A stretch of DNA of 64,000 nt from an uncultured Maricaulis sp. GTDB taxonomy: Bacteria > Pseudomonadota > Alphaproteobacteria > Caulobacterales > Maricaulaceae. The position numbers were made by a program, and so were the translations under genes. Shown here piece after piece: positions 1 to 64,000 of this stretch. The stretch spans positions 1 to 64,000 of the forward strand of contig NZ_CAMYLS010000028.1 in the NCBI RefSeq assembly GCF_947259345.1, in the 5' to 3' direction. Position 1 is the first letter of the stretch. Each line of letters begins with the position of its first letter. Under the pieces are notes generated by a model. It worked only from the letters and a program-made list of their open reading frames with translations, did no database searches and was not told the origin of the DNA.

Positions 1-2
1 AG

Positions 3-1439
3 ACGCCGGCCGCGCAGCCTGCGACGCCGCGATCGCCGGCACGCCCGACTCAGCCCCAGCGCATGGGTGCAACGGCTGATGCCGATTTCCTGGCCGCAGC
101 CCGCGAACGCACGCGCGCAGACCTGCCCGGCCAGTCCCATGACGCGGGCGACCGCCGCGCGCCGCAATCCAAACTCGGCCGCACCCTGCTCTACACATTG
201 CCGGTCGTGGCGTTGGTCATGCTCTCCGGAGCTGGGGCGCTCCTGATCTGGGAGGCCCTGCAAGGCAATGACGAGCGCGTGGCCGCGGAAGCCGAGGCCG
301 AACGCAGCTTCATCGCCCAGGTCGAGGCCGATCTGTCGGGCTCGGACCCGGCAGCAGCCACGACCGCCGACCCGATCCAGCTTGCGGCCCGCGAACCCGA
401 TCCCGCAGGCAGCGCGGGTGAGCCTGCCGCCAGGGCGAGCGGACCTGCGGCGCAGGATGACGGTCCCGGCACCAGCGAGACACAGGCGCCCGTCGCCGAA
501 CCGGACCCGGTTCGTCCGCCGACCAACCAGGTCGCCGATGCCACCGGCACCAGCCTGCCGGCCAGCGATCCGGTCGAGCCTGTTCCCGCACCGACCCGCC
601 GACCGGTTGAGACGGCGTCCAATAATCCCGGCCGTATGACGCTCGAAAGCGCGGCAGCCGAGGGCAATCCGGTTGCGCGATACCAACTCGGCATTCGGGC
701 CCTGGAAAACGGCGACGCCGAAACCGCCGCCATCCTGTTGCGCCGCGCCGCTGAACAAGGCGTTCCGGCGGCTCAATATCGCTTCGGCAAGCTTCTGGAG
801 ACCGGCGAGGGCGTCGAGATCAATCTCGAGGATGCCCGCCGCTGGACCGAACGCGCCGCCAATGCCGGTCATCGCCGCGCCATGCACAATCTCGGTGTGA
901 TGTACTATTATGGCACCGGTGCCGCGCAGAACATGGACACGGCGGCACGCTGGTTCCAGGAGGCCGCCTTGCTTGGTCTGCGCGATTCCCAGTTCAATCT
1001 GGCGCTGCTCTACGAGACCGGCGACGGCGTGCCATTGAGCCTGCCCGATGCCTATGCCTGGTTCACCATTGCCGCCAGCGACAGCGATCCGACCGCATCC
1101 GAGCGCGCCGCGACCCTGGCCGAAATGATCGAACCCGAAGCCCTTGCGGCAGCCCGTGCCACGGCCGCCGGCTTCACGCCACGGCCGCTCGATGGCGAGG
1201 CCAATGGCATTTATGCTGATCTGCCCTGGGAGCGCGTCGCGACAACGGACATGGCGATGGTTCGCCGGGCCCAGGGCTTCCTCTCTGTTCTCGGCTATGG
1301 CCCGGGACCGCTTGACGGCGAGATCGGGGATCGAACCCGCAACGCCATCATGGCCTTCGAGGCTGATCAGGGCCTTCCCCGCACCGGACGTGTTGACACC
1401 GTTCTCCTTGAACGGCTCGAACGCGCCGCGGCGGGCTGA
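3..1439 (+). CDS. PodJ-like Sel1-repeat / peptidoglycan-binding protein, 5' end outside window
   Basis: The frame is open from the window edge, so the ATG at 63 is probably an internal Met. What is visible is a short polar stretch, one membrane segment (about residues 42-64 counted from that Met), a long Pro/Ala/Asp-rich linker, then about four Sel1/TPR-like repeats (residues 190-345, with patterns such as AVRYQLG-, AAQYRFGKLLETGEGV and RAMHNLGVMYYYGTG), and a C-terminal peptidoglycan-binding domain (about 395-455, GPGPLDGEIGDRTRNAI). This single-TM, Sel1, PG-binding order matches the periplasmic half of the Caulobacter polarity factor PodJ. The diagnostic cytoplasmic coiled coils would lie upstream of the window, so the PodJ assignment is an inference. 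A generic Sel1 envelope protein is the alternative. Confidence 0.7.
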   Translation, partial: TPAAQPATPRSPARPTQPQRMGATADADFLAAARERTRADLPGQSHDAGDRRAPQSKLGRTLLYTLPVVALVMLSGAGALLIWEALQGNDERVAAEAEAERSFIAQVEADLSGSDPAAATTADPIQLAAREPDPAGSAGEPAARASGPAAQDDGPGTSETQAPVAEPDPVRPPTNQVADATGTSLPASDPVEPVPAPTRRPVETASNNPGRMTLESAAAEGNPVARYQLGIRALENGDAETAAILLRRAAEQGVPAAQYRFGKLLETGEGVEINLEDARRWTERAANAGHRRAMHNLGVMYYYGTGAAQNMDTAARWFQEAALLGLRDSQFNLALLYETGDGVPLSLPDAYAWFTIAASDSDPTASERAATLAEMIEPEALAAARATAAGFTPRPLDGEANGIYADLPWERVATTDMAMVRRAQGFLSVLGYGPGPLDGEIGDRTRNAIMAFEADQGLPRTGRVDTVLLERLERAAAG

Positions 1440-1445
1440 TCCGCG

Positions 1446-2381
1446 GTGCAGATCTATCTCCCAATCGCGGAAATCTCGGTCAACATCTTCCTTTTGCTCG
1501 GATTGGGCCTCGGCGTTGGCTTTCTGTCCGGCATGTTCGGGGTCGGCGGCGGCTTCCTGATGACCCCGCTTCTGATTTTCATCGGTGTGCCACCCGCCGT
1601 CGCCGTGTCCACCGGCGCCAACCAGATCATTGCCTCCTCGACATCGGGTGTCTTTCCGCACTGGAAGCGAAAAACCCTGGATCTGAAGATGGGAGTCTTG
1701 CTGTTGATCGGCGGCTCCTCGGGCTCGATTGCTGGCGTGCAGCTGTTTGCCCTGCTTCGCGGCATGGGCCAGATCGACCTGATCATCTCACTGAGTTATG
1801 TCGGCTTTCTCGGCATCGTCGGCGGGCTGATGATGATCGAAAGCGTTCGCGCGATCATCCGGGCCGCCAATCCTGACAAGTCCGGCGGCCGGCGATCACT
1901 GCGCAAACGGGGCTGGATCGACCGCCTGCCCTTCAAGATGCGTTTCCCGGCATCCGGCCTCTACATCTCGGTGATCCCGCCGGTCGCCATCGGCTTCTTT
2001 GTCGGCACGCTGGTCGCCATCATGGGCGTGGCCGGCGGCTTCATCATGGTCCCGGCCATGATCTATATGCTGCGCATGCCCACCAATGTGGTCGTCGGCA
2101 CCTCACTCTTCCAGATTCTCTTCGTCACGGCGCTGACCACCTTCCTGCAAGCGGCCCAGAACCAGACGGTCGACATTCTTCTTGCCCTCCTCCTGACGGT
2201 CGGCGGCGTGATCGGCGCCCAGTTCGGAGCCCGGGCCGGACGCAATGTGAAGGCCGAGGAATTGCGGGCCCTGCTCGCCGCACTGGTCCTCGCCGTCTGC
2301 CTGAAAATGGGCTGGGACCTGGTCGTGACCCCGTCCGACCTGTTCACCATCCTGCCGCGCGGCGCCGGGGAGGGCTTTTGA
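1446..2381 (+). CDS. TauE/SafE family sulfite exporter-like membrane permease
   Basis: A 311-aa protein with about eight hydrophobic segments and the family glycine-rich motif GMFGVGGGFLMTPLL near the N-terminus, with a second copy (MGVAGGFIMVPAM) in the middle, as expected from the internal duplication of TauE/SafE (formerly DUF81). Members export sulfite, sulfonates or other organic anions across the inner membrane; the substrate here cannot be read from sequence. The start is a GTG only a few bases after the stop of the Sel1 gene. The next gene begins one base after the stop, so the two are almost certainly co-transcribed. Confidence 0.85.
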   Translation: MQIYLPIAEISVNIFLLLGLGLGVGFLSGMFGVGGGFLMTPLLIFIGVPPAVAVSTGANQIIASSTSGVFPHWKRKTLDLKMGVLLLIGGSSGSIAGVQLFALLRGMGQIDLIISLSYVGFLGIVGGLMMIESVRAIIRAANPDKSGGRRSLRKRGWIDRLPFKMRFPASGLYISVIPPVAIGFFVGTLVAIMGVAGGFIMVPAMIYMLRMPTNVVVGTSLFQILFVTALTTFLQAAQNQTVDILLALLLTVGGVIGAQFGARAGRNVKAEELRALLAALVLAVCLKMGWDLVVTPSDLFTILPRGAGEGF

Positions 2382-2382
2382 G

Positions 2383-3231
2383 ATGATCGCAGCCCTCCTG
2401 CTCGCGCTCGGTCTTCAAGGCCAGCCCCAGATCGCCACCGAAGCGCCTGGCATTGTCGCCGCCCTGACCCAGGAAACCGTCGAGATCCGCGAAGATTTCG
2501 ACGGGGCTGAACTTGTGCTCTACGGGGCCACGCGCGGCCTCACCATCCAGGACGAGATCGTCGTCGTCTTGCGCGGGCCGGGCCGTGATTTGCGGGTGAT
2601 GCAGAAATCCCGCAGCTTCGGGATCTGGGTCAATTCGGCACCGCTGGAATTCGATGATGTGCCCAGTTATTACGCCATCGCCACATCCCTGCCGCTGGAA
2701 ACCATTGCGCATCCGGACGAACTGGAACGCAGCGGTATCGGCCTGCAAGCCATGCTGGAAGCCAATGCGAGGGCCATGGAAGCAAGCTGGTTGCTGCGCG
2801 CCTCGACCGTGGTTGACGGCGCCGGCGAAACCAACCCGCCCGCAGAGCCCGGCGAGCAGGCCGAACCCCCGGCCCTGATCCGGCAGGACCGCGTCAGTGA
2901 GTATCTGGACGCGATCGCCCGGGCCGGGCGGCGCGACGATGTCTTCGCGGAAGCGCAGCGCGGTGTGGAGATTCTTGATGGCGGCCTGTTCCGGGCGACA
3001 ATCGCGCTGCCGCCGCTGACTCCGGTGGGAAACTATGTGGCCGAAGTCTATCTGTTCCGCGGTGGCCGTCCGATCGCCAGCCGCTCCGCCAGCCTGCGGG
3101 TCGAGAAGGCCGGGATTGAGCGCTTCTTCTTCGAATTCGCCCATGACCTGCCCGTGCTGTACGGGCTGTTTTGCGTGCTGATGGCCATGATCGCCGGCTA
3201 TATCGCAAATCTGGCATTCAATCGGCGGTAG
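2383..3231 (+). CDS. TIGR02186-type membrane-anchored protein, partner of the TauE/SafE permease
   Basis: 282 aa with an N-terminal signal-like segment (LLLALGLQG) and one C-terminal transmembrane helix (DLPVLYGLFCVLMAMIAGYIANL), leaving most of the protein outside the cytoplasm. The sequence features (EIREDFDGAELVLYGATRG, VVLRGPG near the N-terminus) match the alphaproteobacterial family TIGR02186, which typically sits next to a TauE/SafE gene, as here. Its biochemical role is not known; an accessory subunit of the exporter is an inference from constant co-location. Confidence 0.75.
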   Translation: MIAALLLALGLQGQPQIATEAPGIVAALTQETVEIREDFDGAELVLYGATRGLTIQDEIVVVLRGPGRDLRVMQKSRSFGIWVNSAPLEFDDVPSYYAIATSLPLETIAHPDELERSGIGLQAMLEANARAMEASWLLRASTVVDGAGETNPPAEPGEQAEPPALIRQDRVSEYLDAIARAGRRDDVFAEAQRGVEILDGGLFRATIALPPLTPVGNYVAEVYLFRGGRPIASRSASLRVEKAGIERFFFEFAHDLPVLYGLFCVLMAMIAGYIANLAFNRR

Positions 3232-3269
3232 GACCTTTCCGTGGTCTTCCGCGCGCCTAGTTTTGCGGT

Positions 3270-3752
3270 ATGGCCAAGACATTGTCCCTTCCGCTCACGC
3301 CGCTCTGGCTCGGCCTCGCCGGCTGGATCCCCTTCTGGATTCCGGTCGCCCTGACCCTGCACGCGGTTCTCACCAACCGCTCGGCGGCGGCGGAGGGCGT
3401 TCTCTTCGTCGTCTATGCGGCGATCATTCTCGGTTTTCTGGGCGGGGTCCGGTGGGGGCGGGCCCTCGCGCCGGACCAGGACCCAGCTCAGGATCAGCTA
3501 AGGCCGGTCTTCATCCTGTCTGTTCTGCCAAGCCTGGCGGGCCTGGCTGCAGCGCTTCTGCTCTGGCTCGGCCTGCCCCTGGCCGGATTTGCCCTGATCC
3601 TTGTCGGCCTCGTGATCCACTGGCGCTGGGATCGCGCCGCCAGCCAACGCGGCGACCTGCCGAGCTGGTATGGCCGATTGCGGGCCATCCTGACGGGTGG
3701 CGCGGTCGGCGCGAGCATCCTGATGCTCGCCCTCTACCCGCTGACCTCGTAA
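3270..3752 (+). CDS. DUF3429 family small membrane protein
   Basis: 160 aa, mostly hydrophobic, with about five membrane helices and the motif GFLGGVRWGRAL after the third, followed by FILSVLPSLAG; this matches the DUF3429 family of proteobacterial inner-membrane proteins of unknown function. It follows the TIGR02186 gene by 38 bp on the same strand and may be the last gene of that operon. A second reading frame over the same bases starting at 3263 is a shadow. Confidence 0.75.
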   Translation: MAKTLSLPLTPLWLGLAGWIPFWIPVALTLHAVLTNRSAAAEGVLFVVYAAIILGFLGGVRWGRALAPDQDPAQDQLRPVFILSVLPSLAGLAAALLLWLGLPLAGFALILVGLVIHWRWDRAASQRGDLPSWYGRLRAILTGGAVGASILMLALYPLTS

Positions 3753-3831
3753 TTGGTCGCCCTGAAGGCCCGACCGCAGGAAAATGACGCCAGCAAATGG
3801 GATTGATCAGCCGGGTCGGGTCCGGGGGCGG

Positions 3832-4563
3832 TCAGGATGCTGACGCATAGCGATCCGGCACGCAGGACTTTGCGGCGACCGGATAGACCCGCGCCCGCCC
3901 CATGACGAGTGCACCGGGTGTTGCACCGAAGCAGCGCGCGAAGGCCGGATCACAGATATTCAGCCCACCTGTATAAGCGCCAAAGGCCGGCATGATCAGC
4001 CTTTGACCATCGGTCGCGAAGCAGCGCGCCCTGACCGAGCGCCCCTGCCCGCGCACCTTGGCACAGGGATGAAGATGGCCCGCGATTTCGCCCGGCGCGG
4101 CCCCCTCGGTCGGCTCATGACGCAAGACCAGCCCATTGATTTCGAGCGTGTGCCTGACCTCGCCGCCGAATTGCGGTGGTGGCGCGGGATCATGATTGCC
4201 CTCAATCCAGACCCAGCGCGAGACACTCGCCACCAGATCGGCCAGGCGTTCGGCATCGGCCCCGTCCATGCGCCGATCGGCCAGACGATCGTGAAAACTA
4301 TCCCCCAGCGCGATCAGGGATTGCGGCCGGTGGCGACTGATCGCGTCAGCGAGACGGCGCAGAGTGGTGCGGGTGTCATAGGGCGGCAGCATCTGGCCGC
4401 CCATGCCGAAGGACGAGCCCTTCTCGAAATGCAGGTCCGAGACAATCAGGGTGTCGCTGTCGGGCAGGATGAGGACACCGTCCGGATCGGCGATGGCACG
4501 CGCGCCGGCAAGACTGAAGGCGTGGTCGGTGAGCGCATCAGTCAAGCCGGACGGCCTCCGCAA
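3832..4563 (-). CDS. pdeM: Ligase-associated DNA damage response endonuclease PdeM
   Basis: 243-aa calcineurin-like metallophosphoesterase. The metal-binding motifs are in order: SDLHFEKG (D43, H45), GDSFHD (87-92), GNHD (122-125) and GHLHP (162-166). PdeM is the phosphoesterase that travels with a large Lhr-like helicase and often an ATP-dependent ligase and an exonuclease in a bacterial repair cluster. The reading frame begins 26 bp inside the 3' end of the helicase gene, so translation is probably coupled. Neither the ligase nor the exonuclease gene is adjacent here. Confidence 0.88.
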   Translation of the reverse strand: MRRPSGLTDALTDHAFSLAGARAIADPDGVLILPDSDTLIVSDLHFEKGSSFGMGGQMLPPYDTRTTLRRLADAISRHRPQSLIALGDSFHDRLADRRMDGADAERLADLVASVSRWVWIEGNHDPAPPPQFGGEVRHTLEINGLVLRHEPTEGAAPGEIAGHLHPCAKVRGQGRSVRARCFATDGQRLIMPAFGAYTGGLNICDPAFARCFGATPGALVMGRARVYPVAAKSCVPDRYASAS

Positions 4564-7015
4564 TCAAATCCTCGGCAGCGTCCTCCAGGATGCTGTCATG
4601 CCCCTCGCCATAGACCGGTTCCTTGCCGATCTCCAGCATGACCGGCACGGCCAGCGGCGAGATCCGGTCCAGCGGCACATGGGTGACCCGGCCGCGAATG
4701 CGCGACAAGGCTTCGCCCAGCCGGCGGATATCCAGCAAGCCGGCCGCCGCATCCTGCCAAGCCGCGCGCAGAAGAATGTGGTCGGGTTCGTGCTCGCGCA
4801 ACACGTCATAGATGAGGTCGGTCGAGAAGGTGACCTGGCGCCCGGTCTTCTCCTGGCCTGGGAAGCGGCGCTCGATCAGGCCGGCAATCACCGCGCAATT
4901 ACGGAAAGTGCGTTTCATCAACTGGCTCTCGGCCAGCCAGGCATCAAGGTCATCCCCCATCATGTCTTCGTCAAACAGGGCATCAAAATCGAGGCCGGAG
5001 AGGTCACGCAGCCCCCAGACCGAGACGGCGTATTCATTGGCGACAAAGCCCATGGGGCGCAGGCCCAGACGCTCCAGACGCCGGGTCAGCAACATGCCGA
5101 GCGTCTGATGGGCCAGGCGTCCCTCGAAGGGGTAGCAGACCAGATGATAGCGGGCCGCACGCGGGAAGGTTTCAACCAGAAGCCCGTCGGCCGCCGGAAG
5201 GCGCGAGCGTGCAGCCTGCAGCCTGAGCCAGTCGCCGACCTGGTCCGGCAAACTGTCCCATTGGTCCGGAGTCTGGACCAGCTCCCGCACCCGCGCTGCG
5301 AGATAGGTGGAAAGCGGGAACTTGCCCCCCTGGTAGGAGGGAATCTTCGGGTCGGCGTCAGCCGCCCGCACCACGCGCGCCGACATTTCCTCGATGCCGA
5401 CAAAGCGCAGGACCTGACCGGCAAAGATGAAGGTGTCGCCGGGCGTGAGCTGCTCGACGAACCATTCCTCGATCTGTCCTAGCCGGTGCCCGCCTCGCCC
5501 GCGCGCCGACACGACCACGTCCAGCATCGGCGCCTCGACAATCGTGCCGACATTCATGCGATAACGCTGGGCGATTTGCGGCGTACGGGCCAGCCAGCGC
5601 CCGTCCTTGCGCTGCACCAGACGACGGAAGCGCTCATAGGTGTTCAGCGCATAGCCGCCGGTCGCGGTGAAATCGAGCACACGATCAAAGGTCTCGCGGT
5701 CGAGATGGGCATAGGGCGTGGCGCTGCGCACTTCGTCGAACAGCGCATCCGCGATGAAACCATCACCACAGCCACGTCCCATGATGTGTTGGGCCAGCAC
5801 GTCAAAGGCTCCCGCACCCAAGGGTTCGCCATCCAGCGCGTTCTCGGCCACGGCCTCGCGCGCGGCCTGGCACTCAAGATGCTCGAAGCGGTTGGTCGGC
5901 GCCAGCAGCGCCTTGGAGGGCGCATCAAGCCGGTGATTGGAGCGGCCCAGCCGCTGGATGAGCCGGGAGGAGCCTTTCGGTGCCCCCATCTGCACGACCA
6001 GATCGACATCACCCCAGTCAATGCCGAGATCGAGCGTGGAGGTACACACAACCGCCTTGAGCCGCCCCTCGGCCATCGCCTTTTCCACCTTGCGCCGCTG
6101 CTCCGGCGACAGCGATCCGTGATGCAGGGCGATCGGAAGATTGTCGGAATTATGCGCCCATAACTCCTGGAAGGTCAGCTCGGCCTGGGAGCGCGTATTG
6201 ACGAAGACCAGCGCCATTTTCGCGCCCTTGATCCGCTCATAGACGTCAGCCAGGGCATGGCGACCGGAATGACCGGCCCAGGGAATGCGGTCGGACGGAT
6301 CGAGAATCTCGACCTCCGGCCTGGCCCCCGCCGAACCGCGCACGATGCGGGCGAAGCGGTCCTCGTCGGGTGACTGTGCGACCAGCCAGCGGGCCAGCCC
6401 GCCTTCGTCAGCGACAGTGGCAGAGAGTCCGGCCCGCCTTGCTTGCGGCGCCCACTGGCGGATGGTCGCCAGGTCGAGCGAGAGCAGATCTCCGCGCTTT
6501 TGCGGCGCGATGGCATGAATCTCGTCAATAATGATGCGTTTGAGATCGCGGAAAAAGGCTTCGGCATTGGCTGTGGCACAGAACAGGGCGAGCTGTTCCG
6601 GCGTGGTCAGGAGAATGTCCGGCGGGTGGGCACGCTGGCGCTGCCGCTTGCTGGCGGACGTATCACCGGTGCGGGTCTCGATCCGCAAATCCAGTCCCAT
6701 TTCTTCGACCGGCATCATGAGATTGCGGGCGACATCCACGGAAAGCGCCTTGAGCGGAGAGATATAGAGGGTGTGAAGCGCGTGCGGTCGATTGCGCCCT
6801 GGCTCCAAAGTCGTCGTCGCGAGATCAATCAGGCTGGGCAGGAAGCCGCCCAGCGTCTTGCCGCCCCCGGTCGGCGCAATCAGAAGCGCGTCCTCACCGG
6901 CCTCGGCCGCGGCGATCATCTCAAGCTGATGGGGCCGCGCCGCCCAGCCGCGCGTGGCAAACCAGTCGACAAACTGCGGTGGCAGACAGGCAGGGGCAGT
7001 CACTGGCGGCATCAA
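4538..7015 (-). CDS. Ligase-associated DNA damage response DEXH box helicase (Lhr-like)
   Basis: 825-aa superfamily 2 helicase. Motif I is APTGGGKT (47-54), Ia is SPLKAL (86-91), motif II is DEIH (164-167), motif III is LSATVAD, and the C-terminal RecA domain carries FVNTRSQAE, VVCTSTLDLGIDWGDVD and the arginine-finger region QRLGRSNHR. The Lhr-type C-terminal winged-helix and DUF4 regions follow. Length and order match the roughly 820-aa Lhr-like proteins paired with pdeM, thought to act in DNA repair on nicked or damaged duplexes. The start ATG has no strong Shine-Dalgarno, but no better in-frame start precedes it. Confidence 0.9.
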   Translation of the reverse strand: MMPPVTAPACLPPQFVDWFATRGWAARPHQLEMIAAAEAGEDALLIAPTGGGKTLGGFLPSLIDLATTTLEPGRNRPHALHTLYISPLKALSVDVARNLMMPVEEMGLDLRIETRTGDTSASKRQRQRAHPPDILLTTPEQLALFCATANAEAFFRDLKRIIIDEIHAIAPQKRGDLLSLDLATIRQWAPQARRAGLSATVADEGGLARWLVAQSPDEDRFARIVRGSAGARPEVEILDPSDRIPWAGHSGRHALADVYERIKGAKMALVFVNTRSQAELTFQELWAHNSDNLPIALHHGSLSPEQRRKVEKAMAEGRLKAVVCTSTLDLGIDWGDVDLVVQMGAPKGSSRLIQRLGRSNHRLDAPSKALLAPTNRFEHLECQAAREAVAENALDGEPLGAGAFDVLAQHIMGRGCGDGFIADALFDEVRSATPYAHLDRETFDRVLDFTATGGYALNTYERFRRLVQRKDGRWLARTPQIAQRYRMNVGTIVEAPMLDVVVSARGRGGHRLGQIEEWFVEQLTPGDTFIFAGQVLRFVGIEEMSARVVRAADADPKIPSYQGGKFPLSTYLAARVRELVQTPDQWDSLPDQVGDWLRLQAARSRLPAADGLLVETFPRAARYHLVCYPFEGRLAHQTLGMLLTRRLERLGLRPMGFVANEYAVSVWGLRDLSGLDFDALFDEDMMGDDLDAWLAESQLMKRTFRNCAVIAGLIERRFPGQEKTGRQVTFSTDLIYDVLREHEPDHILLRAAWQDAAAGLLDIRRLGEALSRIRGRVTHVPLDRISPLAVPVMLEIGKEPVYGEGHDSILEDAAEDLIAEAVRLD

Positions 7016-7149
7016 CTCTCTTTAGCGGCCCCATGGCGAGGCGCCCCATCTTCATAGGGGGAAGACAGCCCTGAGCGTCCCCCTGCCGGTTATGCCCCGT
7101 TTTCGCCATGCTCGCAGGCAAGAGTAGTATTAGCGAGGGAAATTGGGTC

Positions 7150-8097
7150 ATGGTCAACGCCGTCATTGAACGGTTTCAACGGCTTGATGCGGCGTTCAGT
7201 GAACGCGCCAGCAAGGGTGAGCGCCTGTATGGCCGCTTCTCCGCACTGGCCTGCATCTCGTCGAGCGAGAGCGCTGAGACCCTGACCGAACGCAGCTTCC
7301 AGATTCGCGATCGCATGAATGAAGGCCTGGGCACCTGGCGATCTCCCGGGCGAGCCATGCGCCTTGTCTTCTCCGCCGCCCTCGCCGCCTCCAATCGGTC
7401 GGCCGACAACTTCTTTACCGCCCGCGCGGCACTCAATGAACGGCGACGCGAACGGGGTTGCCGCTCGCTAAGCCATGGCGGATCCTGTGCCGCACTCGCA
7501 TTGGTCGTGGCCGGCGGCGAGGCCAACCAGATCGATAACTTCTTCGACATTCTGGACGAAATCACCCTGCCCTGGTGGCGACGCGTGCCGGCGCGCGAAG
7601 ATGTATTGGCGGCCGCATTCGCAGCGCTGGGCGACACGCCGGAATATGCGCGCGCCAAGCTGGACAAAGCTCGCCAGGCACTGCGCTCGGCCGGTGTGCC
7701 GGGGCATCATGTTGAAGGCGCCGCGCAGGAAATCTGCCTCGGCCCCATCGATCCGGGCGAGCTCGCCGCGGCCTGGACCAGTCTCAACACCGCGGTTCGC
7801 GGACGCCCCGTGCTGCGCAACGGCGTTGGCAAGACCGGACTGGCCGTACTCGCTTCGCGTGGCCGCGGGCCGGAAATTGCCGACAAGCTGGTCACCAGTT
7901 TCGAAGCCGTTCGCGCCCTGAGACCGCGCCCGTCCGGCCAGGTCGCTGCCCGCCTTGCCATGCGCCTGGCGCAGGCTCAGACCGGCACCAGTCAGCCGCA
8001 TGCCGCCGCGCGTGATCTTGCCGCCATCCTGGCCGCCCAGGCCGCCGTGATCGCTGCCGTGGCCGGCTCGACTGCCGCTGTCGCGGCCGCGACCTGA
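7150..8097 (+). CDS. Uncharacterised 315-aa protein with alanine-rich C-terminus
   Basis: I do not recognise the family. The frame opens at 7108, but the ATG at 7150 is preceded by GAGGG at a suitable distance and is the likelier start. The protein is Arg/Ala-rich with several helical segments, contains a central GGSCAALALVVAGGE stretch and the motif GHHVEGAAQEICLGP near residue 190, and ends in a hydrophobic alanine-rich tail (about residues 285-312) that could be a single membrane anchor. There is no signal peptide. It lies alone between the divergent helicase and the next membrane protein gene. Codon use is like the neighbours, so it looks like a resident gene. Confidence 0.6.
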   Translation: MVNAVIERFQRLDAAFSERASKGERLYGRFSALACISSSESAETLTERSFQIRDRMNEGLGTWRSPGRAMRLVFSAALAASNRSADNFFTARAALNERRRERGCRSLSHGGSCAALALVVAGGEANQIDNFFDILDEITLPWWRRVPAREDVLAAAFAALGDTPEYARAKLDKARQALRSAGVPGHHVEGAAQEICLGPIDPGELAAAWTSLNTAVRGRPVLRNGVGKTGLAVLASRGRGPEIADKLVTSFEAVRALRPRPSGQVAARLAMRLAQAQTGTSQPHAAARDLAAILAAQAAVIAAVAGSTAAVAAAT

Positions 8098-8192
8098 CGC
8101 CAGGCGCGGCTTCCGGCGTGACAGGTGTCGGGGGGGCGCGTTAAGACAGACGAGGCCTGTTTTGAGGCCAGACCGTGTCCGGGGGGGTAGCG

Positions 8193-8927
8193 GTGCCATT
8201 CACGCAATTGAATTCGGACCATATCGTCACCACGCTGGAGCGCCTCGCCGCGCGATCGCGTGACCGGTTCCCGACCGCCAGCTTCAACAATGTCGTCGAC
8301 GAATTGATCGGCCTGGCCAAGCGCGACCGTCGCCGCAGCCAGCGCCTCTCCCGGCCCTATCTCTTTTTGCGCAGCGGCACGATCATCGCCATCCTGCTCG
8401 CCATGGCCGGCCTCGCCTATGTCGGCGAACGCGTCTTCAACTGGGCCCGGGACACCGGGACAGCGGCCGATGTCTTTACCGTGTTCGAGGGGGTCGAGGC
8501 CGGTCTGAACATCGTGATCCTGGCTGCGGTGGCGATTTTCACCCTCAGCCGGGTCGAAGAGCGGCTGAAACGATCGCTGGCGCTCGACGACCTGCACGAG
8601 CTGCGCTCGGTCGCCCACGTCATCGACATGCACCAGCTGACCAAGGACCCGACAGCGCTCTTGCGGCTGGGCCCGCGCACGACGGCGTCACCGGAACGGG
8701 CGATGAGCGAGTTCGAGCTGGGGCGCTATCTCGACTATTGCGCCGAAGCCCTGAGCCTCGCCGGAAAGATCGCGGCGCTTTACGCGCAAAGCTCCCGCGA
8801 CCCGGTGGTAATCGCCGCGGTCAATGATATCGAAAGCCTGACGTCGAACATGTCGGCCAAGATCTGGCAGAAGATCAATATCGTGCGCGACGCCCAGCCC
8901 GCCGCTGTCGAGGCCCCGGCGGAATAG
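8193..8927 (+). CDS. Uncharacterised two-TM membrane protein
   Basis: The frame is open from a GTG at 8175; the second GTG at 8193 follows a run of seven G that can serve as ribosome binding site and gives 244 aa. The protein has two membrane helices (LFLRSGTIIAILLAMAGLAY and a segment around GVEAGLNIVILAAVAIFTL) joined by a periplasmic loop, then a soluble helical cytoplasmic region of about 120 residues. No catalytic motif is visible and I cannot name a family. It is followed after 72 bp by the mechanosensitive channel gene on the same strand. Confidence 0.6.
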   Translation: MPFTQLNSDHIVTTLERLAARSRDRFPTASFNNVVDELIGLAKRDRRRSQRLSRPYLFLRSGTIIAILLAMAGLAYVGERVFNWARDTGTAADVFTVFEGVEAGLNIVILAAVAIFTLSRVEERLKRSLALDDLHELRSVAHVIDMHQLTKDPTALLRLGPRTTASPERAMSEFELGRYLDYCAEALSLAGKIAALYAQSSRDPVVIAAVNDIESLTSNMSAKIWQKINIVRDAQPAAVEAPAE

Positions 8928-8999
8928 CCGGATAGCCCTTCCCCTTTCACGAAGAAGGGGCTAGGAGCATTTCAGAACTGAATGCCCAGGGGGAAATCC

Positions 9000-9830
9000 A
9001 TGAATCCCGAAGATCTCATGAATCCGGAAACGCTCGCCACGCTGGTCGAAACCGCAATCGCGGCCAGCACGAATGTCGTGCTCGCGGCCATTATTCTCAT
9101 TATCGGCCTCGCGATTGCCGGCTCGGTACGCAAGGCCATCCGCAATGCCGCGCAAAAGAGCGAGCGGATGGACAATACGCTGGGCGCCTTCTTCGGTTCG
9201 CTCGCCTATTACGGCATCATGGCGATGGTCGTCATCGCCATGCTCGGCACGTTCGGCATCCCAACGACCAGCTTCGTCGCGACGCTCGGCGCCGCCTCCC
9301 TGGCCATTGGTCTCGCCCTGCAGGGCACACTGTCCAACCTGGCTGCCGGCGTCATGATCATTCTTTTCCGCCCCTACCGCCTTGGCGACTGGGTCGAGCT
9401 GGCGGGTGTGTCTGGCGCAGTCAAGGAAATCACCCTGTTCACCACAGTCCTGGCCACCGGCGACAACAAGCGGATCATCCTCCCCAATGGCAAGTCCTGG
9501 GGCGATACGATCACGAATTACTCGGCCAATCCGACCCGCCGCGTCGATCTCGTCTTCTCGATCGATTATGGCGACGACATCACCAAGGCCCAAGCGGTCA
9601 TTACGGACGTGTTGTCGGCCGACGCACGGGTGCTCGATGATCCGGCGGTCTTTACAGCCGTCTCGGCACACGGCGAATCCTCGGTCGATATTCTCGCGCG
9701 GGCCTGGTGCAATACCGATGACTATTGGGGCGTGCACTTCGACGCGATGAAGAACGTCAAGGAAGCCTTCGACAAGAACGGCATCTCCATTCCCTATCCG
9801 CACCGCGTCAATATCGCCCGCAAGGGCTGA
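9000..9830 (+). CDS. MscS family small-conductance mechanosensitive channel
   Basis: 276 aa, close to the 286 aa of E. coli MscS. Three N-terminal membrane helices end in the glycine/alanine-rich pore helix (LGAASLAIGLALQGTLSNLA), followed by the beta domain signature PYRLGDWVELAGVSGAVKEI and RIILPNGKSWGDTITNYS, and the C-terminal alpha/beta cage. The channel releases small solutes on hypo-osmotic shock. ATG at 9000 is preceded by AGGGGG six bases upstream, which decides the start over the in-frame ATG at 8982. Confidence 0.92.
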   Translation: MNPEDLMNPETLATLVETAIAASTNVVLAAIILIIGLAIAGSVRKAIRNAAQKSERMDNTLGAFFGSLAYYGIMAMVVIAMLGTFGIPTTSFVATLGAASLAIGLALQGTLSNLAAGVMIILFRPYRLGDWVELAGVSGAVKEITLFTTVLATGDNKRIILPNGKSWGDTITNYSANPTRRVDLVFSIDYGDDITKAQAVITDVLSADARVLDDPAVFTAVSAHGESSVDILARAWCNTDDYWGVHFDAMKNVKEAFDKNGISIPYPHRVNIARKG

Positions 9831-9842
9831 CGGGGCAGGCAG

Positions 9843-9858
9843 CGGGGCTTCGGCCCCG
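9843..9858 (+). other. Short GC hairpin with TTCG loop after the mscS-like gene
   Basis: CGGGGC-TTCG-GCCCCG is a perfect 6-bp stem with a stable tetraloop just after the channel stop codon. There is no T-tract after it, so it is either an mRNA 3' hairpin or a weak terminator. Confidence 0.35.
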
Positions 9859-9889
9859 ATTGCGCCTCATTTGAAGGTAAGCTGGCCTG

Positions 9890-10210
9890 ATGACAGATCG
9901 CGACACATCCGCCGGCGGCACACCCGAGCGCAGCACCTTCGTCCAGCGCCTGATCCGTATCGGCTCGACCGACATCATCCGGGTCATCGTCCTGTGTGTG
10001 CTGGCCGGCTTTGTACTGGCAGCTTTCCACGTCAACCCGCGCCGCCTCTGGGTCGACTTCTTCGGTACCATTGCCGAGTCCTGGGGGCGTTTCATCGAAT
10101 TCCTGACCCACTCGGTGGGTTGGGCGATCGAGTATTTCCTGCTCGGCGCTGTTCTGGTCATACCGATCTGGATCGTCTTCCGCGTCCTCGGGGCCTTGCG
10201 CAACCGCTAA
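9890..10210 (+). CDS. Small two-TM membrane protein, DUF6460-like
   Basis: 106 aa. A polar N-terminus is followed by a helix (IIRVIVLCVLAGFVLAAF), a short amphipathic stretch with RLWVDFFGTI, and a second helix (WAIEYFLLGAVLVIPIWIVF) ending in basic residues. This layout, with the YFLLGAVLVIPIWI motif, resembles the small alphaproteobacterial family DUF6460 as I remember it; the function is unknown. It is 59 bp downstream of the MscS gene and could share its transcript. Confidence 0.6.
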   Translation: MTDRDTSAGGTPERSTFVQRLIRIGSTDIIRVIVLCVLAGFVLAAFHVNPRRLWVDFFGTIAESWGRFIEFLTHSVGWAIEYFLLGAVLVIPIWIVFRVLGALRNR

Positions 10211-10217
10211 GCCTTTC

Positions 10218-10243
10218 AGTTGGTTCTGTTTTGTTAACCAACT
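10218..10243. repeat. Inverted repeat upstream of the receiver-like gene
   Basis: AGTTGGTT and AACCAACT form an 8-bp inverted repeat around a T-rich 10-base loop, between the DUF6460-like gene and the degenerate response regulator. It can be a terminator for the first gene (only a weak T-run follows) or an operator for the second. It also contains TTAACC, part of a CtrA half-site. Confidence 0.4.
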
Positions 10244-10284
10244 TCCTTTGCCGGATAGCAAGAAAGCCTTGCTAGACGGAGGGC

Positions 10285-11118
10285 GTGAACGCGCTCGCCC
10301 CAACCCTGTCCGCCGCCTCGCTGGCGTCGCCTCTCGAGGCCGATCTCGCCTGCAGTGAAGCCCCGCTGCTGCTGGAATCGAACGGGTTTCTCCGCAACAT
10401 GCTGATCGGCTTGCTGCGCGATGCCGGGGCAAATGACGTCATGCTCGCCAAGCGTGGCGACATGGTGATCGAGCAGATCAGCGAGCGGACGCCCAGCGTG
10501 ATCATCGCCGGCTGGCATACTCATGACGACCCGAATGAAGATCGGTTGAAGCTGGTACGCGCAATCCGCGAGACCGAGAATGCCGCGTTTCGGGCGACGC
10601 CCATCGTCTTCATCTCGCCGCCCCGCTCACGGCGCGAGATTGAACAGGCCCGCGACGCCGGCGTGTCCGAATTCCTGGTCACGCCAATTGCGCCGATCAC
10701 GCTGCAAGACCGATTGCGTTCGCTTGACGCGAGGCCGCGTCCCTTCGTTGATGTCGCCCGTTTTACCGGACCGGACCGGCGGCGTCGGCCGCGCCGGGCG
10801 CATGGCCCCGCCTGCAAGCGCACAGCCGATGTCGAAGCAGAGCTGACCACACCGATGGCGGCCGCCCGGGCTGCTGCCGTCGCATTGGTCAACGAAACCC
10901 AGTTGACCGGAGACCGTCTGGCCATGCGCGTCGGTCGATCACTCCAACGCTTTCTCACCATGGTCAGCGACTACACGGAGAGCGAGGCTGAAGTCGTGGA
11001 GATGCACCGCGCTGCGCTCGCGCAACTGGTCCGGATGGCGGAGGATGGCAATCCCTTGCGCGAACCGGTGGTCACCGGCCTTGAACAGGTCGTCGCCAAG
11101 CGTATGGGTCGCCGCTAA
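10285..11118 (+). CDS. Degenerate response-regulator receiver protein
   Basis: 277 aa with a CheY-like fold at residues 25-150: the spacing of PLLLESNGFLRNMLIGLLRDAG, SVIIAGWHTHDD, TPIVFISPP and AGVSEFLVTPIAP matches the alphaproteobacterial receiver family that ends in PRPFV...GPDRRRR, also present here. The three residues needed for phosphorylation are all changed: the acidic pair is ES, the acceptor Asp position is Gly, and the conserved Lys is Thr. It is therefore a pseudo-receiver that probably works by binding rather than by phosphotransfer. The C-terminal 110 residues are helical and unassigned. Start is GTG with GGAGGG immediately upstream; spacing is short. Confidence 0.75.
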   Translation: MNALAPTLSAASLASPLEADLACSEAPLLLESNGFLRNMLIGLLRDAGANDVMLAKRGDMVIEQISERTPSVIIAGWHTHDDPNEDRLKLVRAIRETENAAFRATPIVFISPPRSRREIEQARDAGVSEFLVTPIAPITLQDRLRSLDARPRPFVDVARFTGPDRRRRPRRAHGPACKRTADVEAELTTPMAAARAAAVALVNETQLTGDRLAMRVGRSLQRFLTMVSDYTESEAEVVEMHRAALAQLVRMAEDGNPLREPVVTGLEQVVAKRMGRR

Positions 11119-11178
11119 GCCCCCTTCCGGCGAAGCACGCCCTGCCCTATCATGGCGGGAAACCTGTTCAGGACCGCC

Positions 11179-11667
11179 ATGACCGACGATATCCAGTCCC
11201 GCCTCGATTCCATCGCTCCGCTGATTGTCACCGGTTCGCCGCATGCGGTCGCGCTTGGCCTGTCGCTGGTCTCGCTGACCCCGGGAGAGGCCGTGATGCA
11301 GGCTCGCTATGACGACAGCCTCGTCGGCGATCCGGACGCCGGGACACTGCATGGGGGTGTAATCACGGCATTGCTGGATCACGCCTGCGGCATGGCCGCC
11401 TTCGCGGGCTTCGGTGCACGGGACACACCCGCGACACTGGACTTGCGGATCGACTATCTGCGACCGGCGAAACCGGGGCTTGATGTTACCGCCCAGGCCC
11501 GGTCCCTGAAATCCCACGGGCTAGTCGCCTTTGTCCGCGCCACCGCCCATGACGGCGACCCCGACGACCCCGTCGCCATCGCCCAGGCCGCCTTCATGAT
11601 CACCAAGGCCTCCAAAGCTGCCCAGGAACGCGCACGCCGCGCCTATACCGAAGGGCGCATGTCATGA
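11179..11667 (+). CDS. PaaI-like hotdog-fold thioesterase (first of pair)
   Basis: 162 aa hotdog-fold acyl-CoA thioesterase of the PaaI/YdiI type. The family core DAGTLHGGVITALLDHACGMAA (split here as DAGTLHGGVITA then LLDHACG) is present at about residues 53-75, followed by TLDLRIDYLRPAK. Such enzymes hydrolyse acyl- or aryl-CoA thioesters in the cytosol. The ATG at 11179, preceded by CAGGA, is preferred over the in-frame ATG at 11152 that lacks a ribosome binding site. It overlaps the next thioesterase gene by four bases. Confidence 0.85.
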   Translation: MTDDIQSRLDSIAPLIVTGSPHAVALGLSLVSLTPGEAVMQARYDDSLVGDPDAGTLHGGVITALLDHACGMAAFAGFGARDTPATLDLRIDYLRPAKPGLDVTAQARSLKSHGLVAFVRATAHDGDPDDPVAIAQAAFMITKASKAAQERARRAYTEGRMS

Positions 11668-12095
11668 GCCGTGAACTGATCGAAACACTGATGGCTGCGC
11701 CCTATGTGGCCCGCTTTGGCGTCCGTCTGGACCAACGTGGCAATGAACTAACCGGCGTGCTGCCCTTCGCGGACCATCTGGTCGGCAACCCCCTCATCCC
11801 GGCCCTGCATGGCGGGGCGGTCGGGGCCTTCCTGGAGATTGTCGCGTCCGCGTCGCTGCTGGCCAGCCAACCGCTGGATCGCCTGCCCAAGCCGATCGAT
11901 GTCGCGATTGATTATCTGCGACCGGCGCGCGCCCAGGACGTCTATGCCCGCGCCATCCTCGCCCGCTCCGGTCGACGCGTCGCCAATGTCCGCGTCGAAG
12001 CCTGGCAGAACCGCATCGATGCCCCGGTCGCCACCCTGCACGGACATTTCCTGATTACACCGGCCCGAAGCGAGACCACGGACGCCCCGGCCTGA
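11664..12095 (+). CDS. PaaI-like hotdog-fold thioesterase (second of pair)
   Basis: 143 aa, same fold as its upstream neighbour: PLIPALHGGAVGAFLEIVAS replaces the HGG core (about residues 43-62), followed by PIDVAIDYLRPARAQDVYARA. The usual catalytic acidic residue after the HGG motif is Glu (FLE), where the first copy has Asp (LLD). The ATG lies inside the stop region of the upstream gene, indicating translational coupling. The pair may act as two homo-oligomers or as one mixed oligomer; sequence cannot decide. Confidence 0.82.
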   Translation: MSRELIETLMAAPYVARFGVRLDQRGNELTGVLPFADHLVGNPLIPALHGGAVGAFLEIVASASLLASQPLDRLPKPIDVAIDYLRPARAQDVYARAILARSGRRVANVRVEAWQNRIDAPVATLHGHFLITPARSETTDAPA

Positions 12096-12144
12096 GCGGT
12101 GTCATTCGTCGCACCCATGCTCCCATTGGGCGCACTTTCCTGAA

Positions 12145-12166
12145 CCGGGCTTACACCGGACTTACA
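12145..12166. promoter_or_regulatory. Two adjacent 11-bp direct repeats upstream of the UrcA gene
   Basis: CCGGGCTTACA is followed directly by CCGGACTTACA (10 of 11 identical). Direct repeats with an 11-bp period are typical of sites bound head-to-tail by OmpR/PhoB-type regulators. The site is about 140 bp before the UrcA start. The regulator is unknown. Confidence 0.4.
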
Positions 12167-12303
12167 AAGCGGACAGTTTCTAAACGCTATCTCTCAAAGG
12201 TTTAGGTTAGCGGTCAGAGCGCGGAGAGCTTGCACCAGGCAATCTTCCAATCGTGGTGACGGGTCACAGAGGGGTGACCGGCCACATTGAGGAGACAAGC
12301 CCC

Positions 12304-12627
12304 ATGCTTATCACGACACTTGCCGCGCTCACCACGAGCCTGACCTTGACACCCCTGGCGGTGGCCGCCGACGAAACGGTTCCGACCCAGACCGTCCACT
12401 TCCACACCGATGAACTCACCAGCGAAGCCGGCTGGGACGCCATCGAGAACCGCATCCGCGTCGCCACCGAGCGGGTCTGCCGTCCGCACGGACTGCGAGG
12501 CCTGGTCGCCCAACGCATCCGCCAGGAATGTGTCAACGCGACCTATGCGGACGCCATCGACCAACTCAACCGCGAATATGCCGAAGCCAACAGCCGCTCG
12601 GTGGCGGTGGTCATTACCGCGCAATAG
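12304..12627 (+). CDS. UrcA family secreted protein
   Basis: 107 aa with a signal peptide (cleavage probably near AVAAD, residue 20-22) and a mature domain with the UrcA pattern: TVHFHTDELTSEAGWDAIENRI, two cysteines (in ERVCRP and RQECVN) and a C-terminal helix. UrcA proteins are small periplasmic proteins of unknown function common in Caulobacterales and Sphingomonadales. ATG at 12304 is preceded by GAGGAGA. It is a monocistronic unit by spacing. Confidence 0.82.
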   Translation: MLITTLAALTTSLTLTPLAVAADETVPTQTVHFHTDELTSEAGWDAIENRIRVATERVCRPHGLRGLVAQRIRQECVNATYADAIDQLNREYAEANSRSVAVVITAQ

Positions 12628-12729
12628 ACGTGATCCCGGTGAAGCGGGCGACCGCCCTCGGGGCTGGTGCGGTCGCCTGTGACGCCTTGCCCCATCGCCG
12701 GAAGCGGCGGTGGGTGCCACACTCTTCCC

Positions 12730-13110
12730 ATGACACAATCCAACGCCATTACGGCTTACTATGATGATCTCTGCCCGATCTGCCGGCATGAGATGAACGC
12801 GTATGTGAGCCGGGCTCCGGAGCTGATCCGGCTGCATGGCTGCAATGGCGATCTCCCTGATGACATTGATCGGGACGCGGCCCTGGCCAGCCTGCATGTG
12901 CGACTGCCCGATGGGCGCGTCGTGACCGGCTGGTCGGCCTTCCTGGCGATCTGGGACCGGATGCCGACCGAGTGCCGCGGGCTGCGCTGGCTGGCCCGCC
13001 TGACCCGGCCCGCCCCGATCCGCATCGTGCTCAACCAGATCTATCTCTGGCTGATCCCGCTTCGACCGCGCGACCGATGCCGCGACGATGTTTGCGAGCG
13101 CTCGAGCTAG
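12730..13110 (+). CDS. DCC-family (DUF393) thiol-disulfide oxidoreductase-like protein
   Basis: 127 aa. The N-terminal motif YYDDLCPICRHEM has the D-x-x-C-x-x-C arrangement (C15, C18) that defines the DCC/DUF393 family, followed by DGRVVTGWSAFLAIW and a C-terminal region RIVLNQIYLWLIPLRPR. These proteins resemble thioredoxin-fold oxidoreductases, but their substrates are unknown. The ATG at 12730 is chosen because it begins directly before the conserved domain. Confidence 0.82.
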   Translation: MTQSNAITAYYDDLCPICRHEMNAYVSRAPELIRLHGCNGDLPDDIDRDAALASLHVRLPDGRVVTGWSAFLAIWDRMPTECRGLRWLARLTRPAPIRIVLNQIYLWLIPLRPRDRCRDDVCERSS

Positions 13111-13208
13111 CATCAATTGCTTCGGCTGACGGGCGGGGACAGCACCACGCTCCAATGCACGGGCGAGCGGCTATTGCGCGGCTTGCCGGGCCGGGCTAGG
13201 TGCGGATC

Positions 13209-14576
13209 ATGTCCATTCCGTCCCTCACCCGGCTCGACGTCATCAAACGGGCCTGGCCGCTGGTTTTTGCCAATGCCGCCGTCCCCCTCGCCGGTGTTGC
13301 CGACACGTTTGTGCTTGGCCTGTCGGGCGACAAGGCGGATCTTGGCGGCGTGGCCCTGGGCGGCGCGCTCTTCTCGGTCTTTTACTGGAGTTTCTACTTT
13401 CTGCGCATGGGGACGACCGGGCTGACAGCCCAGGCCGATGGTGCCGGTGATCGGGCCGAGACCCAGCGCATCCTGCTGCGCGCGCTGGCCATTGCCGGCG
13501 CGCTCGGCCTGCTGGTCTTCCTGCTGCGCGACCTCATCGCCCTGGCCGGTTTTGCCATCCTGCAGGGTGAGGCCCGCGTCGAGGACAAGGGGGCCGATTA
13601 CCTGCTCGCGCGGGCCTGGGGCACACCCGCCGCGCTCGCCTGCTTTGCCCTGTCGGGCTGGTTGATCGGGCTGGGTCGCAATGCCGCGACCCTGGCCATC
13701 TATGTCGCATTCAGCGTGATCAATATCGCGCTGGATTTATGGTTCGTGCTCGGCCTCGGTTACGGTCCGGGCGGCGTCGGCGCCGCAACCGCGATCGCGG
13801 AATGGGTTGCCCTGCTGATCGGCCTGGCCTTCATGGCCTTCGTGCTGAAACGGCAGTCCGGCTGGGCCCGCGGCGTGCTGGATCGCGCCAAACTGCTCGA
13901 CCCCGCCGCCATTCGCGAGCTCTTCCAGGTCAATGTGAATTTGATGATCCGGACCTGGTCCCTGGTCATCGGTTTCACCTGGTTCGCCAATGCCGGCGCC
14001 CGCCAGGGCACAGCCGCACTGGCCGGCAATCACGTCCTGCTACAGGTCATCTCGGTCTGGGCCTTCGTCCTCGACGCCTTCGCCTTCGTGGCCGAGACCG
14101 AGGCCGGCCGCGCTTTTGGTCGTCGATCCGTGCGCGACCTGCGGCGCTCTGTCCAGCTGACCGGGGAGCCCATGCTGATCGCCGGCGGCGCCTTCGCCAT
14201 CGCGACCTGGCTATTCGGTGAAGCAGCCCTGACCGCCCTGATCGAAGACCCCGAGGCGCGAGCCGCGGCGATCACCTACCTGCCCTGGTGTGCCGTAGTG
14301 CCCTTCCTTGGCGCACCGGCCTGGCTGATGGATGGCATTTTCATTGGCACGACGAGCGGCAAGATCCTGCGCAATGCCGGTCTCGCCGCTGTCGTCGTCT
14401 ATCTGATCGCGGATGCCCTATTGGCGCCGACTTTCGGCAATCACGGTGTCTGGGCGGCCTTCCTGGTCTTCTACCTGGCCCGTGCGGGTGCCCTGATGAG
14501 CGCCTATCCGGCCCTCGAGCGCCGACTTCACTCGGCGCCGACAGCCTCGGCCACGGATGCAAACCCGTCGGCCTGA
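13209..14576 (+). CDS. MATE family efflux transporter (DinF-like)
   Basis: 455 aa with twelve predicted helices and the MATE/DinF pattern RAWPLVFANAAVPLAGVADTF in helix 1 and MGTTGLTAQADGAGD after helix 2. MATE proteins export cationic drugs or metabolites by Na+ or H+ antiport. A GTG at 13200 and the ATG at 13209 are both possible; the ATG is preferred. The 3' end runs 49 bp into the convergent pyrD gene. Confidence 0.88.
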   Translation: MSIPSLTRLDVIKRAWPLVFANAAVPLAGVADTFVLGLSGDKADLGGVALGGALFSVFYWSFYFLRMGTTGLTAQADGAGDRAETQRILLRALAIAGALGLLVFLLRDLIALAGFAILQGEARVEDKGADYLLARAWGTPAALACFALSGWLIGLGRNAATLAIYVAFSVINIALDLWFVLGLGYGPGGVGAATAIAEWVALLIGLAFMAFVLKRQSGWARGVLDRAKLLDPAAIRELFQVNVNLMIRTWSLVIGFTWFANAGARQGTAALAGNHVLLQVISVWAFVLDAFAFVAETEAGRAFGRRSVRDLRRSVQLTGEPMLIAGGAFAIATWLFGEAALTALIEDPEARAAAITYLPWCAVVPFLGAPAWLMDGIFIGTTSGKILRNAGLAAVVVYLIADALLAPTFGNHGVWAAFLVFYLARAGALMSAYPALERRLHSAPTASATDANPSA

Positions 14577-15559
14577 AGGCGTTCCGCCAGGCCGCGCTTG
14601 ATACGCTGGACCAGACCGGGCCCCTCATAGATCAAACCGGTATAGAGCTGGATCGCATTCGCCCCGGCCCGGATCTTGGCATAGGCCGTCTCGGCGCAGG
14701 AGACGCCGCCGACCCCGATAATCGCCATCTCCGGTCCGGCCACCTTGCGGAAGACCCGGACAAGCTCGGTCGAGCGGGCAAAGACCGGGGGTCCGGACAG
14801 ACCGCCGCCTTCCCCCATCTTGTCGCTGACCAGGCTTTCCGGCCGGGTGATCGTGGTGTTGGCGATGATGATGCCATCCAGCTTGTGACGCCGGATCGCT
14901 GCGACCATGACATCGGCTTCGCTGTCATCAATATCCGGCGCAATCTTGAGGAAGACCGGCGCCTTTGCACCCACCGCGGCGACGGCCGCCAGAAGGTCAT
15001 CCAGCGCACCGGAGGATTGCAGCGTGCGCAGGCCCGGCGTGTTGGGGGACGACACATTGACGGTGAAGAATTGCGCCAGGTCCTGCAGCGCGGTCAGACA
15101 GGCCACATAATCCGCGACCCGGTCCTCACTATCGAGATTGGCCCCCAGATTGACCCCGACCACGCCCTTGCGACCGGCGCGTCGCGCCAGGCGCGCCTGG
15201 AATAGATCCAGCCCCTGATTGGGAAAGCCCATGCGATTGATGACGGCCTTGTCCTCGTCCAGGCGGAAGATGCGCGGCTTGGGTTTGCCGTCCTGGGCGC
15301 GCGGCGTCACCGCGCCGCACTCGACGAAGCCGAAACCGGCCGCCAGCAGCGCGTCAGGCGCTTCAGCATTCTTGTCGAAGCCGGCGGCCAGACCGACCGG
15401 ATTGGGCAGGTCGAGCCCGGCCAGGCGCGTGTGCAGAATGTCCGGATCCCGGCTGAACTGGCGCGGGCCGAGGCCAAGCTTGAGCCCCTGAACCCCCAGT
15501 CGGTGTGCGGTCTCCGGATCGAAACCGTGCAGCAGGCGCGTGGCGAGATCATGGATCAT
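14528..15559 (-). CDS. pyrD: Dihydroorotate dehydrogenase (quinone), class 2
   Basis: 343 aa, typical of class 2 PyrD. The sequence shows NPVGLAAGFDKNAEAPDALLAAGFGFVECGAVTPRAQDG (shown in pieces as NPVGLAAGFDKNA and GFGFVECGAVTPRAQDG), the active-site loop VNVSSPNTPGLRTLQ with the catalytic Ser, and the FMN region IIGVGGVSCAETAYAKIRAG. The enzyme oxidises dihydroorotate to orotate using the quinone pool at the inner membrane, the fourth step of pyrimidine synthesis. It overlaps the DUF952 gene by four bases, so the two are co-translated. Confidence 0.95.
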   Translation of the reverse strand: MIHDLATRLLHGFDPETAHRLGVQGLKLGLGPRQFSRDPDILHTRLAGLDLPNPVGLAAGFDKNAEAPDALLAAGFGFVECGAVTPRAQDGKPKPRIFRLDEDKAVINRMGFPNQGLDLFQARLARRAGRKGVVGVNLGANLDSEDRVADYVACLTALQDLAQFFTVNVSSPNTPGLRTLQSSGALDDLLAAVAAVGAKAPVFLKIAPDIDDSEADVMVAAIRRHKLDGIIIANTTITRPESLVSDKMGEGGGLSGPPVFARSTELVRVFRKVAGPEMAIIGVGGVSCAETAYAKIRAGANAIQLYTGLIYEGPGLVQRIKRGLAERLQADGFASVAEAVGAE

Positions 15560-15915
15560 GAACGGCTCTCCAGATCGGCAGGCAGGACCCAGTCCCCCTC
15601 CTCATTGCGGCGGACATGGCGCAGGCCGCGTACGGCGCTGGCCGGGATCTCGCCATAGACATGCGGGAACAAGGCCCCGCCGCGCGACTTTTCCCATTTC
15701 ACCGTCTCACCAAGCGCGGTGAGATCAATCTCGACCAGCAGCAAGCGCTCATGATCATTATAATGCTTGATCAGCGTGCCTTCGACCTGGTCGGCCGCCG
15801 ACAGATGGATGAAGCCATCGGCGACATCATGCGGGTCACCGGTGAAGCGACCTTCGGCCATCACCTGTGACCAGCGGTCCGGTGTGGCGAGGCGGAATGC
15901 GGTTTTCATGGTCAT
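15556..15915 (-). CDS. DUF952 domain protein
   Basis: 119 aa with the DUF952 signature DVADGFIHLSAADQVEGTL, LLLVEIDLTAL and FPHVYGEIPASAV. The function is unknown; the fold resembles glutathione-S-transferase-like or ADP-ribosyltransferase-related small domains in some descriptions, which I cannot verify from sequence. It is the first gene of a two-gene operon with pyrD. The start may be either of two nearby Met codons (MTM). Confidence 0.88.
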   Translation of the reverse strand: MTMKTAFRLATPDRWSQVMAEGRFTGDPHDVADGFIHLSAADQVEGTLIKHYNDHERLLLVEIDLTALGETVKWEKSRGGALFPHVYGEIPASAVRGLRHVRRNEEGDWVLPADLESRS

Positions 15916-15995
15916 GGGGAGGGCCTAGCGCCCGGGGCGGATTCGGGCAAGCGCGACTCGCGCATGGGACAATTTTCCTATAGCGTTTGGCGCCC

Positions 15996-16622
15996 ATGCT
16001 GACCCATGATGACATCTGGCGCGGGATTGATCGCCTGGCCCGGCATGCCCAGACCAGCCCGTCCGGACTGGCCCGACGGGCCGGCCTTGACTCGACCACT
16101 TTCAATCCGTCCAAACGTGTCTCTGCAGACGGCAAGAAACCGCGCTGGCCGTCCACCGAAAGCATCGCCAAGGCGTTGGCCGCGGCGCATCTGGACTTTG
16201 ATGATTTTGCCGGACTGATTTCGGGCAAACCGCGCGGCGGCGCGTTGCCGTCTCGCGGGCTGGCCGATGGCGAGGCCGAGGCGCCCTTCGATGCAGCGGG
16301 GTTTCCCGCCGGACCGGACTGGGAGGCCATTCCCTTTCCCGGATTGGGTCCGGACGAGGCGTTCGCCCTGACGGTCGAGGACAGCCGCATGCTGCCGGTC
16401 TACCGGCCGGGTGATCGCCTGGTGGTCTCACACACGGCCCCCACGCGGGTGGGCGACCGGGTTGTGGTGCAAAGACGGGATGGGACGCGTTCGGCCTGGA
16501 CCTTGTCGGAAAAGCTCGTGCAGTCCGTGCGCCTGACGCCGCTCGACCCGATGCAACCCAGTCTGACCCTGCCACTGTCGCAGATCGCGTGGCTGTCGCG
16601 GATCGTCTGGGTCAGCCAGTAG
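15996..16622 (+). CDS. LexA/CI-like S24 family transcriptional regulator
   Basis: 208 aa. The N-terminal half has a helix-turn-helix (TSPSGLARRAGLDSTTFNPSK), the C-terminal half an S24-like domain with VEDSRMLPVYRPGDRLVV, whose Ser (S in EDSRM) matches the nucleophile of self-cleaving repressors. At the position where relatives have the catalytic Lys (usually AKxL), this protein has SAWTLS, so the Lys seems to be missing and self-cleavage is doubtful. ATG at 15996 is preferred to 15987. The gene stands alone between two minus-strand genes. Confidence 0.75.
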   Translation: MLTHDDIWRGIDRLARHAQTSPSGLARRAGLDSTTFNPSKRVSADGKKPRWPSTESIAKALAAAHLDFDDFAGLISGKPRGGALPSRGLADGEAEAPFDAAGFPAGPDWEAIPFPGLGPDEAFALTVEDSRMLPVYRPGDRLVVSHTAPTRVGDRVVVQRRDGTRSAWTLSEKLVQSVRLTPLDPMQPSLTLPLSQIAWLSRIVWVSQ

Positions 16623-16628
16623 CGCCCG

Positions 16629-17396
16629 TCAACGTTCGAGTCGGGCGTCGGCCCAGGCCGCAGCCGCGCGACGGTTTTCCAGCTGCGCGGCAAATTCTTC
16701 CAACTCACCGAGTATGGCGGCATCGAAGGCGTCCCGCGCTTGCAGCTGCCGGGCGCCCTCCACCAATTCGCGGATACGGGCCGTATAGGCCGGCTCGTCG
16801 AGAGCCGCGAGCCCGAGCGCCAGGAAGTAGCGCGGCGCCGGGCTTTCCGGGTCCAGCGCGATCGCCTGGGAGTAATAGCCCATGCCGGCCTCAACCGACG
16901 CATCGAGCGCGCTCAGGCCGCGCGAACCGCCGCGGCGCGCGACCTCAAGATGCCAGGCGCCCAGCATGCCCAGCGCCCAGGCATTATCCGGCTGGCGGGT
17001 CACGACCTCTTCCAGAAGCGAACGCCCGCGCTGCGGCAGGCGCGTCAGATAGGCGCGCCAGCCGCTCATATAGCGGCCGCGAAAACCGAGCGCGCTGGCC
17101 AGCCGAAGCCGGGCCTCGACATGATCTTCATCCAGATGCAGCGCATACTCCGCCAGATCGATGGCGCGCTCCGCGAGGGCTTCACGGCCGTCTCCGACAT
17201 CCTCGACCATCAGCCTGGCGACCAGGGCGCCCGCGGCGAAGGCATAGCCGTCCGCCGTCTCCAGCCGTTGGGCCTCATTGGCAGCCACTTCCCAGGCGCC
17301 TTGCTGGTAAGCCGCTTCCGCGTCCGCCTGGTCGGCGCGGGCGGGCGTGGCGATGATGAAAACAAGCAGGAGCGGCGCGAGGAGGAAACGGTTCAT
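16629..17396 (-). CDS. Secreted TPR-like protein
   Basis: 255 aa with an N-terminal signal peptide (NRFLLAPLLLVFIIATPARA, cleavage near residue 20-21) and helical repeats resembling tetratricopeptides across residues 25-190 (for example AAYQQGAWEVAANEAQRL, YYSQAIALDPESPAPRYFLA). Family and partner are not known. The ATG used here gives the signal peptide directly; an upstream frame extension to 17438 is unlikely. Convergent with the S24-like regulator gene, only six bases apart. Confidence 0.7.
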   Translation of the reverse strand: MNRFLLAPLLLVFIIATPARADQADAEAAYQQGAWEVAANEAQRLETADGYAFAAGALVARLMVEDVGDGREALAERAIDLAEYALHLDEDHVEARLRLASALGFRGRYMSGWRAYLTRLPQRGRSLLEEVVTRQPDNAWALGMLGAWHLEVARRGGSRGLSALDASVEAGMGYYSQAIALDPESPAPRYFLALGLAALDEPAYTARIRELVEGARQLQARDAFDAAILGELEEFAAQLENRRAAAAWADARLER

Positions 17397-17493
17397 GTCT
17401 TCACGATAGTGCAGGACTGAAGCCGGGAAAACTGGCAAGCGCGACCATTCGCGCGCTGGCGCTGCTGCCGGATCGGTCTAGGCTTGCCATGAT

Positions 17494-18879
17494 ATGGAAG
17501 ACCTTGCCCGCACAGCCTTCGTCCCGCCCAAGCCGCCCTATGCCAGCTATAGCGGCGTCGGCAAGCTCGAACTGTCTGATTACTGGACCTATTTCCGGGC
17601 CATGCAGCGCAATCCGCTGGAGATCTGGGGGGAGCATCATTTCTCCATTCGCCTCGCGCCTTTCCGTTTTCTCGGCCGCTCCAGCCTGATCGTCAGCGAC
17701 CCGGAGGCGATCCATCACTGCTTCGTCTCCAATGCCGGCAATTACGGTATGAACCCGCTGCGCCAGGCCGTGCTGCGCCCCTTCCTGCGCGACGGCCTTT
17801 TGACCGCGGAAGGCGATATCTGGAAGACCGCCCGCAAAGCTGTCTCGCCGGTTTTCACCCCGCGCAAGGTGAACGGGTTCGCGCCGCAGATCCAGGCCGT
17901 GTGCGAGAGCGCCATGGCAGCCCTCGCGGCGCGCGACGGCGAGACGATCAGCGTTTCCGACCTGATGGTCGATCTGACGCTGGACGTCTTGATGGAAACG
18001 CTTTTCTCGGGCGATGAGGCACTGGACAAGGCCCGCTTCACGCGCGGCATATGTGACTTGCTGGAGATATCCGGCATCCCCCACCCCTTCGACCTGATGC
18101 ACTTGCCCGGCTGGCTTCCACGGATCGGCCAGGGTCGATCGCGTTCCGTGATCAAGGATTTGCGTGACCAGGTCGGCGCGGTGGCCGCCGCCCGCCGTGC
18201 CGCGCCCGCGCCGGAAGAAAGCGGCCGCAGCGCCGACTTCCTGGACCTGCTCCTCAGCGCCGGTCTCGACGATACCGCCGTCATCGACAATCTCCTGACC
18301 TTCCTCGCGGCCGGCCACGAGACCACCGCCCGGTCGCTGGCCTGGACGCTCTATCTGCTCTCGCGCGATCCGGCCTCGCTGGCGCGTCTGGAAGCGGAGA
18401 TCGACGCAGCTCCGCTCGACACCACCGAACCGGCGGATTGGTCACGCCACCTGCCCTTCACCGAAGCCGTGCTGAAGGAGAGCCTGCGCCTCTACCCGTC
18501 AGCGCCCATGCTGGCGCGAACATCCAGGGAATGGGATCTGGTGACCGGCCTGCCCGTCCCGGCGGGAACCGATGTCCTGGTCTCGACCTGGCTGTTGCAT
18601 CGCCAGCGCGATATCTGGGACCAGCCCGATGCCTTCGTGCCGGACCGTTTCATGGGTGAAGCAGCCACCACCATCCCGCGCGATGCCTATCTGCCCTTCG
18701 GGCTCGGTCCGCGCGTGTGTATCGGCGCGCGCTTTGCGATGATGGAAATGGTCATCGTCATGGCCTGCTTGGTCCGGCGCCTGCGCTTCGAGTTTGCCGG
18801 CGATCGCGACCCGGTTCCGGTCATGCGCATCACCCTGCAGCCGGATACCGACATGCCGATGACGATCCGCCGTCGCTAG
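17494..18879 (+). CDS. Cytochrome P450
   Basis: 461-aa heme monooxygenase. The I-helix motif AGHETT (273-278), the K-helix ESLR (E329-R332) and the heme loop FGLGPRVCIG (C409) are all present. The length and the sequence around them suggest a soluble bacterial enzyme distantly like the fatty-acid-hydroxylating CYP102/CYP4 groups; substrate is unknown. No ferredoxin or reductase gene is adjacent. Its stop codon overlaps that of the convergent TonB-dependent receptor gene through a shared CTAG. Confidence 0.93.
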   Translation: MEDLARTAFVPPKPPYASYSGVGKLELSDYWTYFRAMQRNPLEIWGEHHFSIRLAPFRFLGRSSLIVSDPEAIHHCFVSNAGNYGMNPLRQAVLRPFLRDGLLTAEGDIWKTARKAVSPVFTPRKVNGFAPQIQAVCESAMAALAARDGETISVSDLMVDLTLDVLMETLFSGDEALDKARFTRGICDLLEISGIPHPFDLMHLPGWLPRIGQGRSRSVIKDLRDQVGAVAAARRAAPAPEESGRSADFLDLLLSAGLDDTAVIDNLLTFLAAGHETTARSLAWTLYLLSRDPASLARLEAEIDAAPLDTTEPADWSRHLPFTEAVLKESLRLYPSAPMLARTSREWDLVTGLPVPAGTDVLVSTWLLHRQRDIWDQPDAFVPDRFMGEAATTIPRDAYLPFGLGPRVCIGARFAMMEMVIVMACLVRRLRFEFAGDRDPVPVMRITLQPDTDMPMTIRRR

Positions 18880-21038
18880 CGCTGGAAGCGCAGCCGGATA
18901 TTCAGGGTCGGCACATTATCGGCACTGCGCGAAAGCTGGTCCAGGAACACACCCTGCGGCGTGTCGACCCGGCTGGTGCCGGACCGGTCACGGCCCGAGC
19001 GCAGCGACACACGGAAGAAGGCGGCCTGTCGCACCTCCCATTCCGACCACAAATTCGCATAGACGCCTTCCGACCGGGTCAGCGTATTCACGAGGACCGG
19101 GCCAGAGCCCGGCTCACGAACTCCGTCAAAGACATAGATCGTATCGGTCCGGTCCTGCTGCCAACGTGTCGACAGACCGGTACGCCAGGCCGCGGAATGC
19201 CGCCACTCACCATTCAGCTCGGCATTCAAGCCATTGTCTTCCTTACGGATCTCGGTGAGCCAGTAATGCATGGCCGGTGCCCGCTCTTCGAGCCGCGCGG
19301 ACACGACATAGCGCCCATCGGCCCATTCCTGGCGAAGGCCGATCCTGTAATGATAGTCGCGATGCCCGGACGTGGTGCGGGCAAAGCCCTGCAGCGGGTC
19401 GAGCCGGTCCGACCAGCGATGCGTGGCCATCCCGTCCAGGCTCAGACCGTCAAAGCCGAAACGGTCGAGCTCGATCTCGAATTCCGCGGTCGCGCGGGCG
19501 ACATTCTCCGGGCCGATATTGGCCGGGCGAACCTCGCCATCCGCGTCCAGAATGCTGGACACCGGATTATCCGAACGGCGTGTCACGCCCTCGAAGCGCA
19601 CAAGATCACGCTCGCCGAAACGGCGCTCCAGCGTGACCCGGTTGATCCAGTCACGCGGCGGCTCCAGAGTCGATGCCCCGGCCGTGCTGAGGGCATTGTC
19701 CAGATCGGTCGAGGCCAGGAAGAGGCCGAGATCGAGCTGTCCTACCCGCCGCTCGGTGCTCAGGCGCAAGGTCCAGTCGTCTGGCAGGGCCCAGTTAAGA
19801 TCGGCCCGCGGGGCGATATCGGTGAGGCTCAAGGAGGCCCCGCCCTCGTTGGAACTGTCGAGCGAAAACTGCTCGACGCGACCGCCAAAGGTCGCCGAGA
19901 CCCGTGAATTGGGAGTCCAGGTCGCCGAGGCGAGGATGGCGGAGCGGGTCTCCTCGACCGCGGCATCATCGCCATCAACCGTCTGGCTCACACCGTCGAT
20001 CGACGCCGAGGACGACCCTTCCAGCGTATTGCTGGCCCAGGTCAGGCCGGTCTCGACAGCGAGCGCGTCCGTCGGACGCCAGCGCATGTCCGCCCGCGCC
20101 GCCGTCTCGCCGGTTTCACGACTGGAAGCCGACTCGCTGACCGACCCGCCGGACACCAGGCTGTCACTGGACACCGCCTCGCCCTGGCGCTGTGTCACCA
20201 GACCCGTCAGATCGATCCGGTCGGTCAAGGCATGGCGCCAGCGCGCCGAACCGAAACGCTCAATCGCGTCATAGCGGCCGGCCTCAATGGCGCCGACTTC
20301 TGCCGCCGATGCGGGGATCGGCCGGCTGAAATCGTTATTGCGCTCGCTCGACAGGGTCAGTTCGAGATCATTCCGCGGGTCGATCGCGAGGCGGGCCAGG
20401 GCCTGCCAGTCGCGGCGCGTCCGGCCTTCCAACTCATCGACCGTGGCCCGGGCAAAGGGCTCGTCCGCCGTCGAGCTGCGGATCTCGGCATAGTCGGTCA
20501 GCGTCTCGTCATAGAGGTCGATCCGCGCTTCCAGCTCCAGCGGACCGGTCGACCAGGCGGTGGTCAGCTCGCCCTGGTATTCCTCGCCGCCATCCTCGCG
20601 CGGCTCGATCTCGATCCGGCCATCAACACGAGCGGCGCTTGTGCTGCGCGTGACGATGTTGAGCAGTAGCGGATAACCCTGCATGTCGACATCGCGGGCG
20701 CCGGGTTCGATCAGCTCGAGCCGGACCACATCCTCGACCCGGATGGCACGGATGCGACCCTCCAGCGATCCGCTGCCCCGGGGCGGGCGTCGGCCATTGA
20801 TCAGGACATTGCCCTGGGCGCCTGACAGGCCGCGAACATTATCGCCGCCATTGAGGCCGAAGCCGGGCAATTGCCAGACCAGGTCGAGCGCGGTGCGCGG
20901 CAGGAATTCGGCGAAAGCGTCGGGCGTGTAGACGGCGACGCCGGTCTCGGCCTCGCTCGCCTGGACTGCCCCGCACGCCAGCGCGGCCAGGCAGACCCCG
21001 GCCGCGACGACGCGCCTCGTGCGCTTCACGCTGGTCAC
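18876..21038 (-). CDS. TonB-dependent receptor-like outer membrane protein
   Basis: 720 aa from a GTG start preceded by GGAGGAG; the frame extends to 21227 but the extension is not protein-like. It has a signal peptide (RRVVAAGVCLAALACGAVQA), a plug domain (LDLVWQLPGFGLNGG, VRGLSGAQGNVLINGRRPP) and a long beta-barrel ending with the outer-membrane signature ...LNIRLRFQR (terminal aromatic F then QR). A separate TonB box is not clear. Such receptors import iron chelates, vitamins or carbohydrates. Being beside the P450 is suggestive only. Confidence 0.85.
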   Translation of the reverse strand: MTSVKRTRRVVAAGVCLAALACGAVQASEAETGVAVYTPDAFAEFLPRTALDLVWQLPGFGLNGGDNVRGLSGAQGNVLINGRRPPRGSGSLEGRIRAIRVEDVVRLELIEPGARDVDMQGYPLLLNIVTRSTSAARVDGRIEIEPREDGGEEYQGELTTAWSTGPLELEARIDLYDETLTDYAEIRSSTADEPFARATVDELEGRTRRDWQALARLAIDPRNDLELTLSSERNNDFSRPIPASAAEVGAIEAGRYDAIERFGSARWRHALTDRIDLTGLVTQRQGEAVSSDSLVSGGSVSESASSRETGETAARADMRWRPTDALAVETGLTWASNTLEGSSSASIDGVSQTVDGDDAAVEETRSAILASATWTPNSRVSATFGGRVEQFSLDSSNEGGASLSLTDIAPRADLNWALPDDWTLRLSTERRVGQLDLGLFLASTDLDNALSTAGASTLEPPRDWINRVTLERRFGERDLVRFEGVTRRSDNPVSSILDADGEVRPANIGPENVARATAEFEIELDRFGFDGLSLDGMATHRWSDRLDPLQGFARTTSGHRDYHYRIGLRQEWADGRYVVSARLEERAPAMHYWLTEIRKEDNGLNAELNGEWRHSAAWRTGLSTRWQQDRTDTIYVFDGVREPGSGPVLVNTLTRSEGVYANLWSEWEVRQAAFFRVSLRSGRDRSGTSRVDTPQGVFLDQLSRSADNVPTLNIRLRFQR

Positions 21039-21171
21039 TTCATGCTCCTCCGGAACCGTTTGACGCCCGTTTAGGCCTATTTGGTTAGGGAAGTGCGATG
21101 AATGACCGGAAATTCCAGTCCAACGTAGAGAAAATTGCAGCGTGTCCTTGCCTCGAAAAACCAGACGCTGC

Positions 21172-21390
21172 TCAATCCTCGGGATACTGGAAGACGGCGT
21201 CGAGACCGACCTTGAAGGCTCGCGCAATCTTGAAGGCCACTTCCAGCGAAGGCGAGTACTTGCCCTGCTCGATGGCGATAATGGTCTGCCGGGTCACGCC
21301 AACCTGACGGGCCAGTTCGGCCTGGGTCATCTCGCCGGCATGAAAGCGCAGGGTGCGGATCTCATTGGTGATGGGGGTGGACTTGGCCAT
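21172..21390 (-). CDS. XRE-type helix-turn-helix regulator (cassette A)
   Basis: 72 aa consisting of one HTH_3 domain: [48 protein letters not shown]. This is the small single-domain type seen with YgzD-like regulators. It is the last gene of a three-gene operon behind two small membrane proteins, with only two bases between it and the upstream gene. It probably represses its own operon, by analogy with cassette B. Confidence 0.85.
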
Positions 21391-21392
21391 GG

Positions 21393-21830
21393 TCAGACAC
21401 TCCCGCGATAGGTCAGGAATTTGACAAGACTACTGACGAGGCCGGCCAGCATGGCTCCGACGAACAAGGCATTTGCCGCCCAGAACGGTTCGAATTCCAG
21501 GACCAGCAGCATCAGGGCGATGAAGGCCGCGCCATGCATGACATGCCCGCCCCAGGCGTCACCGCGTCGCTCGGCCGCATGGTCACGCTCGTCATCCACG
21601 ACACCTGCTTCTTCCAGCTCGTTCCGGTTGGAAATGGCAGCGCGGACGATGTCGGCAATCAGGGTGCCCACGAAGACTACGACCGCGATCGCCATCTCGA
21701 CCTTCCAGGAGACCTCATCGAGAGGTCGACTGAAGACCTGGGGGACGACCCGGATTAGATACCAGCCCAGGGCCAGGATCGTCCCGAGCGCGACGGCGCG
21801 GTTCATTCTTTCAAGGAAAGCGGGCATCAC
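21393..21830 (-). CDS. Small four-TM membrane protein of XRE cassette A (second gene)
   Basis: 145 aa with about four helices ([68 protein letters not shown]) and a polar central loop [23 protein letters not shown]. The DERD-x-x-RGD-like loop and helix order match the upstream gene, so the two look like diverged paralogs. Function unknown. It overlaps the upstream gene by four bases. Confidence 0.72.
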
Positions 21831-22261
21831 ACGCCCCTCCGATAATCGATGAACTTGGACACACCCTTGGCCAACTCGCTAGCAACCAGTCCGGCCAAGG
21901 CGATATTGGCGATCAGGTGGAAGGGCTGGGCCGTCATGGCCGATCCCATGGCCAGCAGGGTGAAGAGCGCCAGCACGAAACCGCCGCGCTTGTCGCCCCG
22001 CATGTCGATCATCCTGTCACGCTCGTCCGCCGCTTCGTCGGCCTCGGACGGCGCCGAGATGGCGATGGCGATGTGCGCGATGATGGAGGCGATGATGATC
22101 GCACCGACCGTCATCAGCATTTTCGAATTTGTCAGGTCCAGCGCGACCTCCGGATCCATCGACCGGCTGAACAGGACGTCGGCGGAGCTGGCAAAATACC
22201 AGGCATAGACACCCCCGGTCAGGACCAGCATGGCCACATTGCTTTTCTCTCGGAAACCCAT
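21827..22261 (-). CDS. Small four-TM membrane protein of XRE cassette A (first gene)
   Basis: 144 aa with about four helices and a central polar loop SEADEAADERDRMIDMRGDKRG that is clearly related to the loop of the next gene (DERD...RGD). No catalytic motif is seen. ATG at 22261 has GGAG eight bases upstream; an in-frame GTG at 22270 is less likely. It begins the operon and is preceded by a promoter with an inverted repeat. Confidence 0.72.
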   Translation of the reverse strand: MGFREKSNVAMLVLTGGVYAWYFASSADVLFSRSMDPEVALDLTNSKMLMTVGAIIIASIIAHIAIAISAPSEADEAADERDRMIDMRGDKRGGFVLALFTLLAMGSAMTAQPFHLIANIALAGLVASELAKGVSKFIDYRRGV

Positions 22262-22294
22262 GTCAAACACTCCATTCCTTGTGTTTAATATTTT

Positions 22295-22336
22295 TTACAT
22301 TGCCACCTATGTAAGCGCCTGCAGACACGGTGTCAA
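22295..22336 (-). promoter_or_regulatory. Promoter with overlapping inverted repeat, XRE cassette A
   Basis: On the minus strand, TTGACA (-35) is followed after 17 bp by TACATA (-10). An inverted repeat TTACAT...ATGTAA (spacer 8 bp, 22295-22314) overlaps the -10. This is the expected place for repression, most simply by the XRE protein encoded at the end of the operon. Confidence 0.55.
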
Positions 22337-22356
22337 ACTTTTCGGACATCATGTCA

Positions 22357-22386
22357 TAGAAAAAGGACCCGAAACTTCGGGCCCTT
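22357..22386 (-). terminator. Rho-independent terminator of lysS
   Basis: Read on the minus strand, GGGCCCGAA-GT-TTCGGGTCC forms a 9-bp stem with one mismatch, followed by TTTTTC. It lies 20 bp after the lysS stop codon. Confidence 0.75.
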
Positions 22387-22405
22387 TCGTATATTCTTTT
22401 GAAAA

Positions 22406-24016
22406 TCAGACCCTTGCGAGTACGCCCGCGAGCCCCTGCTCGATCAGTTTGATCGTCTCGGCAACGCCGTAAATGGCGACGAATGACCCGAAACGCGGGC
22501 CCTGGGACTGACCCAGCAGGACCTCATAGAGAGCCTGGAACCAATCGCGCAGGTTTTCGAAATCCTGGGTTTTGCCGGCGGCATAGACCTCATCCTGGAT
22601 CTTCACCGCATCGCGCTCATCACGGTCCATCGCCTTCAGGCGGGTCAGCAGATCCTCCATCGCGGCCCGCTCCATGTCGGAGGGCGCGCGGAATGATTTG
22701 GTGGGCTTCACGAAGTCCTGGAAATACTGGACGGCAAATCCGGCGAGCTGGTCGAGCAGCGGATGGCTGGCCGGCGTGGCGCCGTCGACATAGCGCCCGA
22801 TAAAGCCCCACATCACGTCCGTATTATGCGCCGAAGCGGCCGAGGCGAGATTGAGCATAAGGGCGAAGGAGATCGGCGAGGTATCCGTTGGCGGATTGCC
22901 GTCATGAATATGCCAGACCGGGTTTTCCAGCTGCTTGGCCGTGTCCTGGCCAGCATAGGCCGCCAGATGCTGCATATACTCGTCAACCGCCTTGGGAATG
23001 ACGTCGAAATACAAGCGCTTGGCCGTCTTCGGCTTGACGAAGTTATAATAGGACAGGCTTTCCGCCGGTGCATATTTCAGCCAGTCCTCGACCGAGAGAC
23101 CATTGCCCTTGGACTTGGAAATCTTCTCGCCCTTCTGGTCCAGGAATAGCTCGTAGACGAATTGCGTCGGCGGCTCGGCGCCAAGGATCTTGCAGATGCG
23201 CGAATAGATCGGCGCATTGGTCTGGTGATCCTTGCCGAACATCTCGAAATCGACGCCCAGCGCCGCCCAGCGCATGCCGAAATCCGGCTTCCACTGCAGC
23301 TTCACATGACCGCCAGTGACCGGAAGCGTCGTCTCGGTCCCGTCTTCATCGTCAAAGGTGATCGTGCCGGCTGTCGCGTCGACCGCCTTCATCGGCACAT
23401 AGAGGACCCGACCCGTCTTCGGCGAGATCGGCAGGAAGGGCGAATAGGTCGCCTGGCGTTCCGCCCCCAGCGTCGGCAGCATCACCGCCATGATGTCATC
23501 ATAGCGTTCCGCAGCCCGGCGGAGCATGGCGTCATAGGCGCCGGACTTGTAGAGCTCGGTCGCCGACTGGAAGCTGTAGGTAAAGCCGAACCCGTCGAGA
23601 AAGCCGCGCAGGCGGGCATTCATGTGCGCACCGAAGCTCTCATGCGTGCCGAACGGATCGGGCACCACGGTCAGCGGTTCCTGCAGGTGCTGGTTCAGCA
23701 TGTCCTGCTGCGGCAGGTTGTCGGGCACTTTGCGCATGCCGTCCATGTCGTCAGAGACACAGATCAGCTGCGGCTCATAGGCGCCGCCGGTCAGCGCGTC
23801 GAAGGCGCGCAGCACCATGGTCGTGCGCACAACCTCGCCAAACGTCCCCATATGCGGAAGCCCCGACGGGCCATAGCCGGTCTCGAACACGACCGGCCCG
23901 GATTTTCGCCCCAGCTTGTCCAGACGCTTCTTGAGCAGGCGCGCTTGTTCAAACGGCCAGGCTTTCGCGTTTTGGGCAAGATCGGAGACAGACATCCCGG
24001 GCAACTTTCTCATCAC
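22406..24016 (-). CDS. lysS: Lysyl-tRNA synthetase, class I
   Basis: 536 aa class I enzyme, not the more common class II. The HIGH-like motif is [12 protein letters not shown] (about residues 50-61) and the KMSKS motif is KISKSKGN (298-305), with FGKDHQTN and [12 protein letters not shown] before it. It charges tRNA-Lys with lysine. The class I form is known in archaea, spirochaetes and many alphaproteobacteria. Translation may begin at the Met at 23995 (MSVSDLAQ) rather than 24016; neither has a strong ribosome binding site. Confidence 0.93.
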
Positions 24017-24089
24017 TGTGAACAGGAGCTCGCGAGGTAGAGGGGAAGCGCAGGATGGTCAAGCGGGCGGGGCTTGGTGGGGGCCTATT

Positions 24090-24190
24090 CCCTCTCCCTT
24101 GGGAGAGGGTCAGGGTGAGGGGGAAATCCCGGTGGCGGTGAGCTGATCCCCCTCATCCGCCCTTCGGGCACCTTCTCCCGGGGGAGAAGG
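24090..24190. repeat. REP-like composite palindromic intergenic element
   Basis: Two near-perfect palindromes, CCCTCTCCCTTGGGAGAGGG (24090-24109) and CCTTCTCCCGGGGGAGAAGG (24171-24190), flank a segment with GTGAGGGGGA and TCCCCCTCAT in opposite orientation, plus the small stem GCCCTTCGGGC. The whole 100 bp can fold as one large hairpin. This type of CCCTCTCCC...GGGTGAGGG repeat is widespread between genes in proteobacteria. No coding potential is seen. Confidence 0.7.
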
Positions 24191-24274
24191 TGTGGGAGCG
24201 GCACCCCACACGACGAGCCCGTGACCCAAAAGCCACACCAAGACCCGATCCAACCCCACCGTGTCGATTTCGCC

Positions 24275-24303
24275 TTGAACGCGAACTCGGACGGCGTCAT
24301 AAG
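24275..24303 (+). promoter_or_regulatory. Candidate sigma-70 promoter of the small ORF unit
   Basis: TTGAAC (-35, four of six matches) and CATAAG (-10, four of six) are separated by exactly 17 bp. The predicted transcript would begin near 24310, 57 bp before the 30-codon ORF, and end at the terminator at 24486-24518. Confidence 0.4.
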
Positions 24304-24366
24304 CCGCCTCCCGTTAACCCCGCCCCGGACCGAGCCCATCGGTTCTGCGCACATGAAGAGACGATC

Positions 24367-24459
24367 ATGAACCCAGTTCAGACCCGATATCGCCTCTCCC
24401 GCCCGGTCTATTGGCCGGCAGCGGTTGTGCGCGCGGAGGAAGACGCTTTCACCCGGTAG
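24367..24459 (+). CDS. Putative 30-aa small protein or leader peptide
   Basis: ATG with GAAGAGA ten bases upstream opens a 30-codon frame whose peptide begins MNPVQTRYRL and contains SRPVYWPAAVV and EEDAFTR; five Arg, one Trp and two Tyr. The stop codon is followed after 26 bp by a strong intrinsic terminator, and a 17-bp-spaced promoter lies upstream. This order, short ORF then terminator, is that of an attenuation leader, but no gene on the same strand follows for over 650 bp. It may be a free-standing small protein gene or a small RNA. I recognise no family. Confidence 0.4.
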   Translation: MNPVQTRYRLSRPVYWPAAVVRAEEDAFTR

Positions 24460-24485
24460 ACTGGCCCCACAGTCCCGGTTGTTGG

Positions 24486-24518
24486 CCCTCCCGAGCGCCC
24501 GCTCGAGGAGGGTTTTTT
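24486..24518 (+). terminator. Strong intrinsic terminator after the 30-codon ORF
   Basis: CCCTCC-CGAGC-GCCC-GCTCG-A-GGAGGG forms an 11-bp stem with one bulged A, followed by TTTTTTG. This is one of the clearest terminators in the window and has no annotated gene to serve except the small ORF. Confidence 0.8.
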
Positions 24519-24570
24519 GTATTCTGCGCTGCCCCTCTCCCCCCGAAAGGCAGCCGGAATGCAAATCCCA

Positions 24571-24604
24571 GGGAGGGAGTGCGACCCCCGACGCACTCCC
24601 TCCC
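24571..24604 (-). other. 13-bp perfect hairpin downstream of the ABA4-like gene
   Basis: GGGAGGGAGTGCG and its exact complement are separated by 8 bases. On the minus strand it lies 22 bp after the ABA4-like stop codon. It is followed by only a weak T-rich stretch (ATTTGC), so it may be a terminator or a 3' stabilising hairpin. Confidence 0.5.
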
Positions 24605-24626
24605 GTCAGGGGCCAACCCGTCGGCG

Positions 24627-25076
24627 CTAGCGCGCGACCTCGTCGAGCGACCAGCCCGCCTTGCCGCTGAGCTTGCGAGCGAGGAGGTGGATGAGCAGAC
24701 CGACCGGCCCGAACAGGAAGGTCAGGAGGAGGGCCGGTGTCACGACCCAGCGGCTCAGCCCGATGCGGCGGGCATCGCGGGCAATCCACGCACCGACGAA
24801 GAGGTCAAAGACCAGGAAATGCACCCAGCCGGTCAACAGACCGACCGGATGCGAGAACAAGGCCTGCACCGCAGCGAGGCTGGACATGCCGGCTTGAGGG
24901 TCAGACTGGCCTGAAATCCCCAGCGTCAGGAAGGTCAGATAGATCGCCGACAGGGTCAGCGGGACCAGGGCCGCATGCACCAATCGCTGGGTCCACACCC
25001 AGCCGGGCGCCAGGATGAGCAGGAGCCAGGCCGGCACCACCGAAACATTCAGGACCGTAAACATGGTGTCGTACAT
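24627..25076 (-). CDS. ABA4-like (DUF4281) membrane protein
   Basis: 149 aa with four helices and the DUF4281 motifs: VVPAWLLLILAPGW at the N-terminus, GWVHFLVFDLFVGAWIARDA in the middle and FLFGPVGLLIHLLAR near the C-terminus. The plant relative ABA4 is needed for neoxanthin synthesis; the bacterial role is unknown, and a link to isoprenoids is only an inference. The frame is open far upstream, but this ATG follows GGGCGAGG and starts the conserved domain. It diverges from the tetR operon. Confidence 0.8.
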   Translation of the reverse strand: MYDTMFTVLNVSVVPAWLLLILAPGWVWTQRLVHAALVPLTLSAIYLTFLTLGISGQSDPQAGMSSLAAVQALFSHPVGLLTGWVHFLVFDLFVGAWIARDARRIGLSRWVVTPALLLTFLFGPVGLLIHLLARKLSGKAGWSLDEVAR

Positions 25077-25143
25077 GGCGCCTCGCCCTTCTGCTTGATC
25101 GCCCGACATCACCCCGATTCGCCCGAAGCACGGATATGGCTTG

Positions 25144-25167
25144 TTACTGACTGACTGGTCAGTTATA
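25144..25167. promoter_or_regulatory. Probable TetR operator between ABA4-like and tetR genes
   Basis: ACTGAC-TG-GTCAGT (25150-25163) is a perfect 6-bp inverted repeat with a 2-bp centre, immediately before the tetR ATG and overlapping an AT-rich TATAAA stretch. The outer TTACTGA and TCAGTTA also mirror each other. TetR-type repressors usually bind such palindromes in their own promoter. Confidence 0.6.
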
Positions 25168-25175
25168 AACACGGT

Positions 25176-25814
25176 ATGATCACACGCCCTGCCCGTCGCC
25201 GTCGTCCGGAAGACCGCCCGGACGAGATCCTTGATGCCGCCCTCGCTGTTTTCTCGGCCAAGGGGTTTGCGGCCGCGCGGGTGGAGGACATCGCCCGCGA
25301 GGCCGGCCTCTCCAAAGGGGCGGTCTATCTCTACTTCCCGTCCAAGGAAGCGATGCTGAACGGGCTGGTGGAACAATCCGCTGGCCAGCTCGCCAAGGCG
25401 GCCGAGCAATTGGTGGCGCTGGGTGCACCCCGGGATGCCGAGGCTGCTTTTCGCAGCCTTCTGCGCATGCTTTTCACGGCCATGAGCGATCCGGACATCA
25501 ATGCTGCGCCCCGCCTGGTCTTTGCCGAGGCCGGACGTTTTCCGGAGATTGCCGCCCATTATCGCAGCCAGGTCCTCGACGTGGCCCGACGCGCCTTGCG
25601 GTCCCTTTTGGCAGCAGGTGTCGAGAGCGGCGCCTTCCGCGATGTCGACGCCGATGCCTTCATGCGCATCACCGCCGGGCCGGGCATCGCGCATATGGCG
25701 CTGACCTCGATCTTTCACTTCCCGCCGGACCGGCTGAGTGATCCGGCCGAGATGGCCGACGCCCTCGCCGATATTCTCCTCAATGGCCTCAAGCCGCGAG
25801 TTCCCGCCTCATGA
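25176..25814 (+). CDS. TetR/AcrR family transcriptional regulator
   Basis: 212 aa. The N-terminal TetR domain reads RPDEILDAALAVFSAKGFAAARVEDIAREAGLSKGAVYLYFPSKEAML, here cited as ILDAALAVFSAKGFAAARV and AGLSKGAVYLYFPSKEAM (residues 17-62); the rest is a helical ligand-binding domain (TetR_C type). It is the first gene of a four-gene operon, each overlapping the next by four bases, encoding an efflux system, and probably represses that operon in response to an exported compound. Confidence 0.92.
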   Translation: MITRPARRRRPEDRPDEILDAALAVFSAKGFAAARVEDIAREAGLSKGAVYLYFPSKEAMLNGLVEQSAGQLAKAAEQLVALGAPRDAEAAFRSLLRMLFTAMSDPDINAAPRLVFAEAGRFPEIAAHYRSQVLDVARRALRSLLAAGVESGAFRDVDADAFMRITAGPGIAHMALTSIFHFPPDRLSDPAEMADALADILLNGLKPRVPAS

Positions 25815-26761
25815 CCCGTTTTCCCGTGATCGCCGCATGCCTCGCCCTTCCCCTTTGCCTGGCCGCCTGCTCGTCAGAACCGGACGCCACGCTGCACGGC
25901 TATGTGGAGGGCGACTTCATCCGCATCGCGCCGCAACAGCCCGGCCTGATCATCAGTACCGCCGCGCAGGAAGGCGGTCCGGTAGCGGCCGGCGATGAGC
26001 TCCTGCGCCAGGACGCGACCGCGGAAGTGGCTGCCCTCGCCGCAGCCTCGGCGCGCATCGATGCGGCGACAGCCCGCTATGATGATGCCCTGGCGGGCGC
26101 CCGCGATCCGGAGATTGAGGCGGCGCGTGACCAATTGCGCCAGGCCCTCGCCGCCCAAAGCGATGCCGCCCAGGCGCTCGAGCGGAACCAGGCCCTGTTC
26201 AGCGACGGCCATATCTCCCAGGCGCGCCTCGACACGGCGCGCGCCGCCGCCGAGACCGCAGATGCGCGGGTCGACGAAATGCGCGCCCGCCTCAATATCG
26301 TGCGACTGCCGGCCCGCGCCGACCAGCTACGCGCGCTGCAGGCGGAAATTGCCGCGGCCGAAGCGGAGCGCGACACCGCGCTCCACCGGCTCGACCTGCG
26401 CACAATCAGCGCGCCATCAGACGGCCGGATCCATCGACAGCTTCGCTTCGCCGGCGAACAGGCGGGGCCCAGTGCTCCGGTCTATGAAATCCTGCCCACC
26501 GATGCCGTGCACGCGCTCGTCTTCATCCCCGAACCGCAATTGGCCAGCCTGCCGGTGGGGACGCGTCTGGCCGTCAACTGTGATGGCTGCGCGGCGGGAA
26601 TGCGGGTCACCATCGCCACGATTGCCGACGAGGCGGAATTCACCCCGCCCATCCTCTATTCCGACGATGAGCGCGCCCGTCTCGTCTTCCGCGCCGAAGC
26701 CCGGTTTGACGGCACGCCGCCACCGCCCGGCACGCCGCTCTTCTTCGAGCCTTTGCCATGA
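25811..26761 (+). CDS. HlyD-family periplasmic adaptor lipoprotein of ABC exporter
   Basis: 316 aa with a lipoprotein signal (PLCLAAC, Cys at about residue 18), a barrel-sandwich segment (EGDFIRIAPQQPGLI, and DLRTISAPSDGRIHRQLRFAG after the coiled coil) and a long alpha-helical hairpin (residues 65-185). It resembles YbhG-type membrane fusion proteins that link an ABC-2 exporter to an outer membrane channel. No TolC-like gene is in this operon. ATGA overlap on both sides. Confidence 0.88.
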   Translation: MTRFPVIAACLALPLCLAACSSEPDATLHGYVEGDFIRIAPQQPGLIISTAAQEGGPVAAGDELLRQDATAEVAALAAASARIDAATARYDDALAGARDPEIEAARDQLRQALAAQSDAAQALERNQALFSDGHISQARLDTARAAAETADARVDEMRARLNIVRLPARADQLRALQAEIAAAEAERDTALHRLDLRTISAPSDGRIHRQLRFAGEQAGPSAPVYEILPTDAVHALVFIPEPQLASLPVGTRLAVNCDGCAAGMRVTIATIADEAEFTPPILYSDDERARLVFRAEARFDGTPPPPGTPLFFEPLP

Positions 26762-27684
26762 GCGAGGCGCTCGCCATTGATGTGAGCGGGTTGAGCAAGT
26801 CCTTCGGCGGCACCAAGGTCGTGGACGGTTTCGACATGCAGGTCCCGCCGGGCAAGATTTATGGGTTTCTGGGCCCCAACGGGTCCGGAAAGACGACCAC
26901 GATCCGCATGATGTGCGGCCTGTTGCGGCCCGATGAAGGCGGCGGCACGGCGCTGGGCCTCGACATCCTCCGTCAGAGCCGGGAGATCAAGGCGCGGGTG
27001 GGCTATATGACCCAGCGCTTCTCGCTCTATGGCGATCTCACAGTGCGCGAAAACCTGACCTTTATGGCGCGCCTGCACGCCCTGCCAAAGGTCCGCGATG
27101 TGGTCGAACAGGCGCTCGAGACCTACGACCTCGCCCCGCGCGCCAAACAGCTCGCCGCCAATCTGTCCGGCGGCTGGAAACAGCGCCTCGCGCTTGCCGC
27201 CGCCTCGCTGCACGAGCCGGGCCTGCTCCTGCTGGACGAGCCGACCGCGGGGGTCGATCCGAAGGCCCGACGCGATTTCTGGGATCGCATCCGGCGTCTG
27301 GCGCGGCAAGGTGTGACCGTGCTGGTCTCGACCCATTACATGGATGAGGCGGTCCAGTGTGACAACATCACCTTCATCGCCTATGGCCGCAAACTGATCG
27401 ATGCGCCCGCCAGCGAAATTCCCGACCGCATCGGCCTCAAGACAATCCGCATTGAAGGCCAGGGCCTGCAACCCGTCTATGACGCGCTGGAGCATGCGGA
27501 GGGGGTGGATCAGATCGCCCGCTTCGGCGCCGCGCTGCATGTCTCGGGGCGCGATGAATCCGCGCTGGACGCCGCCATCGCCTGCTATCGCGATCAGGAC
27601 GGGCTGACAGTCACTACCGCCAAGACCGGGCTGGAAGAGGCCTTTATCTGGTTGATGACCGGCGCCGAGGACAATTTCAGATGA
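26758..27684 (+). CDS. ABC exporter ATP-binding protein (YbhF-like, single domain)
   Basis: 308 aa, one nucleotide-binding domain. Walker A is GPNGSGKTT, the Q-loop region YMTQRFSLYGDLTV, the signature LSGGWKQRLALAAA, Walker B LLLLDEPTAGVDP, and the H-loop STHYMDEA. E. coli YbhF is a double-domain protein; this one has a single domain and would work as a dimer. It powers the permease encoded next. Confidence 0.93.
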   Translation: MSEALAIDVSGLSKSFGGTKVVDGFDMQVPPGKIYGFLGPNGSGKTTTIRMMCGLLRPDEGGGTALGLDILRQSREIKARVGYMTQRFSLYGDLTVRENLTFMARLHALPKVRDVVEQALETYDLAPRAKQLAANLSGGWKQRLALAAASLHEPGLLLLDEPTAGVDPKARRDFWDRIRRLARQGVTVLVSTHYMDEAVQCDNITFIAYGRKLIDAPASEIPDRIGLKTIRIEGQGLQPVYDALEHAEGVDQIARFGAALHVSGRDESALDAAIACYRDQDGLTVTTAKTGLEEAFIWLMTGAEDNFR

Positions 27685-28787
27685 AGGGCCTCTCCCGCAT
27701 CCTCGCCATTCTGGGCAAGGAATTCATCCAAATGCTGCGCGACCGGCTGACCTTCGGCATGATGGTCGGCATTCCGGTCATGCAGCTCCTCCTGTTCGGC
27801 TATGCCATCAACACCGATCCGCGCCATCTGCCGACCCTGGTCGAGATGGGCGATAATGGCCCGGCCAGCCGCGCCATCCTGCAAGCGATGGAGACCTCGG
27901 ACTATTTCGACCTGATCGGGACGGTCGCGTCGGGTGCCGCGGTGGAGAATGCCATGCGTGATGGCGAGGCGGTCTTCATCGTGACTATTCCGCCCGGTTT
28001 CGAACGCGCCCTGGCGCGCGGGGAGCGGCCGCAAATCCTGCTCGATGTCGACGCCACCGACCCGGTGGCCGCCGGGGCTGGCAGCAGCGCCTTCCCGACC
28101 ATCGTCCAGCAGGCGCTCGCCCCTCTGCTGGGCGAGATGGCGCCGCCCGTCGAGACGATCATCCACCGGCGCTATAATCCGGCCGGACGGACGGCGCTCA
28201 ATATCGTGCCCGGTCTGCTCGGCATCATCCTGACCATGACCATGGCGATGATGACGTCGATGGCGCTGACCCGCGAAGCCGAGCGCGGCACGCTGGAGGC
28301 CCTGCTATCGACCCCGACCCGGCCGCATGAAGTGATGATCGGCAAGATCACGCCCTATGTCGTGGCCGGCTTCATCCAGGTGGCGATCATGCTGGCGGGA
28401 GCGCGCTTCCTGTTCAGCGTGCCCTTTCTCGGCTCGCCGCCAGCCTTCCTCATTGCCGTCTCGCTCTTCATCCTGGTCAATCTGGCGCTGGGCTTTTTGT
28501 TCTCGACCGTGGCGCGCAGTCAGATGCAGGCCATGCAGCTGACCTTCTTCGCCTTCCTGCCCTCCATCCTCCTGTCCGGCTTCATGTTCCCCTTCGCCGC
28601 CATGCCGCACTGGGCCCAGATGATCGGCCAGGCCATCCCGGCCACGCATTTCATCCGGGCGGTACGCGCGATCATGCTGAAAGGGGCCGGGCTGGATCAT
28701 GTCTGGCCACAAATCTGGCCGCTGATGATCATCTTCGCCGTGATCGCGACGGTGGCGATGCTGCGCTACCGACAGACACTGGATTGA
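27681..28787 (+). CDS. ABC-2 type exporter permease (YbhS/YbhR-like)
   Basis: 368 aa with one N-terminal helix (FGMMVGIPVMQLLLFGYAI), a large extracytoplasmic domain (about residues 45-165), and five C-terminal helices. The ABC-2 signature LTREAERGTLEALLSTP precedes the third helix. Only one permease gene is present, where ybhFSR-type operons have two, so the channel is probably a homodimer. Last gene of the tetR operon. Confidence 0.9.
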   Translation: MKGLSRILAILGKEFIQMLRDRLTFGMMVGIPVMQLLLFGYAINTDPRHLPTLVEMGDNGPASRAILQAMETSDYFDLIGTVASGAAVENAMRDGEAVFIVTIPPGFERALARGERPQILLDVDATDPVAAGAGSSAFPTIVQQALAPLLGEMAPPVETIIHRRYNPAGRTALNIVPGLLGIILTMTMAMMTSMALTREAERGTLEALLSTPTRPHEVMIGKITPYVVAGFIQVAIMLAGARFLFSVPFLGSPPAFLIAVSLFILVNLALGFLFSTVARSQMQAMQLTFFAFLPSILLSGFMFPFAAMPHWAQMIGQAIPATHFIRAVRAIMLKGAGLDHVWPQIWPLMIIFAVIATVAMLRYRQTLD

Positions 28788-28795
28788 GGAAGAGA

Positions 28796-28996
28796 TCAGT
28801 CCGCCCACTCATCATCGAAAATGCTCTCAATGGGTTCGCCGAACAGGCGAGCCAGTTTGAAGGCGAGCGGCAGGGACGGGTCGTACTTGCCGGTCTCCAG
28901 CGCGTTGACGGTCTGGCGGGAGACATCGAGCCGTTCGGCCAGGGCCTGCTGACTCCACCCCTTCTCGCCGCGCAAGTCCTTGAGCCGGTTCTTCAT
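28796..28996 (-). CDS. XRE-type helix-turn-helix regulator (cassette B)
   Basis: 66 aa, a single HTH_3 domain: KGWSQQALAERLDVSRQTVN and ALETGKYDPSLPLAFKLARL. It resembles the regulator of cassette A in size, in the SRQTVNALETGKYDPSLPLAF-like stretch, and in position as the last gene of a three-gene operon with two small membrane proteins. It overlaps the upstream gene by four bases. Confidence 0.86.
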   Translation of the reverse strand: MKNRLKDLRGEKGWSQQALAERLDVSRQTVNALETGKYDPSLPLAFKLARLFGEPIESIFDDEWAD

Positions 28997-29403
28997 CGCA
29001 CCTGGACCTGCTGGACGGCGGCCGCAAGCGAGTGCACGACGGCCGCCAATGGAAACAGCATGGTCATGTTGAGCGGTTCCATGATGCCGTAGATCTCGGC
29101 CACCCCGAAGATCGCGCTGAACAGGAGCATTGCCAGCATCGCAATCGCCGCGGCGCGGACCTGCATGCGGGCCAGCATCTCGTCGATCGAGCGGACATAG
29201 CGAATAACTTCATAGCCATAGATGAGGAGCGGGAGACAGGTCAGCGCCACCAGCGGCCAGGCCGAAACCGCATCCCATCCATTCAGGGACGGGTTCACCA
29301 GCTTGTCGATCGCAACCAGGATCGCGGTGAAGGCGATCATCGCCACAAAAGTGCGCAAGAAATAGCGCCGGGCTACCGAGTTCTGTTTTTCACTCGCACT
29401 CAT
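28993..29403 (-). CDS. Small four-TM membrane protein of XRE cassette B (second gene)
   Basis: 136 aa with helices at about 14-32, 47-64, 83-102 and 110-128 and a central loop YEVIRYVRSIDEMLARMQVR. The ID-E-R-x-Q pattern in this loop is like that of other small membrane proteins paired with YgzD-like regulators. No enzyme motif. Overlaps both neighbours by four bases. Confidence 0.7.
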   Translation of the reverse strand: MSASEKQNSVARRYFLRTFVAMIAFTAILVAIDKLVNPSLNGWDAVSAWPLVALTCLPLLIYGYEVIRYVRSIDEMLARMQVRAAAIAMLAMLLFSAIFGVAEIYGIMEPLNMTMLFPLAAVVHSLAAAVQQVQVR

Positions 29404-29666
29404 GACACATCCTTGTCGCGGCCGCTGAACAGAAGGGTGAAGATCCGGGCGATCGCCATCACGCCGAGAATGAAAACCGTCAGGCCGGCCATTTTCATTT
29501 CCGGGGACAGGCCCGCAATCACATCCCGCACCATGTCAATCGAGGGCCCGATCATGCCGGCCAGGAATATGGTCGGCAGGAAGACCACGGCGAACAGGGC
29601 CAGGGAGACCAGGCTGGGCGGATCTCCGGCATCGCCGAAATCCTTCATCCACTCGCGCATTGTCAT
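29400..29666 (-). CDS. Small two-TM membrane protein of XRE cassette B (first gene)
   Basis: 88 aa with two helices (SLALFAVVFLPTIFLAGMIG and MAGLTVFILGVMAIARIF). The ATG is preceded by GGAGG, giving a confident start. It opens the operon behind a strong operator-promoter. Function unknown. Confidence 0.7.
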   Translation of the reverse strand: MTMREWMKDFGDAGDPPSLVSLALFAVVFLPTIFLAGMIGPSIDMVRDVIAGLSPEMKMAGLTVFILGVMAIARIFTLLFSGRDKDVS

Positions 29667-29684
29667 GAGAACCTCCTTCAGGTC

Positions 29685-29742
29685 TGTAAAGTGACCTTGA
29701 CTATATGGAGTAAAGGAAACTTGTCGTCAAGGGTGCTTTACA
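29685..29742 (-). promoter_or_regulatory. Operator-promoter of XRE cassette B
   Basis: Two 17-bp half sites in inverted orientation, TGTAAAGTGACCTTGAC (29685-29701) and the complement of TGTAAAGCACCCTTGAC (29726-29742), agree at 14 of 17 positions, the three differences being the central bases. On the minus strand TTGACG lies inside one arm as -35, with CATATA at 17 bp or TATAGT at 19 bp as -10 at the edge of the other arm. This is a textbook arrangement for autorepression by the XRE protein. Confidence 0.65.
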
Positions 29743-29755
29743 AAAACAGGCATAA

Positions 29756-29787
29756 AGAAAGGCGCCCGGTCGCCCCGAGCGCCTTTC
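29756..29787 (-). terminator. Terminator of the peroxiredoxin gene
   Basis: AAAGGCGC and GCGCCTTT form an 8-bp stem around a GC-rich loop; read on the minus strand it ends in TTTCTTT, 20 bp after the peroxiredoxin stop codon. Confidence 0.6.
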
Positions 29788-29807
29788 CCAATTCGTGTCA
29801 GATGCGC

Positions 29808-30461
29808 CTACTCGGCAGGCTCATCCACCTTGTTCGGCTGCTTGGTCACCCGCAGATAGGGCTTGATCTTGTTGTAGCCAGCCGGAAAAAGCGCGTCGGC
29901 TTCGGCGTCCGAGATGGACGGGACCACGATCACGTCCTGGCCGTCTTCCCAATTGACCGGCGTCGCCACCTTGTAGCCGTCGGTCAGTTGCAGGCTGTCG
30001 ATCAGGCGCAGCACTTCATTGAAGTTCCGGCCGGCGCTAGGCGGATAGGTGAAGGTGGCGCGGATCTTCTTGTTCGGGTCGATGATATAGACCGAACGCA
30101 CCGTCAGCTTGGGATCGGCATTGGGGTGGATCATCGAATAGAGCCCGGACACGGAGCGATCCGTGTCGGCGATGATCGGGAAATTCATGCGGACATTCTG
30201 GGTTTCCTCGATGTCCTTGATCCAGCCCTTATGGTCCTCGACGCTGTCGACCGAAAGCGCAATCGCCTTGGCGCCACGCCTGGCGAACTCATCCTTCAGT
30301 CTGGCGGTGAAACCCAGCTCGGTGGTGCAGACCGGCGTGTAGTCAGCCGGATGGGAGAAGAAGATCACCCAATCATCACCGATCCAGTCGTGGAAACTGA
30401 TCGGACCGTCACTTGTCTCGGCTTGGAAATTCGGGGCGATATCGCCCAACAGCAGACCCAT
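29808..30461 (-). CDS. Peroxiredoxin, 1-Cys (Prx6) type
   Basis: 217 aa. The peroxidatic motif is SHPADYTPVCTTELG (Cys about residue 45), and the Prx6-specific C-terminal domain with TYPPSAGRNFNEVLRLIDSLQ and NWEDGQDVIVVPSISD is complete. No conserved resolving Cys is visible: the peroxidatic Cys is the only cysteine in the protein. The enzyme reduces hydrogen peroxide and organic hydroperoxides in the cytosol. Start ATG follows GAGGAGAAA. Single-gene unit. Confidence 0.94.
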   Translation of the reverse strand: MGLLLGDIAPNFQAETSDGPISFHDWIGDDWVIFFSHPADYTPVCTTELGFTARLKDEFARRGAKAIALSVDSVEDHKGWIKDIEETQNVRMNFPIIADTDRSVSGLYSMIHPNADPKLTVRSVYIIDPNKKIRATFTYPPSAGRNFNEVLRLIDSLQLTDGYKVATPVNWEDGQDVIVVPSISDAEADALFPAGYNKIKPYLRVTKQPNKVDEPAE

Positions 30462-30597
30462 GTCTTTCTCCTCGGTTCAAAACGCGATGAAACTGGCCTA
30501 GGAGTAGGTGCGCCTTGTCCGCCGGGAGTTCAAGTCCCGCTCCGGCCGGTGCAACCGAATGTGAACCAGCCGGCCACGGATCCAGCGAGCGGACACC

Positions 30598-31086
30598 ATG
30601 ACTGCCACCCTCATCCTGATGCGACATGCCAAGGCCGTGGACCGGCTCGAAGCCGAGGACGATTTTCAGCGCGGCCTGACCGCGCGGGGACGCAGCGATG
30701 CGGCCGATGCGGCGGACGCCCTGAGCGCAGCCGGGCTGAAAGCCGACATCGCCCTCGTCTCGCCGGCCTGGCGCACCCGCCAGACCTATGACCAGCTCCT
30801 GCCGCAACTCGGCGCTCCACAATTGGAGGACCCGATGGTCCTCTATCACGCCTCCACCGATATGCTGGAGCGCGCCACCCGCGATGTGCTGGCGCCCAAC
30901 CGCACCATTCTTCTGGTCGGGCATAATCCGGGCATTGGCGGATTTTCACACAAGCTGGCCCAACGGTGCAACGCGACACGCCGATTGCCCGCCGGTTACC
31001 CCACCGCGACCGCCTGCGTCTTCGAACTGGCCGATTGCGACCTGGAGCAGCCCAGCCTGGTGACCTGCATCAATCCCAGGGCGTAG
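30598..31086 (+). CDS. SixA-like histidine phosphatase
   Basis: 162 aa of the histidine phosphatase superfamily. The catalytic motif is LILMRHAKAVD (H10; RHA rather than RHG, as in SixA), and the second His lies in ILLVGHNPGIG. SixA removes phosphate from histidine on phosphotransfer domains; whether this protein does so or acts on a small molecule is not decided. No histidine kinase gene is adjacent. Confidence 0.85.
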   Translation: MTATLILMRHAKAVDRLEAEDDFQRGLTARGRSDAADAADALSAAGLKADIALVSPAWRTRQTYDQLLPQLGAPQLEDPMVLYHASTDMLERATRDVLAPNRTILLVGHNPGIGGFSHKLAQRCNATRRLPAGYPTATACVFELADCDLEQPSLVTCINPRA

Positions 31087-31158
31087 AGCGTCGCGACTCG
31101 CCTTATAAGTGCATTCATGCTTTCCTGCCCGCAATACGGGTGACGGGGGAGGTGCGTG

Positions 31159-32772
31159 ATGGCCTTGCTGGACGGCGAGACGGAACTGGCGCGACAGGCG
31201 GAGAATGCCGGGCGACCACGTTGGCGGCCCCTCGGCGGGCGGGCCTTTCGGCCGACCCGGGTCGCAGCGCCACCGCCTAGCCTGGCCCGGATATGGAGCG
31301 AAACCGCCGCCCTTGGCTTGCCCCGGCGCGCGCCCGAGATGAGCGCCTTTGGGCCGGTCTCTCGCAAGGCCGGGCGGATCGGTCTGGCCGCACTCGCGGT
31401 CTCGGCGGTGATTGGCGCCTTGCTGCCCGGCCCTGCGCTGGCTGTGGCAAGCCTGGCTTGCTGCAGCCTGTTCACAGCCCTCATCGTCCTGCGCATCGGC
31501 GCGATAAGTCTGGCACCGGAATGGATGCAGGGCCCCGCCTGTGCGGACCAGGACCTCCCGACAGCCACTGTCATGGTCGCGCTCTATCGGGAAGCCGCGG
31601 TCCTGCCGCAACTGGCCGCCTCGCTCGCTGCCATTGATTATCCGCGCGATCGCATCGCCTTCAAGCTGGTACTCGAGGCCGATGACAAGGCCACGATCGA
31701 CACGGCGCGCGGACTGGCCCTGGATGACCGCTTCGAGATCGTCATTGTCCCGCCAGGCGAACCCCGGACCAAGCCGCGCGCCCTCAATTACGCCCTGCGC
31801 CTGTGCCGCAGCGAGCTGGTCACCGTGCATGATGCCGAGGACCACCCGCATCCCGACCAGTTGCGGCGGGCGGCGGAAGTCTTCCGCGTCGCCGATCCGC
31901 GCCTGGCCTGCCTGCAGGCGCCGCTGAACTGGTATAATCGCCACGAAACCTGGCTGACGCGGCAATTCGCGCTGGAATACGCCGCCCATTTCCACGCTCT
32001 CCTGCCGCTCTATCAGCGACTGGGCTGGCCACTGCCCCTGGGCGGGACCAGCAATCATTTCCGGCGCGACGCCCTGCTGGCCCTGGGTGGCTGGGACGCC
32101 TGGAATGTCACCGAGGACGCCGATCTCGGCCTGCGTCTGCACGCGGCCGGTTGTCATTGCGGCCTGATCGAGCCCCTGACCGAGGAGGAAGCACCGCTTC
32201 GTCTGTCACCCTGGATCAAACAACGGACACGCTGGATCAAGGGCTACGCCCAGACCATCGCCGTTCTGCTCGCCAATCCTCGGACACCCTGGCGCCGCGT
32301 CTGGCCTGGCGTGCTGGTGCTGGGCGGCGCTGCAGCCTCGGCCCTTTTACACGCCCCGCTCAGCCTGATCTGTCTGGGTGCCCTGCTTCTCAACCCGTCC
32401 GCGACCGTGGCAGCCCTGCCCGCACTCGCCTTCATGGCGGTCGGTTATGCCAGCGCAATCGCCTGTGCCGCGGTCGCCGTGCGCCGCGCCGGTTTGCCTT
32501 TGAGGCGCCGCGACCTCGCCGCCATGCCGGCCTATTGGCTGCTGCAGACACTTGCAGCCTTGCGTGCGCTGCGCCAACTCATCCTCGATCCGCATCACTG
32601 GGAGAAGACGGAGCACGGCGTCAGCGCCTTGACCGGACCATCATGTATCTCGGCCTCACCTCGACCCTTGTCGGACTCGCCCTGTGCGTCGGTCTCTTCC
32701 TGCTCGCGCGCTGGCGGGCCGGTCAGCCCGTCCGCCCGGAAAAGGGCCCCCGCCTCATCCCCTGGACCCTGA
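31159..32772 (+). CDS. Family 2 glycosyltransferase, membrane-bound, with unusual C-terminal tail
   Basis: 537 aa. Two N-terminal helices (about 75-110) are followed by a GT-A domain: TVMVALYREAAVLPQ, the DxD-like HDAEDHP, the acceptor-site TEDADLG and the QRTRWIKGY motif of processive-type GT2 enzymes, then three or four C-terminal helices. Likely role is exopolysaccharide or glycolipid synthesis. The catalytic part ends near HHWEKTEHG; the last ~50 residues are low-complexity Ser/Pro/Ala and are encoded over the next gene in another frame, so the tail may come from a frameshift or a real 130-bp overlap. GGGGGAGG precedes the ATG. Confidence 0.85.
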   Translation: MALLDGETELARQAENAGRPRWRPLGGRAFRPTRVAAPPPSLARIWSETAALGLPRRAPEMSAFGPVSRKAGRIGLAALAVSAVIGALLPGPALAVASLACCSLFTALIVLRIGAISLAPEWMQGPACADQDLPTATVMVALYREAAVLPQLAASLAAIDYPRDRIAFKLVLEADDKATIDTARGLALDDRFEIVIVPPGEPRTKPRALNYALRLCRSELVTVHDAEDHPHPDQLRRAAEVFRVADPRLACLQAPLNWYNRHETWLTRQFALEYAAHFHALLPLYQRLGWPLPLGGTSNHFRRDALLALGGWDAWNVTEDADLGLRLHAAGCHCGLIEPLTEEEAPLRLSPWIKQRTRWIKGYAQTIAVLLANPRTPWRRVWPGVLVLGGAAASALLHAPLSLICLGALLLNPSATVAALPALAFMAVGYASAIACAAVAVRRAGLPLRRRDLAAMPAYWLLQTLAALRALRQLILDPHHWEKTEHGVSALTGPSCISASPRPLSDSPCASVSSCSRAGGPVSPSARKRAPASSPGP

Positions 32773-32870
32773 TCGCGATCATCACGGCCGCGCTCTTTAT
32801 TGCCCTGCTGGTCCACCTGGTCGAACTCGCCGGCGTCGATCCGTCCGAGCTGCGTCCGCGACGCTTCTAG
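32643..32870 (+). CDS. Small two-TM protein overlapping the glycosyltransferase 3' end
   Basis: 75 aa. An N-terminal helix (YLGLTSTLVGLALCVGLFLL), a basic linker with RWRAGQPVRPEKGPR, then a second helix (WTLIAIITAALFIALLVHLV) and a short polar tail. The hydrophobic pattern, charged linker and codon use favour this frame as the real coding frame between 32643 and 32772 over the glycosyltransferase tail. Function unknown. Confidence 0.65.
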   Translation: MYLGLTSTLVGLALCVGLFLLARWRAGQPVRPEKGPRLIPWTLIAIITAALFIALLVHLVELAGVDPSELRPRRF

Positions 32871-32957
32871 CCCTCCCCCGAACAGGGGGTGCCGCTGCGA
32901 GGCGGAGCGGGTATCCTGACCATCAGGGCAGGCCCGCTGCGAAAGGGAGAGCTCGCC

Positions 32958-33302
32958 ATGGCCAAGAAGGGACAAATCAGTCGCCGTTCATTCCTGACCC
33001 GCATTGGCGGTATCGGCCTGACCAGCGGCGCGGCAGCCCTGGTCAGCGGTTGTGTGACACAGGGCCCCGGCTATACCGGCTTCACCGACACCGATTACGG
33101 ACGCTATGCCGACCGGGCCGGCTATGGCCGCGGCGTGCGCCGGGCTCCGACACCCGCGTCGTCAAATCGCCGCATCACGGATGCTGATACCGGTGATCGC
33201 GTCGGCCAGGGCCAGGGCGGGCGTCGCGGCAGTTGCACAGACAGCGATACACGGGCCAACAGCAACCGAGCCGACCCCACAGGCGGCGGACGCCGTTGCT
33301 GA
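32958..33302 (+). CDS. Tat-signal putative lipoprotein, low-complexity mature part
   Basis: 114 aa. The N-terminus has a twin-arginine motif (SRRSFLTR) followed by a hydrophobic stretch ending LVSGC, which fits a Tat-exported lipoprotein. The mature part is short and rich in Gly, Arg, Asp, Ser, Asn and Thr with no recognisable domain, and ends in Cys. ATG at 32958 has GGGAGAGC upstream. Function unknown; the disordered composition makes a structural or binding role possible. Confidence 0.6.
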   Translation: MAKKGQISRRSFLTRIGGIGLTSGAAALVSGCVTQGPGYTGFTDTDYGRYADRAGYGRGVRRAPTPASSNRRITDADTGDRVGQGQGGRRGSCTDSDTRANSNRADPTGGGRRC

Positions 33303-33326
33303 CATCAATCTCGTTCATCTGGCGAC

Positions 33327-33400
33327 TGGAGCGGGTGAAGGGAATCGAACCCTCGTCGTAAGCTTGGGAAGCTTCTGCTCTACCATTGAGCTACACCCGC
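33327..33400 (-). tRNA. tRNA-Gly (CCC)
   Basis: Read on the minus strand, the 74-nt gene begins GCGGGTGTAGCTCAATGG, has the anticodon loop TTCCCAA (anticodon CCC), T-arm GAGGGTTCGATTCCCTT, acceptor end CACCCGC, discriminator T and encoded CCA. It is closely like E. coli glyU. It lies between two minus/plus boundaries with no sign of an integrated element at its 3' end. Confidence 0.93.
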
Positions 33401-33464
33401 CTTGAACTCATTCTACACGGAGCGGTGCATCGGGCGGAAGCGCGCATTTGCAGTCGTGCGCCAC

Positions 33465-33492
33465 AAAAAAGGGCCGGCAATTGCCGGCCCTT
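33465..33492 (-). terminator. Terminator of the S9 peptidase gene
   Basis: GGGCCGGCAA-TTGCCGGCCC is a perfect 20-bp palindrome; on the minus strand it is followed by six T. It is 23 bp after the peptidase stop codon. Confidence 0.8.
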
Positions 33493-33515
33493 CCTCGCGG
33501 GTTTCAAGCCATCCG

Positions 33516-35504
33516 TCAGTTCGCGTCCGGCGGATTATGCTCGAACAGGAAACGTTCGAGATTGGTGTAGAGCTCGCGCACATTGTCCACCGTCATCCGG
33601 TAGGACTGGTGCGGCCCATCCTCGATTGCCACCAGCTCGTAAGGCTTGCCGGCAGCATCCATGGCTTCGGCCATGATCTCAGCCTGTTCGAACGGAACGA
33701 TCAGGTCGTCCGTACCATGCACCAGCATGAGCGGGGCCTGGACATCCTCGGCATTCAGCGCCGGCGAGATCCGGGTGATGTACTCGGTCTCACTGCGCCA
33801 GTCGCCGATATACTCCGCCCAATAGGTCACGGACGCGCCACCGAAACGGCCCGTCTCGTAATTCATCATGGAGAAGACATCCGACACCGGTGCGCCGGCG
33901 ATGATGCAGCGATAGAGTTCCGGCGTCAGTGTAGCGCCGGCCAGGGCCGCGTACCCGCCATAGGACCAACCAAAGAGGCAAACGCGGTCTCGATCCGCGA
34001 CTCCGCTCTCCACCAAGTGGTGCACGGCATCGGAGACATCGTCCTGCATGGACCGACCCCATTCGCCATGCGCCATGGTGATGAAGTTGCGACCGAAGCC
34101 GTCAGACCCGCGGAATTGCGGCTGGAAGACCGCATAGCCGCGCGACGCCAGGAATTGCGCCCACGGATCGAAGCCGTAGAAGTCCCGCGCCTGCGGACCA
34201 CCATGCGGCAGCATCACCAGCGGCAGGTCACTCGCTTCGCGGCCCGGCGGCAGAGTGAGATAGCCGAACAGCTCCAGGCCATCGCGGGCTTCGAAATGCA
34301 CAATCTCGACCGGCGCGACCGATTCATCCGGGATTCGGTCATAGGCGCCGGCGAGGAAAGCCATTTCCCCACTTTGGCGATCGAGCAGATAATAGCTCCG
34401 GCTGGTCTGGCCACCGCTGATGGAAATGATCACGCGGCGGAACTCCTGGTCCCAGCTCGAGATCGAGACATTGGAATCCGGAAAGAAACCTTCCAGTTGC
34501 GACTGGATGCCGGCGAAGGTCTCGTCGAAATACTCGACGTGCTGGCGTTCCTCATTCCAGCTTACCCCGATGATGGCATTGGTGCGCCAATCACGAATGA
34601 AGCTGCCGACATCGGCCAGATCAGATTGCACGACCGGGCCTTCAATCTCATTGGTCTCGAAGTTGAAGCGGAATACCGCCGAGCGATCTTCATTCACGCG
34701 CGAGGTGAAATAGCCGTACTGGCCGGTCGCATCGAGACCCGCCATATTGGTCATGCGCCCGGTCCACCGGTCAGACCGGCGCGCACCGAAGCGGAAACGC
34801 TCGCGGGTCAGGTTTTCGTTATAGACACGCTCCCAACCGGATCCATCAAGATTGGCCCAGAGCTCAAACTCGCCATCATCATTCGTGTAGCGAACGACAG
34901 GTTCATTGTCCGCGTTCAGGATATAATTATATCCACCCTCGCCGATGAAAATGCGGCGACGGGCGCGATCACGCGAAAACTCCTGGCGGAACAGGCCAAC
35001 CGCCTGCTCCACACTGTCGCCACCGACGCGCGAGCCCCGATTGTCCTGCAGGACTGCCAGCCAGACGAGCATCGAATCCGGATCGGAGATGTCGCGATTT
35101 GCCAGGGAGGCGTACTGGTTCAGCTCCCAGTTCCGGCTACCGTCAGCGCGAATGATATAAGTGCGGAAGACATCCGCCCGCTCACCCATGGATGCGATAT
35201 CCCGGCGCTCGGAATAGGTCGCCAGCAAATTCTCGTCATTCGCCCAGGAGACAGCCGCCAAAACCTGATCGTCACCGCCATCAATGACCTGCGGCGCTTC
35301 ACCGACCAGGGAATAGACAACGATGGAGCGCTCGGCGCGGCTCTCACCGGAAATGAAGACAATGCGCTCGCCATTCGGCGAGAGGCTGACCGACGTCATG
35401 TTCGACATCGCCGCATAATCATCGATTGATGGCACCTGCGGCTGCGCATGCGCGGTCCCGACCGCCATGAGCAGCATTGTCACGAGGCCTAACAAACGGG
35501 CCAT
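33516..35504 (-). CDS. S9 family serine peptidase (acylaminoacyl/dipeptidyl peptidase-like), secreted
   Basis: 662 aa with a signal peptide (LLGLVTMLLMAVGTAHA), a beta-propeller of WD40-like PD40 repeats (VSLSPNGERIVFISG and later blades) and a C-terminal alpha/beta hydrolase domain: nucleophile in GWSYGGY (Ser about 514), Asp in HGTDD (about 599), His in EDGPHQSY (about 632). It cleaves small peptides in the periplasm. The ATG at 35504 follows GGGAGGGGAG; the frame extension upstream is not used. Confidence 0.92.
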   Translation of the reverse strand: MARLLGLVTMLLMAVGTAHAQPQVPSIDDYAAMSNMTSVSLSPNGERIVFISGESRAERSIVVYSLVGEAPQVIDGGDDQVLAAVSWANDENLLATYSERRDIASMGERADVFRTYIIRADGSRNWELNQYASLANRDISDPDSMLVWLAVLQDNRGSRVGGDSVEQAVGLFRQEFSRDRARRRIFIGEGGYNYILNADNEPVVRYTNDDGEFELWANLDGSGWERVYNENLTRERFRFGARRSDRWTGRMTNMAGLDATGQYGYFTSRVNEDRSAVFRFNFETNEIEGPVVQSDLADVGSFIRDWRTNAIIGVSWNEERQHVEYFDETFAGIQSQLEGFFPDSNVSISSWDQEFRRVIISISGGQTSRSYYLLDRQSGEMAFLAGAYDRIPDESVAPVEIVHFEARDGLELFGYLTLPPGREASDLPLVMLPHGGPQARDFYGFDPWAQFLASRGYAVFQPQFRGSDGFGRNFITMAHGEWGRSMQDDVSDAVHHLVESGVADRDRVCLFGWSYGGYAALAGATLTPELYRCIIAGAPVSDVFSMMNYETGRFGGASVTYWAEYIGDWRSETEYITRISPALNAEDVQAPLMLVHGTDDLIVPFEQAEIMAEAMDAAGKPYELVAIEDGPHQSYRMTVDNVRELYTNLERFLFEHNPPDAN

Positions 35505-35601
35505 ACTCCCCTCCCTTACCAAAACCCCACCAAAGGGTAACAGAAGGGTAAGATTTAGCCTCGCGACGCCACAATCAAGGGGAAAACCCAGAAACCCGCC
35601 G

Positions 35602-36621
35602 CTATTCGCTTGTGAAGAATTTCGACAGCTTCAGACTCTGGGCCTGGTAATTCGACGCGACCTGCCCATAGGCGGTCTTCGGCATGGCCAGCATGGGCTC
35701 GTAGACCAGACGGGCAATCGGCTGGCCATGCTCCAGGATGAAGGGCACATCGCGACCGCGCACTTCCAGAACCGCACGGGCGCCGACGCCACCCGCCTCG
35801 GCCGTGCCGAAGCCCGGATCGAAGAAACCGGCATAATGGGCGCGGAACTCACCGATTTCCGTGGCGATGGGCGCCATTTCTGCCGCCTCGCCGCGTCCGA
35901 TCTCGACCGCCTCGCGTGAGGCCAGGATGTAGAACTCGCCCGGATCCAGGATCAGGCGACGATCCGGTGCGCGCAGGGGTTCCCAGAACCGGCTGGCCGC
36001 ATGGCCGCCGATTTTCGCCAGATCAACGAGACCGGAATGACGCCGGGCGCGATAGCCGACAATCCCGTCATTGAAGCCCGCCAGATCAACGCTCACCGTC
36101 ACTTCGCGCAGCGTCTCGTGGGCACCCTGGCGGAAGCGGATCTGGCTCAGCCGGTCACCCTCGCGGGCCAGGATGGAGAAGGTGCACGGCGAGATTTCCG
36201 CATAGAGCGGACCGTCATATCCGACCGGCGCCTGGTCGAAGGCGATGCCATGATCGGTGATGACGCGGGTAAAGACATCGATCCGCCCGGTCGAACTCTT
36301 CGGATTCATTGCCGCTGTCAGGCCCGCGGGCAATTTGAGCCCTTCCTGCAGCGGCGCGAGATAGACACAGCCGGTCTCGAGTACGGCACCGGCGCGCAGA
36401 TCAACCGTGTGCATAACGAGATCATCATCAAGACGCTCCGCCACAGTCCGGTCAGGTCCAGGCAGGAAACTCGCCCGCAGACGCCAGGCCTTGCTGCCCA
36501 GGCGCAGATCGATACTGGCCGGCTGGACCTGTCCCTCGGCCAGCGGCGCGTCCGACGTCAGGATGCCACGCCGGACAAGGGCGGCGAGGTGATGATCGGG
36601 GAGGATTCCGGTGTCAGCCAT
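35602..36621 (-). CDS. 2'-deoxycytidine 5'-triphosphate deaminase, long alphaproteobacterial form
   Basis: 339 aa, about twice the length of E. coli Dcd because it holds two dUTPase-like halves (the form that Pfam calls DCD, PF06559). The sequence shows QPASIDLRLGSKAWRL, AMNPKSSTGRIDVFTRVITD and a second-half SREAVEIGRGEAAEMAPIA with FDPGFGTAEAGGVGAR. It deaminates dCTP to dUTP for thymidylate synthesis. The gene is monocistronic by spacing. Confidence 0.88.
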   Translation of the reverse strand: MADTGILPDHHLAALVRRGILTSDAPLAEGQVQPASIDLRLGSKAWRLRASFLPGPDRTVAERLDDDLVMHTVDLRAGAVLETGCVYLAPLQEGLKLPAGLTAAMNPKSSTGRIDVFTRVITDHGIAFDQAPVGYDGPLYAEISPCTFSILAREGDRLSQIRFRQGAHETLREVTVSVDLAGFNDGIVGYRARRHSGLVDLAKIGGHAASRFWEPLRAPDRRLILDPGEFYILASREAVEIGRGEAAEMAPIATEIGEFRAHYAGFFDPGFGTAEAGGVGARAVLEVRGRDVPFILEHGQPIARLVYEPMLAMPKTAYGQVASNYQAQSLKLSKFFTSE

Positions 36622-36785
36622 GGGTCACGCTCAGCCTGTCTTGGAGAGGCAGATGTCCAACATCCCGCGCGCCCTGTCCAGCGATGCTGACCGTGGGGGT
36701 TGAGCCGCCCTGCGCGCAGGTTGATGATAGCCAGCTTGAATTGGCGGCCGGACCCGGACTTGCGGGAAGGCCACAGGGGCATCCC

Positions 36786-37178
36786 ATGTATGAGCACGAA
36801 AGTGGCGGAGTGCGGATCAGTGTCAGCCCGGATTATCTCGAAGACGAGAGCACGCCGGAAGAAGGCCGCTATGTCTGGGCCTATACGATCGAGATCGAAA
36901 ATACCGGCGAACAGCCGGTCCAGCTGATCGCCCGCAAATGGGTCATTACCGATGCCAATGGACACACAGAACATGTCCAGGGCATGGGCGTGATCGGCGA
37001 GCAGCCGGTAATCGAGCCGGGCGAGCGTTTCCGCTATACATCCGGCGCGCCTCTGCCGACCCCGTCCGGCTTCATGAGTGGCAGTTATGAGATGCGCCGC
37101 GGCGATGGCGAGAGCTTTGCCGCCACCATTCCCGGCTTCTCGCTGGACCGCCCTTCGGACCGTCTCTGGTTGCACTGA
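36786..37178 (+). CDS. apaG: ApaG family protein
   Basis: 130 aa with the ApaG fold pattern: ISVSPDYLEDESTPEEGRYV, WAYTIEIENTGEQPVQL, RKWVITDANGHTEHVQGMGV, IEPGERFRYTSGAPLPTP, GSYEMRRGDGESF. The role is uncertain; an effect on cobalt/magnesium resistance and Ap4A is known in enterobacteria. The ATG at 36786 starts the conserved domain and has AGGGGC upstream; the open frame from 36684 is not coding. Confidence 0.92.
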   Translation: MYEHESGGVRISVSPDYLEDESTPEEGRYVWAYTIEIENTGEQPVQLIARKWVITDANGHTEHVQGMGVIGEQPVIEPGERFRYTSGAPLPTPSGFMSGSYEMRRGDGESFAATIPGFSLDRPSDRLWLH

Positions 37179-37228
37179 TCGCGTGACTGCGTCCAAATGA
37201 CGGCCCCCATTCAGGAAATCATGCGCCC

Positions 37229-38686
37229 GTGACCCAGGCCCTGCGGCAAGTCCTCTTCATGATCGGCATGATGATCACCGTCCTCGCGGTGACCATGCTG
37301 GCGCCCGCCCTGGTCGATTTTGCCGCGGGTGAGCATGAGAGCGCGACCGCCTTCATCCTGTCCGCTGTGATCGGCGTCTTCGTCGGCGGAGCCGTGACGC
37401 TGGGCACACGCGGGCCGGTCGGCGACATGCCGCCACGGGGTGCCTTTGTGCTGATCGTCGGCGCCTGGCTCAGCCTGGCGCTGTGTGCGGCGCTGCCGCT
37501 GCGACTGTCCGGCCAGGAGCTGAACTGGACGGATGCGATCTTCGAAGCCATCTCCGGCCTGACCACGACCGGCGCCACCGTCATTACCGGGCTCGACTTC
37601 CGGCCGCCCGGCCTGCTGCTCTGGCGCGCCATCCTGCAATGGATTGGCGGCATCGGGATTATCGTCACCGCGATGGCCTTCTGGCCCATGCTGGGCATTG
37701 GCGGGATGCAGCTCTTCCAGCTGGAAACGGGCGACAAGTCGGACAAGGTCCTGCCGCGAGCGACCCAGATCGCGGCGGGTATTACAGTGATCTATGTCAC
37801 GCTCACCGTGGCCTGCTGCGTCGCCTACATGGCCGTGGGCATGTCCTGGCTGGACGCGTTGTGTCATGCCATGTCCACGGTTTCGACCGGCGGCTTCTCG
37901 ACCTCCGATGGCTCCATGGGGACCTATTTCGGTCTCGGGGCCGACATGATCGGCACGGTCTTCATCATCCTCGCCTCCCTGCCCTTCGGCGCCTATCTGC
38001 TTGCCGCCCGGGGGCGCTTTCACGGCTTCTGGCGGGACGCGCAGGTTCGCGGTTTCATGCTGGTCATCCTGATTGCGGCGCTGGGACTGACCGCCCTGCT
38101 GCTGGCCCAGGGCATGGAAAATGGCAATGGTGAAGCCTGGCGCCATGCCAGCTTCAATGCCGTATCGATCATCACCGGAACCGGGTTCGCGACCACGGAT
38201 TACGGGCTTTGGGGGCCGCTCGCCCAGGCCAGCTTTTTCGTTTTCATGTTCATCGGCGGGTGTGCTGGCTCGACCACATGCTCGATCAAGATTTTCCGCT
38301 TCCAGGTCGCCGGTACCGCCATTCGCCGCTACCTCGCACGCCTGTTGCAGCCCAATGCCGTCATCCCGATGTTCTATAATGGTCGCCCTGTGTCGGAAGG
38401 CATCCTCCACTCCGTGCTGGGCTTTTTCTTCGTCTTCTTTGCGGTTTATGCGGTCTCGGCCGCTGTCCTGTCCGCCATGGGGCTGGACCTGATCACGGCC
38501 TTGTCGGGCGCCAGCGCCACCTTGACCAATACCGGGCCCGGCCTCGGTTCCATCATCGGTCCCTCGGGCACATTCGAGCCGCTGTCCGACCCGGTCAAAT
38601 GGGTGCTGACCGCGAATATGTTCATTGGTCGGCTCGAGGTCCTGGCCGTGCTGATCCTGCTCAGCCCGCGCTTCTGGCGCGCCTAG
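37229..38686 (+). CDS. trkH: TrkH family potassium uptake protein
   Basis: 485 aa with about ten helices and four pore-loop (P-loop) segments of the SKT type: SGLTTTGATVITGLD, HAMSTVSTGGFSTSD, NAVSIITGTGFATTD and SGASATLTNTGPGLG, each with the conserved selectivity Gly. It imports K+ with TrkA, whose gene is not in this window. GTG start preceded by AGGAAA. Its TAG stop shares a CTAG with the convergent GGDEF gene. Confidence 0.93.
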   Translation: MTQALRQVLFMIGMMITVLAVTMLAPALVDFAAGEHESATAFILSAVIGVFVGGAVTLGTRGPVGDMPPRGAFVLIVGAWLSLALCAALPLRLSGQELNWTDAIFEAISGLTTTGATVITGLDFRPPGLLLWRAILQWIGGIGIIVTAMAFWPMLGIGGMQLFQLETGDKSDKVLPRATQIAAGITVIYVTLTVACCVAYMAVGMSWLDALCHAMSTVSTGGFSTSDGSMGTYFGLGADMIGTVFIILASLPFGAYLLAARGRFHGFWRDAQVRGFMLVILIAALGLTALLLAQGMENGNGEAWRHASFNAVSIITGTGFATTDYGLWGPLAQASFFVFMFIGGCAGSTTCSIKIFRFQVAGTAIRRYLARLLQPNAVIPMFYNGRPVSEGILHSVLGFFFVFFAVYAVSAAVLSAMGLDLITALSGASATLTNTGPGLGSIIGPSGTFEPLSDPVKWVLTANMFIGRLEVLAVLILLSPRFWRA

Positions 38687-39837
38687 GCGGCGGCGAGAAT
38701 AACACGGTTTCGACCGGCATCCTTGGCCTCGTAGAGCGCCGTATCCGCCTGCTTGAACAGGCGCGTCAGGGAGGGCTCAACGCCTTTCACTTCAACCAGT
38801 CCCGCCGAGATGGTGACGGGGATCGGCTTGCCGTTCAGCACATAGGGTGTGTCCTCGACGGCCTGCCTGGCTCGCTCGGCAATATCGCTGGCGCTGGCCG
38901 GTGAGCTGGCGTGAATAAGGGCCACGAATTCCTCGCCGCCGAGACGTGCGACATGGTCTGTATCCCGGATAGCGCGGCTCAGCACTTGCGCCACATGTTG
39001 AAGTACGGCGTCGCCCACATCATGGCCATGCGTGTCGTTGACGTGTTTGAAATGATCCACATCAAAGACGGCGAGCGCGGACTTGCGGTCAGCCTCGGCC
39101 TCTCCGCCGAGGGCGCGATGAACCAGGGCTTCGAAAGCGCGACGATTGGGCAAGCCAGTCAAATGATCGGTCAGCGCGGCCTTGCGCAGCACGGATGCGG
39201 AGTGCCCGGCAGAGAGCAGGACAAAGCCGAAGACCAGATTGGTCTCCACAACCATCAGCGAGAGGATACCGAGCGCCACCATCTGGTTCGGTGCCAGCAC
39301 GCTGGGCATGTCCGGATCGAACAGGAGGACACCGACGGAGATCACAGCGAGCGACCCCACGAAGTAGTAGATCGTATAGCGCAGCAGGCGCACACCCAGA
39401 TTGCCGTCGCGCCGACCGATCACCGACAGATAGGACAGCATCAGCAGGTTGGGGACAATGACAGCGACCCCGAAAACGGCGAATCGGAGCGCTGCACTGT
39501 CCACACCCCAGGTGAAGGCAGGAAATCCCAGCACGACCACAGCCGCCAGTGCGCCCAATTGCCAGCGCGGCACGCGGCGCCCGGCAAAGCGGGCCACGCC
39601 TTCGAGCATGATGATAAAGCCGCCGGCGGCCATCATGTCGCCCAACACAATGCCGAGGACATCCGGTACGACGCCGCGCAAGGAGATCAGACCCAGGCCA
39701 ATGCCATGCGTTGCGGTCGCGGCCAGCCACCAGCGCGGGCCATCCTTGTTCTGCTGAATCGCCGCATTCACCGCATGGATGAACACACCGGCCAGAATGA
39801 CCGGCACAATAGCCAGAATGAGCGTTTTCGAGTCCAT
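38683..39837 (-). CDS. Membrane-bound diguanylate cyclase (GGDEF)
   Basis: 384 aa. Six or more N-terminal helices (residues 1-200) are followed by a GGDEF domain: DHLTGLPNRRAFEALVHRAL, FDVDHFKHVNDTHGHDVGD, and the active-site RLGGEEFVALI (GGEEF). It should make cyclic di-GMP from GTP; an inhibitory RxxD site four residues before GGEEF is not clearly present (SRAIRDTDHVARLGGEEF contains RDTD, a possible RxxD, six residues before). ATG at 39837 preferred over the TTG at 39861. Confidence 0.9.
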   Translation of the reverse strand: MDSKTLILAIVPVILAGVFIHAVNAAIQQNKDGPRWWLAATATHGIGLGLISLRGVVPDVLGIVLGDMMAAGGFIIMLEGVARFAGRRVPRWQLGALAAVVVLGFPAFTWGVDSAALRFAVFGVAVIVPNLLMLSYLSVIGRRDGNLGVRLLRYTIYYFVGSLAVISVGVLLFDPDMPSVLAPNQMVALGILSLMVVETNLVFGFVLLSAGHSASVLRKAALTDHLTGLPNRRAFEALVHRALGGEAEADRKSALAVFDVDHFKHVNDTHGHDVGDAVLQHVAQVLSRAIRDTDHVARLGGEEFVALIHASSPASASDIAERARQAVEDTPYVLNGKPIPVTISAGLVEVKGVEPSLTRLFKQADTALYEAKDAGRNRVILAAA

Positions 39838-39952
39838 GACGCGTGGTATCCGCTTCCCCAATCAGGCTGGACTTTCCACCTCAGGCCTTACCGGAGCGTT
39901 GTCATGCGCCAAGAAGTTATGCTGCACCGCAACGCCAAAGCGCTGATTCCGC

Positions 39953-40879
39953 TTACGATCCGGACGTCGCGCCGTCCACATCCTTCGGATCGAACCTCCA
40001 GTCGCGATTGCAATACTCACAGGTCATCACGATGGCCCCGTCAGATTCCATTGCAGCCCGGTCATCGGCGGGGAAGGACGCAATGATGCGGCGCAAACGC
40101 TCACGTTCACAGGAACAGCGCCTGGTGACGGTCGCCGGCGCGAGCAGGCGAACACCGTCCTCGTTGAAGAGACGATAAAGCAGACCGCCGGCGGACAGAT
40201 CGGGGTCAAGCAGCTCGGCATCCTCGACGGTTTCAAACAGGGCCCGGGCATGATCCCAGTCCTCTTGGGCCGAGCCGCGGGCCTCGTCGCTGGCGACTGA
40301 CTGCAACAGTGCGCCGCCGCCGCGCCATTGCCGCGCCTCGTCGCCAGACCAGATTTCGCCGATCGCACAGCGCAATCGGGTCGGGGTCTGTTCGGACTGA
40401 CGAAAATAGGTTTCGGCCACCTGGCTCAGGTTTTCGCCCTCGAGCGCCACCACGCCTTGATATTGATCCATGTCCGGACCGTGGTCGATGGTCATGGCGA
40501 AGGAGCCACGGCCCAGGAGGCTGGCCATCATCGCCTCGGGTGCTGGCGGATCGGTCAGCACCGCCTCGACCGCTTCGCGATCCATTGAGGCGAAGCCGCG
40601 CACCCCTTCACCGGTGACATATTCGGCCACCAGGAAGCGGACGGGTCCGTCGCCCTGGGCCTGCACAATCAGACGACCGTCGAACTTCAGCGCGTCCCCG
40701 ACCAGCGTGGTGACGAGCACCGCTTCGCCCAGCAGTCGGGCCACCGGCTCAGGATAATCATGGGCCGACAGGATGTCGTCCAGGACCGAGCCGAGCCGGG
40801 TGACCCGCCCACGCACCGTGCGGCCTTCGATCTGAAAGCCGGCAACGATATTGTCGTGTTCTCCGAGCGGGTCACTCAC
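39953..40879 (-). CDS. hslO: Hsp33 redox-regulated chaperone
   Basis: 308 aa. The N-terminal substrate-binding domain ends in a C-terminal zinc switch: CSC at about 255-257 and CEYC at about 287-290, the C-X-C...C-X2-C that releases zinc and activates the chaperone on oxidation. Start is GTG. It lies 34 bp after argD on the same strand. In many alphaproteobacteria argD, argF and hslO are clustered; argF is missing here. Confidence 0.94.
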   Translation of the reverse strand: MSDPLGEHDNIVAGFQIEGRTVRGRVTRLGSVLDDILSAHDYPEPVARLLGEAVLVTTLVGDALKFDGRLIVQAQGDGPVRFLVAEYVTGEGVRGFASMDREAVEAVLTDPPAPEAMMASLLGRGSFAMTIDHGPDMDQYQGVVALEGENLSQVAETYFRQSEQTPTRLRCAIGEIWSGDEARQWRGGGALLQSVASDEARGSAQEDWDHARALFETVEDAELLDPDLSAGGLLYRLFNEDGVRLLAPATVTRRCSCERERLRRIIASFPADDRAAMESDGAIVMTCEYCNRDWRFDPKDVDGATSGS

Positions 40880-40913
40880 AACTCAAATCCTCGTCGTCTG
40901 GCAGGCCTGTTGA

Positions 40914-42101
40914 TCAGGCGATCGGCTGAAGGGCGGCCAGCGCCTCGTCGAGCACCGCGACCGCTTCGCTGGCGTCATCCTTGGTGATGATCAGCGGCGG
41001 CGCCATGCGCGAGACATTATCGCCCGCTGCACCGATCAGCAGATGGCGATCGCGAGCCAGACCTGCAAGCTTCTTGGGATCGTAACCCGGCTTCAGCTTC
41101 ACGCCGATCAGCAGGCCCTTGCCGCGGACTTCCTCGATCTTGTCGCCATGGCGATCCATCAGGCCGTGCAATTGCTGGGTCAGGTAATTGGAGACGTCGA
41201 CGACCTGCTCCATGAAGCCGTCCGCGGTCAGCTCGTCGAAAACGACATTGCCGACCGCCATGGCCAGCGGGCCACCGCCATAGGTCGAGCCGTGCGTGCC
41301 GACGACCATGCCTTCAGCCGCTGCTTCCGTCGCCAGGCAGGCGCCCATCGGGAAGCCGCCACCGATACCCTTGGCCGCCGCCATGATGTCCGGCTCGGCG
41401 CCCTCGACCCATTGATGGGCGAAGAGCTTGCCGGTGCGTCCGGCGCCGGACTGCACTTCATCATAGATCAGCAGGAGACCGTGCTCGTCGCACAGCTCGC
41501 GCAGACCACGCAGGCATTGTTCCGGAACAGCGCGTACGCCACCCTCGCCCTGGACCGGCTCGATGCAGATCGCCGCGGTCTCTTCGGAGATGGCCGCCTT
41601 CAGTGCCTCATGATCACCGAACTCGACCTGGTCGAAACCTTCCATTGCCGGACCGAAACCCTCGAGATATTTCGGATTGCCGCCGGCATTGATCGCGCCA
41701 TAGGTGCGGCCGTGGAAGGCACCGGTGAAGGTGATGATGCGGTAGCGCTGCGGATTGCCGTTCACATAGTGATAGCGACGCGCGGTCTTGAGCGCACACT
41801 CCATCGCCTCGGCGCCGGAATTGGTGAAGAAAACACGGTCTGCAAAGGTTGCCTTGGTCAGCTTGTCGGCCAGTTCGACGCCGGCCGGGACCTTGAACAT
41901 GTTGGACAGGTGCCAGAGCTTGCCGGCCTGCTCGTTGAGCGCCGCCACCGCCTTGGGGTGGGCATGGCCCAGACAATTCACCGCAATGCCCGAAATGAAG
42001 TCGAGATACCCGTCGCCATCGGCCGTGAACAGGCGCGGACCCTTGCCATGGTCAAAGACCAGATCCGGCGGGGCATAGGTATCCATCATCGGTGCGGGCA
42101 T
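40914..42101 (-). CDS. argD: Acetylornithine aminotransferase
   Basis: 395-aa class III PLP aminotransferase. It shows [68 protein letters not shown] and [14 protein letters not shown] (PLP Lys in AKG). ArgD converts N-acetylglutamate semialdehyde to N-acetylornithine in arginine synthesis and can also serve in lysine synthesis. AGGAGGAAA precedes the ATG. Confidence 0.93.
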
Positions 42102-42182
42102 GTCGTTTCCTCCTGAAGTGTCCGGCTGGATTGTCCGGCCCTGTCTTGATGCGGGCCTTGTCTCTCCTCTAGGCCGCCGCGA

Positions 42183-42995
42183 TCAGCTCTTCAAGCGCCA
42201 GCCTGCATGCAGCAGCGCATAGCTGAGCGCCCCCAGTGCAAGGTTGATCACGGCCAGCAGGACAACGCCGATCAGGAGATTGCCGTCCGCATGGCCGGTG
42301 AAGCCATAGCGAAAACCGTCAATCATGTAGAAGAAGGGGTTGAAATGACTGATCGTCGCCAGCGGCCCGGGCAAATTGGTTATCGAGTAGAACGTCCCCG
42401 ACAGGAAGGTCAGCGGCGTAATGACGAAGGTCGTGACGGCAGCCATGTGGTCGAACTTCTCGGCCCACAACCCGCCGACGATGCCGATCATGGACAACAT
42501 CGCGGCGGCGCTGATGCCGAAATAGAGCACCGCCCACCAGTGAACCGGCACCACATTGATGAAGGGGATGAGCGTAACCGCAGTCACCGCCGCGACCAGG
42601 ATGCCCCGGGTCATCGCGCCCCCGGTGAAGGCGAGAAATAATTCCAGCGCCGACAGCGGCGGCATCAGGAAATCGACCGTATTGCCCTGCACCTTGGAGA
42701 CCAGGATGGACGAGCCGGAATTGGCGAAGGCATTATTGAGCAGGCCCATCAGGATCAGGCCCGGCGCGAGGAACTCCGCGAAGGGTATGCCGCCAACATC
42801 ACCGCGGCGCGCGCCGATCGCGACGGCAAAGACGGTCATGTAAAGCAGCGTCGTGGCGACCGGTGCGAGCACGGTCTGCATGCCGACCTTCAAGAATCGG
42901 CGCACTTCCTTCTTGTACAAGGTCCACAAACCCAAGGCATTGAAAAGACCGAACTTCTTGGGCTGTGGAAAATCTGTTAAGGCGGCGTTACTCAT
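42183..42995 (-). CDS. ABC-2 type exporter permease without adjacent ATPase
   Basis: 270 aa with six helices and the ABC-2 pattern EFLAPGLILMGLLNNAFANSG near the second helix; closest in style to E. coli YadH. The partner ATP-binding gene is normally next to it, but here the neighbours are argD and gcrA, so the ATPase must be encoded elsewhere. Start ATG at 42995. Confidence 0.88.
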   Translation of the reverse strand: MSNAALTDFPQPKKFGLFNALGLWTLYKKEVRRFLKVGMQTVLAPVATTLLYMTVFAVAIGARRGDVGGIPFAEFLAPGLILMGLLNNAFANSGSSILVSKVQGNTVDFLMPPLSALELFLAFTGGAMTRGILVAAVTAVTLIPFINVVPVHWWAVLYFGISAAAMLSMIGIVGGLWAEKFDHMAAVTTFVITPLTFLSGTFYSITNLPGPLATISHFNPFFYMIDGFRYGFTGHADGNLLIGVVLLAVINLALGALSYALLHAGWRLKS

Positions 42996-43007
42996 ATCGA
43001 ATTACCC

Positions 43008-43039
43008 TTAATTTCCCGGTAACCATCTGCGTTAACGAT
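43008..43039 (+). promoter_or_regulatory. CtrA-like sites upstream of gcrA
   Basis: TTAA-N7-GTAA (43008-43022) continues into GTAACCAT (seven of eight to the TTAACCAT form), and TTAACGAT follows at 43032-43039 (seven of eight). CtrA is a direct repressor of gcrA in Caulobacter, so the position is sensible, though it lies 70-100 bp before the candidate -10. Confidence 0.4.
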
Positions 43040-43055
43040 TGGGGGTGCAAGTGAG

Positions 43056-43064
43056 CTTTCCACA
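43056..43064. promoter_or_regulatory. DnaA-box-like site upstream of gcrA
   Basis: CTTTCCACA matches the consensus TTATCCACA at seven of nine positions; a second site, TGTGGAAAA at 42964-42972 (eight of nine on the other strand), lies in the 5' end of the neighbouring permease gene. DnaA activates gcrA in Caulobacter. Such short matches occur by chance. Confidence 0.3.
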
Positions 43065-43084
43065 GGTATGACCAGAACCCGATC

Positions 43085-43112
43085 TTGTGGCTTCAGTTCG
43101 CGTAGGTACAAT
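43085..43112 (+). promoter_or_regulatory. Candidate gcrA promoter
   Basis: TTGTGG and TACAAT (five of six to the -10 consensus) are separated by 16 bp; the leader to the ATG would be about 80 bases. The -35 is weak, so an activator could be needed. Confidence 0.45.
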
Positions 43113-43199
43113 ATCTAGTGTAATTAAACATGCATTGAGCAATGCGCAGTTTACCATCATCAAGGTGAGCAAGCGCATCCCAGACGGGAGACAAGGGCG

Positions 43200-43730
43200 A
43201 TGGCTTGGACTGACGAACGCGTAGAAGAACTCAAGAAACTCTGGTCGGAAGGCCTGAGCGCGAGTCAGATTGCAAAACAGCTCGGTGGTGTGACTCGCAA
43301 TGCCGTTATTGGCAAGGTCCACCGCCTGGGTTTGTCAGGTCGCGCGACCCCGTCGCGTCCGGCCCGTCGCACGGCCAAACCTTCCCGTCCGCGCCCAACA
43401 ACGGCGTCCACCGCCCCGGCCCGCACTGTTGCGCGCCCTTCCCCCTCAGCGCCTCCGGCTGCCGCGCCGGCGCCGGTGGAGCCAGCCGTCCTGCCTTCCG
43501 GTGAGTTTGCCACCGTGCTGACGCTCCGCGAAAGCATGTGCAAATGGCCAATCGGTGATCCGGCCCAGTCGGAATTCCGCTTCTGCGGCCGCAAGACCGA
43601 CACCGGTCAGGCCTATTGCAACGCCCACTCTGACCTGGCCTACCAGCCGAGCCAGAAGCGTCGTCGTCGCAATTCCGACGCCTCGGCCGCCCTCGACGCG
43701 ATTGCTGCCACGCGTCGCTATAATTTCTGA
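43200..43730 (+). CDS. gcrA: GcrA cell cycle regulator
   Basis: 176 aa, like the 173 aa of Caulobacter GcrA. The DNA-binding N-terminus MAWTDERVEELKKLWSEGLS with ASQIAKQLGGVTRNAVIGKV and the basic loop HRLGLSGRA is intact; a Pro/Ala/Arg-rich linker (48-100) is followed by the conserved sigma-70-contacting C-terminal region SMCKWPIGDP, RFCGRKTDTGQAYCNAHS. GcrA works with sigma-70 at methylated GANTC promoters to drive S-phase genes. A terminator follows the gene. Confidence 0.96.
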   Translation: MAWTDERVEELKKLWSEGLSASQIAKQLGGVTRNAVIGKVHRLGLSGRATPSRPARRTAKPSRPRPTTASTAPARTVARPSPSAPPAAAPAPVEPAVLPSGEFATVLTLRESMCKWPIGDPAQSEFRFCGRKTDTGQAYCNAHSDLAYQPSQKRRRRNSDASAALDAIAATRRYNF

Positions 43731-43760
43731 CCCGACCCTCACCCAGGTACCGGGACAGAC

Positions 43761-43795
43761 AATGACCGCCTCGTTCTCGAGGCGGTCATTTTTTT
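43761..43795 (+). terminator. Terminator of gcrA
   Basis: AATGACCGCCTCG-TTCT-CGAGGCGGTCATT is a perfect 13-bp stem followed by TTTTTTT, 31 bp after the stop codon. Confidence 0.9.
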
Positions 43796-43953
43796 GCGCC
43801 AACGCGTATCGCGGACATCGTCTCACGCCGGACGAAATCGAATTCCCGACAGCCTCTTAAAGGCTTACGCAAATACTCAAAACTGTCAGACCGCAAAACT
43901 TGGAATGACCTCAAGTTTGCGCATAATAGATGCGAACTGCTGAGGAGGTCATT

Positions 43954-44577
43954 GTGAAAGCCAAGTCTGAGAACAGCACGCTGAATAGAATCTACAACTT
44001 GACCGGAAATCCCGAAGAGTGCGTGGAAGCTTACAAGGAGTGGGCCGACAACTACGAGAAGGATACCGTCGACGAAATGGGCTATGTCGCGCCTGCCATC
44101 GTAGCCGAAAAGCTTGCCAGTCTGGCCCGGCTCGATGGCAAGACGGTCCTGGATGCCGGTTGTGGCACCGGCCTGGCCGGGGTCGAGCTGGCCGAACGCG
44201 CAAGCGCCTTGATCGACGGCATGGACATTTCCCCCGACATGCTGGCCCTGGCTCGCAAGAAGGGCGCCTATGAGGATTTGCGCACGGCCGACATGACCGG
44301 ACCGCTGGACTACAAGACCGATCAGTATGACGCGGTCATGTGCGTCGGCACATTCACCCACGCCCATGTCGGCCCGAAGGGTTTTGATGAACTTGTCCGC
44401 ATCACCCGTCCCGGCGGGCTTGTGGTCGCGACGGTGCACGAAGATGTCTGGGACGCCGACAACTATCTCGACCACCTCAAGGCCATCGACGCGTCCGGCG
44501 CAGCGGCCTTGAAGGAATATGACGTGGCACCCTATCACCTGCACGAATGTCGGCTCGTGATCCTGGAAGCACGTTAG
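43954..44577 (+). CDS. Class I SAM-dependent methyltransferase
   Basis: 207 aa. Motif I is VLDAGCGTGLAGVELA, the acidic end of strand 2 is IDGMDISPDML, and the post-motif region YDAVMCVGTFTHAHVG and RITRPGGLVVATVHEDVW complete the Rossmann fold. The Williams-Beuren-type layout suggests a small-molecule or protein acceptor, unknown. The GTG at 43954 is preceded by GAGGAGG at five bases, which decides the start over the ATG at 43930. Confidence 0.85.
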   Translation: MKAKSENSTLNRIYNLTGNPEECVEAYKEWADNYEKDTVDEMGYVAPAIVAEKLASLARLDGKTVLDAGCGTGLAGVELAERASALIDGMDISPDMLALARKKGAYEDLRTADMTGPLDYKTDQYDAVMCVGTFTHAHVGPKGFDELVRITRPGGLVVATVHEDVWDADNYLDHLKAIDASGAAALKEYDVAPYHLHECRLVILEAR

Positions 44578-44624
44578 GGCGCAAGCGTCGCCATCCTCAC
44601 GGATGGACAGGCCGCCGGACCCGC

Positions 44625-44657
44625 AGGTATTCCATAGCTAACGCCTATGGAATACCT
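44625..44657. promoter_or_regulatory. Large perfect inverted repeat upstream of the carbonic anhydrase gene
   Basis: Arms of 13 bp (AGGTATTCCATAG and its exact complement) flank a 7-bp centre. A third half-site GGTATTC follows at 44666-44672, itself in mirror orientation to the second arm. No T-tract follows, so it is not a normal terminator. It sits 70 bp before the coding start and is either an operator or an mRNA leader hairpin. Confidence 0.65.
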
Positions 44658-44727
44658 CAGATACTGGTATTCGAAACTTTCATGCTGCCGCCCCATCTCC
44701 CGGGCATCAAAACTTGGGAGAACACGC

Positions 44728-45468
44728 ATGAAATACCTGTCCGCCGCGACCGGCCTTGCCCTCGCAGTCTCAGTCTCTGCCCTCGCGACTGCCGAGGAGT
44801 GGAGCTATCACGGTGACACCGGACCGGGTTACTGGGGCTCGCTGAGTGAAGACTTCGCCGTCTGCTCGGTCGGCACCCAACAAAGCCCGATCGACCTGGC
44901 CGGAGCTATTTCCGCCAGCGGCGCGGCGCCTGCGCTCATGATGAACTCGATCTCCGATGTCCAGGTCAGCCGCAATGCGCACGGGGTGACCTACAGCGCT
45001 GAGAGCGTGGACGCAGGCCTGACACTCAACGGCATCGACTTCACCCTGCTGCAATTCCATTTCCACGCCCGCTCCGAGCACCATATCAATGGTGAGGACT
45101 TCCCGCTGGAAGTTCATTTCGTGACCGCCTCGGAAGATGGCGCGCTCGCCGTTGTCGGCGTGATGTTCGAGGAGGGTGATGCGCACCCTGATCTCGACGC
45201 GCTTTGGGCGGCCATTCCGGCCGAGAACGAGTCCGGCGAAGGCCCCGACAGCCTGTCGCTCGAGCGCTTCATCCCGGCAGACGAACCGGTCTTCCGCTAT
45301 GAAGGTTCGCTGACCACCCCGCCCTGCTCGGAGATTGTCAGCTGGACCGTCTTCCCGACACCGATCGAAGCCTCGGCCGAGCAAATCCAGGCCTTCACGG
45401 ATCTGGTCGAGGACAATGCCCGCCCGGTTTTGCCGGCGCATCGCCGATACGTCTTGCTGTCGGACTGA
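44728..45468 (+). CDS. Periplasmic alpha-type carbonic anhydrase
   Basis: 246 aa with a signal peptide (cleavage near ATA-EE, residue 22) and the alpha-CA fold: WSYHGDTGPGYWGSL, SPIDL, zinc ligands in QFHFHARSEHH (H111, H113) and LEVHFV (H130), the pair C46 and the Cys of TTPPCSEIV for a disulfide. It interconverts CO2 and bicarbonate in the periplasm. The ATG follows GGGAGAAC. It is convergent with the PII-like/SbtA pair, and this proximity supports a shared role in bicarbonate supply. Confidence 0.94.
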   Translation: MKYLSAATGLALAVSVSALATAEEWSYHGDTGPGYWGSLSEDFAVCSVGTQQSPIDLAGAISASGAAPALMMNSISDVQVSRNAHGVTYSAESVDAGLTLNGIDFTLLQFHFHARSEHHINGEDFPLEVHFVTASEDGALAVVGVMFEEGDAHPDLDALWAAIPAENESGEGPDSLSLERFIPADEPVFRYEGSLTTPPCSEIVSWTVFPTPIEASAEQIQAFTDLVEDNARPVLPAHRRYVLLSD

Positions 45469-45494
45469 TCCGGTCTCACCCGCCCAATGCGACA

Positions 45495-45523
45495 GGGCCC
45501 GACCAAGCGGTCGGGCCCTTTTC
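45495..45523 (+). terminator. Terminator of the carbonic anhydrase gene
   Basis: GGGCCCGACC-AAGC-GGTCGGGCCC is a perfect 10-bp stem followed by TTTTC. The stem could also serve transcripts from the convergent side. Confidence 0.85.
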
Positions 45524-45551
45524 ATTGAGCGCTCTTCAGGTCTTAACCGGC

Positions 45552-45869
45552 TCAGTCGCTTGCCACGCTGCGCCGACGCCAATCGTGCTGACAATACAGA
45601 TCGGCATCATAGGCTTTCAACAGCGGGTCGAGTGTCGCCACCAGACCGTCCAGTGTCTCCGGCGGTAGAAAGCATACCAGCGCCGCCTGGCGGCCCGCAT
45701 CGACAATATGGCCGCTTCGATTCCACTGATTGTCGCCCTGCCGCCCGCGCGCAAGTGGACGAACGGTCCAATGGGTCGCTCCGGCTTCAGCAAGGCAGGT
45801 CTCGAATTTGGGCATGTGAACTTCATCGGCCAGGATTTCAACCCGGCAGATCGCTTGCCAATCCGTCAT
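45552..45869 (-). CDS. PII-like protein, SbtB-type
   Basis: 105 aa with the PII/SbtB-like core: an N-terminal beta strand (AICRVEILADEV), helix PKFETCLAEAGATHWTV, a loop region ARGRQGDNQWNRSG, strand AALVCFLP, helix ETLDGLVATLDPLL and C-terminal LYCQHDWRRR. The AGATxxTV pattern is the clearest match to SbtB and to carboxysome-associated PII proteins. It begins two bases after the SbtA stop, so it is co-transcribed with the transporter and probably binds adenine nucleotides and gates it. Confidence 0.78.
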   Translation of the reverse strand: MTDWQAICRVEILADEVHMPKFETCLAEAGATHWTVRPLARGRQGDNQWNRSGHIVDAGRQAALVCFLPPETLDGLVATLDPLLKAYDADLYCQHDWRRRSVASD

Positions 45870-45871
45870 GA

Positions 45872-46858
45872 TCAGGCCTCCAGCAGGCGGCCGGCCAACC
45901 AGGCATAAACCGGGATGCCGACCAGTAGGTTGAATGGGAAGGTTACGCCGAGTGACAATGTCAGGGACAGGGCGGCCTTTGCTTGGGGAAGGGCGAGGCG
46001 CATGGCGGCGGGTACAGCGATGTAGGACGCCGAGGCGGCTAACGTCATCAGCAAGGCACCATCGCCTGGTGCAAGCCCGATCAACCGGCTGACCCCAAGC
46101 GCAATCGCCGCTCCGATAGCGGGCATGTAAAGCCCGAAACCAATCAGCGGCCAGCGCAGCAGGTCACGATGCTGGACCAGTCCGCGTCCCGCGATCAAAC
46201 CCATATCCAGCAGGAAAAGACAGAGCACCCCGCGGAAGATATCGACGAAGAAAGGCTCGACCGTGGCCATCCCCGCCGGCCCGCTGATCCAGCCGATTGC
46301 GAAGGCACCGAGAAGAAGAAGGATCGACCCATTGGTGAATGCCTCGCGCACCAGAGTCAGCGACACGCCCCCCTCGGCCTTGCCCGGACTGGCCAATGCC
46401 CGCCCGGCGAGCATCAATCCGGTCAGGATGGCAGGGGCTTCCATCGCTGCTGCCACCGCCACCATATAGCCGCCACCCGGCTGATCGAGCGCGGCGCCCG
46501 CATCCTTGGCAGCGATGAATGTCACGATTGAGATCGAGCCGTAATGGGCCGCAATGGCCGCCGCGTCGACCCGATCCACGCCCGTCGTGGCCCGCAGAAG
46601 TCCAAAACCGATCAGCGGCAAGCCGGCAGACAGGATGACGCCAGCGCAGAGCAACAGGATCAGTGAGGACGGATCTGTCACCGCCATTTCCGCACCGCCC
46701 TTGAAGCCGATCGCCATCACCAGGTAGAGCGACAACCCCTTGGCGACCGCCTCGGGTATGGCCAGATCGGAGCGAACAATCGCCGCCAGCAGCCCCAGCA
46801 CGAAAAACAGGACAGCCGGTGAAAACAGGGTCGTCCCGGCCAGACTTAGCCAATCCAT
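45872..46858 (-). CDS. SbtA-type sodium-dependent bicarbonate transporter
   Basis: 328 aa with ten helices in two inverted halves, matching the Sbt_1 family (formerly DUF897): SPAVLFFVLGLLAAIVRSDL, GFKGGAEMA, AAHYGSISIVTFIAA in the first half and TLAASASYIAVPAAMRLALP in the second. Cyanobacterial SbtA is about 370 aa and has a longer cytoplasmic loop between the halves; here the loop is short (ALASPGKAEGG). It imports bicarbonate with Na+. Gene pair SbtA then PII-like is the sbtAB arrangement. Confidence 0.88.
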   Translation of the reverse strand: MDWLSLAGTTLFSPAVLFFVLGLLAAIVRSDLAIPEAVAKGLSLYLVMAIGFKGGAEMAVTDPSSLILLLCAGVILSAGLPLIGFGLLRATTGVDRVDAAAIAAHYGSISIVTFIAAKDAGAALDQPGGGYMVAVAAAMEAPAILTGLMLAGRALASPGKAEGGVSLTLVREAFTNGSILLLLGAFAIGWISGPAGMATVEPFFVDIFRGVLCLFLLDMGLIAGRGLVQHRDLLRWPLIGFGLYMPAIGAAIALGVSRLIGLAPGDGALLMTLAASASYIAVPAAMRLALPQAKAALSLTLSLGVTFPFNLLVGIPVYAWLAGRLLEA

Positions 46859-47070
46859 TGCCTACTCCTTGCGTCGCTTTGCGGGGCTCTCAAAAGGAGG
46901 GGCCCGGCCAGCGGATTGCGGGGACACGCAGAGCTGGCCGGGCCTACCGGTCTTCGGCGGGCCGGTGCGAGGGGGCCCGTATGACGCCGTCGACCGGCCG
47001 TGTTGCGCCAGGATCATGACAGGGGACGATCAGGCAGGACTTGATTAGCGCGACCAAAACGATAGCTAAA

Positions 47071-47107
47071 AGATAAGAAAATTATCTCGGGAATAGGGAT
47101 TGGCTAT
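47071..47107. promoter_or_regulatory. Candidate binding region between sbtA and the LysR gene
   Basis: AGATAA-GAAAA-TTATCT (47071-47087) is a perfect 6-bp inverted repeat in an AT-rich patch. ATAG-N7-CTAT (47093-47107), the OxyR half-operator pattern, ends two bases before the LysR start codon. Both lie in the 251-bp region shared by the divergent genes. Confidence 0.45.
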
Positions 47108-47109
47108 AG

Positions 47110-48036
47110 ATGCGTCCGACACTACGACAGCTGCAATATCTTGTCGCAACAGCCGATACCGGCCGTTTCTCGGACGCCGCCGAACAGCTGCATGTCAGTC
47201 AGCCCAGCCTGTCTGCCCAAATCGCCGAAGCCGAGGCCCATCTCGGTGCGACGGTGTTTGAACGTGGCCGCCACGGCGCAAGGGTGACACCGCTGGGCGC
47301 GGAGATCGTGCGGCGGGCGCGCTATGTCCTGCGGCAAATGGAAGATATGCAATCCATCGCGCGCAGCGGCGGCCTGGGACTTTACGGCCGCGTCCGGATG
47401 GGTGTCCTGCCGACGATCGGCCCCTACCTGCTGCCGCGCGCGACCGGCGCATTGCATCGTGACTTCCCGGACCTGCGACTCTCTATCCGCGAGGAATCCA
47501 CCGTCGAACTCCAGGAAAAGCTGGCCGATGGCCGGATGGACGTCCTGATTTCGACGCCGGAGGACCATGCCCCAACCGAATCCGCCCACCTATTCCGCGA
47601 AAGCCTGTGGATCGCTGTCCCGAGCGATGATCCGCTGGCACAGGACACAGCACCGCTTGACCTGAAGGCCCTGGCCGATCGGCCAATCCTGACCCTCGGA
47701 ATGGGGCATCGCCTGACGAGCCTCGTCTCGGAGCTGGCCCATGCTGCGGGAGGCTTCGTGTCGACCGATTATGAGGGAACCAGTCTCGACGCCATCCGGC
47801 ACATGGCCGCGCTCGGCGCCGGCGTCGCCGTCCTGCCGCAGCTCTATGTCACCTGCGAAGCGCGACGCGATGATGTTCTGGTCTACCGCCGCATCAGCGC
47901 GCCCATGGCCGAGCGGAATATTGCACTGGTTTGGCGGCAAGGGTCGCCGCTACACGACGGGTTCCTGCAACTGGCCGAAGCGCTGCGCCTGGCCGCCAAC
48001 TCTATACTGGAGACGCGCCACGGAAAGACCCGCTGA
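47110..48036 (+). CDS. OxyR-like LysR regulator lacking the redox cysteines
   Basis: 308 aa. N-terminal winged HTH (LRQLQYLVATADTGRFSDAA, LHVSQPSLSAQIAEAEAHLG) and a substrate-binding domain that follows OxyR closely (SIREESTVELQEKLADGRMD, SLDAIRHMAALGAGVAVLPQL). Where OxyR has GHC199, this protein has GHR (R201), and the C208 position is Ala; the only Cys is at 249. It therefore cannot form the OxyR disulfide. It is divergent from sbtA-sbtB and is the likely local regulator. Confidence 0.85.
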   Translation: MRPTLRQLQYLVATADTGRFSDAAEQLHVSQPSLSAQIAEAEAHLGATVFERGRHGARVTPLGAEIVRRARYVLRQMEDMQSIARSGGLGLYGRVRMGVLPTIGPYLLPRATGALHRDFPDLRLSIREESTVELQEKLADGRMDVLISTPEDHAPTESAHLFRESLWIAVPSDDPLAQDTAPLDLKALADRPILTLGMGHRLTSLVSELAHAAGGFVSTDYEGTSLDAIRHMAALGAGVAVLPQLYVTCEARRDDVLVYRRISAPMAERNIALVWRQGSPLHDGFLQLAEALRLAANSILETRHGKTR

Positions 48037-48039
48037 TCC

Positions 48040-48729
48040 TCAGGCATTCACGTCGAAGGCGTAGCCGGCGGAGCGCACCGTGCGGATCGGATCGCGCTCT
48101 TCCTTGTTGTTCAGCGCCTTGCGCAGGCGGCCGACATGCACATCGACCGTGCGCGCCTCGACATAGACATCCGAGCCCCAGACGGCGTCGAGCAATTGCT
48201 CGCGCGAGAAGACCCGTCCGGGATGCTGCATGAGATAGTCGAGCAGGCGGAATTCGGTCGGGCCGAGATGGATTTCCCGGTCCGCGCGGCGGACCCGATG
48301 GGCGACCCGGTCCATGGTGATGTCGCCGGCCTCGATCACATCCTCGGCCAGACCCGGGCGGATACGGCGCAGAACGGCGCGAATTCGTGCGAAGAGCTCG
48401 GTCATCGAAAAGGGTTTGACGACATAGTCATCGGCGCCGGTATCCAGCCCGCGCACCCGATCGGTTTCCTCACCGCGCGCCGTCAGCATGATGATCGGCA
48501 CATTGGCAGTTTCCTGCCGTCCGCGCAGGCGGCGGCAGACCTCGATGCCCGACACTTTCGGCAGCATCCAGTCGACCAGGACGAGATCCGGCGTCGATTC
48601 CTCAGCCTGGATCAGCGCCTCTTCGCCATCGCGGGCGACCGCAACCGTATAGCCCTCTTTCTCCAGATTGTACTGAAGCAGGGTGGCCAGCGCATCTTCA
48701 TCTTCAACGACAAGGACTTGGGGATTCAT
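48040..48729 (-). CDS. phoB: Phosphate regulon response regulator PhoB
   Basis: 229 aa OmpR-family regulator. Receiver: VVEDEDA, phospho-acceptor D53 in LVDWMLPK, and Lys in VVKPFS; DNA-binding domain with HLGPTEFRLLDYLMQHPGRVFSREQLLDAVWG and TVDVHVGRLRKAL (cited in pieces: GPTEFRLLDYLMQHPGRVFS and TVDVHVGRLRKAL). It activates phosphate-starvation genes. It is the last gene of the pst operon, 33 bp after phoU. The downstream LysR gene is convergent. Confidence 0.95.
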   Translation of the reverse strand: MNPQVLVVEDEDALATLLQYNLEKEGYTVAVARDGEEALIQAEESTPDLVLVDWMLPKVSGIEVCRRLRGRQETANVPIIMLTARGEETDRVRGLDTGADDYVVKPFSMTELFARIRAVLRRIRPGLAEDVIEAGDITMDRVAHRVRRADREIHLGPTEFRLLDYLMQHPGRVFSREQLLDAVWGSDVYVEARTVDVHVGRLRKALNNKEERDPIRTVRSAGYAFDVNA

Positions 48730-48762
48730 CGATCGGCTCCGGGCTATCGATCAGCAACAACG

Positions 48763-49446
48763 TCAGTGCGAGGTGTCTTCCACCAATGGTGACGCTGTCA
48801 CCATGAAATGGACGGCTTCCGCGATATTGGTGGCGTGATCGCCAATGCGTTCGAGATTCTTGGCGACGAAGAGGATGTGGACGCCCGGTCCGACCAGGCC
48901 GGAATCCTCGGTCATCGACATCAGCATTTCCCGGACCAGCGTATTGTAGCGCTCATCCACCTCGTCGTCGGAATGCCAGACCCGCACAGCCGGCTCGACA
49001 TCAGCCGAGGACAAGGCGTCCAGCACTTCACGCAATTGCTTGATGACAATCGCGCCCAGACGCTCGACCTGCTGGGTCAGCGAAACCGGCGCATAGCCGG
49101 CCAGGTCGCCGGCGCGATAGGCGATATTCTTGGCCAGATCACCAACACGCTCGAGGTCGGTGGCGATCTTGAGCGCAGATATGGTCATGCGCAGATCCGT
49201 GGCGAGCGGCTGGCGCAAGGCGAAAAGGCGCAGGACGCGTTTTTCGATATCGACCTGCAGCGCATTGACCTGCGCCTCACGCGCCTTGATGTCGGGCTTT
49301 ACACTCGCATCGCGCCGGACGACGGCAGAGATAGCCTTCTCCAGCTGCGTCTCGACGAGCCCGCCCATCCGGGCCAGGTCGTCGGCAAGCTGATCGAGTT
49401 CCTCGCCATAAGCGGTGACGATGTGGGCAGTTCTGGAAAGCGCCAT
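48763..49446 (-). CDS. phoU: Phosphate signalling protein PhoU
   Basis: 227 aa with two PhoU three-helix domains: LDQLADDLARMGGLVETQLE and RMTISALKIATDLERVGDLA in the first, and HILFVAKNLERIGDHATNIAE in the second, with the metal-binding ERVGD and ERIGDH motifs. PhoU couples the Pst transporter to PhoR to inhibit the kinase when phosphate is sufficient. 32 bp after pstB. Confidence 0.95.
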   Translation of the reverse strand: MALSRTAHIVTAYGEELDQLADDLARMGGLVETQLEKAISAVVRRDASVKPDIKAREAQVNALQVDIEKRVLRLFALRQPLATDLRMTISALKIATDLERVGDLAKNIAYRAGDLAGYAPVSLTQQVERLGAIVIKQLREVLDALSSADVEPAVRVWHSDDEVDERYNTLVREMLMSMTEDSGLVGPGVHILFVAKNLERIGDHATNIAEAVHFMVTASPLVEDTSH

Positions 49447-49478
49447 TGACTGGCCCTCCTCTCGATGAACGCCGCGGT

Positions 49479-50270
49479 CTAGCCGAAGCGTCCGGTGATG
49501 TAGTCTTGCGTGCGGGTGTCGCGCGGATTGGTGAAAATGTCCTCGGTCGGCCCGTATTCGACGAGGTTGCCCATGTGGAAGAAGGCGGTTTGCTGGGAAA
49601 CCCGCGCCGCCTGCTGCATCGAGTGGGTGACAATGATGATGCAGTAATTTTCGCGCAGCTCGTCAATCAATTCCTCGATCCGTGCCGTGGCGATCGGATC
49701 GAGGGCGGAGCAGGGCTCATCCATCAGGATGACTTCCGGATTGACCGCAATGGCACGGGCGATGACCAGGCGCTGCTGCTGCCCGCCCGACAGGCTGGTC
49801 CCGGGATGATTGAGCCGGTCCGACACTTCCTCCCAGAGCCCGGCCTTGCGCAGGGCGTTCTCGACGATCTCGTCAAGTTCCGGACGGGTCAGGGCAAGGC
49901 CGTGAATGCGCGGTCCATAGGCGACATTGTCATAGATCGATTTGGGGAAGGGATTCGGCTTCTGGAAGACCATGCCGACACTGGCCCGCAACACGACCGG
50001 GTCGATCGACTTGTCGTTGATCTCCTGCCCGTCAATCGTCAGCGAGCCGCCGACCTTGGCGCCATCAATCGTGTCATTCATGCGATTGAGGCAGCGCAGG
50101 AAGGTCGACTTGCCACAGCCTGACGGACCGATGAAGGCCGTGACCGAACGATCCGGAATCTCGATCGAGACATCATGCAGCGCCTGCTTGCCGGAATAGC
50201 TCACGGTCACGTCGCGTGCGACGACCTTGATCGGCAGCTCAGCGGCTGGATTGGGGGAGGTATCAGTCAT
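49479..50270 (-). CDS. pstB: Phosphate ABC transporter ATP-binding protein PstB
   Basis: 263 aa. Walker A is GPSGCGKST (48-56), Q-loop [16 protein letters not shown], signature [14 protein letters not shown], Walker [15 protein letters not shown]-loop VTHSMQQA. The MTD start at 50270 is right after the pstA stop (4 bp), whereas the frame extension to 50321 lies within pstA. Confidence 0.96.
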
Positions 50271-50274
50271 GAAA

Positions 50275-52017
50275 CTACCATCTCCGCTCGAAGCGACGGC
50301 GCAGATAGATGGCCAAGGCATTGAAGCCGATCATCAGCGCGAGAAGAACAAGGATTGCGGCGGCGGTGCGAGCCTCGAAGGCCCGTTCGGCACCGTCCGA
50401 CCACAGGAAAATCTGCACCGGCATGACCGTTGCCGGTTCGGTAAAGCCTTCCAGCCCGAGCGTCGGCGCGTCGGCGATGAAGGCGACCATGCCGATCATC
50501 AGCAGCGGCGCCGTCTCGCCCATGGCCTGGGCCAGGCCGATAATGGCACCGGTGAGGATGCCGGGTGCCGCCAGCGGCAAGACATGATGGAAGACGGTCT
50601 GGGTTCGTGAAGCGCCAACGGCCAGGGCCGCCTGGCGGATGGATTGGGGTACCGCCTTGAGCGCGGCACGGGTAGCAATGATCACGGTCGGCAGCGTCAT
50701 CAGGGACAGGACCAGACCACCCACCAGCGGCGCCGATCGCGGCAGGCCGAAGGCATTGATGAAGACAGCCAGTCCGAGCAGACCGAACACGATCGACGGA
50801 ACCGCAGCGAGATTGTTGATATTGACCTCGATCAGCGCGGTGAACCGGTTCTTCGGGGCGTATTCCTCGAGATAGAGCGCGGTGAAGACACCGATCGGCA
50901 CCGAGATGATGATGGTGATGATCATCGTCAGGATGGAGCCGTAAAGCGCGCCCTTCACACCGGCCAGCTCGGGTTCCCGGCTGTCCGCATTGGCAAAGAG
51001 ATAGGTATTGAAGGTCGAGCTGATGGCCCCGCGCTCTTCCAGCGCCCGCGTCCAGACGATCAGCTGATCCGAGACGCGGCGGCGTTCGACCGGCGTATCG
51101 ATGACCTGGATCGACCAGGCGTTCTCGGCTTCGACGCTGTCGCCGCCGAGCAGATATTCCCCGGTCCCGCCGGCCCCGTTGCGGGCCAGGCTGGCAAGCC
51201 GGACCGTGCGACCTTCGCTTTCAACCAGAATGCTGGGCAAACTATTGTCGAGTTCGATCGGTCCGGCGTCGATCTCGAGCCGCGCACGAATGTCCGCTGC
51301 CTGGCGACGATTGAGGTCGGCGTCGTAAAGCATGTCTTCTGCTTCAGTGCCGCTCAACTCCTGCGCCCGTTCGGTCAGACGATCAGCCTCCGTCTCCAGC
51401 AAGGTCGCGCGAGCCCGCAGCGTGCGGGCAATTTCAGCGGCGAGGTCACGAAAGTCTGTCGCCGTGGACCGCACAACAACGCCAGCATCGGACGGCTCAA
51501 GGCTGAGCGTGCCCTGCGGCTGGAAACTGCGCTCCTCGACCAGCAAACCCTTGAGATAGAGGTCAAGGTCATCGGCAAGCGGCATGGTGAAACGGTGTTG
51601 CGTCCCGATCAGGCCCGGATCCTCAAGCACCTCATCCATCAGGCGGGTCGCGTTGAGGGCAGTATAGAGGCTGAACAAATTGCGCAGCTCGCGGCGACCG
51701 GTCACTTCGGGAAATTCGGTGCGGATCGCGTTTTGCAGGACACGGCTATAGCTGCCCCGGCGCAATGAGTCCTCGCTGCGCTCGCCGGACGGATCGACCA
51801 GCTCTTCGTCCAGGTCGACCGTCAATTCCAGCTCGTTGACCGTGAAAGCCGGCAATCCGCCGGAGACAATCGAGCTCAGCAGGATGACCAGGATGCCGAC
51901 GGCTGCGGCGACGGCGGCCAGGCCAGCCGCGCGAAAGCGAAGCTCGGCCCGATAGCGTGCGCCGAGATTCTTGCTGACGGCGGTCCGGATCGGCGAGATG
52001 TCGGGCGTATCAGTCAT
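50275..52017 (-). CDS. pstA: Phosphate ABC transporter permease PstA, long form
   Basis: 580 aa, much longer than E. coli PstA (296 aa). A single N-terminal helix ([18 protein letters not shown]) is followed by about 330 residues of periplasmic sequence, then the permease core with six helices and the EAA-like loop [22 protein letters not shown]. The long N-terminal extension is the known DUF3333-type arrangement of alphaproteobacterial PstA. Start is the Met at 52017, overlapping pstC by eight bases. Confidence 0.93.
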
Positions 52018-53710
52018 ATTTTTCCCGGTATCTTTGCACAACGCGCAGGGCGATGACGTTCATCACCAGGGTGATGACGAAGAGGACCAGGCCCAGCGCG
52101 AAGGCGGACAGGGTCTTGGGACTGTCGAATTCCTGGTCACCGGTCAGCAGCATCACGATCTGGACCGTGATCGTGGTGACCGATTCCAACGGATTGGCGG
52201 TCAGATTTGCGCCCTGTCCGGCCGCCATGACCACAATCATGGTTTCGCCAACAGCGCGTGACACGGCCAGCAGGATGGCACCGACGATGCCGGGCAGCGC
52301 GGCGGGGATGATCACGCGCCCGATCGTCTCCGATTTGGTCGCGCCCATGGCGTAGGAGCCGTCGCGCAGGGATTGCGGCACGGAATTGATCACATCATCG
52401 CTGAGCGAGGAGATGAAGGGGATGATCATCACCCCCATGACCAGGCCGGCCGAAAGCGCGCTCTGGGTCACCACATCGTCGATGCCGATCATGGCGAAGA
52501 AGCCGCGAATGGCGGGCCCGACAGTCAGGAGGGCAAAGAAACCATAGACCACGGTGGGCACACCGGCGAGAATTTCCAGAACCGGCTTGGCGGTCAGCCG
52601 GAAGCGCGGCCCGGCATATTCCGAGAGATAGATGGCCGAGAGCAGACCGATGGGCACAGCCACAATCATCGCGATCACGGTGATCATCGCCGTGCCGGCA
52701 AAAAGCGGCACCGCCCCGAAGGCACCGGACTGGCCGACCTGGTCGGCCCGCAAGGCAATCTGCGGCGACCATTGAAGGCCGAACAGGAATTCGGTCAGCG
52801 GTACGGTCGAGAAGAATCGAAGGCTTTCAAACAGAAGCGAAAACACGATGCCGATCGTCGTCATGATGGCTATGACGGAAGACAGGAAGAGCATGGCCGT
52901 AACCAGGCTCTCGACATGATTGCGGGCCCGGAAGGCTGCGGCGACCTGCCCGCGAGTCCGAATCAATCCGCCAAAGGCGATGGCGATGGCTATGCCGGCG
53001 ACCAGATTGCGAATCTGGTCGGCATGGCGGCGCATGACCGCGGCTGCAGCATCCAGCTCGGGGCTGGCGCGGCTGGCGAGACCATCGGTCGCGATCCGCC
53101 TCGCGTCGGAAAGGAATAGCTGGCGCCGCTCGCGCGGCGCATGCGCGAGCTCGAAGCCCGCCAGGGCGCGAACCGATGCCCCCGCTTCCGCCGCTTCGTC
53201 CGAAACACCATCTCGCAGCTCGGCCCGCCGCCCAAGCCGTGCGTCTTCAGCCGTTGCGAGCTGGTTGACCAGATCGGTCTGTTCACTTTGCAACGCTTCC
53301 AGGCGCGCCGGGTCGCGATCACTGCCGCTTGCGCTGCGCAGATCTGCCATGGCCTCGGCAACGCCGTCAGCCCGATCGCGCAGAACGGCCAGCGTCTCCG
53401 CCAGAGCCAGGGTTTCGGTGTCGGCTTCCAAAGCCGTCTCAAAACTCGCCGTGAGCGCGGCCGCGTCGCGGCGCAACTCCATGGCGGTGAGCCGATCAAC
53501 AAGACCGCTGCCGAACATGCCGTAGGCGGCAAGCAGGATGAAGGCCGGCAGTCCAGTCCAGATCGCGACGTAATAGCCATGGAAATTGGGCAGGGAGTGC
53601 AACCGCGCCGTCGCGCCGGAGACCGCGGAGATCGCCCGCGATCGGCCGACATAGAAGCCGCCGGCCAGCATCACGATGATCGCAAGTGCGACTATGGCGA
53701 TAATGGACAT
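52010..53710 (-). CDS. pstC: Phosphate ABC transporter permease PstC, long form
   Basis: 566 aa, against 319 aa in E. coli. Two N-terminal helices (IIAIVALAIIVMLAGGFYV; a second near residue 50-70) are followed by a periplasmic coiled coil (LEADTETLALAETLAVLRDR, residues 90-150), then the permease core with the EAA loop NSVPQSLRDGSYAMGATKSE. First gene of the pst operon; a three-repeat Pho box lies 88-116 bp upstream. No pstS gene is in this operon. Confidence 0.93.
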   Translation of the reverse strand: MSIIAIVALAIIVMLAGGFYVGRSRAISAVSGATARLHSLPNFHGYYVAIWTGLPAFILLAAYGMFGSGLVDRLTAMELRRDAAALTASFETALEADTETLALAETLAVLRDRADGVAEAMADLRSASGSDRDPARLEALQSEQTDLVNQLATAEDARLGRRAELRDGVSDEAAEAGASVRALAGFELAHAPRERRQLFLSDARRIATDGLASRASPELDAAAAVMRRHADQIRNLVAGIAIAIAFGGLIRTRGQVAAAFRARNHVESLVTAMLFLSSVIAIMTTIGIVFSLLFESLRFFSTVPLTEFLFGLQWSPQIALRADQVGQSGAFGAVPLFAGTAMITVIAMIVAVPIGLLSAIYLSEYAGPRFRLTAKPVLEILAGVPTVVYGFFALLTVGPAIRGFFAMIGIDDVVTQSALSAGLVMGVMIIPFISSLSDDVINSVPQSLRDGSYAMGATKSETIGRVIIPAALPGIVGAILLAVSRAVGETMIVVMAAGQGANLTANPLESVTTITVQIVMLLTGDQEFDSPKTLSAFALGLVLFVITLVMNVIALRVVQRYREKYD

Positions 53711-53797
53711 GCAATTCCCCTCGGCTCGCCGATCGGTGGTCCGTTTCCTCGTGCACCGAGTCGCTTGGTACTAGTACGCCCGTTGCGGGCCCCGTTT

Positions 53798-53826
53798 ATG
53801 ACAACCAGGCTACAGTTTTGTGACAA
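53798..53826 (-). promoter_or_regulatory. Three-repeat Pho box upstream of pstC
   Basis: On the minus strand three 7-bp repeats TTGTCAC, CTGTAGC and TTGTCAT are separated by 4 bp each (11-bp period), the spacer of the first pair being AAAA. The first two units match the Pho box consensus CTGTCAT-N4-CTGTCAT at most positions. PhoB bound here should activate pstCAB-phoU-phoB on phosphate starvation. Confidence 0.8.
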
Positions 53827-53875
53827 CGACCGGTTTGCATGCAGGGAATATCAAACAAGGGGGCCAAATACCTGA

Positions 53876-55261
53876 TTATTCGATATATTTTTGCGAAGAT
53901 TGCGGCATTGGCAGAAATACACTGAAGACCGATCCGGCGCCCGGCAGGCTCTCGACCGTGAAGCCGCCGCGATGCCGGTTGATGATGTGCTTGACGATGG
54001 CCAGCCCCAGGCCCGTGCCCTCGCGCGGACCACTCTTTTGACCATCAACACGATAGAAGCGCTCGGACAGGCGCGGCAAATTGCGCCGCTCGATACCCTG
54101 ACCGCCATCGCGGATCCGGACCGCCATGAAACGGTCGCCCGGCTCCGAAGCGGGTGCGGCAAGGGTCAGGCGACTGGCTTCGGGACCAAGCATCAGGCCC
54201 GGCCGCTCCGCCTGGTCGCGGGTCAGATTGGCGGACAAGCGAATCTCGACCGTCGAACCGGCCGCCGAATACTTGATCGCATTTTCGACCAGATTCATCA
54301 CCACTTCGAGCAACTGATCACGATCACCAACCGCCAGTGCCGGCTCCACTTGCATGTCGAGTTCGATCGATTTCTCGGTCAGCTGTGGCCGCAACACATC
54401 CACCACATCCTCGACAATCGAGCCCAGGTCCGCAGTGCTGCTGGGCGGGACATGCTCGTCCATCTCGACCCGAGACAGGGACAGAAGATCGTTGATCAGG
54501 CGCTGCATCCGTTCCGTCTGATCAAACATGATCGCCAGAAAGCGGTCCCGCGCGTCCGGGTCGTCCTTGGCATGACCGCGCAACGTCTCGATGAAACCGG
54601 CAAGCGACGCCAAGGGCGTTCGAAGTTCGTGGCTGGCATTGGCCAGGAAGTCGGCCCGCATGCGGTCAGCCCGCTTGATTGAGGTCTCATCCGAGAGCAC
54701 CAGCATGGCCCGCCAGGGCTGGGACGGATCCTTGCGCGATGCGAGCGGCGCCACATGGGCGCGAACATGGCTCTCGACCGGCGCCATCATCGAGTATTCG
54801 ACCGGCTCCACGGCCTGGCCCCGCAAGGCCGCACTGACCGCCTCCAGAACCTGTGGCTGGCGCAGAACCGCCGACAAGTGTCCGGTGGCCATTCCAAGGC
54901 CCAGGAAGTCGCGTGCGGCCGGATTGGCAATCTCGATACGTCCGCCCGCCCCGATCAGGAGGACGGGAATCGGCAAGTGCTCAAGCATGACCTTTGCGCG
55001 CTGGGCTTCATCGCCATCATCGCCATCGCGCTCGCGCAGGGCCTGGTTTTCAGGTGCCGGATTGAGCGTCGTACTGATTGTGAGATAATAGAAGGTGGAG
55101 AGCGCGGCGATCGTGGCTATGGCGACGACCGTTTCCAGAAAGCCCAGTTCACCGAACAGCCAGAACAGCACAAGCACCACGCTGCCCAGTGCCGCAACGG
55201 CAGCCGTATCTCGGCGCCGGATGCGGATCAACGGCGCGTCGGAAGCCCTTTTATTGCTCAA
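53876..55261 (-). CDS. phoR: Phosphate regulon sensor histidine kinase PhoR
   Basis: 461 aa. Two N-terminal helices (residues 20-62), a PAS domain (IPVLLIGAGGRIEIANPAAR), the HisKA H-box SHELRTPLASLAGFIETLR, and an ATPase domain with N-box VVMNLVENAIKYS, G1 RDGGQGIE, F-box SERFYRVD and G2 GTGLGLAIVKHI. It phosphorylates PhoB when phosphate is low. It is 165 bp upstream of pstC on the same strand, with the Pho box between. Confidence 0.95.
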   Translation of the reverse strand: MSNKRASDAPLIRIRRRDTAAVAALGSVVLVLFWLFGELGFLETVVAIATIAALSTFYYLTISTTLNPAPENQALRERDGDDGDEAQRAKVMLEHLPIPVLLIGAGGRIEIANPAARDFLGLGMATGHLSAVLRQPQVLEAVSAALRGQAVEPVEYSMMAPVESHVRAHVAPLASRKDPSQPWRAMLVLSDETSIKRADRMRADFLANASHELRTPLASLAGFIETLRGHAKDDPDARDRFLAIMFDQTERMQRLINDLLSLSRVEMDEHVPPSSTADLGSIVEDVVDVLRPQLTEKSIELDMQVEPALAVGDRDQLLEVVMNLVENAIKYSAAGSTVEIRLSANLTRDQAERPGLMLGPEASRLTLAAPASEPGDRFMAVRIRDGGQGIERRNLPRLSERFYRVDGQKSGPREGTGLGLAIVKHIINRHRGGFTVESLPGAGSVFSVFLPMPQSSQKYIE

Positions 55262-55469
55262 GTTTTAGTCGCCTTCAGGCCGATCTTGGGTCATGAAGCC
55301 ACCAACCGGGCCGGGGCTGGTGTCTCAGCTGCACGCCTTCTAGCCCGATTTGCATCCAAAAGACGAGCCTGCGGCATCAAAGCTGTAAAGGCAGACTTGG
55401 CACATCACGAATTTCGAGAGAGTTTTCATGCCATTCGCTAATCATTTAGTGTTTTTCGATAAAAATCTG

Positions 55470-55497
55470 TTGACTTTCGCTATGCCCTTTCTAGGAT
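55470..55497 (+). promoter_or_regulatory. Candidate promoter of the tolC-MFP-RND operon
   Basis: TTGACT (five of six) and TAGGAT (four of six) are 16 bp apart, 39 bp before the outer membrane factor start codon. Confidence 0.5.
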
Positions 55498-55535
55498 GCC
55501 GGTCTAATCAGGATCAAGACGTGCGGGGACAACGC

Positions 55536-56951
55536 ATGGCAAAACGTTTGCTAGTAATCGCCACAGCACTGGCCACCGCCTCCTGCAGCTCGCTGCAGGC
55601 TTTCGAGACGCGGGAATTCGGGTCTGACGGGGTTCTCCCCTCGGCGCCATCTTCCTGGTCTGCGGGCAATGGTGACGCCGGTGCGGAACTGGCCCGTGAC
55701 TGGGTCGCTTCCATGCAGGATGAGCGCCTGGCCGCGCTGATCGACGAAGCCTTCGACGGCAATCCGTCGCTGGCCCAGTCCTTGGCGCGGTATCATGGCG
55801 CGGTTGCGGCGGCCCGTATTGACGGTGCGCGCTACCTGCCCTCCCTGGACGGGAGTTTGGGCTATCAGCGCACCCAGCCGAATGTCGGTTCGGGTTCGGA
55901 CAGTTTCGGACTTGACCTTTCAGCGTCCTGGGAAACCGATCTGTGGGGTGCACTGCGTGACAATGCGCGCGCCAGCGGCCTCAACGCAGAAGCCGCGGCA
56001 GAAGATGTCCGCGCGAGCCAATTGTCGGTCGCCGGCCTGGTCGCCAAGGGCTGGTTCTCGCTGATCGAGGCCCGCCTGCAGACCGAGCTGGCCGAACGTG
56101 ACGTGGCCACCCGCCAGAATTCGCTCAACCTGACCGAACGCCGCTTCGCCCGCGGTCTCGTGCGCAGCTCGGATGTGCGCACTGCGCGCAGCGCCCTGGC
56201 GTCGTCGCAAGCGGCCCTGGCCTCGCGCCAGCGCTCCGAAGCCGCATCGGCCCGCAGCCTCGAAACCCTTCTCGGCCGCTATCCGTCCGCCACGCTGACA
56301 CCGGAGCATGACTTTCCGGAGTTCGGCGCGATTGGCGGTCTTGGCACGCCGATCGACATGCTCAACCGCCGCCCGGATGTCCGTGCTGCCGAGAATCGGC
56401 TGAGCGCAGCCGGTTTCCAGGCCGACGCCGCGGCCAAGGCACTCATTCCCAGCCTCTCCCTGCGTGGGTCGTCCGGAACGGGCGGGGTTGATGTCTCCGA
56501 CATGTTCGACCTCGATACCCTGGTCTCCAGCATCACGGCCTCGCTGGTTGCACCGATTTTCGACGGCGGTCGCCTGATCGCGCAGCGCGACCAGGTCTAT
56601 GCCACGGCCGAAGGACTGGTCGCGAGCTATATCGCGACGGTCCTGACGGCCTGGCAGGAATCGGAAAACGCCATCCACGCCGACGCCATTCTCGCCCAGC
56701 GGGTCGAGAATCTGCAGCAGGCGTATGAAGAAGCCGCCGCCGCCGAGGACCTTGTGGTCCGCGAGTACTCACGTGGCGTATCGACCATTTTCGAACTGCT
56801 GACCGCCCAGTCACGGCGCATCAGCGCAGAAAGCCAATACATCTCGGCACGTCGCGAACGCGCGACCAATCGTGTCGATCTTTATCTCGCCCTCGCCGGC
56901 GATTTCTCCGCGGCCCAGTCCGCAGACCCGGCCGCGCACACAGGAGAATAA
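55536..56951 (+). CDS. RND efflux outer membrane factor (OprM/NodT family lipoprotein)
   Basis: 471 aa. Lipoprotein signal (VIATALATASC, Cys about residue 17), then two OEP repeats forming the tunnel: WVASMQDERLAALIDEAFDG with NPSLAQSLARYHGAVAAARI and later DVRTARSALASSQAALASR, PIDMLNRRPDVRAAENRLSA, the latter the OprM/NodT signature (RRPDVRAAE). It forms the outer membrane channel for the following adaptor and pump. Start ATG follows GGGGA; the open frame from 55428 lies in the promoter region. Confidence 0.93.
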   Translation: MAKRLLVIATALATASCSSLQAFETREFGSDGVLPSAPSSWSAGNGDAGAELARDWVASMQDERLAALIDEAFDGNPSLAQSLARYHGAVAAARIDGARYLPSLDGSLGYQRTQPNVGSGSDSFGLDLSASWETDLWGALRDNARASGLNAEAAAEDVRASQLSVAGLVAKGWFSLIEARLQTELAERDVATRQNSLNLTERRFARGLVRSSDVRTARSALASSQAALASRQRSEAASARSLETLLGRYPSATLTPEHDFPEFGAIGGLGTPIDMLNRRPDVRAAENRLSAAGFQADAAAKALIPSLSLRGSSGTGGVDVSDMFDLDTLVSSITASLVAPIFDGGRLIAQRDQVYATAEGLVASYIATVLTAWQESENAIHADAILAQRVENLQQAYEEAAAAEDLVVREYSRGVSTIFELLTAQSRRISAESQYISARRERATNRVDLYLALAGDFSAAQSADPAAHTGE

Positions 56952-56953
56952 TT

Positions 56954-58237
56954 ATGGGCAAGCTCATCGGACGCTTTTTGATCATTGGCGTTGTTTTCGT
57001 TCTCGGCTTTGGCGTCATCTTCACGCTCTTCGGTACCCAGGAGCAGCCGGAACGGGCCAATGCAGCCCCCCGCCCGGTCGCGGTTTTTGTTGACGAGGCC
57101 CGCCTCGACACAGTGGCCCTTCAGGTCACCTCCCAGGGCGAAGCCCGGCCGCGCACACAGATCAGCCTGGTCCCGCAGGTTGCCGGCCGCATTACCTATG
57201 TGAACCCGGACTTCATCGAGGGCGGCTTCTTCGAAGCCGGCGAAACCCTCGTCCAGATCGATGATGCCGACTACCGTCTCGCCGTGACCCGTGCCTCGGC
57301 CCAGGTCGCCCAGGCGGAACAGGCCCTGGCTCGCGAACGGGCGGAATCCGAACTGGCCGCAAGCGAGTGGGAGGAACTGGGTGAGGGCGAAGCTTCGTCC
57401 CTGACGCTGCGCGAGCCGCAACTCGCAGAAGCCCGCGCCCAACTGGCAGCAGCCGAAGCCTCGCTTCAGTCGGCCCGCCTGGACCTGGCACGGACGCGCA
57501 TCTCCGCGCCTTTCAGCGGTCGTGTCCGCGCCAAGAATGCCGATCTCGGCCAGTATGTGTCTCCGGGCACGCCGCTGGGTGAAGTCTTCTCGACCGACGC
57601 GGTTCTGGTGCGCCTGCCGCTGACCGATCACGAACTGGGCCTGCTGGGTATTCCGATTGCCTACAACGCCGCTGGCGGTCCGGGCATGCCGGTGGAGCTC
57701 AGCGCGACCCTGGCCGGTCGTCCGCAAGTCTGGCAGGGCCATATCACCCGCACGGACAGCGCCATCGATCCGCAGACCCGCGTGCTCTATGCCATCGCCG
57801 AAGTCATGGATCCCTATGGCGAAGGCGCCGGTGATGGCACGCCGCTGGCCGTCGGCCTCTTCGTGACCGCCAGCATCACTGGCCGCAATGTCGAGAATGC
57901 CTACGTCCTGCCGCGCTCCGCGCTGCGTGGCCAGAGCAATGTCTATGTTGCCGAAGAAGGCGGAACGCTCTCTGTGCGCACGGTCGAGGTCATCGACTCC
58001 AACGCCCAGGAAGTCATCGTCTCGTCCGGCGTGCGTGGCGGCGAAATGGTCGTCACCTCGCCGATCCGGGGTGCCAGCGACGGCATGCGCATCCAGACCT
58101 TCGGGGCGGATGGCGAAATGATCGCGGCCTATTCGGCAACCTATGACGACCAAGCAGCCGACGAACCGGCCGAAGAAGGCCTGGCAGAAACCGAGACCGG
58201 CGAAGCCGACAGCGACGCTGTCGCGAGCGCTGGCTAA
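56954..58237 (+). CDS. RND efflux periplasmic adaptor (membrane fusion protein)
   Basis: 427 aa. N-terminal helix (FLIIGVVFVLGFGVIFTLF) anchors the protein; barrel-sandwich halves GEARPRTQISLVPQVAGRIT and SARLDLARTRISAPFSGRVR flank an alpha-helical hairpin (residues 120-175), with a C-terminal beta-barrel. Acidic C-terminal tail of about 50 residues. It starts two bases after the outer membrane factor gene and couples it to the pump. Confidence 0.93.
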   Translation: MGKLIGRFLIIGVVFVLGFGVIFTLFGTQEQPERANAAPRPVAVFVDEARLDTVALQVTSQGEARPRTQISLVPQVAGRITYVNPDFIEGGFFEAGETLVQIDDADYRLAVTRASAQVAQAEQALARERAESELAASEWEELGEGEASSLTLREPQLAEARAQLAAAEASLQSARLDLARTRISAPFSGRVRAKNADLGQYVSPGTPLGEVFSTDAVLVRLPLTDHELGLLGIPIAYNAAGGPGMPVELSATLAGRPQVWQGHITRTDSAIDPQTRVLYAIAEVMDPYGEGAGDGTPLAVGLFVTASITGRNVENAYVLPRSALRGQSNVYVAEEGGTLSVRTVEVIDSNAQEVIVSSGVRGGEMVVTSPIRGASDGMRIQTFGADGEMIAAYSATYDDQAADEPAEEGLAETETGEADSDAVASAG

Positions 58238-58266
58238 GCGACCGAACCAGACGGAGGACAACGGCG

Positions 58267-61200
58267 ATGACCGATCCCAACACCACTCATGAAGAAGCCC
58301 CGCGGGGCGGCATTGTCGGCTGGTGGGCACGGAATACCGTCGCCGCCAACCTGGTCATGATCATCGCCGTTGTTGGCGGTTTCATCGGCTATAACTCGCT
58401 CAACCGCGAGGTCTTCCCGACCGTCTCGGTGAACGGTGCCAGCGTCTCCGTGGCCTGGCCCGGCGCCTCCCCGCAAGAGGTCGAAGAACAGATCATCGTG
58501 CGGATCGAGGAAGCGCTGTCCGACATGGACGGCATCGAGACGATCACCTCCACCGCCCGCGAAGGCGGCGGCAATATCAATATCGAGGGCAAGCGCTCGG
58601 TCGATGTCGGCGAGTTCATCGACGCCATCAAGCTGGAAGTCGATTCCGTCAACAACTTGCCGCAATCGGCCTTCCGCCCTGTGGTAACGCCGTGGCGCTC
58701 ACAGGATCAGGTCGTCGGTTTTGCCGTTCACGGCAGCGCCGAACGACGTGATTTGCAGGCCATTGGCCGCGAGATCCGCGACGAGGTTGCCCAGCTGCCT
58801 GGCGCCTCCATCGTCAATATGTGGGCAACGCGCGGCGAGGAGGTCTCGATCGAGGTCTCCGAGGAAAACCTGCGCCGCTATGACCTGACCTTTGACGAGA
58901 TCGTTCGCGCTGTGCGCTCAAGCTCGCTCAATGCCTCGGCCGGCAGCGTCCGGACGGAGCTGGGCGATGTCAGCATCACCTCGCGCCAGCTGGCCGATAC
59001 AGCCCCGGAATTCGAGGAAATCATCATCCGTCAGACCTCGGATGGCGGCACGCTGCGCGTCAGCGATGTGGCCCAGGTCACGGATGGCTTCTCGGACTTC
59101 AACCTGGAAGCGACCTATAATGGCGAGTCCATGGTGCTGGTCGTGGTGGAGACCTCGCCGAATATCGACGTCGTCGACACCTCGCAGCAGGTTCGCGACT
59201 ATATCGACCGCAAGCGCCTGGAATTGCCCGATGGCGTCCACCTCTCGCTGTGGTGGGACAATTCGGAAATGTATACGGGCCGCATGGAAACGATCGCCAA
59301 TTCCGCCCTGTTCGGTGGATTGCTGGTTCTGATCGTTCTCTTTCTTTTCCTGCGCCCCATCGTTGCTTTCTGGGTCACCATCGGGATTTTCGTCGCCTTC
59401 GGCGGTGCCTTCCTGATCCTGCCCATGATGGGCGTGACCTTGAACATGCTGTCGCTGTTCGCCTTCCTGCTGGTGATCGGTATCGTCGTCGATGATGCCA
59501 TCGTGGTCGGCGAGAATATCTATGACAGGGTGGAACGGGGCGAACCCGGCCTGACGGCGTCGATCGTCGGCACCCAAATGGTGGCCAAGCCGGTCATTTT
59601 CGCGGTCATCACGACGATCATGATGTTCTCGCCCTGGATGTTGCTGACCGGTCCGGAAGTCCAGTTCACCCGCCAGATCTCGCTTGTCGTGATCGCGGCC
59701 CTGGCCTTCTCGCTGATCGAGTCTCTGCTCATCCTGCCGGCTCACCTCTCGCACATGAAGCCGCAAACGAATACGGGCTTCTTTGGCCCGCTGATTGCGA
59801 TGCAGCGCGCCATTGCCGGCACGCTTCTCAGCTTTGCCCGAGGCGTCTATCGCCCGGTCGCCAAGGCGTGTATCCGCAATCGTTATGCGACCTTCTTCGG
59901 CTTCTTCCTGATCTTCGTGATCTCCATCTCGCTGATGATGACCAACCGCGTCGGATCGGTCTTCATGCCGCAGATCGAGAATGAGACGATCCAGACCTCG
60001 ATCACGCTGGCCGAGGGCACGCCCTGGGGTCGGACCGAGCAGGTCCGTCAGCAACTCGACCGCGCCCAGGACGAAGCGCTCCGCTATTACCGCGAGCAAT
60101 TCCCCGGCGAAGTCGACATGATCGAAAGCCGCTCGACCCTGGCCACGGATGGTCGCATCCGCGCCTGGATCACGCTGGCAGATCCGGAAGATCGCCCGGG
60201 CAACCTGCCGACTTCGGAAGTCGCCGCACAGATCCGCGAATTCCTGGGTCCGATCCCGGATGCCGAGGAAATCCGCCTCGACTCGACCATCAATAATGGT
60301 GGCAATGGCATGCGTTTCGCCCTCTCCGGTCAGAATCTGGACGAGTTGCGGGCCGCCGCCGATGACCTGAAGGAACAACTGCGCAGCTATGACACCCTGT
60401 ATGATGTCGTCGACAGCATGCAGACCTCGACCGAGGAATTGCAGGTCCGCCTGCGTCCGAACGCCCAGGCGCTCGGCCTGACCCTCGCCGATGTCACCAA
60501 TCAGGTGCGGCAGTCCTTCTACGGTGTCGAAGCCCAACGCCTGCCGCGTGACGGTCAGGACGTACGGGTCATGATCCGCCTCGACGAAGCCTCGCGCCGG
60601 TCGCTGGATACTTTCCGCGATATCCGCATCCGCACCGCCGACGGACGTGAAGTGCCGCTGGCCGCGGTCGCCGAGGCCGACTTTGCACCGGGCCTGAACC
60701 GGATCAATCGTCGCAATGGCATGCGCACCATCACGGTGAGCGCTGAATTGTCAGACCCGGCCGCGCGCGGCGACATCACGACGGCGCTGAGCGAGAATTA
60801 CTGGCAGACCTTCGAGGCCCGCTTCCCGCACGTTTCCCGTGACGAGATCGGCCAGGCCGAAGGCGAACGCGAATTCATGGCGGAAGTCATGGTCCTGCTC
60901 GCCTTTGCCCTGATCTCGATGTACCTGCTGCTGGCGATCGCCTTCCGCTCCTACTTCCAGCCGATCGTGATCATGATCGCCATCCCGTTCTCGCTGACCG
61001 GCGCCATCTTCGGACATTATCTGTTCGACATGCCGATCGCCCTCTTCTCCTATTTCGGGGTCGGGGCGGCAGCGGGCGTTGTCATCAATGACAATCTGGT
61101 GCTGATCGACTTCGTGAACCGGCTGCGCGCCAATGGCGTCGGGGCCTTCCAGGCCCTGGTCGATGCCGGCGTGCAGCGCTTCCGCCCGATCCTGCTGACC

Positions 61201-61485
61201 TCGGTCACCACCTTCCTCGGTATCTTCCCGATGATGGCCGAGCGCTCGACGCAGGCGGAATTCCTCAAGCCAATGGTTGTCGCCCTGGGCTTCGCGGTCA
61301 TCTTCGCCCTCTTCCTGACGCTGATCATGGTTCCGGCCATGTACGCGATCGGGGTCGACATCGCCCGCTTCTTCCGGATGGTGTGGACCGGCAAGAAACA
61401 GCCCGCCCTGGGTGAGCATTACACCGACACCGACTTCGCCCATGGCGAGCAGGCAGGTCATCTCGACCACTCACCTGCCGAATAA
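58267..61485 (+). CDS. RND multidrug-type efflux pump permease
   Basis: 1072 aa with the AcrB/HAE1 topology: twelve helices and two large periplasmic domains. Helix 4 keeps the proton-relay pair (GIVVDDAIVVGENIYD, D409-D410), and the second half has IPFSLTGAIFGHYLF and GAAAGVVINDNLVLIDF, where AcrB has the helix 10 Lys region. Porter-domain motifs include PQEVEEQIIVRIEEALSDMDG. No transcriptional regulator is beside it. Ends before a strong terminator. Confidence 0.95.
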   Translation: MTDPNTTHEEAPRGGIVGWWARNTVAANLVMIIAVVGGFIGYNSLNREVFPTVSVNGASVSVAWPGASPQEVEEQIIVRIEEALSDMDGIETITSTAREGGGNINIEGKRSVDVGEFIDAIKLEVDSVNNLPQSAFRPVVTPWRSQDQVVGFAVHGSAERRDLQAIGREIRDEVAQLPGASIVNMWATRGEEVSIEVSEENLRRYDLTFDEIVRAVRSSSLNASAGSVRTELGDVSITSRQLADTAPEFEEIIIRQTSDGGTLRVSDVAQVTDGFSDFNLEATYNGESMVLVVVETSPNIDVVDTSQQVRDYIDRKRLELPDGVHLSLWWDNSEMYTGRMETIANSALFGGLLVLIVLFLFLRPIVAFWVTIGIFVAFGGAFLILPMMGVTLNMLSLFAFLLVIGIVVDDAIVVGENIYDRVERGEPGLTASIVGTQMVAKPVIFAVITTIMMFSPWMLLTGPEVQFTRQISLVVIAALAFSLIESLLILPAHLSHMKPQTNTGFFGPLIAMQRAIAGTLLSFARGVYRPVAKACIRNRYATFFGFFLIFVISISLMMTNRVGSVFMPQIENETIQTSITLAEGTPWGRTEQVRQQLDRAQDEALRYYREQFPGEVDMIESRSTLATDGRIRAWITLADPEDRPGNLPTSEVAAQIREFLGPIPDAEEIRLDSTINNGGNGMRFALSGQNLDELRAAADDLKEQLRSYDTLYDVVDSMQTSTEELQVRLRPNAQALGLTLADVTNQVRQSFYGVEAQRLPRDGQDVRVMIRLDEASRRSLDTFRDIRIRTADGREVPLAAVAEADFAPGLNRINRRNGMRTITVSAELSDPAARGDITTALSENYWQTFEARFPHVSRDEIGQAEGEREFMAEVMVLLAFALISMYLLLAIAFRSYFQPIVIMIAIPFSLTGAIFGHYLFDMPIALFSYFGVGAAAGVVINDNLVLIDFVNRLRANGVGAFQALVDAGVQRFRPILLTSVTTFLGIFPMMAERSTQAEFLKPMVVALGFAVIFALFLTLIMVPAMYAIGVDIARFFRMVWTGKKQPALGEHYTDTDFAHGEQAGHLDHSPAE

Positions 61486-61497
61486 TTGGCCTCAAGG

Positions 61498-61530
61498 CGC
61501 CCCGCGTTGTATCTAGCGCGGGGCGTTTTT
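61498..61530 (+). terminator. Terminator of the RND efflux operon
   Basis: CGCCCCGCG and CGCGGGGCG form a perfect 9-bp stem with a 10-base loop, followed by TTTTT, 13 bp after the pump stop codon. Confidence 0.85.
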
Positions 61531-61563
61531 GCGTCCTGGACTAAAAAACAAGGGGATCAAAGA

Positions 61564-63633
61564 ATGAAAAAGCTCTTGCTGAGCACCGCCGTTCTGGCGC
61601 TTACCGCAGCCTGCCAACCGGCCGAGGCACCGAGCGAGACGGCCCAGACCGAAACCCAGGCGACCGCTATGACGGGCAGCCCGGAAATCGGCAGCTGGGG
61701 TTTCGACCTTGAGGGCATGGATACCGACGTCGTCGCCGGTAATGATTTCTATCGCTACGCCAACGGCACCTGGCTCGACACAACTCAGATCCCGTCCGAC
61801 CGCTCGAATTATGGCATGTTCACCGTGCTCGCGATCGAGGCCGAGGAACAGGTCCAGGACATCATTCTCGAGCTCGCCGCTCAGGATGCGGCCAACGGCA
61901 CGATCGAACAAAAGGTCGGCGATCTCTATGGCAGCTGGATGGACACCTCGACCATCGACCAGCTCGGCCTCGCTCCGGCTCAACCCTATCTCGACGAGAT
62001 CGCAGCCGCCGAGACGCATGACGACATCAATGCGCTGTTCGCGACCATCCACCACCAGTCGCCCTATGGCGTCGGCATCATCCCCGATCCAGCCGACACT
62101 ACACGCTACACGGTTTTCGTCGGCCAGGCCGGTCTCGGCCTGCCGGATCGCGATTTCTACCTGGAAGAAGACAATCAGAGCTACCGCGATGCTTATCTCG
62201 CCTTCATCGAGCAGATTTTCGATCTGGCCGGCATGGAAGACGGCGCATCCAAGGCCCAGGCCATTTTCGACCTGGAAATGCGGATCGCCGAGACGCATTG
62301 GAGCCAGGAAGACAGCCGCGACATCCAGAAGATCTACAATCCCATGCCGATGGACCAGCTCGCCGCCCTCGCGCCGCAGCTGAATTTTGATGCCGGCATG
62401 GAACAGCTCGGCCTCGACGGTGTCGCCACCTATCTCGTCGCCCAGCCGAGCGCGATTGAAGCGGCCGGCCAGATCTTCGAGGAGACGCCAGTCGATGTCT
62501 GGCAGGACTACATGACCTTCCACTACATCCGCTCCAATGCCGGTGCCCTGCCGGAGGCTTTCGACGCGGCCAACTTCGCCATGTTCGGCACCACGCTGAA
62601 CGGGATCGAGGAGCAACGCCCACGTGATCGCCGCGGCGTCAACCTTGTCGGTGGCCAGCTCGGCGAAGCCGTTGGACAGGTTTATGTCGAACGTCATTTC
62701 CCGCCGGAATCCAAAACCGCCATGGAAGAGCTGGTGGCCAATCTGGTCACGGCCTTTGAAGGCCGGTTGGAAGCGCTGGAATGGATGGATGACGCGACCC
62801 GTGCCAACGCGTTGCAAAAGCTGTCCACCTTTGAGCCGCGCATCGGTTATCCGGATGAATGGCAGGACTATTCCGCCCTCGAAGTCCGGTCGGACGATCT
62901 GTTCGGCAATTTGACGCGCCTCGCGGAATTCCAGTGGGCTGAACAACTCGCTGACCTTGAAGGGCCGGTCGATCGCGACGCCTGGCCTTACCCGCCGCAG
63001 ACGGTCAATGCGTCCTACAACCCGCTGATGAACCAGATCACCTTCCCGGCCGGCATCCTGCAGGCGCCCTTCTTCGATCCGCATGCTGATGCGGCGATCA
63101 ATTACGGTGCCATTGGCGCGGTGATTGGCCACGAAATCGGCCACGGCTTCGATGATCAGGGTCGCCGCTTCGATTATGACGGCTCGATCCGAGACTGGTG
63201 GACTGAAGAGACCAATGAGCGTTTCGAGTCCCGGGCCGACCGCCTCGGCGCCCAGTATTCCGGCTATTCACCGGTTGAAGGGCGTTTCGTGAATGGCGAA
63301 TTCACGATGGGCGAGAATATCGGAGACCTCGGCGGTCTCCAGATGGCCTTCACCGCCTATCAGCATCATCTCGATTCCTGCTGTGACGGCCAGGCGCCGG
63401 TCATTGACGGCTTCACGGGCGAGCAGCGCTTCTTCCTGGCCTGGGCCCAGGTCTGGCGTCGCCTCTACCGCAGAGACAATCTGATCAACCGTCTCGCCAC
63501 CGACCCGCACAGCCCGTCGCAATACCGGACCAATGGTGTCGTGCGGAATCTCGATGCCTGGTACGAGGCCTTCGGTGTGACCGAGGACAATGACCTCTAC
63601 CTGCCGCCGGAAGAACGCGTCTCCATCTGGTAG
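61564..63633 (+). CDS. M13 family metallopeptidase lipoprotein (first of tandem pair)
   Basis: 689 aa neprilysin/PepO-type zinc peptidase. Lipobox LTAAC (Cys about residue 17), M13 N-terminal domain starting GNDFYRYANGTWLDT, then NASYNPLMNQITFPAGILQAP, catalytic HEIGHG in VIGHEIGHGFDDQGR, the third zinc ligand in GENIGDLGG, and the typical C-terminal ...RVSIW. It degrades small peptides at the outer face of the inner or outer membrane. AAGGGG precedes the ATG. A similar gene follows 146 bp later. Confidence 0.93.
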   Translation: MKKLLLSTAVLALTAACQPAEAPSETAQTETQATAMTGSPEIGSWGFDLEGMDTDVVAGNDFYRYANGTWLDTTQIPSDRSNYGMFTVLAIEAEEQVQDIILELAAQDAANGTIEQKVGDLYGSWMDTSTIDQLGLAPAQPYLDEIAAAETHDDINALFATIHHQSPYGVGIIPDPADTTRYTVFVGQAGLGLPDRDFYLEEDNQSYRDAYLAFIEQIFDLAGMEDGASKAQAIFDLEMRIAETHWSQEDSRDIQKIYNPMPMDQLAALAPQLNFDAGMEQLGLDGVATYLVAQPSAIEAAGQIFEETPVDVWQDYMTFHYIRSNAGALPEAFDAANFAMFGTTLNGIEEQRPRDRRGVNLVGGQLGEAVGQVYVERHFPPESKTAMEELVANLVTAFEGRLEALEWMDDATRANALQKLSTFEPRIGYPDEWQDYSALEVRSDDLFGNLTRLAEFQWAEQLADLEGPVDRDAWPYPPQTVNASYNPLMNQITFPAGILQAPFFDPHADAAINYGAIGAVIGHEIGHGFDDQGRRFDYDGSIRDWWTEETNERFESRADRLGAQYSGYSPVEGRFVNGEFTMGENIGDLGGLQMAFTAYQHHLDSCCDGQAPVIDGFTGEQRFFLAWAQVWRRLYRRDNLINRLATDPHSPSQYRTNGVVRNLDAWYEAFGVTEDNDLYLPPEERVSIW

Positions 63634-63655
63634 GGTTGATCCTGAACTGATGAAG

Positions 63656-63685
63656 CGGCCCGGCAGCCATGTCGGGCCGTATTCA
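63656..63685 (+). terminator. Possible weak terminator after the first M13 gene
   Basis: CGGCCCG and CGGGCCG form a 7-bp stem; what follows is TATTCATT, not a clean T-tract, so termination would be partial. Confidence 0.4.
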
Positions 63686-63778
63686 TTACAGGGCTGTAAG
63701 AGACGGTGCCGGTGTATTGCGCCCCGGCCTCAGCGCACTAGTGTTTCCGCCAACGATTTTGCTCTTAGGGGAAACACC

Positions 63779-64000
63779 ATGAAAAAGCTTCTGCTGACCA
63801 GCGCCTGCGTGGCTCTGATGGCGGCCTGCTCGCCGAGCGGCGAGACGCCGGAAGCCGCCAATGACACCGATACGTCCGTTTCGGGCGAGACCGGGGCTAC
63901 CGCGTCCGCGACGGTTGTCGGCGACCCGTCTGCCGGTGACCCGCGCCTCGGCAGCTGGGGCATCGAGACCCAGTATGTCGACACCACGGTTCATCCGGGT
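63779..64000 (+). CDS. M13 family metallopeptidase lipoprotein (second of tandem pair), 3' end outside window
   Basis: Only 74 codons are present. They start MKKLLLTSACVALMAAC (lipobox AAC) and go on through a Ser/Thr/Ala-rich spacer to RLGSWGIETQYVDTTV, aligned with EIGSWGFDLEGMDTDVV of the preceding gene. The near-identical leader and spacer indicate tandem duplication. ATG follows GGGGAAAC. The catalytic domain is beyond the window, so it cannot be checked. Confidence 0.7.
   Translation, partial: MKKLLLTSACVALMAACSPSGETPEAANDTDTSVSGETGATASATVVGDPSAGDPRLGSWGIETQYVDTTVHPG

Follow-up and report, generated by a model that had tools for sequence, protein, structure and literature searches.

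Background

Where no CO2 is fixed, little is known of the ways in which bacteria perceive bicarbonate and keep their carboxylases supplied with it. The question is raised by a locus in the genus Maricaulis, at 44.6-48.0 kb of the window (the whole stretch of 64,000 nucleotides analysed here), where four genes stand together, encoding an alpha-carbonic anhydrase (CA), a PII-like protein, a transporter of the SbtA superfamily and, divergently, a LysR-type regulator. The initial annotation had read these genes as an unusual and distinct heterotrophic bicarbonate-uptake system. Uptake of this kind is already in print, and to that extent the claim of distinctness falls: Sbt in heterotrophic Alphaproteobacteria, for anaplerosis, is suggested in a passage of one paper (PMC10008586) and discussed in a passage of another (PMC10030771), a review places such toolkit genes in heterotrophs as well as in autotrophs (PMC10880623), and in cyanobacteria Ci uptake is known to be under the control of a LysR protein (PMC3401165). 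The SbtA-SbtB pair is not rare either, with SbtA in 81/220 genomes of the order and an SbtB-like gene in 67/98 SbtA loci. What stands of the claim, and is both new and distinctive, is the clade to which the regulator belongs, together with its operator; among the literature matches listed, judged by title and the start of the abstract and with subscription papers mostly outside, we recognised no paper on the control of SbtA or CA in heterotrophs by an OxyR-like, cysteine-less regulator.

Results

Gene content of the locus

The features of the locus, in window coordinates, are the following.

44634-44648, unstranded: predicted operator core ATAG-N7-CTAT, enclosed by an inverted repeat, 94 bp upstream of the CA start
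44728-45468, plus strand: alpha-carbonic anhydrase, 246 aa (PF00194, E 3e-35; PDB 6im0, E 1e-51)
45494-45519, unstranded: terminator-like hairpin with an 11-pair stem, where the CA and PII-like genes converge
45552-45869, minus strand: SbtB/CPII-like PII protein, 105 aa, directly behind the SbtA gene (family profile and AF2 model)
45872-46858, minus strand: predicted SbtA-superfamily Na+-dependent bicarbonate transporter, 328 aa (PF05982, E 4e-103; PDB 7cye, E 1e-14)
47062-47107, plus strand: predicted OxyR-type operator ATAG-N7-ATAA-N16-ATAG-N7-CTAT, in the LysR-SbtA intergenic region, 2 bp upstream of the LysR start
47110-48036, plus strand: OxyR-derived LysR-type regulator, 308 aa, no OxyR redox cysteines (NCBIfam, PDB and alignment)

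All four gene identities first proposed are borne out (PF00194, PF05982, NCBIfam and a PII family profile). The CA gene converges with the sbtA-PII pair, in which the PII-like gene does lie directly behind SbtA on the same strand, and the LysR gene, divergent from SbtA, falls just beyond the interval originally described (44625-47109). A LysR gene divergent from SbtA-SbtB occurs at seven Maricaulis loci (the window, L135, L152, L154, L156, L166 and L168), and the CA is present at six of them, L166 being the one that lacks it; the proposed company of SbtA, CA and window-type LysR is thus seen in relatives, and the LysR-SbtA pair also in Rhodobacteraceae. The gene group is genuine, and it is conserved as well as coherent. 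The reported lack of Rubisco in the window extends to the whole genome, with zero PF00016 matches, and a beta-CA is kept there. As for the hairpin between the convergent genes, a scan found two terminator-like sites against 2.5 in shuffles, a number not above chance.

The alpha-CA has both the profile match and the His motifs expected of its family: its closest PDB match is the carbonic anhydrase 6im0, and it contains FHFH, EVHF and LTTPPC, which we take to be the Zn ligands and active site. Its N-terminus, judged by eye, resembles a signal peptide.

The assignment of the PII-like protein to SbtB/CPII was not recovered from the single sequence, which scores 17.5 bits, below the Pfam P-II cut-off of 25, and matches no PDB chain, but it was recovered from a profile of 54 relatives, which matches CPII (3e-17), Cyanobium SbtB (7e-14) and Slr1513 (1.5e-10) in the PDB. 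An AF2 model (pLDDT 88.5) is nearest in fold to CPII and then to SbtB, at 16-18% identity to the best fold matches; as modelled, the protein has a PII fold related to SbtB/CPII and not an unrelated one. The C-terminal CGPxGC end (R-loop), found in only some SbtB homologs (PMC8352866), occurs in 0/65 of the SbtB-like sequences listed, the window protein included, and most of these relatives end with a V-x-V-x-R strand followed by a terminal F. This end is altered in the seven Maricaulis SbtB-like proteins and in L170, so that nucleotide binding may differ in the Maricaulis proteins; the window protein still carries Arg at the near-invariant Arg column.

A candidate circuit

It is rather probable, in our judgement, that the locus works as a single circuit, under local regulation, by which a non-autotroph supplies itself with inorganic carbon. 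Its regulator would bind the OxyR-type operator between itself and SbtA as well as the matching core before the alpha-CA and, when CO2 or bicarbonate runs short (low CO2, high pH), would switch on both CA and SbtA. The CA, presumably exported, would convert CO2 outside the membrane to bicarbonate, and SbtA would bring the bicarbonate in with Na+ for likely use by carboxylases, while the PII-like protein would dock on SbtA and shut it according to supply or energy status. The observed basis of this circuit consists of the gene identities and their conserved order, the cysteine loss in the regulator, the conserved operator, and the recurrent linkage of both the regulator clade and SbtA to CA and Na+/H+ antiporter genes.

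The regulator clade and its neighbours

The window LysR was described at the outset as an altered OxyR paralog, and the alignment agrees. Its top NCBIfam match is OxyR (203.8 bits, under the cut-off of 329), and OxyR is its closest characterised family (PDB 4x6g, E 2e-49). The OxyR cysteine pair is missing in it and in 68/68 regulator-clade members aligned, while the other OxyR of the genome retains both cysteines. Within the best 80 matches listed from named genomes, a Cys lies one residue away from the second OxyR position in several Rhodobacteraceae clade members, and none of the clade stretches printed (L381 excluded) has one at the first. Judged from these alignments, the regulator is a descendant of OxyR that has lost the peroxide-sensing cysteines.

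Taking matches to the window LysR at E <= 1e-65 as regulator copies, we found 65 in 55 of the 220 genomes of the order, and in 38 of them a CA or SbtA gene lies no more than about 5 kb away. Over the same distance, the partners are CA without SbtA (17/65), CA and SbtA together (5/65), SbtA with NhaA (12/65), SbtA alone (4/65), NhaA only (13/65) and none of the three (14/65), the flanks of some loci being truncated where the contig ends. The regulator also stands divergent from beta-CA in SbtA-less genomes (e.g. G097, G128, G080, G101, G037 and G041), and in G010 it adjoins an alpha-CA. The best 80 matches in a scan of named genomes, partly the same genomes as the set of 220, gave these partners: SbtA 31, SbtA with NhaA 7, CA with SbtA 2, CA 9, NhaA 16 and none 15. 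Thirty-two of these copies, chosen by record title as mostly from Rhodobacteraceae, have SbtA (28) or NhaA (4) beside them. A quick tree was made from 128 sequences, taken from 69 and 80 entries with L381 and duplicates left out. Across it the partner label switches at least 33 times, compared with 78 after shuffling; the tree contains long branches, which make single placements unsure. The recurrence of CA and importer genes beside relatives of the regulator suggests a dedicated inorganic-carbon control circuit.

The surroundings of SbtA were surveyed at 98 loci, with the window's own locus, short fragments and three second copies (G078:C122, G108:C167 and G180:C227) left out. A CA lies within about 4 kb at 27 loci (22 beta, 5 alpha), some of the 98 being close relatives and not independent, and a simple calculation, taking one or two beta-CA genes per about 3.3 Mb, predicts fewer than one by chance. 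That the class of CA varies by lineage, alpha in Maricaulis and beta elsewhere, argues for a function beyond common descent. A window-type LysR accompanies 17/98 loci; other LysR genes beside SbtA (24/98, at 25-280 bits) were not counted as members of the clade.

The main rival to a carbon-supply circuit is drawn from these same neighbourhoods. NhaR of E. coli is a LysR protein that senses Na+ or pH, and the window regulator might likewise sense Na+ or pH and run NhaA, CA and bicarbonate import mainly for cytoplasmic pH, as part of alkaline-pH and Na+ homeostasis. NhaA being the sole listed partner of 13 regulator copies and joining SbtA at 12 more speaks for this, as do the NhaA or Mrp genes within about 4 kb of SbtA at 22/98 loci (NhaA 16, Mrp 6). 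We nevertheless consider it unlikely, in that no seed match to NhaA or Mrp genes falls within some 4-5 kb of SbtA in the Maricaulis four-gene loci and that CA alone stands beside 17 of the 65 regulator copies.

Predicted operators

Before LysR starts the general pattern is ATAG-N7-NNNN-N16-ATAG-N7-CTAT. With the N16 spacing, 11-12 of the 12 core bases were found in 42/69 upstream regions, which include that of one canonical OxyR, against a mean of 0.04 over 50 shuffles; other spacings score in some loci (N7 in 23/69, N5 in 15/69). In the Maricaulis subgroup L152, L154, L156 and L168 the site is degenerate, at 8-9 of 12. A stricter pattern with at most one mismatch gave 90 matches in 66/220 genomes, compared with 8 for the reversed pattern, and 36 of the 90 directly precede a clade LysR. 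The window's genome has two, an exact one before the window LysR and a one-mismatch one before the other OxyR.

The core ATAG-N7-CTAT is present 91-94 bp upstream of the start in 7/7 regulator-linked alpha-CAs and in 0/9 of those examined that lack the linkage (L053 and L054 left out), some starts having been extrapolated from alignments. Its eight fixed bases are invariant in the seven linked promoters, where most flanking columns vary. Before the window CA a perfect 13-nt inverted repeat (44625-44637/44645-44657) encloses the core, and it could alternatively form a hairpin. Separate cores precede SbtA in L091, L092 and L103. A core within 350 bp of the SbtA start occurs in only 8/115 cases, some of the loci overlapping, and where LysR is not adjacent SbtA is mostly without one; the regulon looks local rather than global. 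An operator count at NhaA promoters (0/41) was discarded, since its seed was a fragment and the assumed start was not the gene start.

Among 17 further operator sites, two precede OxyR genes with an ahpC-like neighbour (L399 and L400, ahpC judged by eye), four precede catalase-peroxidase-like genes (L385, L394, L396 and L401, katG by eye), and the remaining eleven have no seed match. The operator type is also found before OxyR/ahpC-like and catalase-like genes and so has the build of an OxyR box. This lends support to the motif and at the same time opens the way to cross-talk, so that OxyR may also act at the window locus. Taken further, canonical OxyR and peroxide would govern these genes, and the cysteine-less paralog would be an accessory or antagonist at OxyR boxes. 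Both cysteines are indeed kept in the genome's other OxyR. We find this improbable all the same, as the genes to which the regulator is linked are CA, SbtA and NhaA, and the left half-site before the regulator mostly differs from that before OxyR, if not always (a catalase-like site in G088 is an exception).

The substrate of SbtA

The window transporter matches PF05982 at 345.5 bits (cut-off 27) over model positions 1-307 of 308, so the proposed SbtA family membership is upheld, and its PDB match is Slr1512 (7cye). In Slr1512 the modelled bicarbonate contacts are Ser114, Tyr140, Ser324 and Ser327, and mutation of Tyr140 or Ser327 to Ala, each singly, lowered transport to about 10-40% (PMC8352866). 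Aligned to Slr1512, the four contacts read Ser/Ala/Ser/Ala in the window protein, which retains the equivalents of Gly111, Ser114, Ser322 and Ser324. By alignment, then, it belongs to the SbtA superfamily and lacks the bicarbonate pocket as modelled in Slr1512.

The same replacement is seen throughout the main SbtA clade. In an alignment of 98 SbtA proteins that includes the window's (ORFs under 280 aa dropped), Tyr140 and Ser327 are replaced in 92/92 members of the main clade and present in 6/6 members of a second, cyanobacteria-like clade. With two of the four modelled contacts absent, the substrate assignment rests mostly on context, and it is on those terms that the bicarbonate-supply reading of the initial annotation for a non-autotroph is supported. 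That the main-clade SbtA moves another small anion and is only indirectly linked to CA, as the replaced contacts and their effect in Slr1512 might suggest, is hard to reconcile with CA near 27/98 SbtA loci, with the enrichment of SbtA where beta-CA is missing (below), and with the equivalents of Ser114, Ser322, Ser324 and Gly111 being invariant in 98/98 proteins, and we give it little credence.

SbtA in genomes without beta-carbonic anhydrase

Beta-CA is absent from 19 of the 220 genomes. Thirteen of the 19 have SbtA, compared with 68/201 others (Fisher p 0.005; genus-stratified p 0.018). In a 61-genome set the figures are 7/8 and 20/53 (p 0.017). Twelve of the 13 SbtA-positive genomes also have no alpha-CA; the six without SbtA comprise three with an alpha-CA and three with neither. 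One genome scored as SbtA-positive, G005, has its SbtA in two pieces and neither alpha- nor beta-CA. A gamma-CA substitute was considered by means of the PaaY model TIGR02287, which matched 22/22 genomes searched and 14/14 controls, never over its cut-off, and so did not discriminate.

Part of an earlier paper reports that CA-deficient E. coli regained growth in air with six cyanobacterial SbtAs (PMC4275256). The word 'transporter' does not appear in the main text of a 2012 paper on CA-lacking Proteobacteria (PMC3364446) or of a 2026 CA survey (PMC13098186). Given the split SbtA of G005 and the beta-CA of the window's genome, replacement of CA is a lead for other lineages and not for the window; for those lineages the circuit offers a clue to how some relatives may manage without beta-carbonic anhydrase.

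Discussion

A broader picture can be offered as a tentative extension of the supply circuit, possible though somewhat doubtful: alphaproteobacterial heterotrophs may own an inorganic-carbon regulon in which a duplicate of OxyR lost its peroxide sensor, kept its operator, gained a carbon-linked ligand and came to govern whichever supply route the lineage has, be it alpha-CA, beta-CA, SbtA, or NhaA for the Na+ gradient, with SbtA replacing cytosolic CA in some lineages. As the regulator clade, its conserved operator and its recurring neighbours are found in genera from which there are named strains (Maricaulis, Hyphomonas, Henriciella, Shimia, Ruegeria and Limimaricola among the best 80 matches), the question is directly testable.

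Parts of the locus resemble several known systems. One is the cyanobacterial SbtA-SbtB pair (Slr1512-Slr1513), in which, as in the window, a PII-like gene immediately follows that of a transporter of the SbtA superfamily; in the window, however, two of the four bicarbonate contacts are replaced, the CGPxGC end is lacking and there is no Rubisco. CPII of Thiomonas intermedia, whose PDB titles name ADP, AMP and bicarbonate, is both the top PDB profile match and the best fold match of the SbtB-like family, although identity in the top fold matches is only 16-18% and the C-terminal end of the window protein is altered. MpsAB, described in parts of PMC6689103 and PMC8552792 as a substitute for CA, is alike by function and for some relatives only, those in which the importer is enriched where CA is missing; SbtA is a different kind of transporter, and the window's genome retains its beta-CA. 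With CcmR, the cyanobacterial LysR of Ci uptake, the likeness is again by function only, that of a LysR protein controlling Ci acquisition (PMC3401165), whereas the window regulator is OxyR-derived. OxyR itself is the closest characterised family, with the same operator architecture, from which the window regulator differs in being without the cysteine pair and in scoring below the cut-off of the OxyR model.

Gene contexts of SbtA and of the regulator

The module, comprising the alpha carbonic anhydrase (CA), SbtB-like, SbtA and LysR genes, is flanked in the window by the following genes, of which the gcrA-like and pho/pst genes were named by eye:

43200-43730, gcrA-like gene, on one flank of the module
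43930-44577, methyltransferase gene, on the same flank
48040-52041, phoB-phoU-pst-like genes, on the other flank

Among the loci fetched from relatives, SbtA and an SbtB-like gene are followed, in the same orientation, by genes of the Mrp antiporter type (MnhE, MnhG) in L086, L087, L090, L096, L099 and L171, an arrangement that would couple bicarbonate import to Na+ export. A second SbtA arrangement, found in Maricaulis and one relative, has the gene order NhaA, DUF533-like, SbtA (L136, L147, L164, L167, L169 and L170; NhaA and DUF533 named by eye), and an SbtB-like match was absent from five of these six loci, the exception being L170. At L164, in genome G005, the SbtA match is divided into two pieces, and neither alpha- nor beta-CA has a match in that genome; this combination may stem from a broken gene or a fault in the assembly, or it may point to a different route of supply.

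In five genomes without a beta-CA (G057, G209, G111, G093 and G084), the regulator is accompanied by an operator matching at 10-12 of the 12 core bases, with no CA, SbtA or NhaA gene within 5 kb of it (L225, L259, L263, L264 and L268). Near-consensus operator matches also adjoin genes that have no match to the reference proteins (L386-L393, L395, L397 and L398); these could be chance occurrences or possibly further targets.

Finally, a second, cyanobacteria-like SbtA clade (L158-L163), which keeps all four modelled bicarbonate contacts, is present in a few genomes of the order, some of which also carry a main-clade copy.
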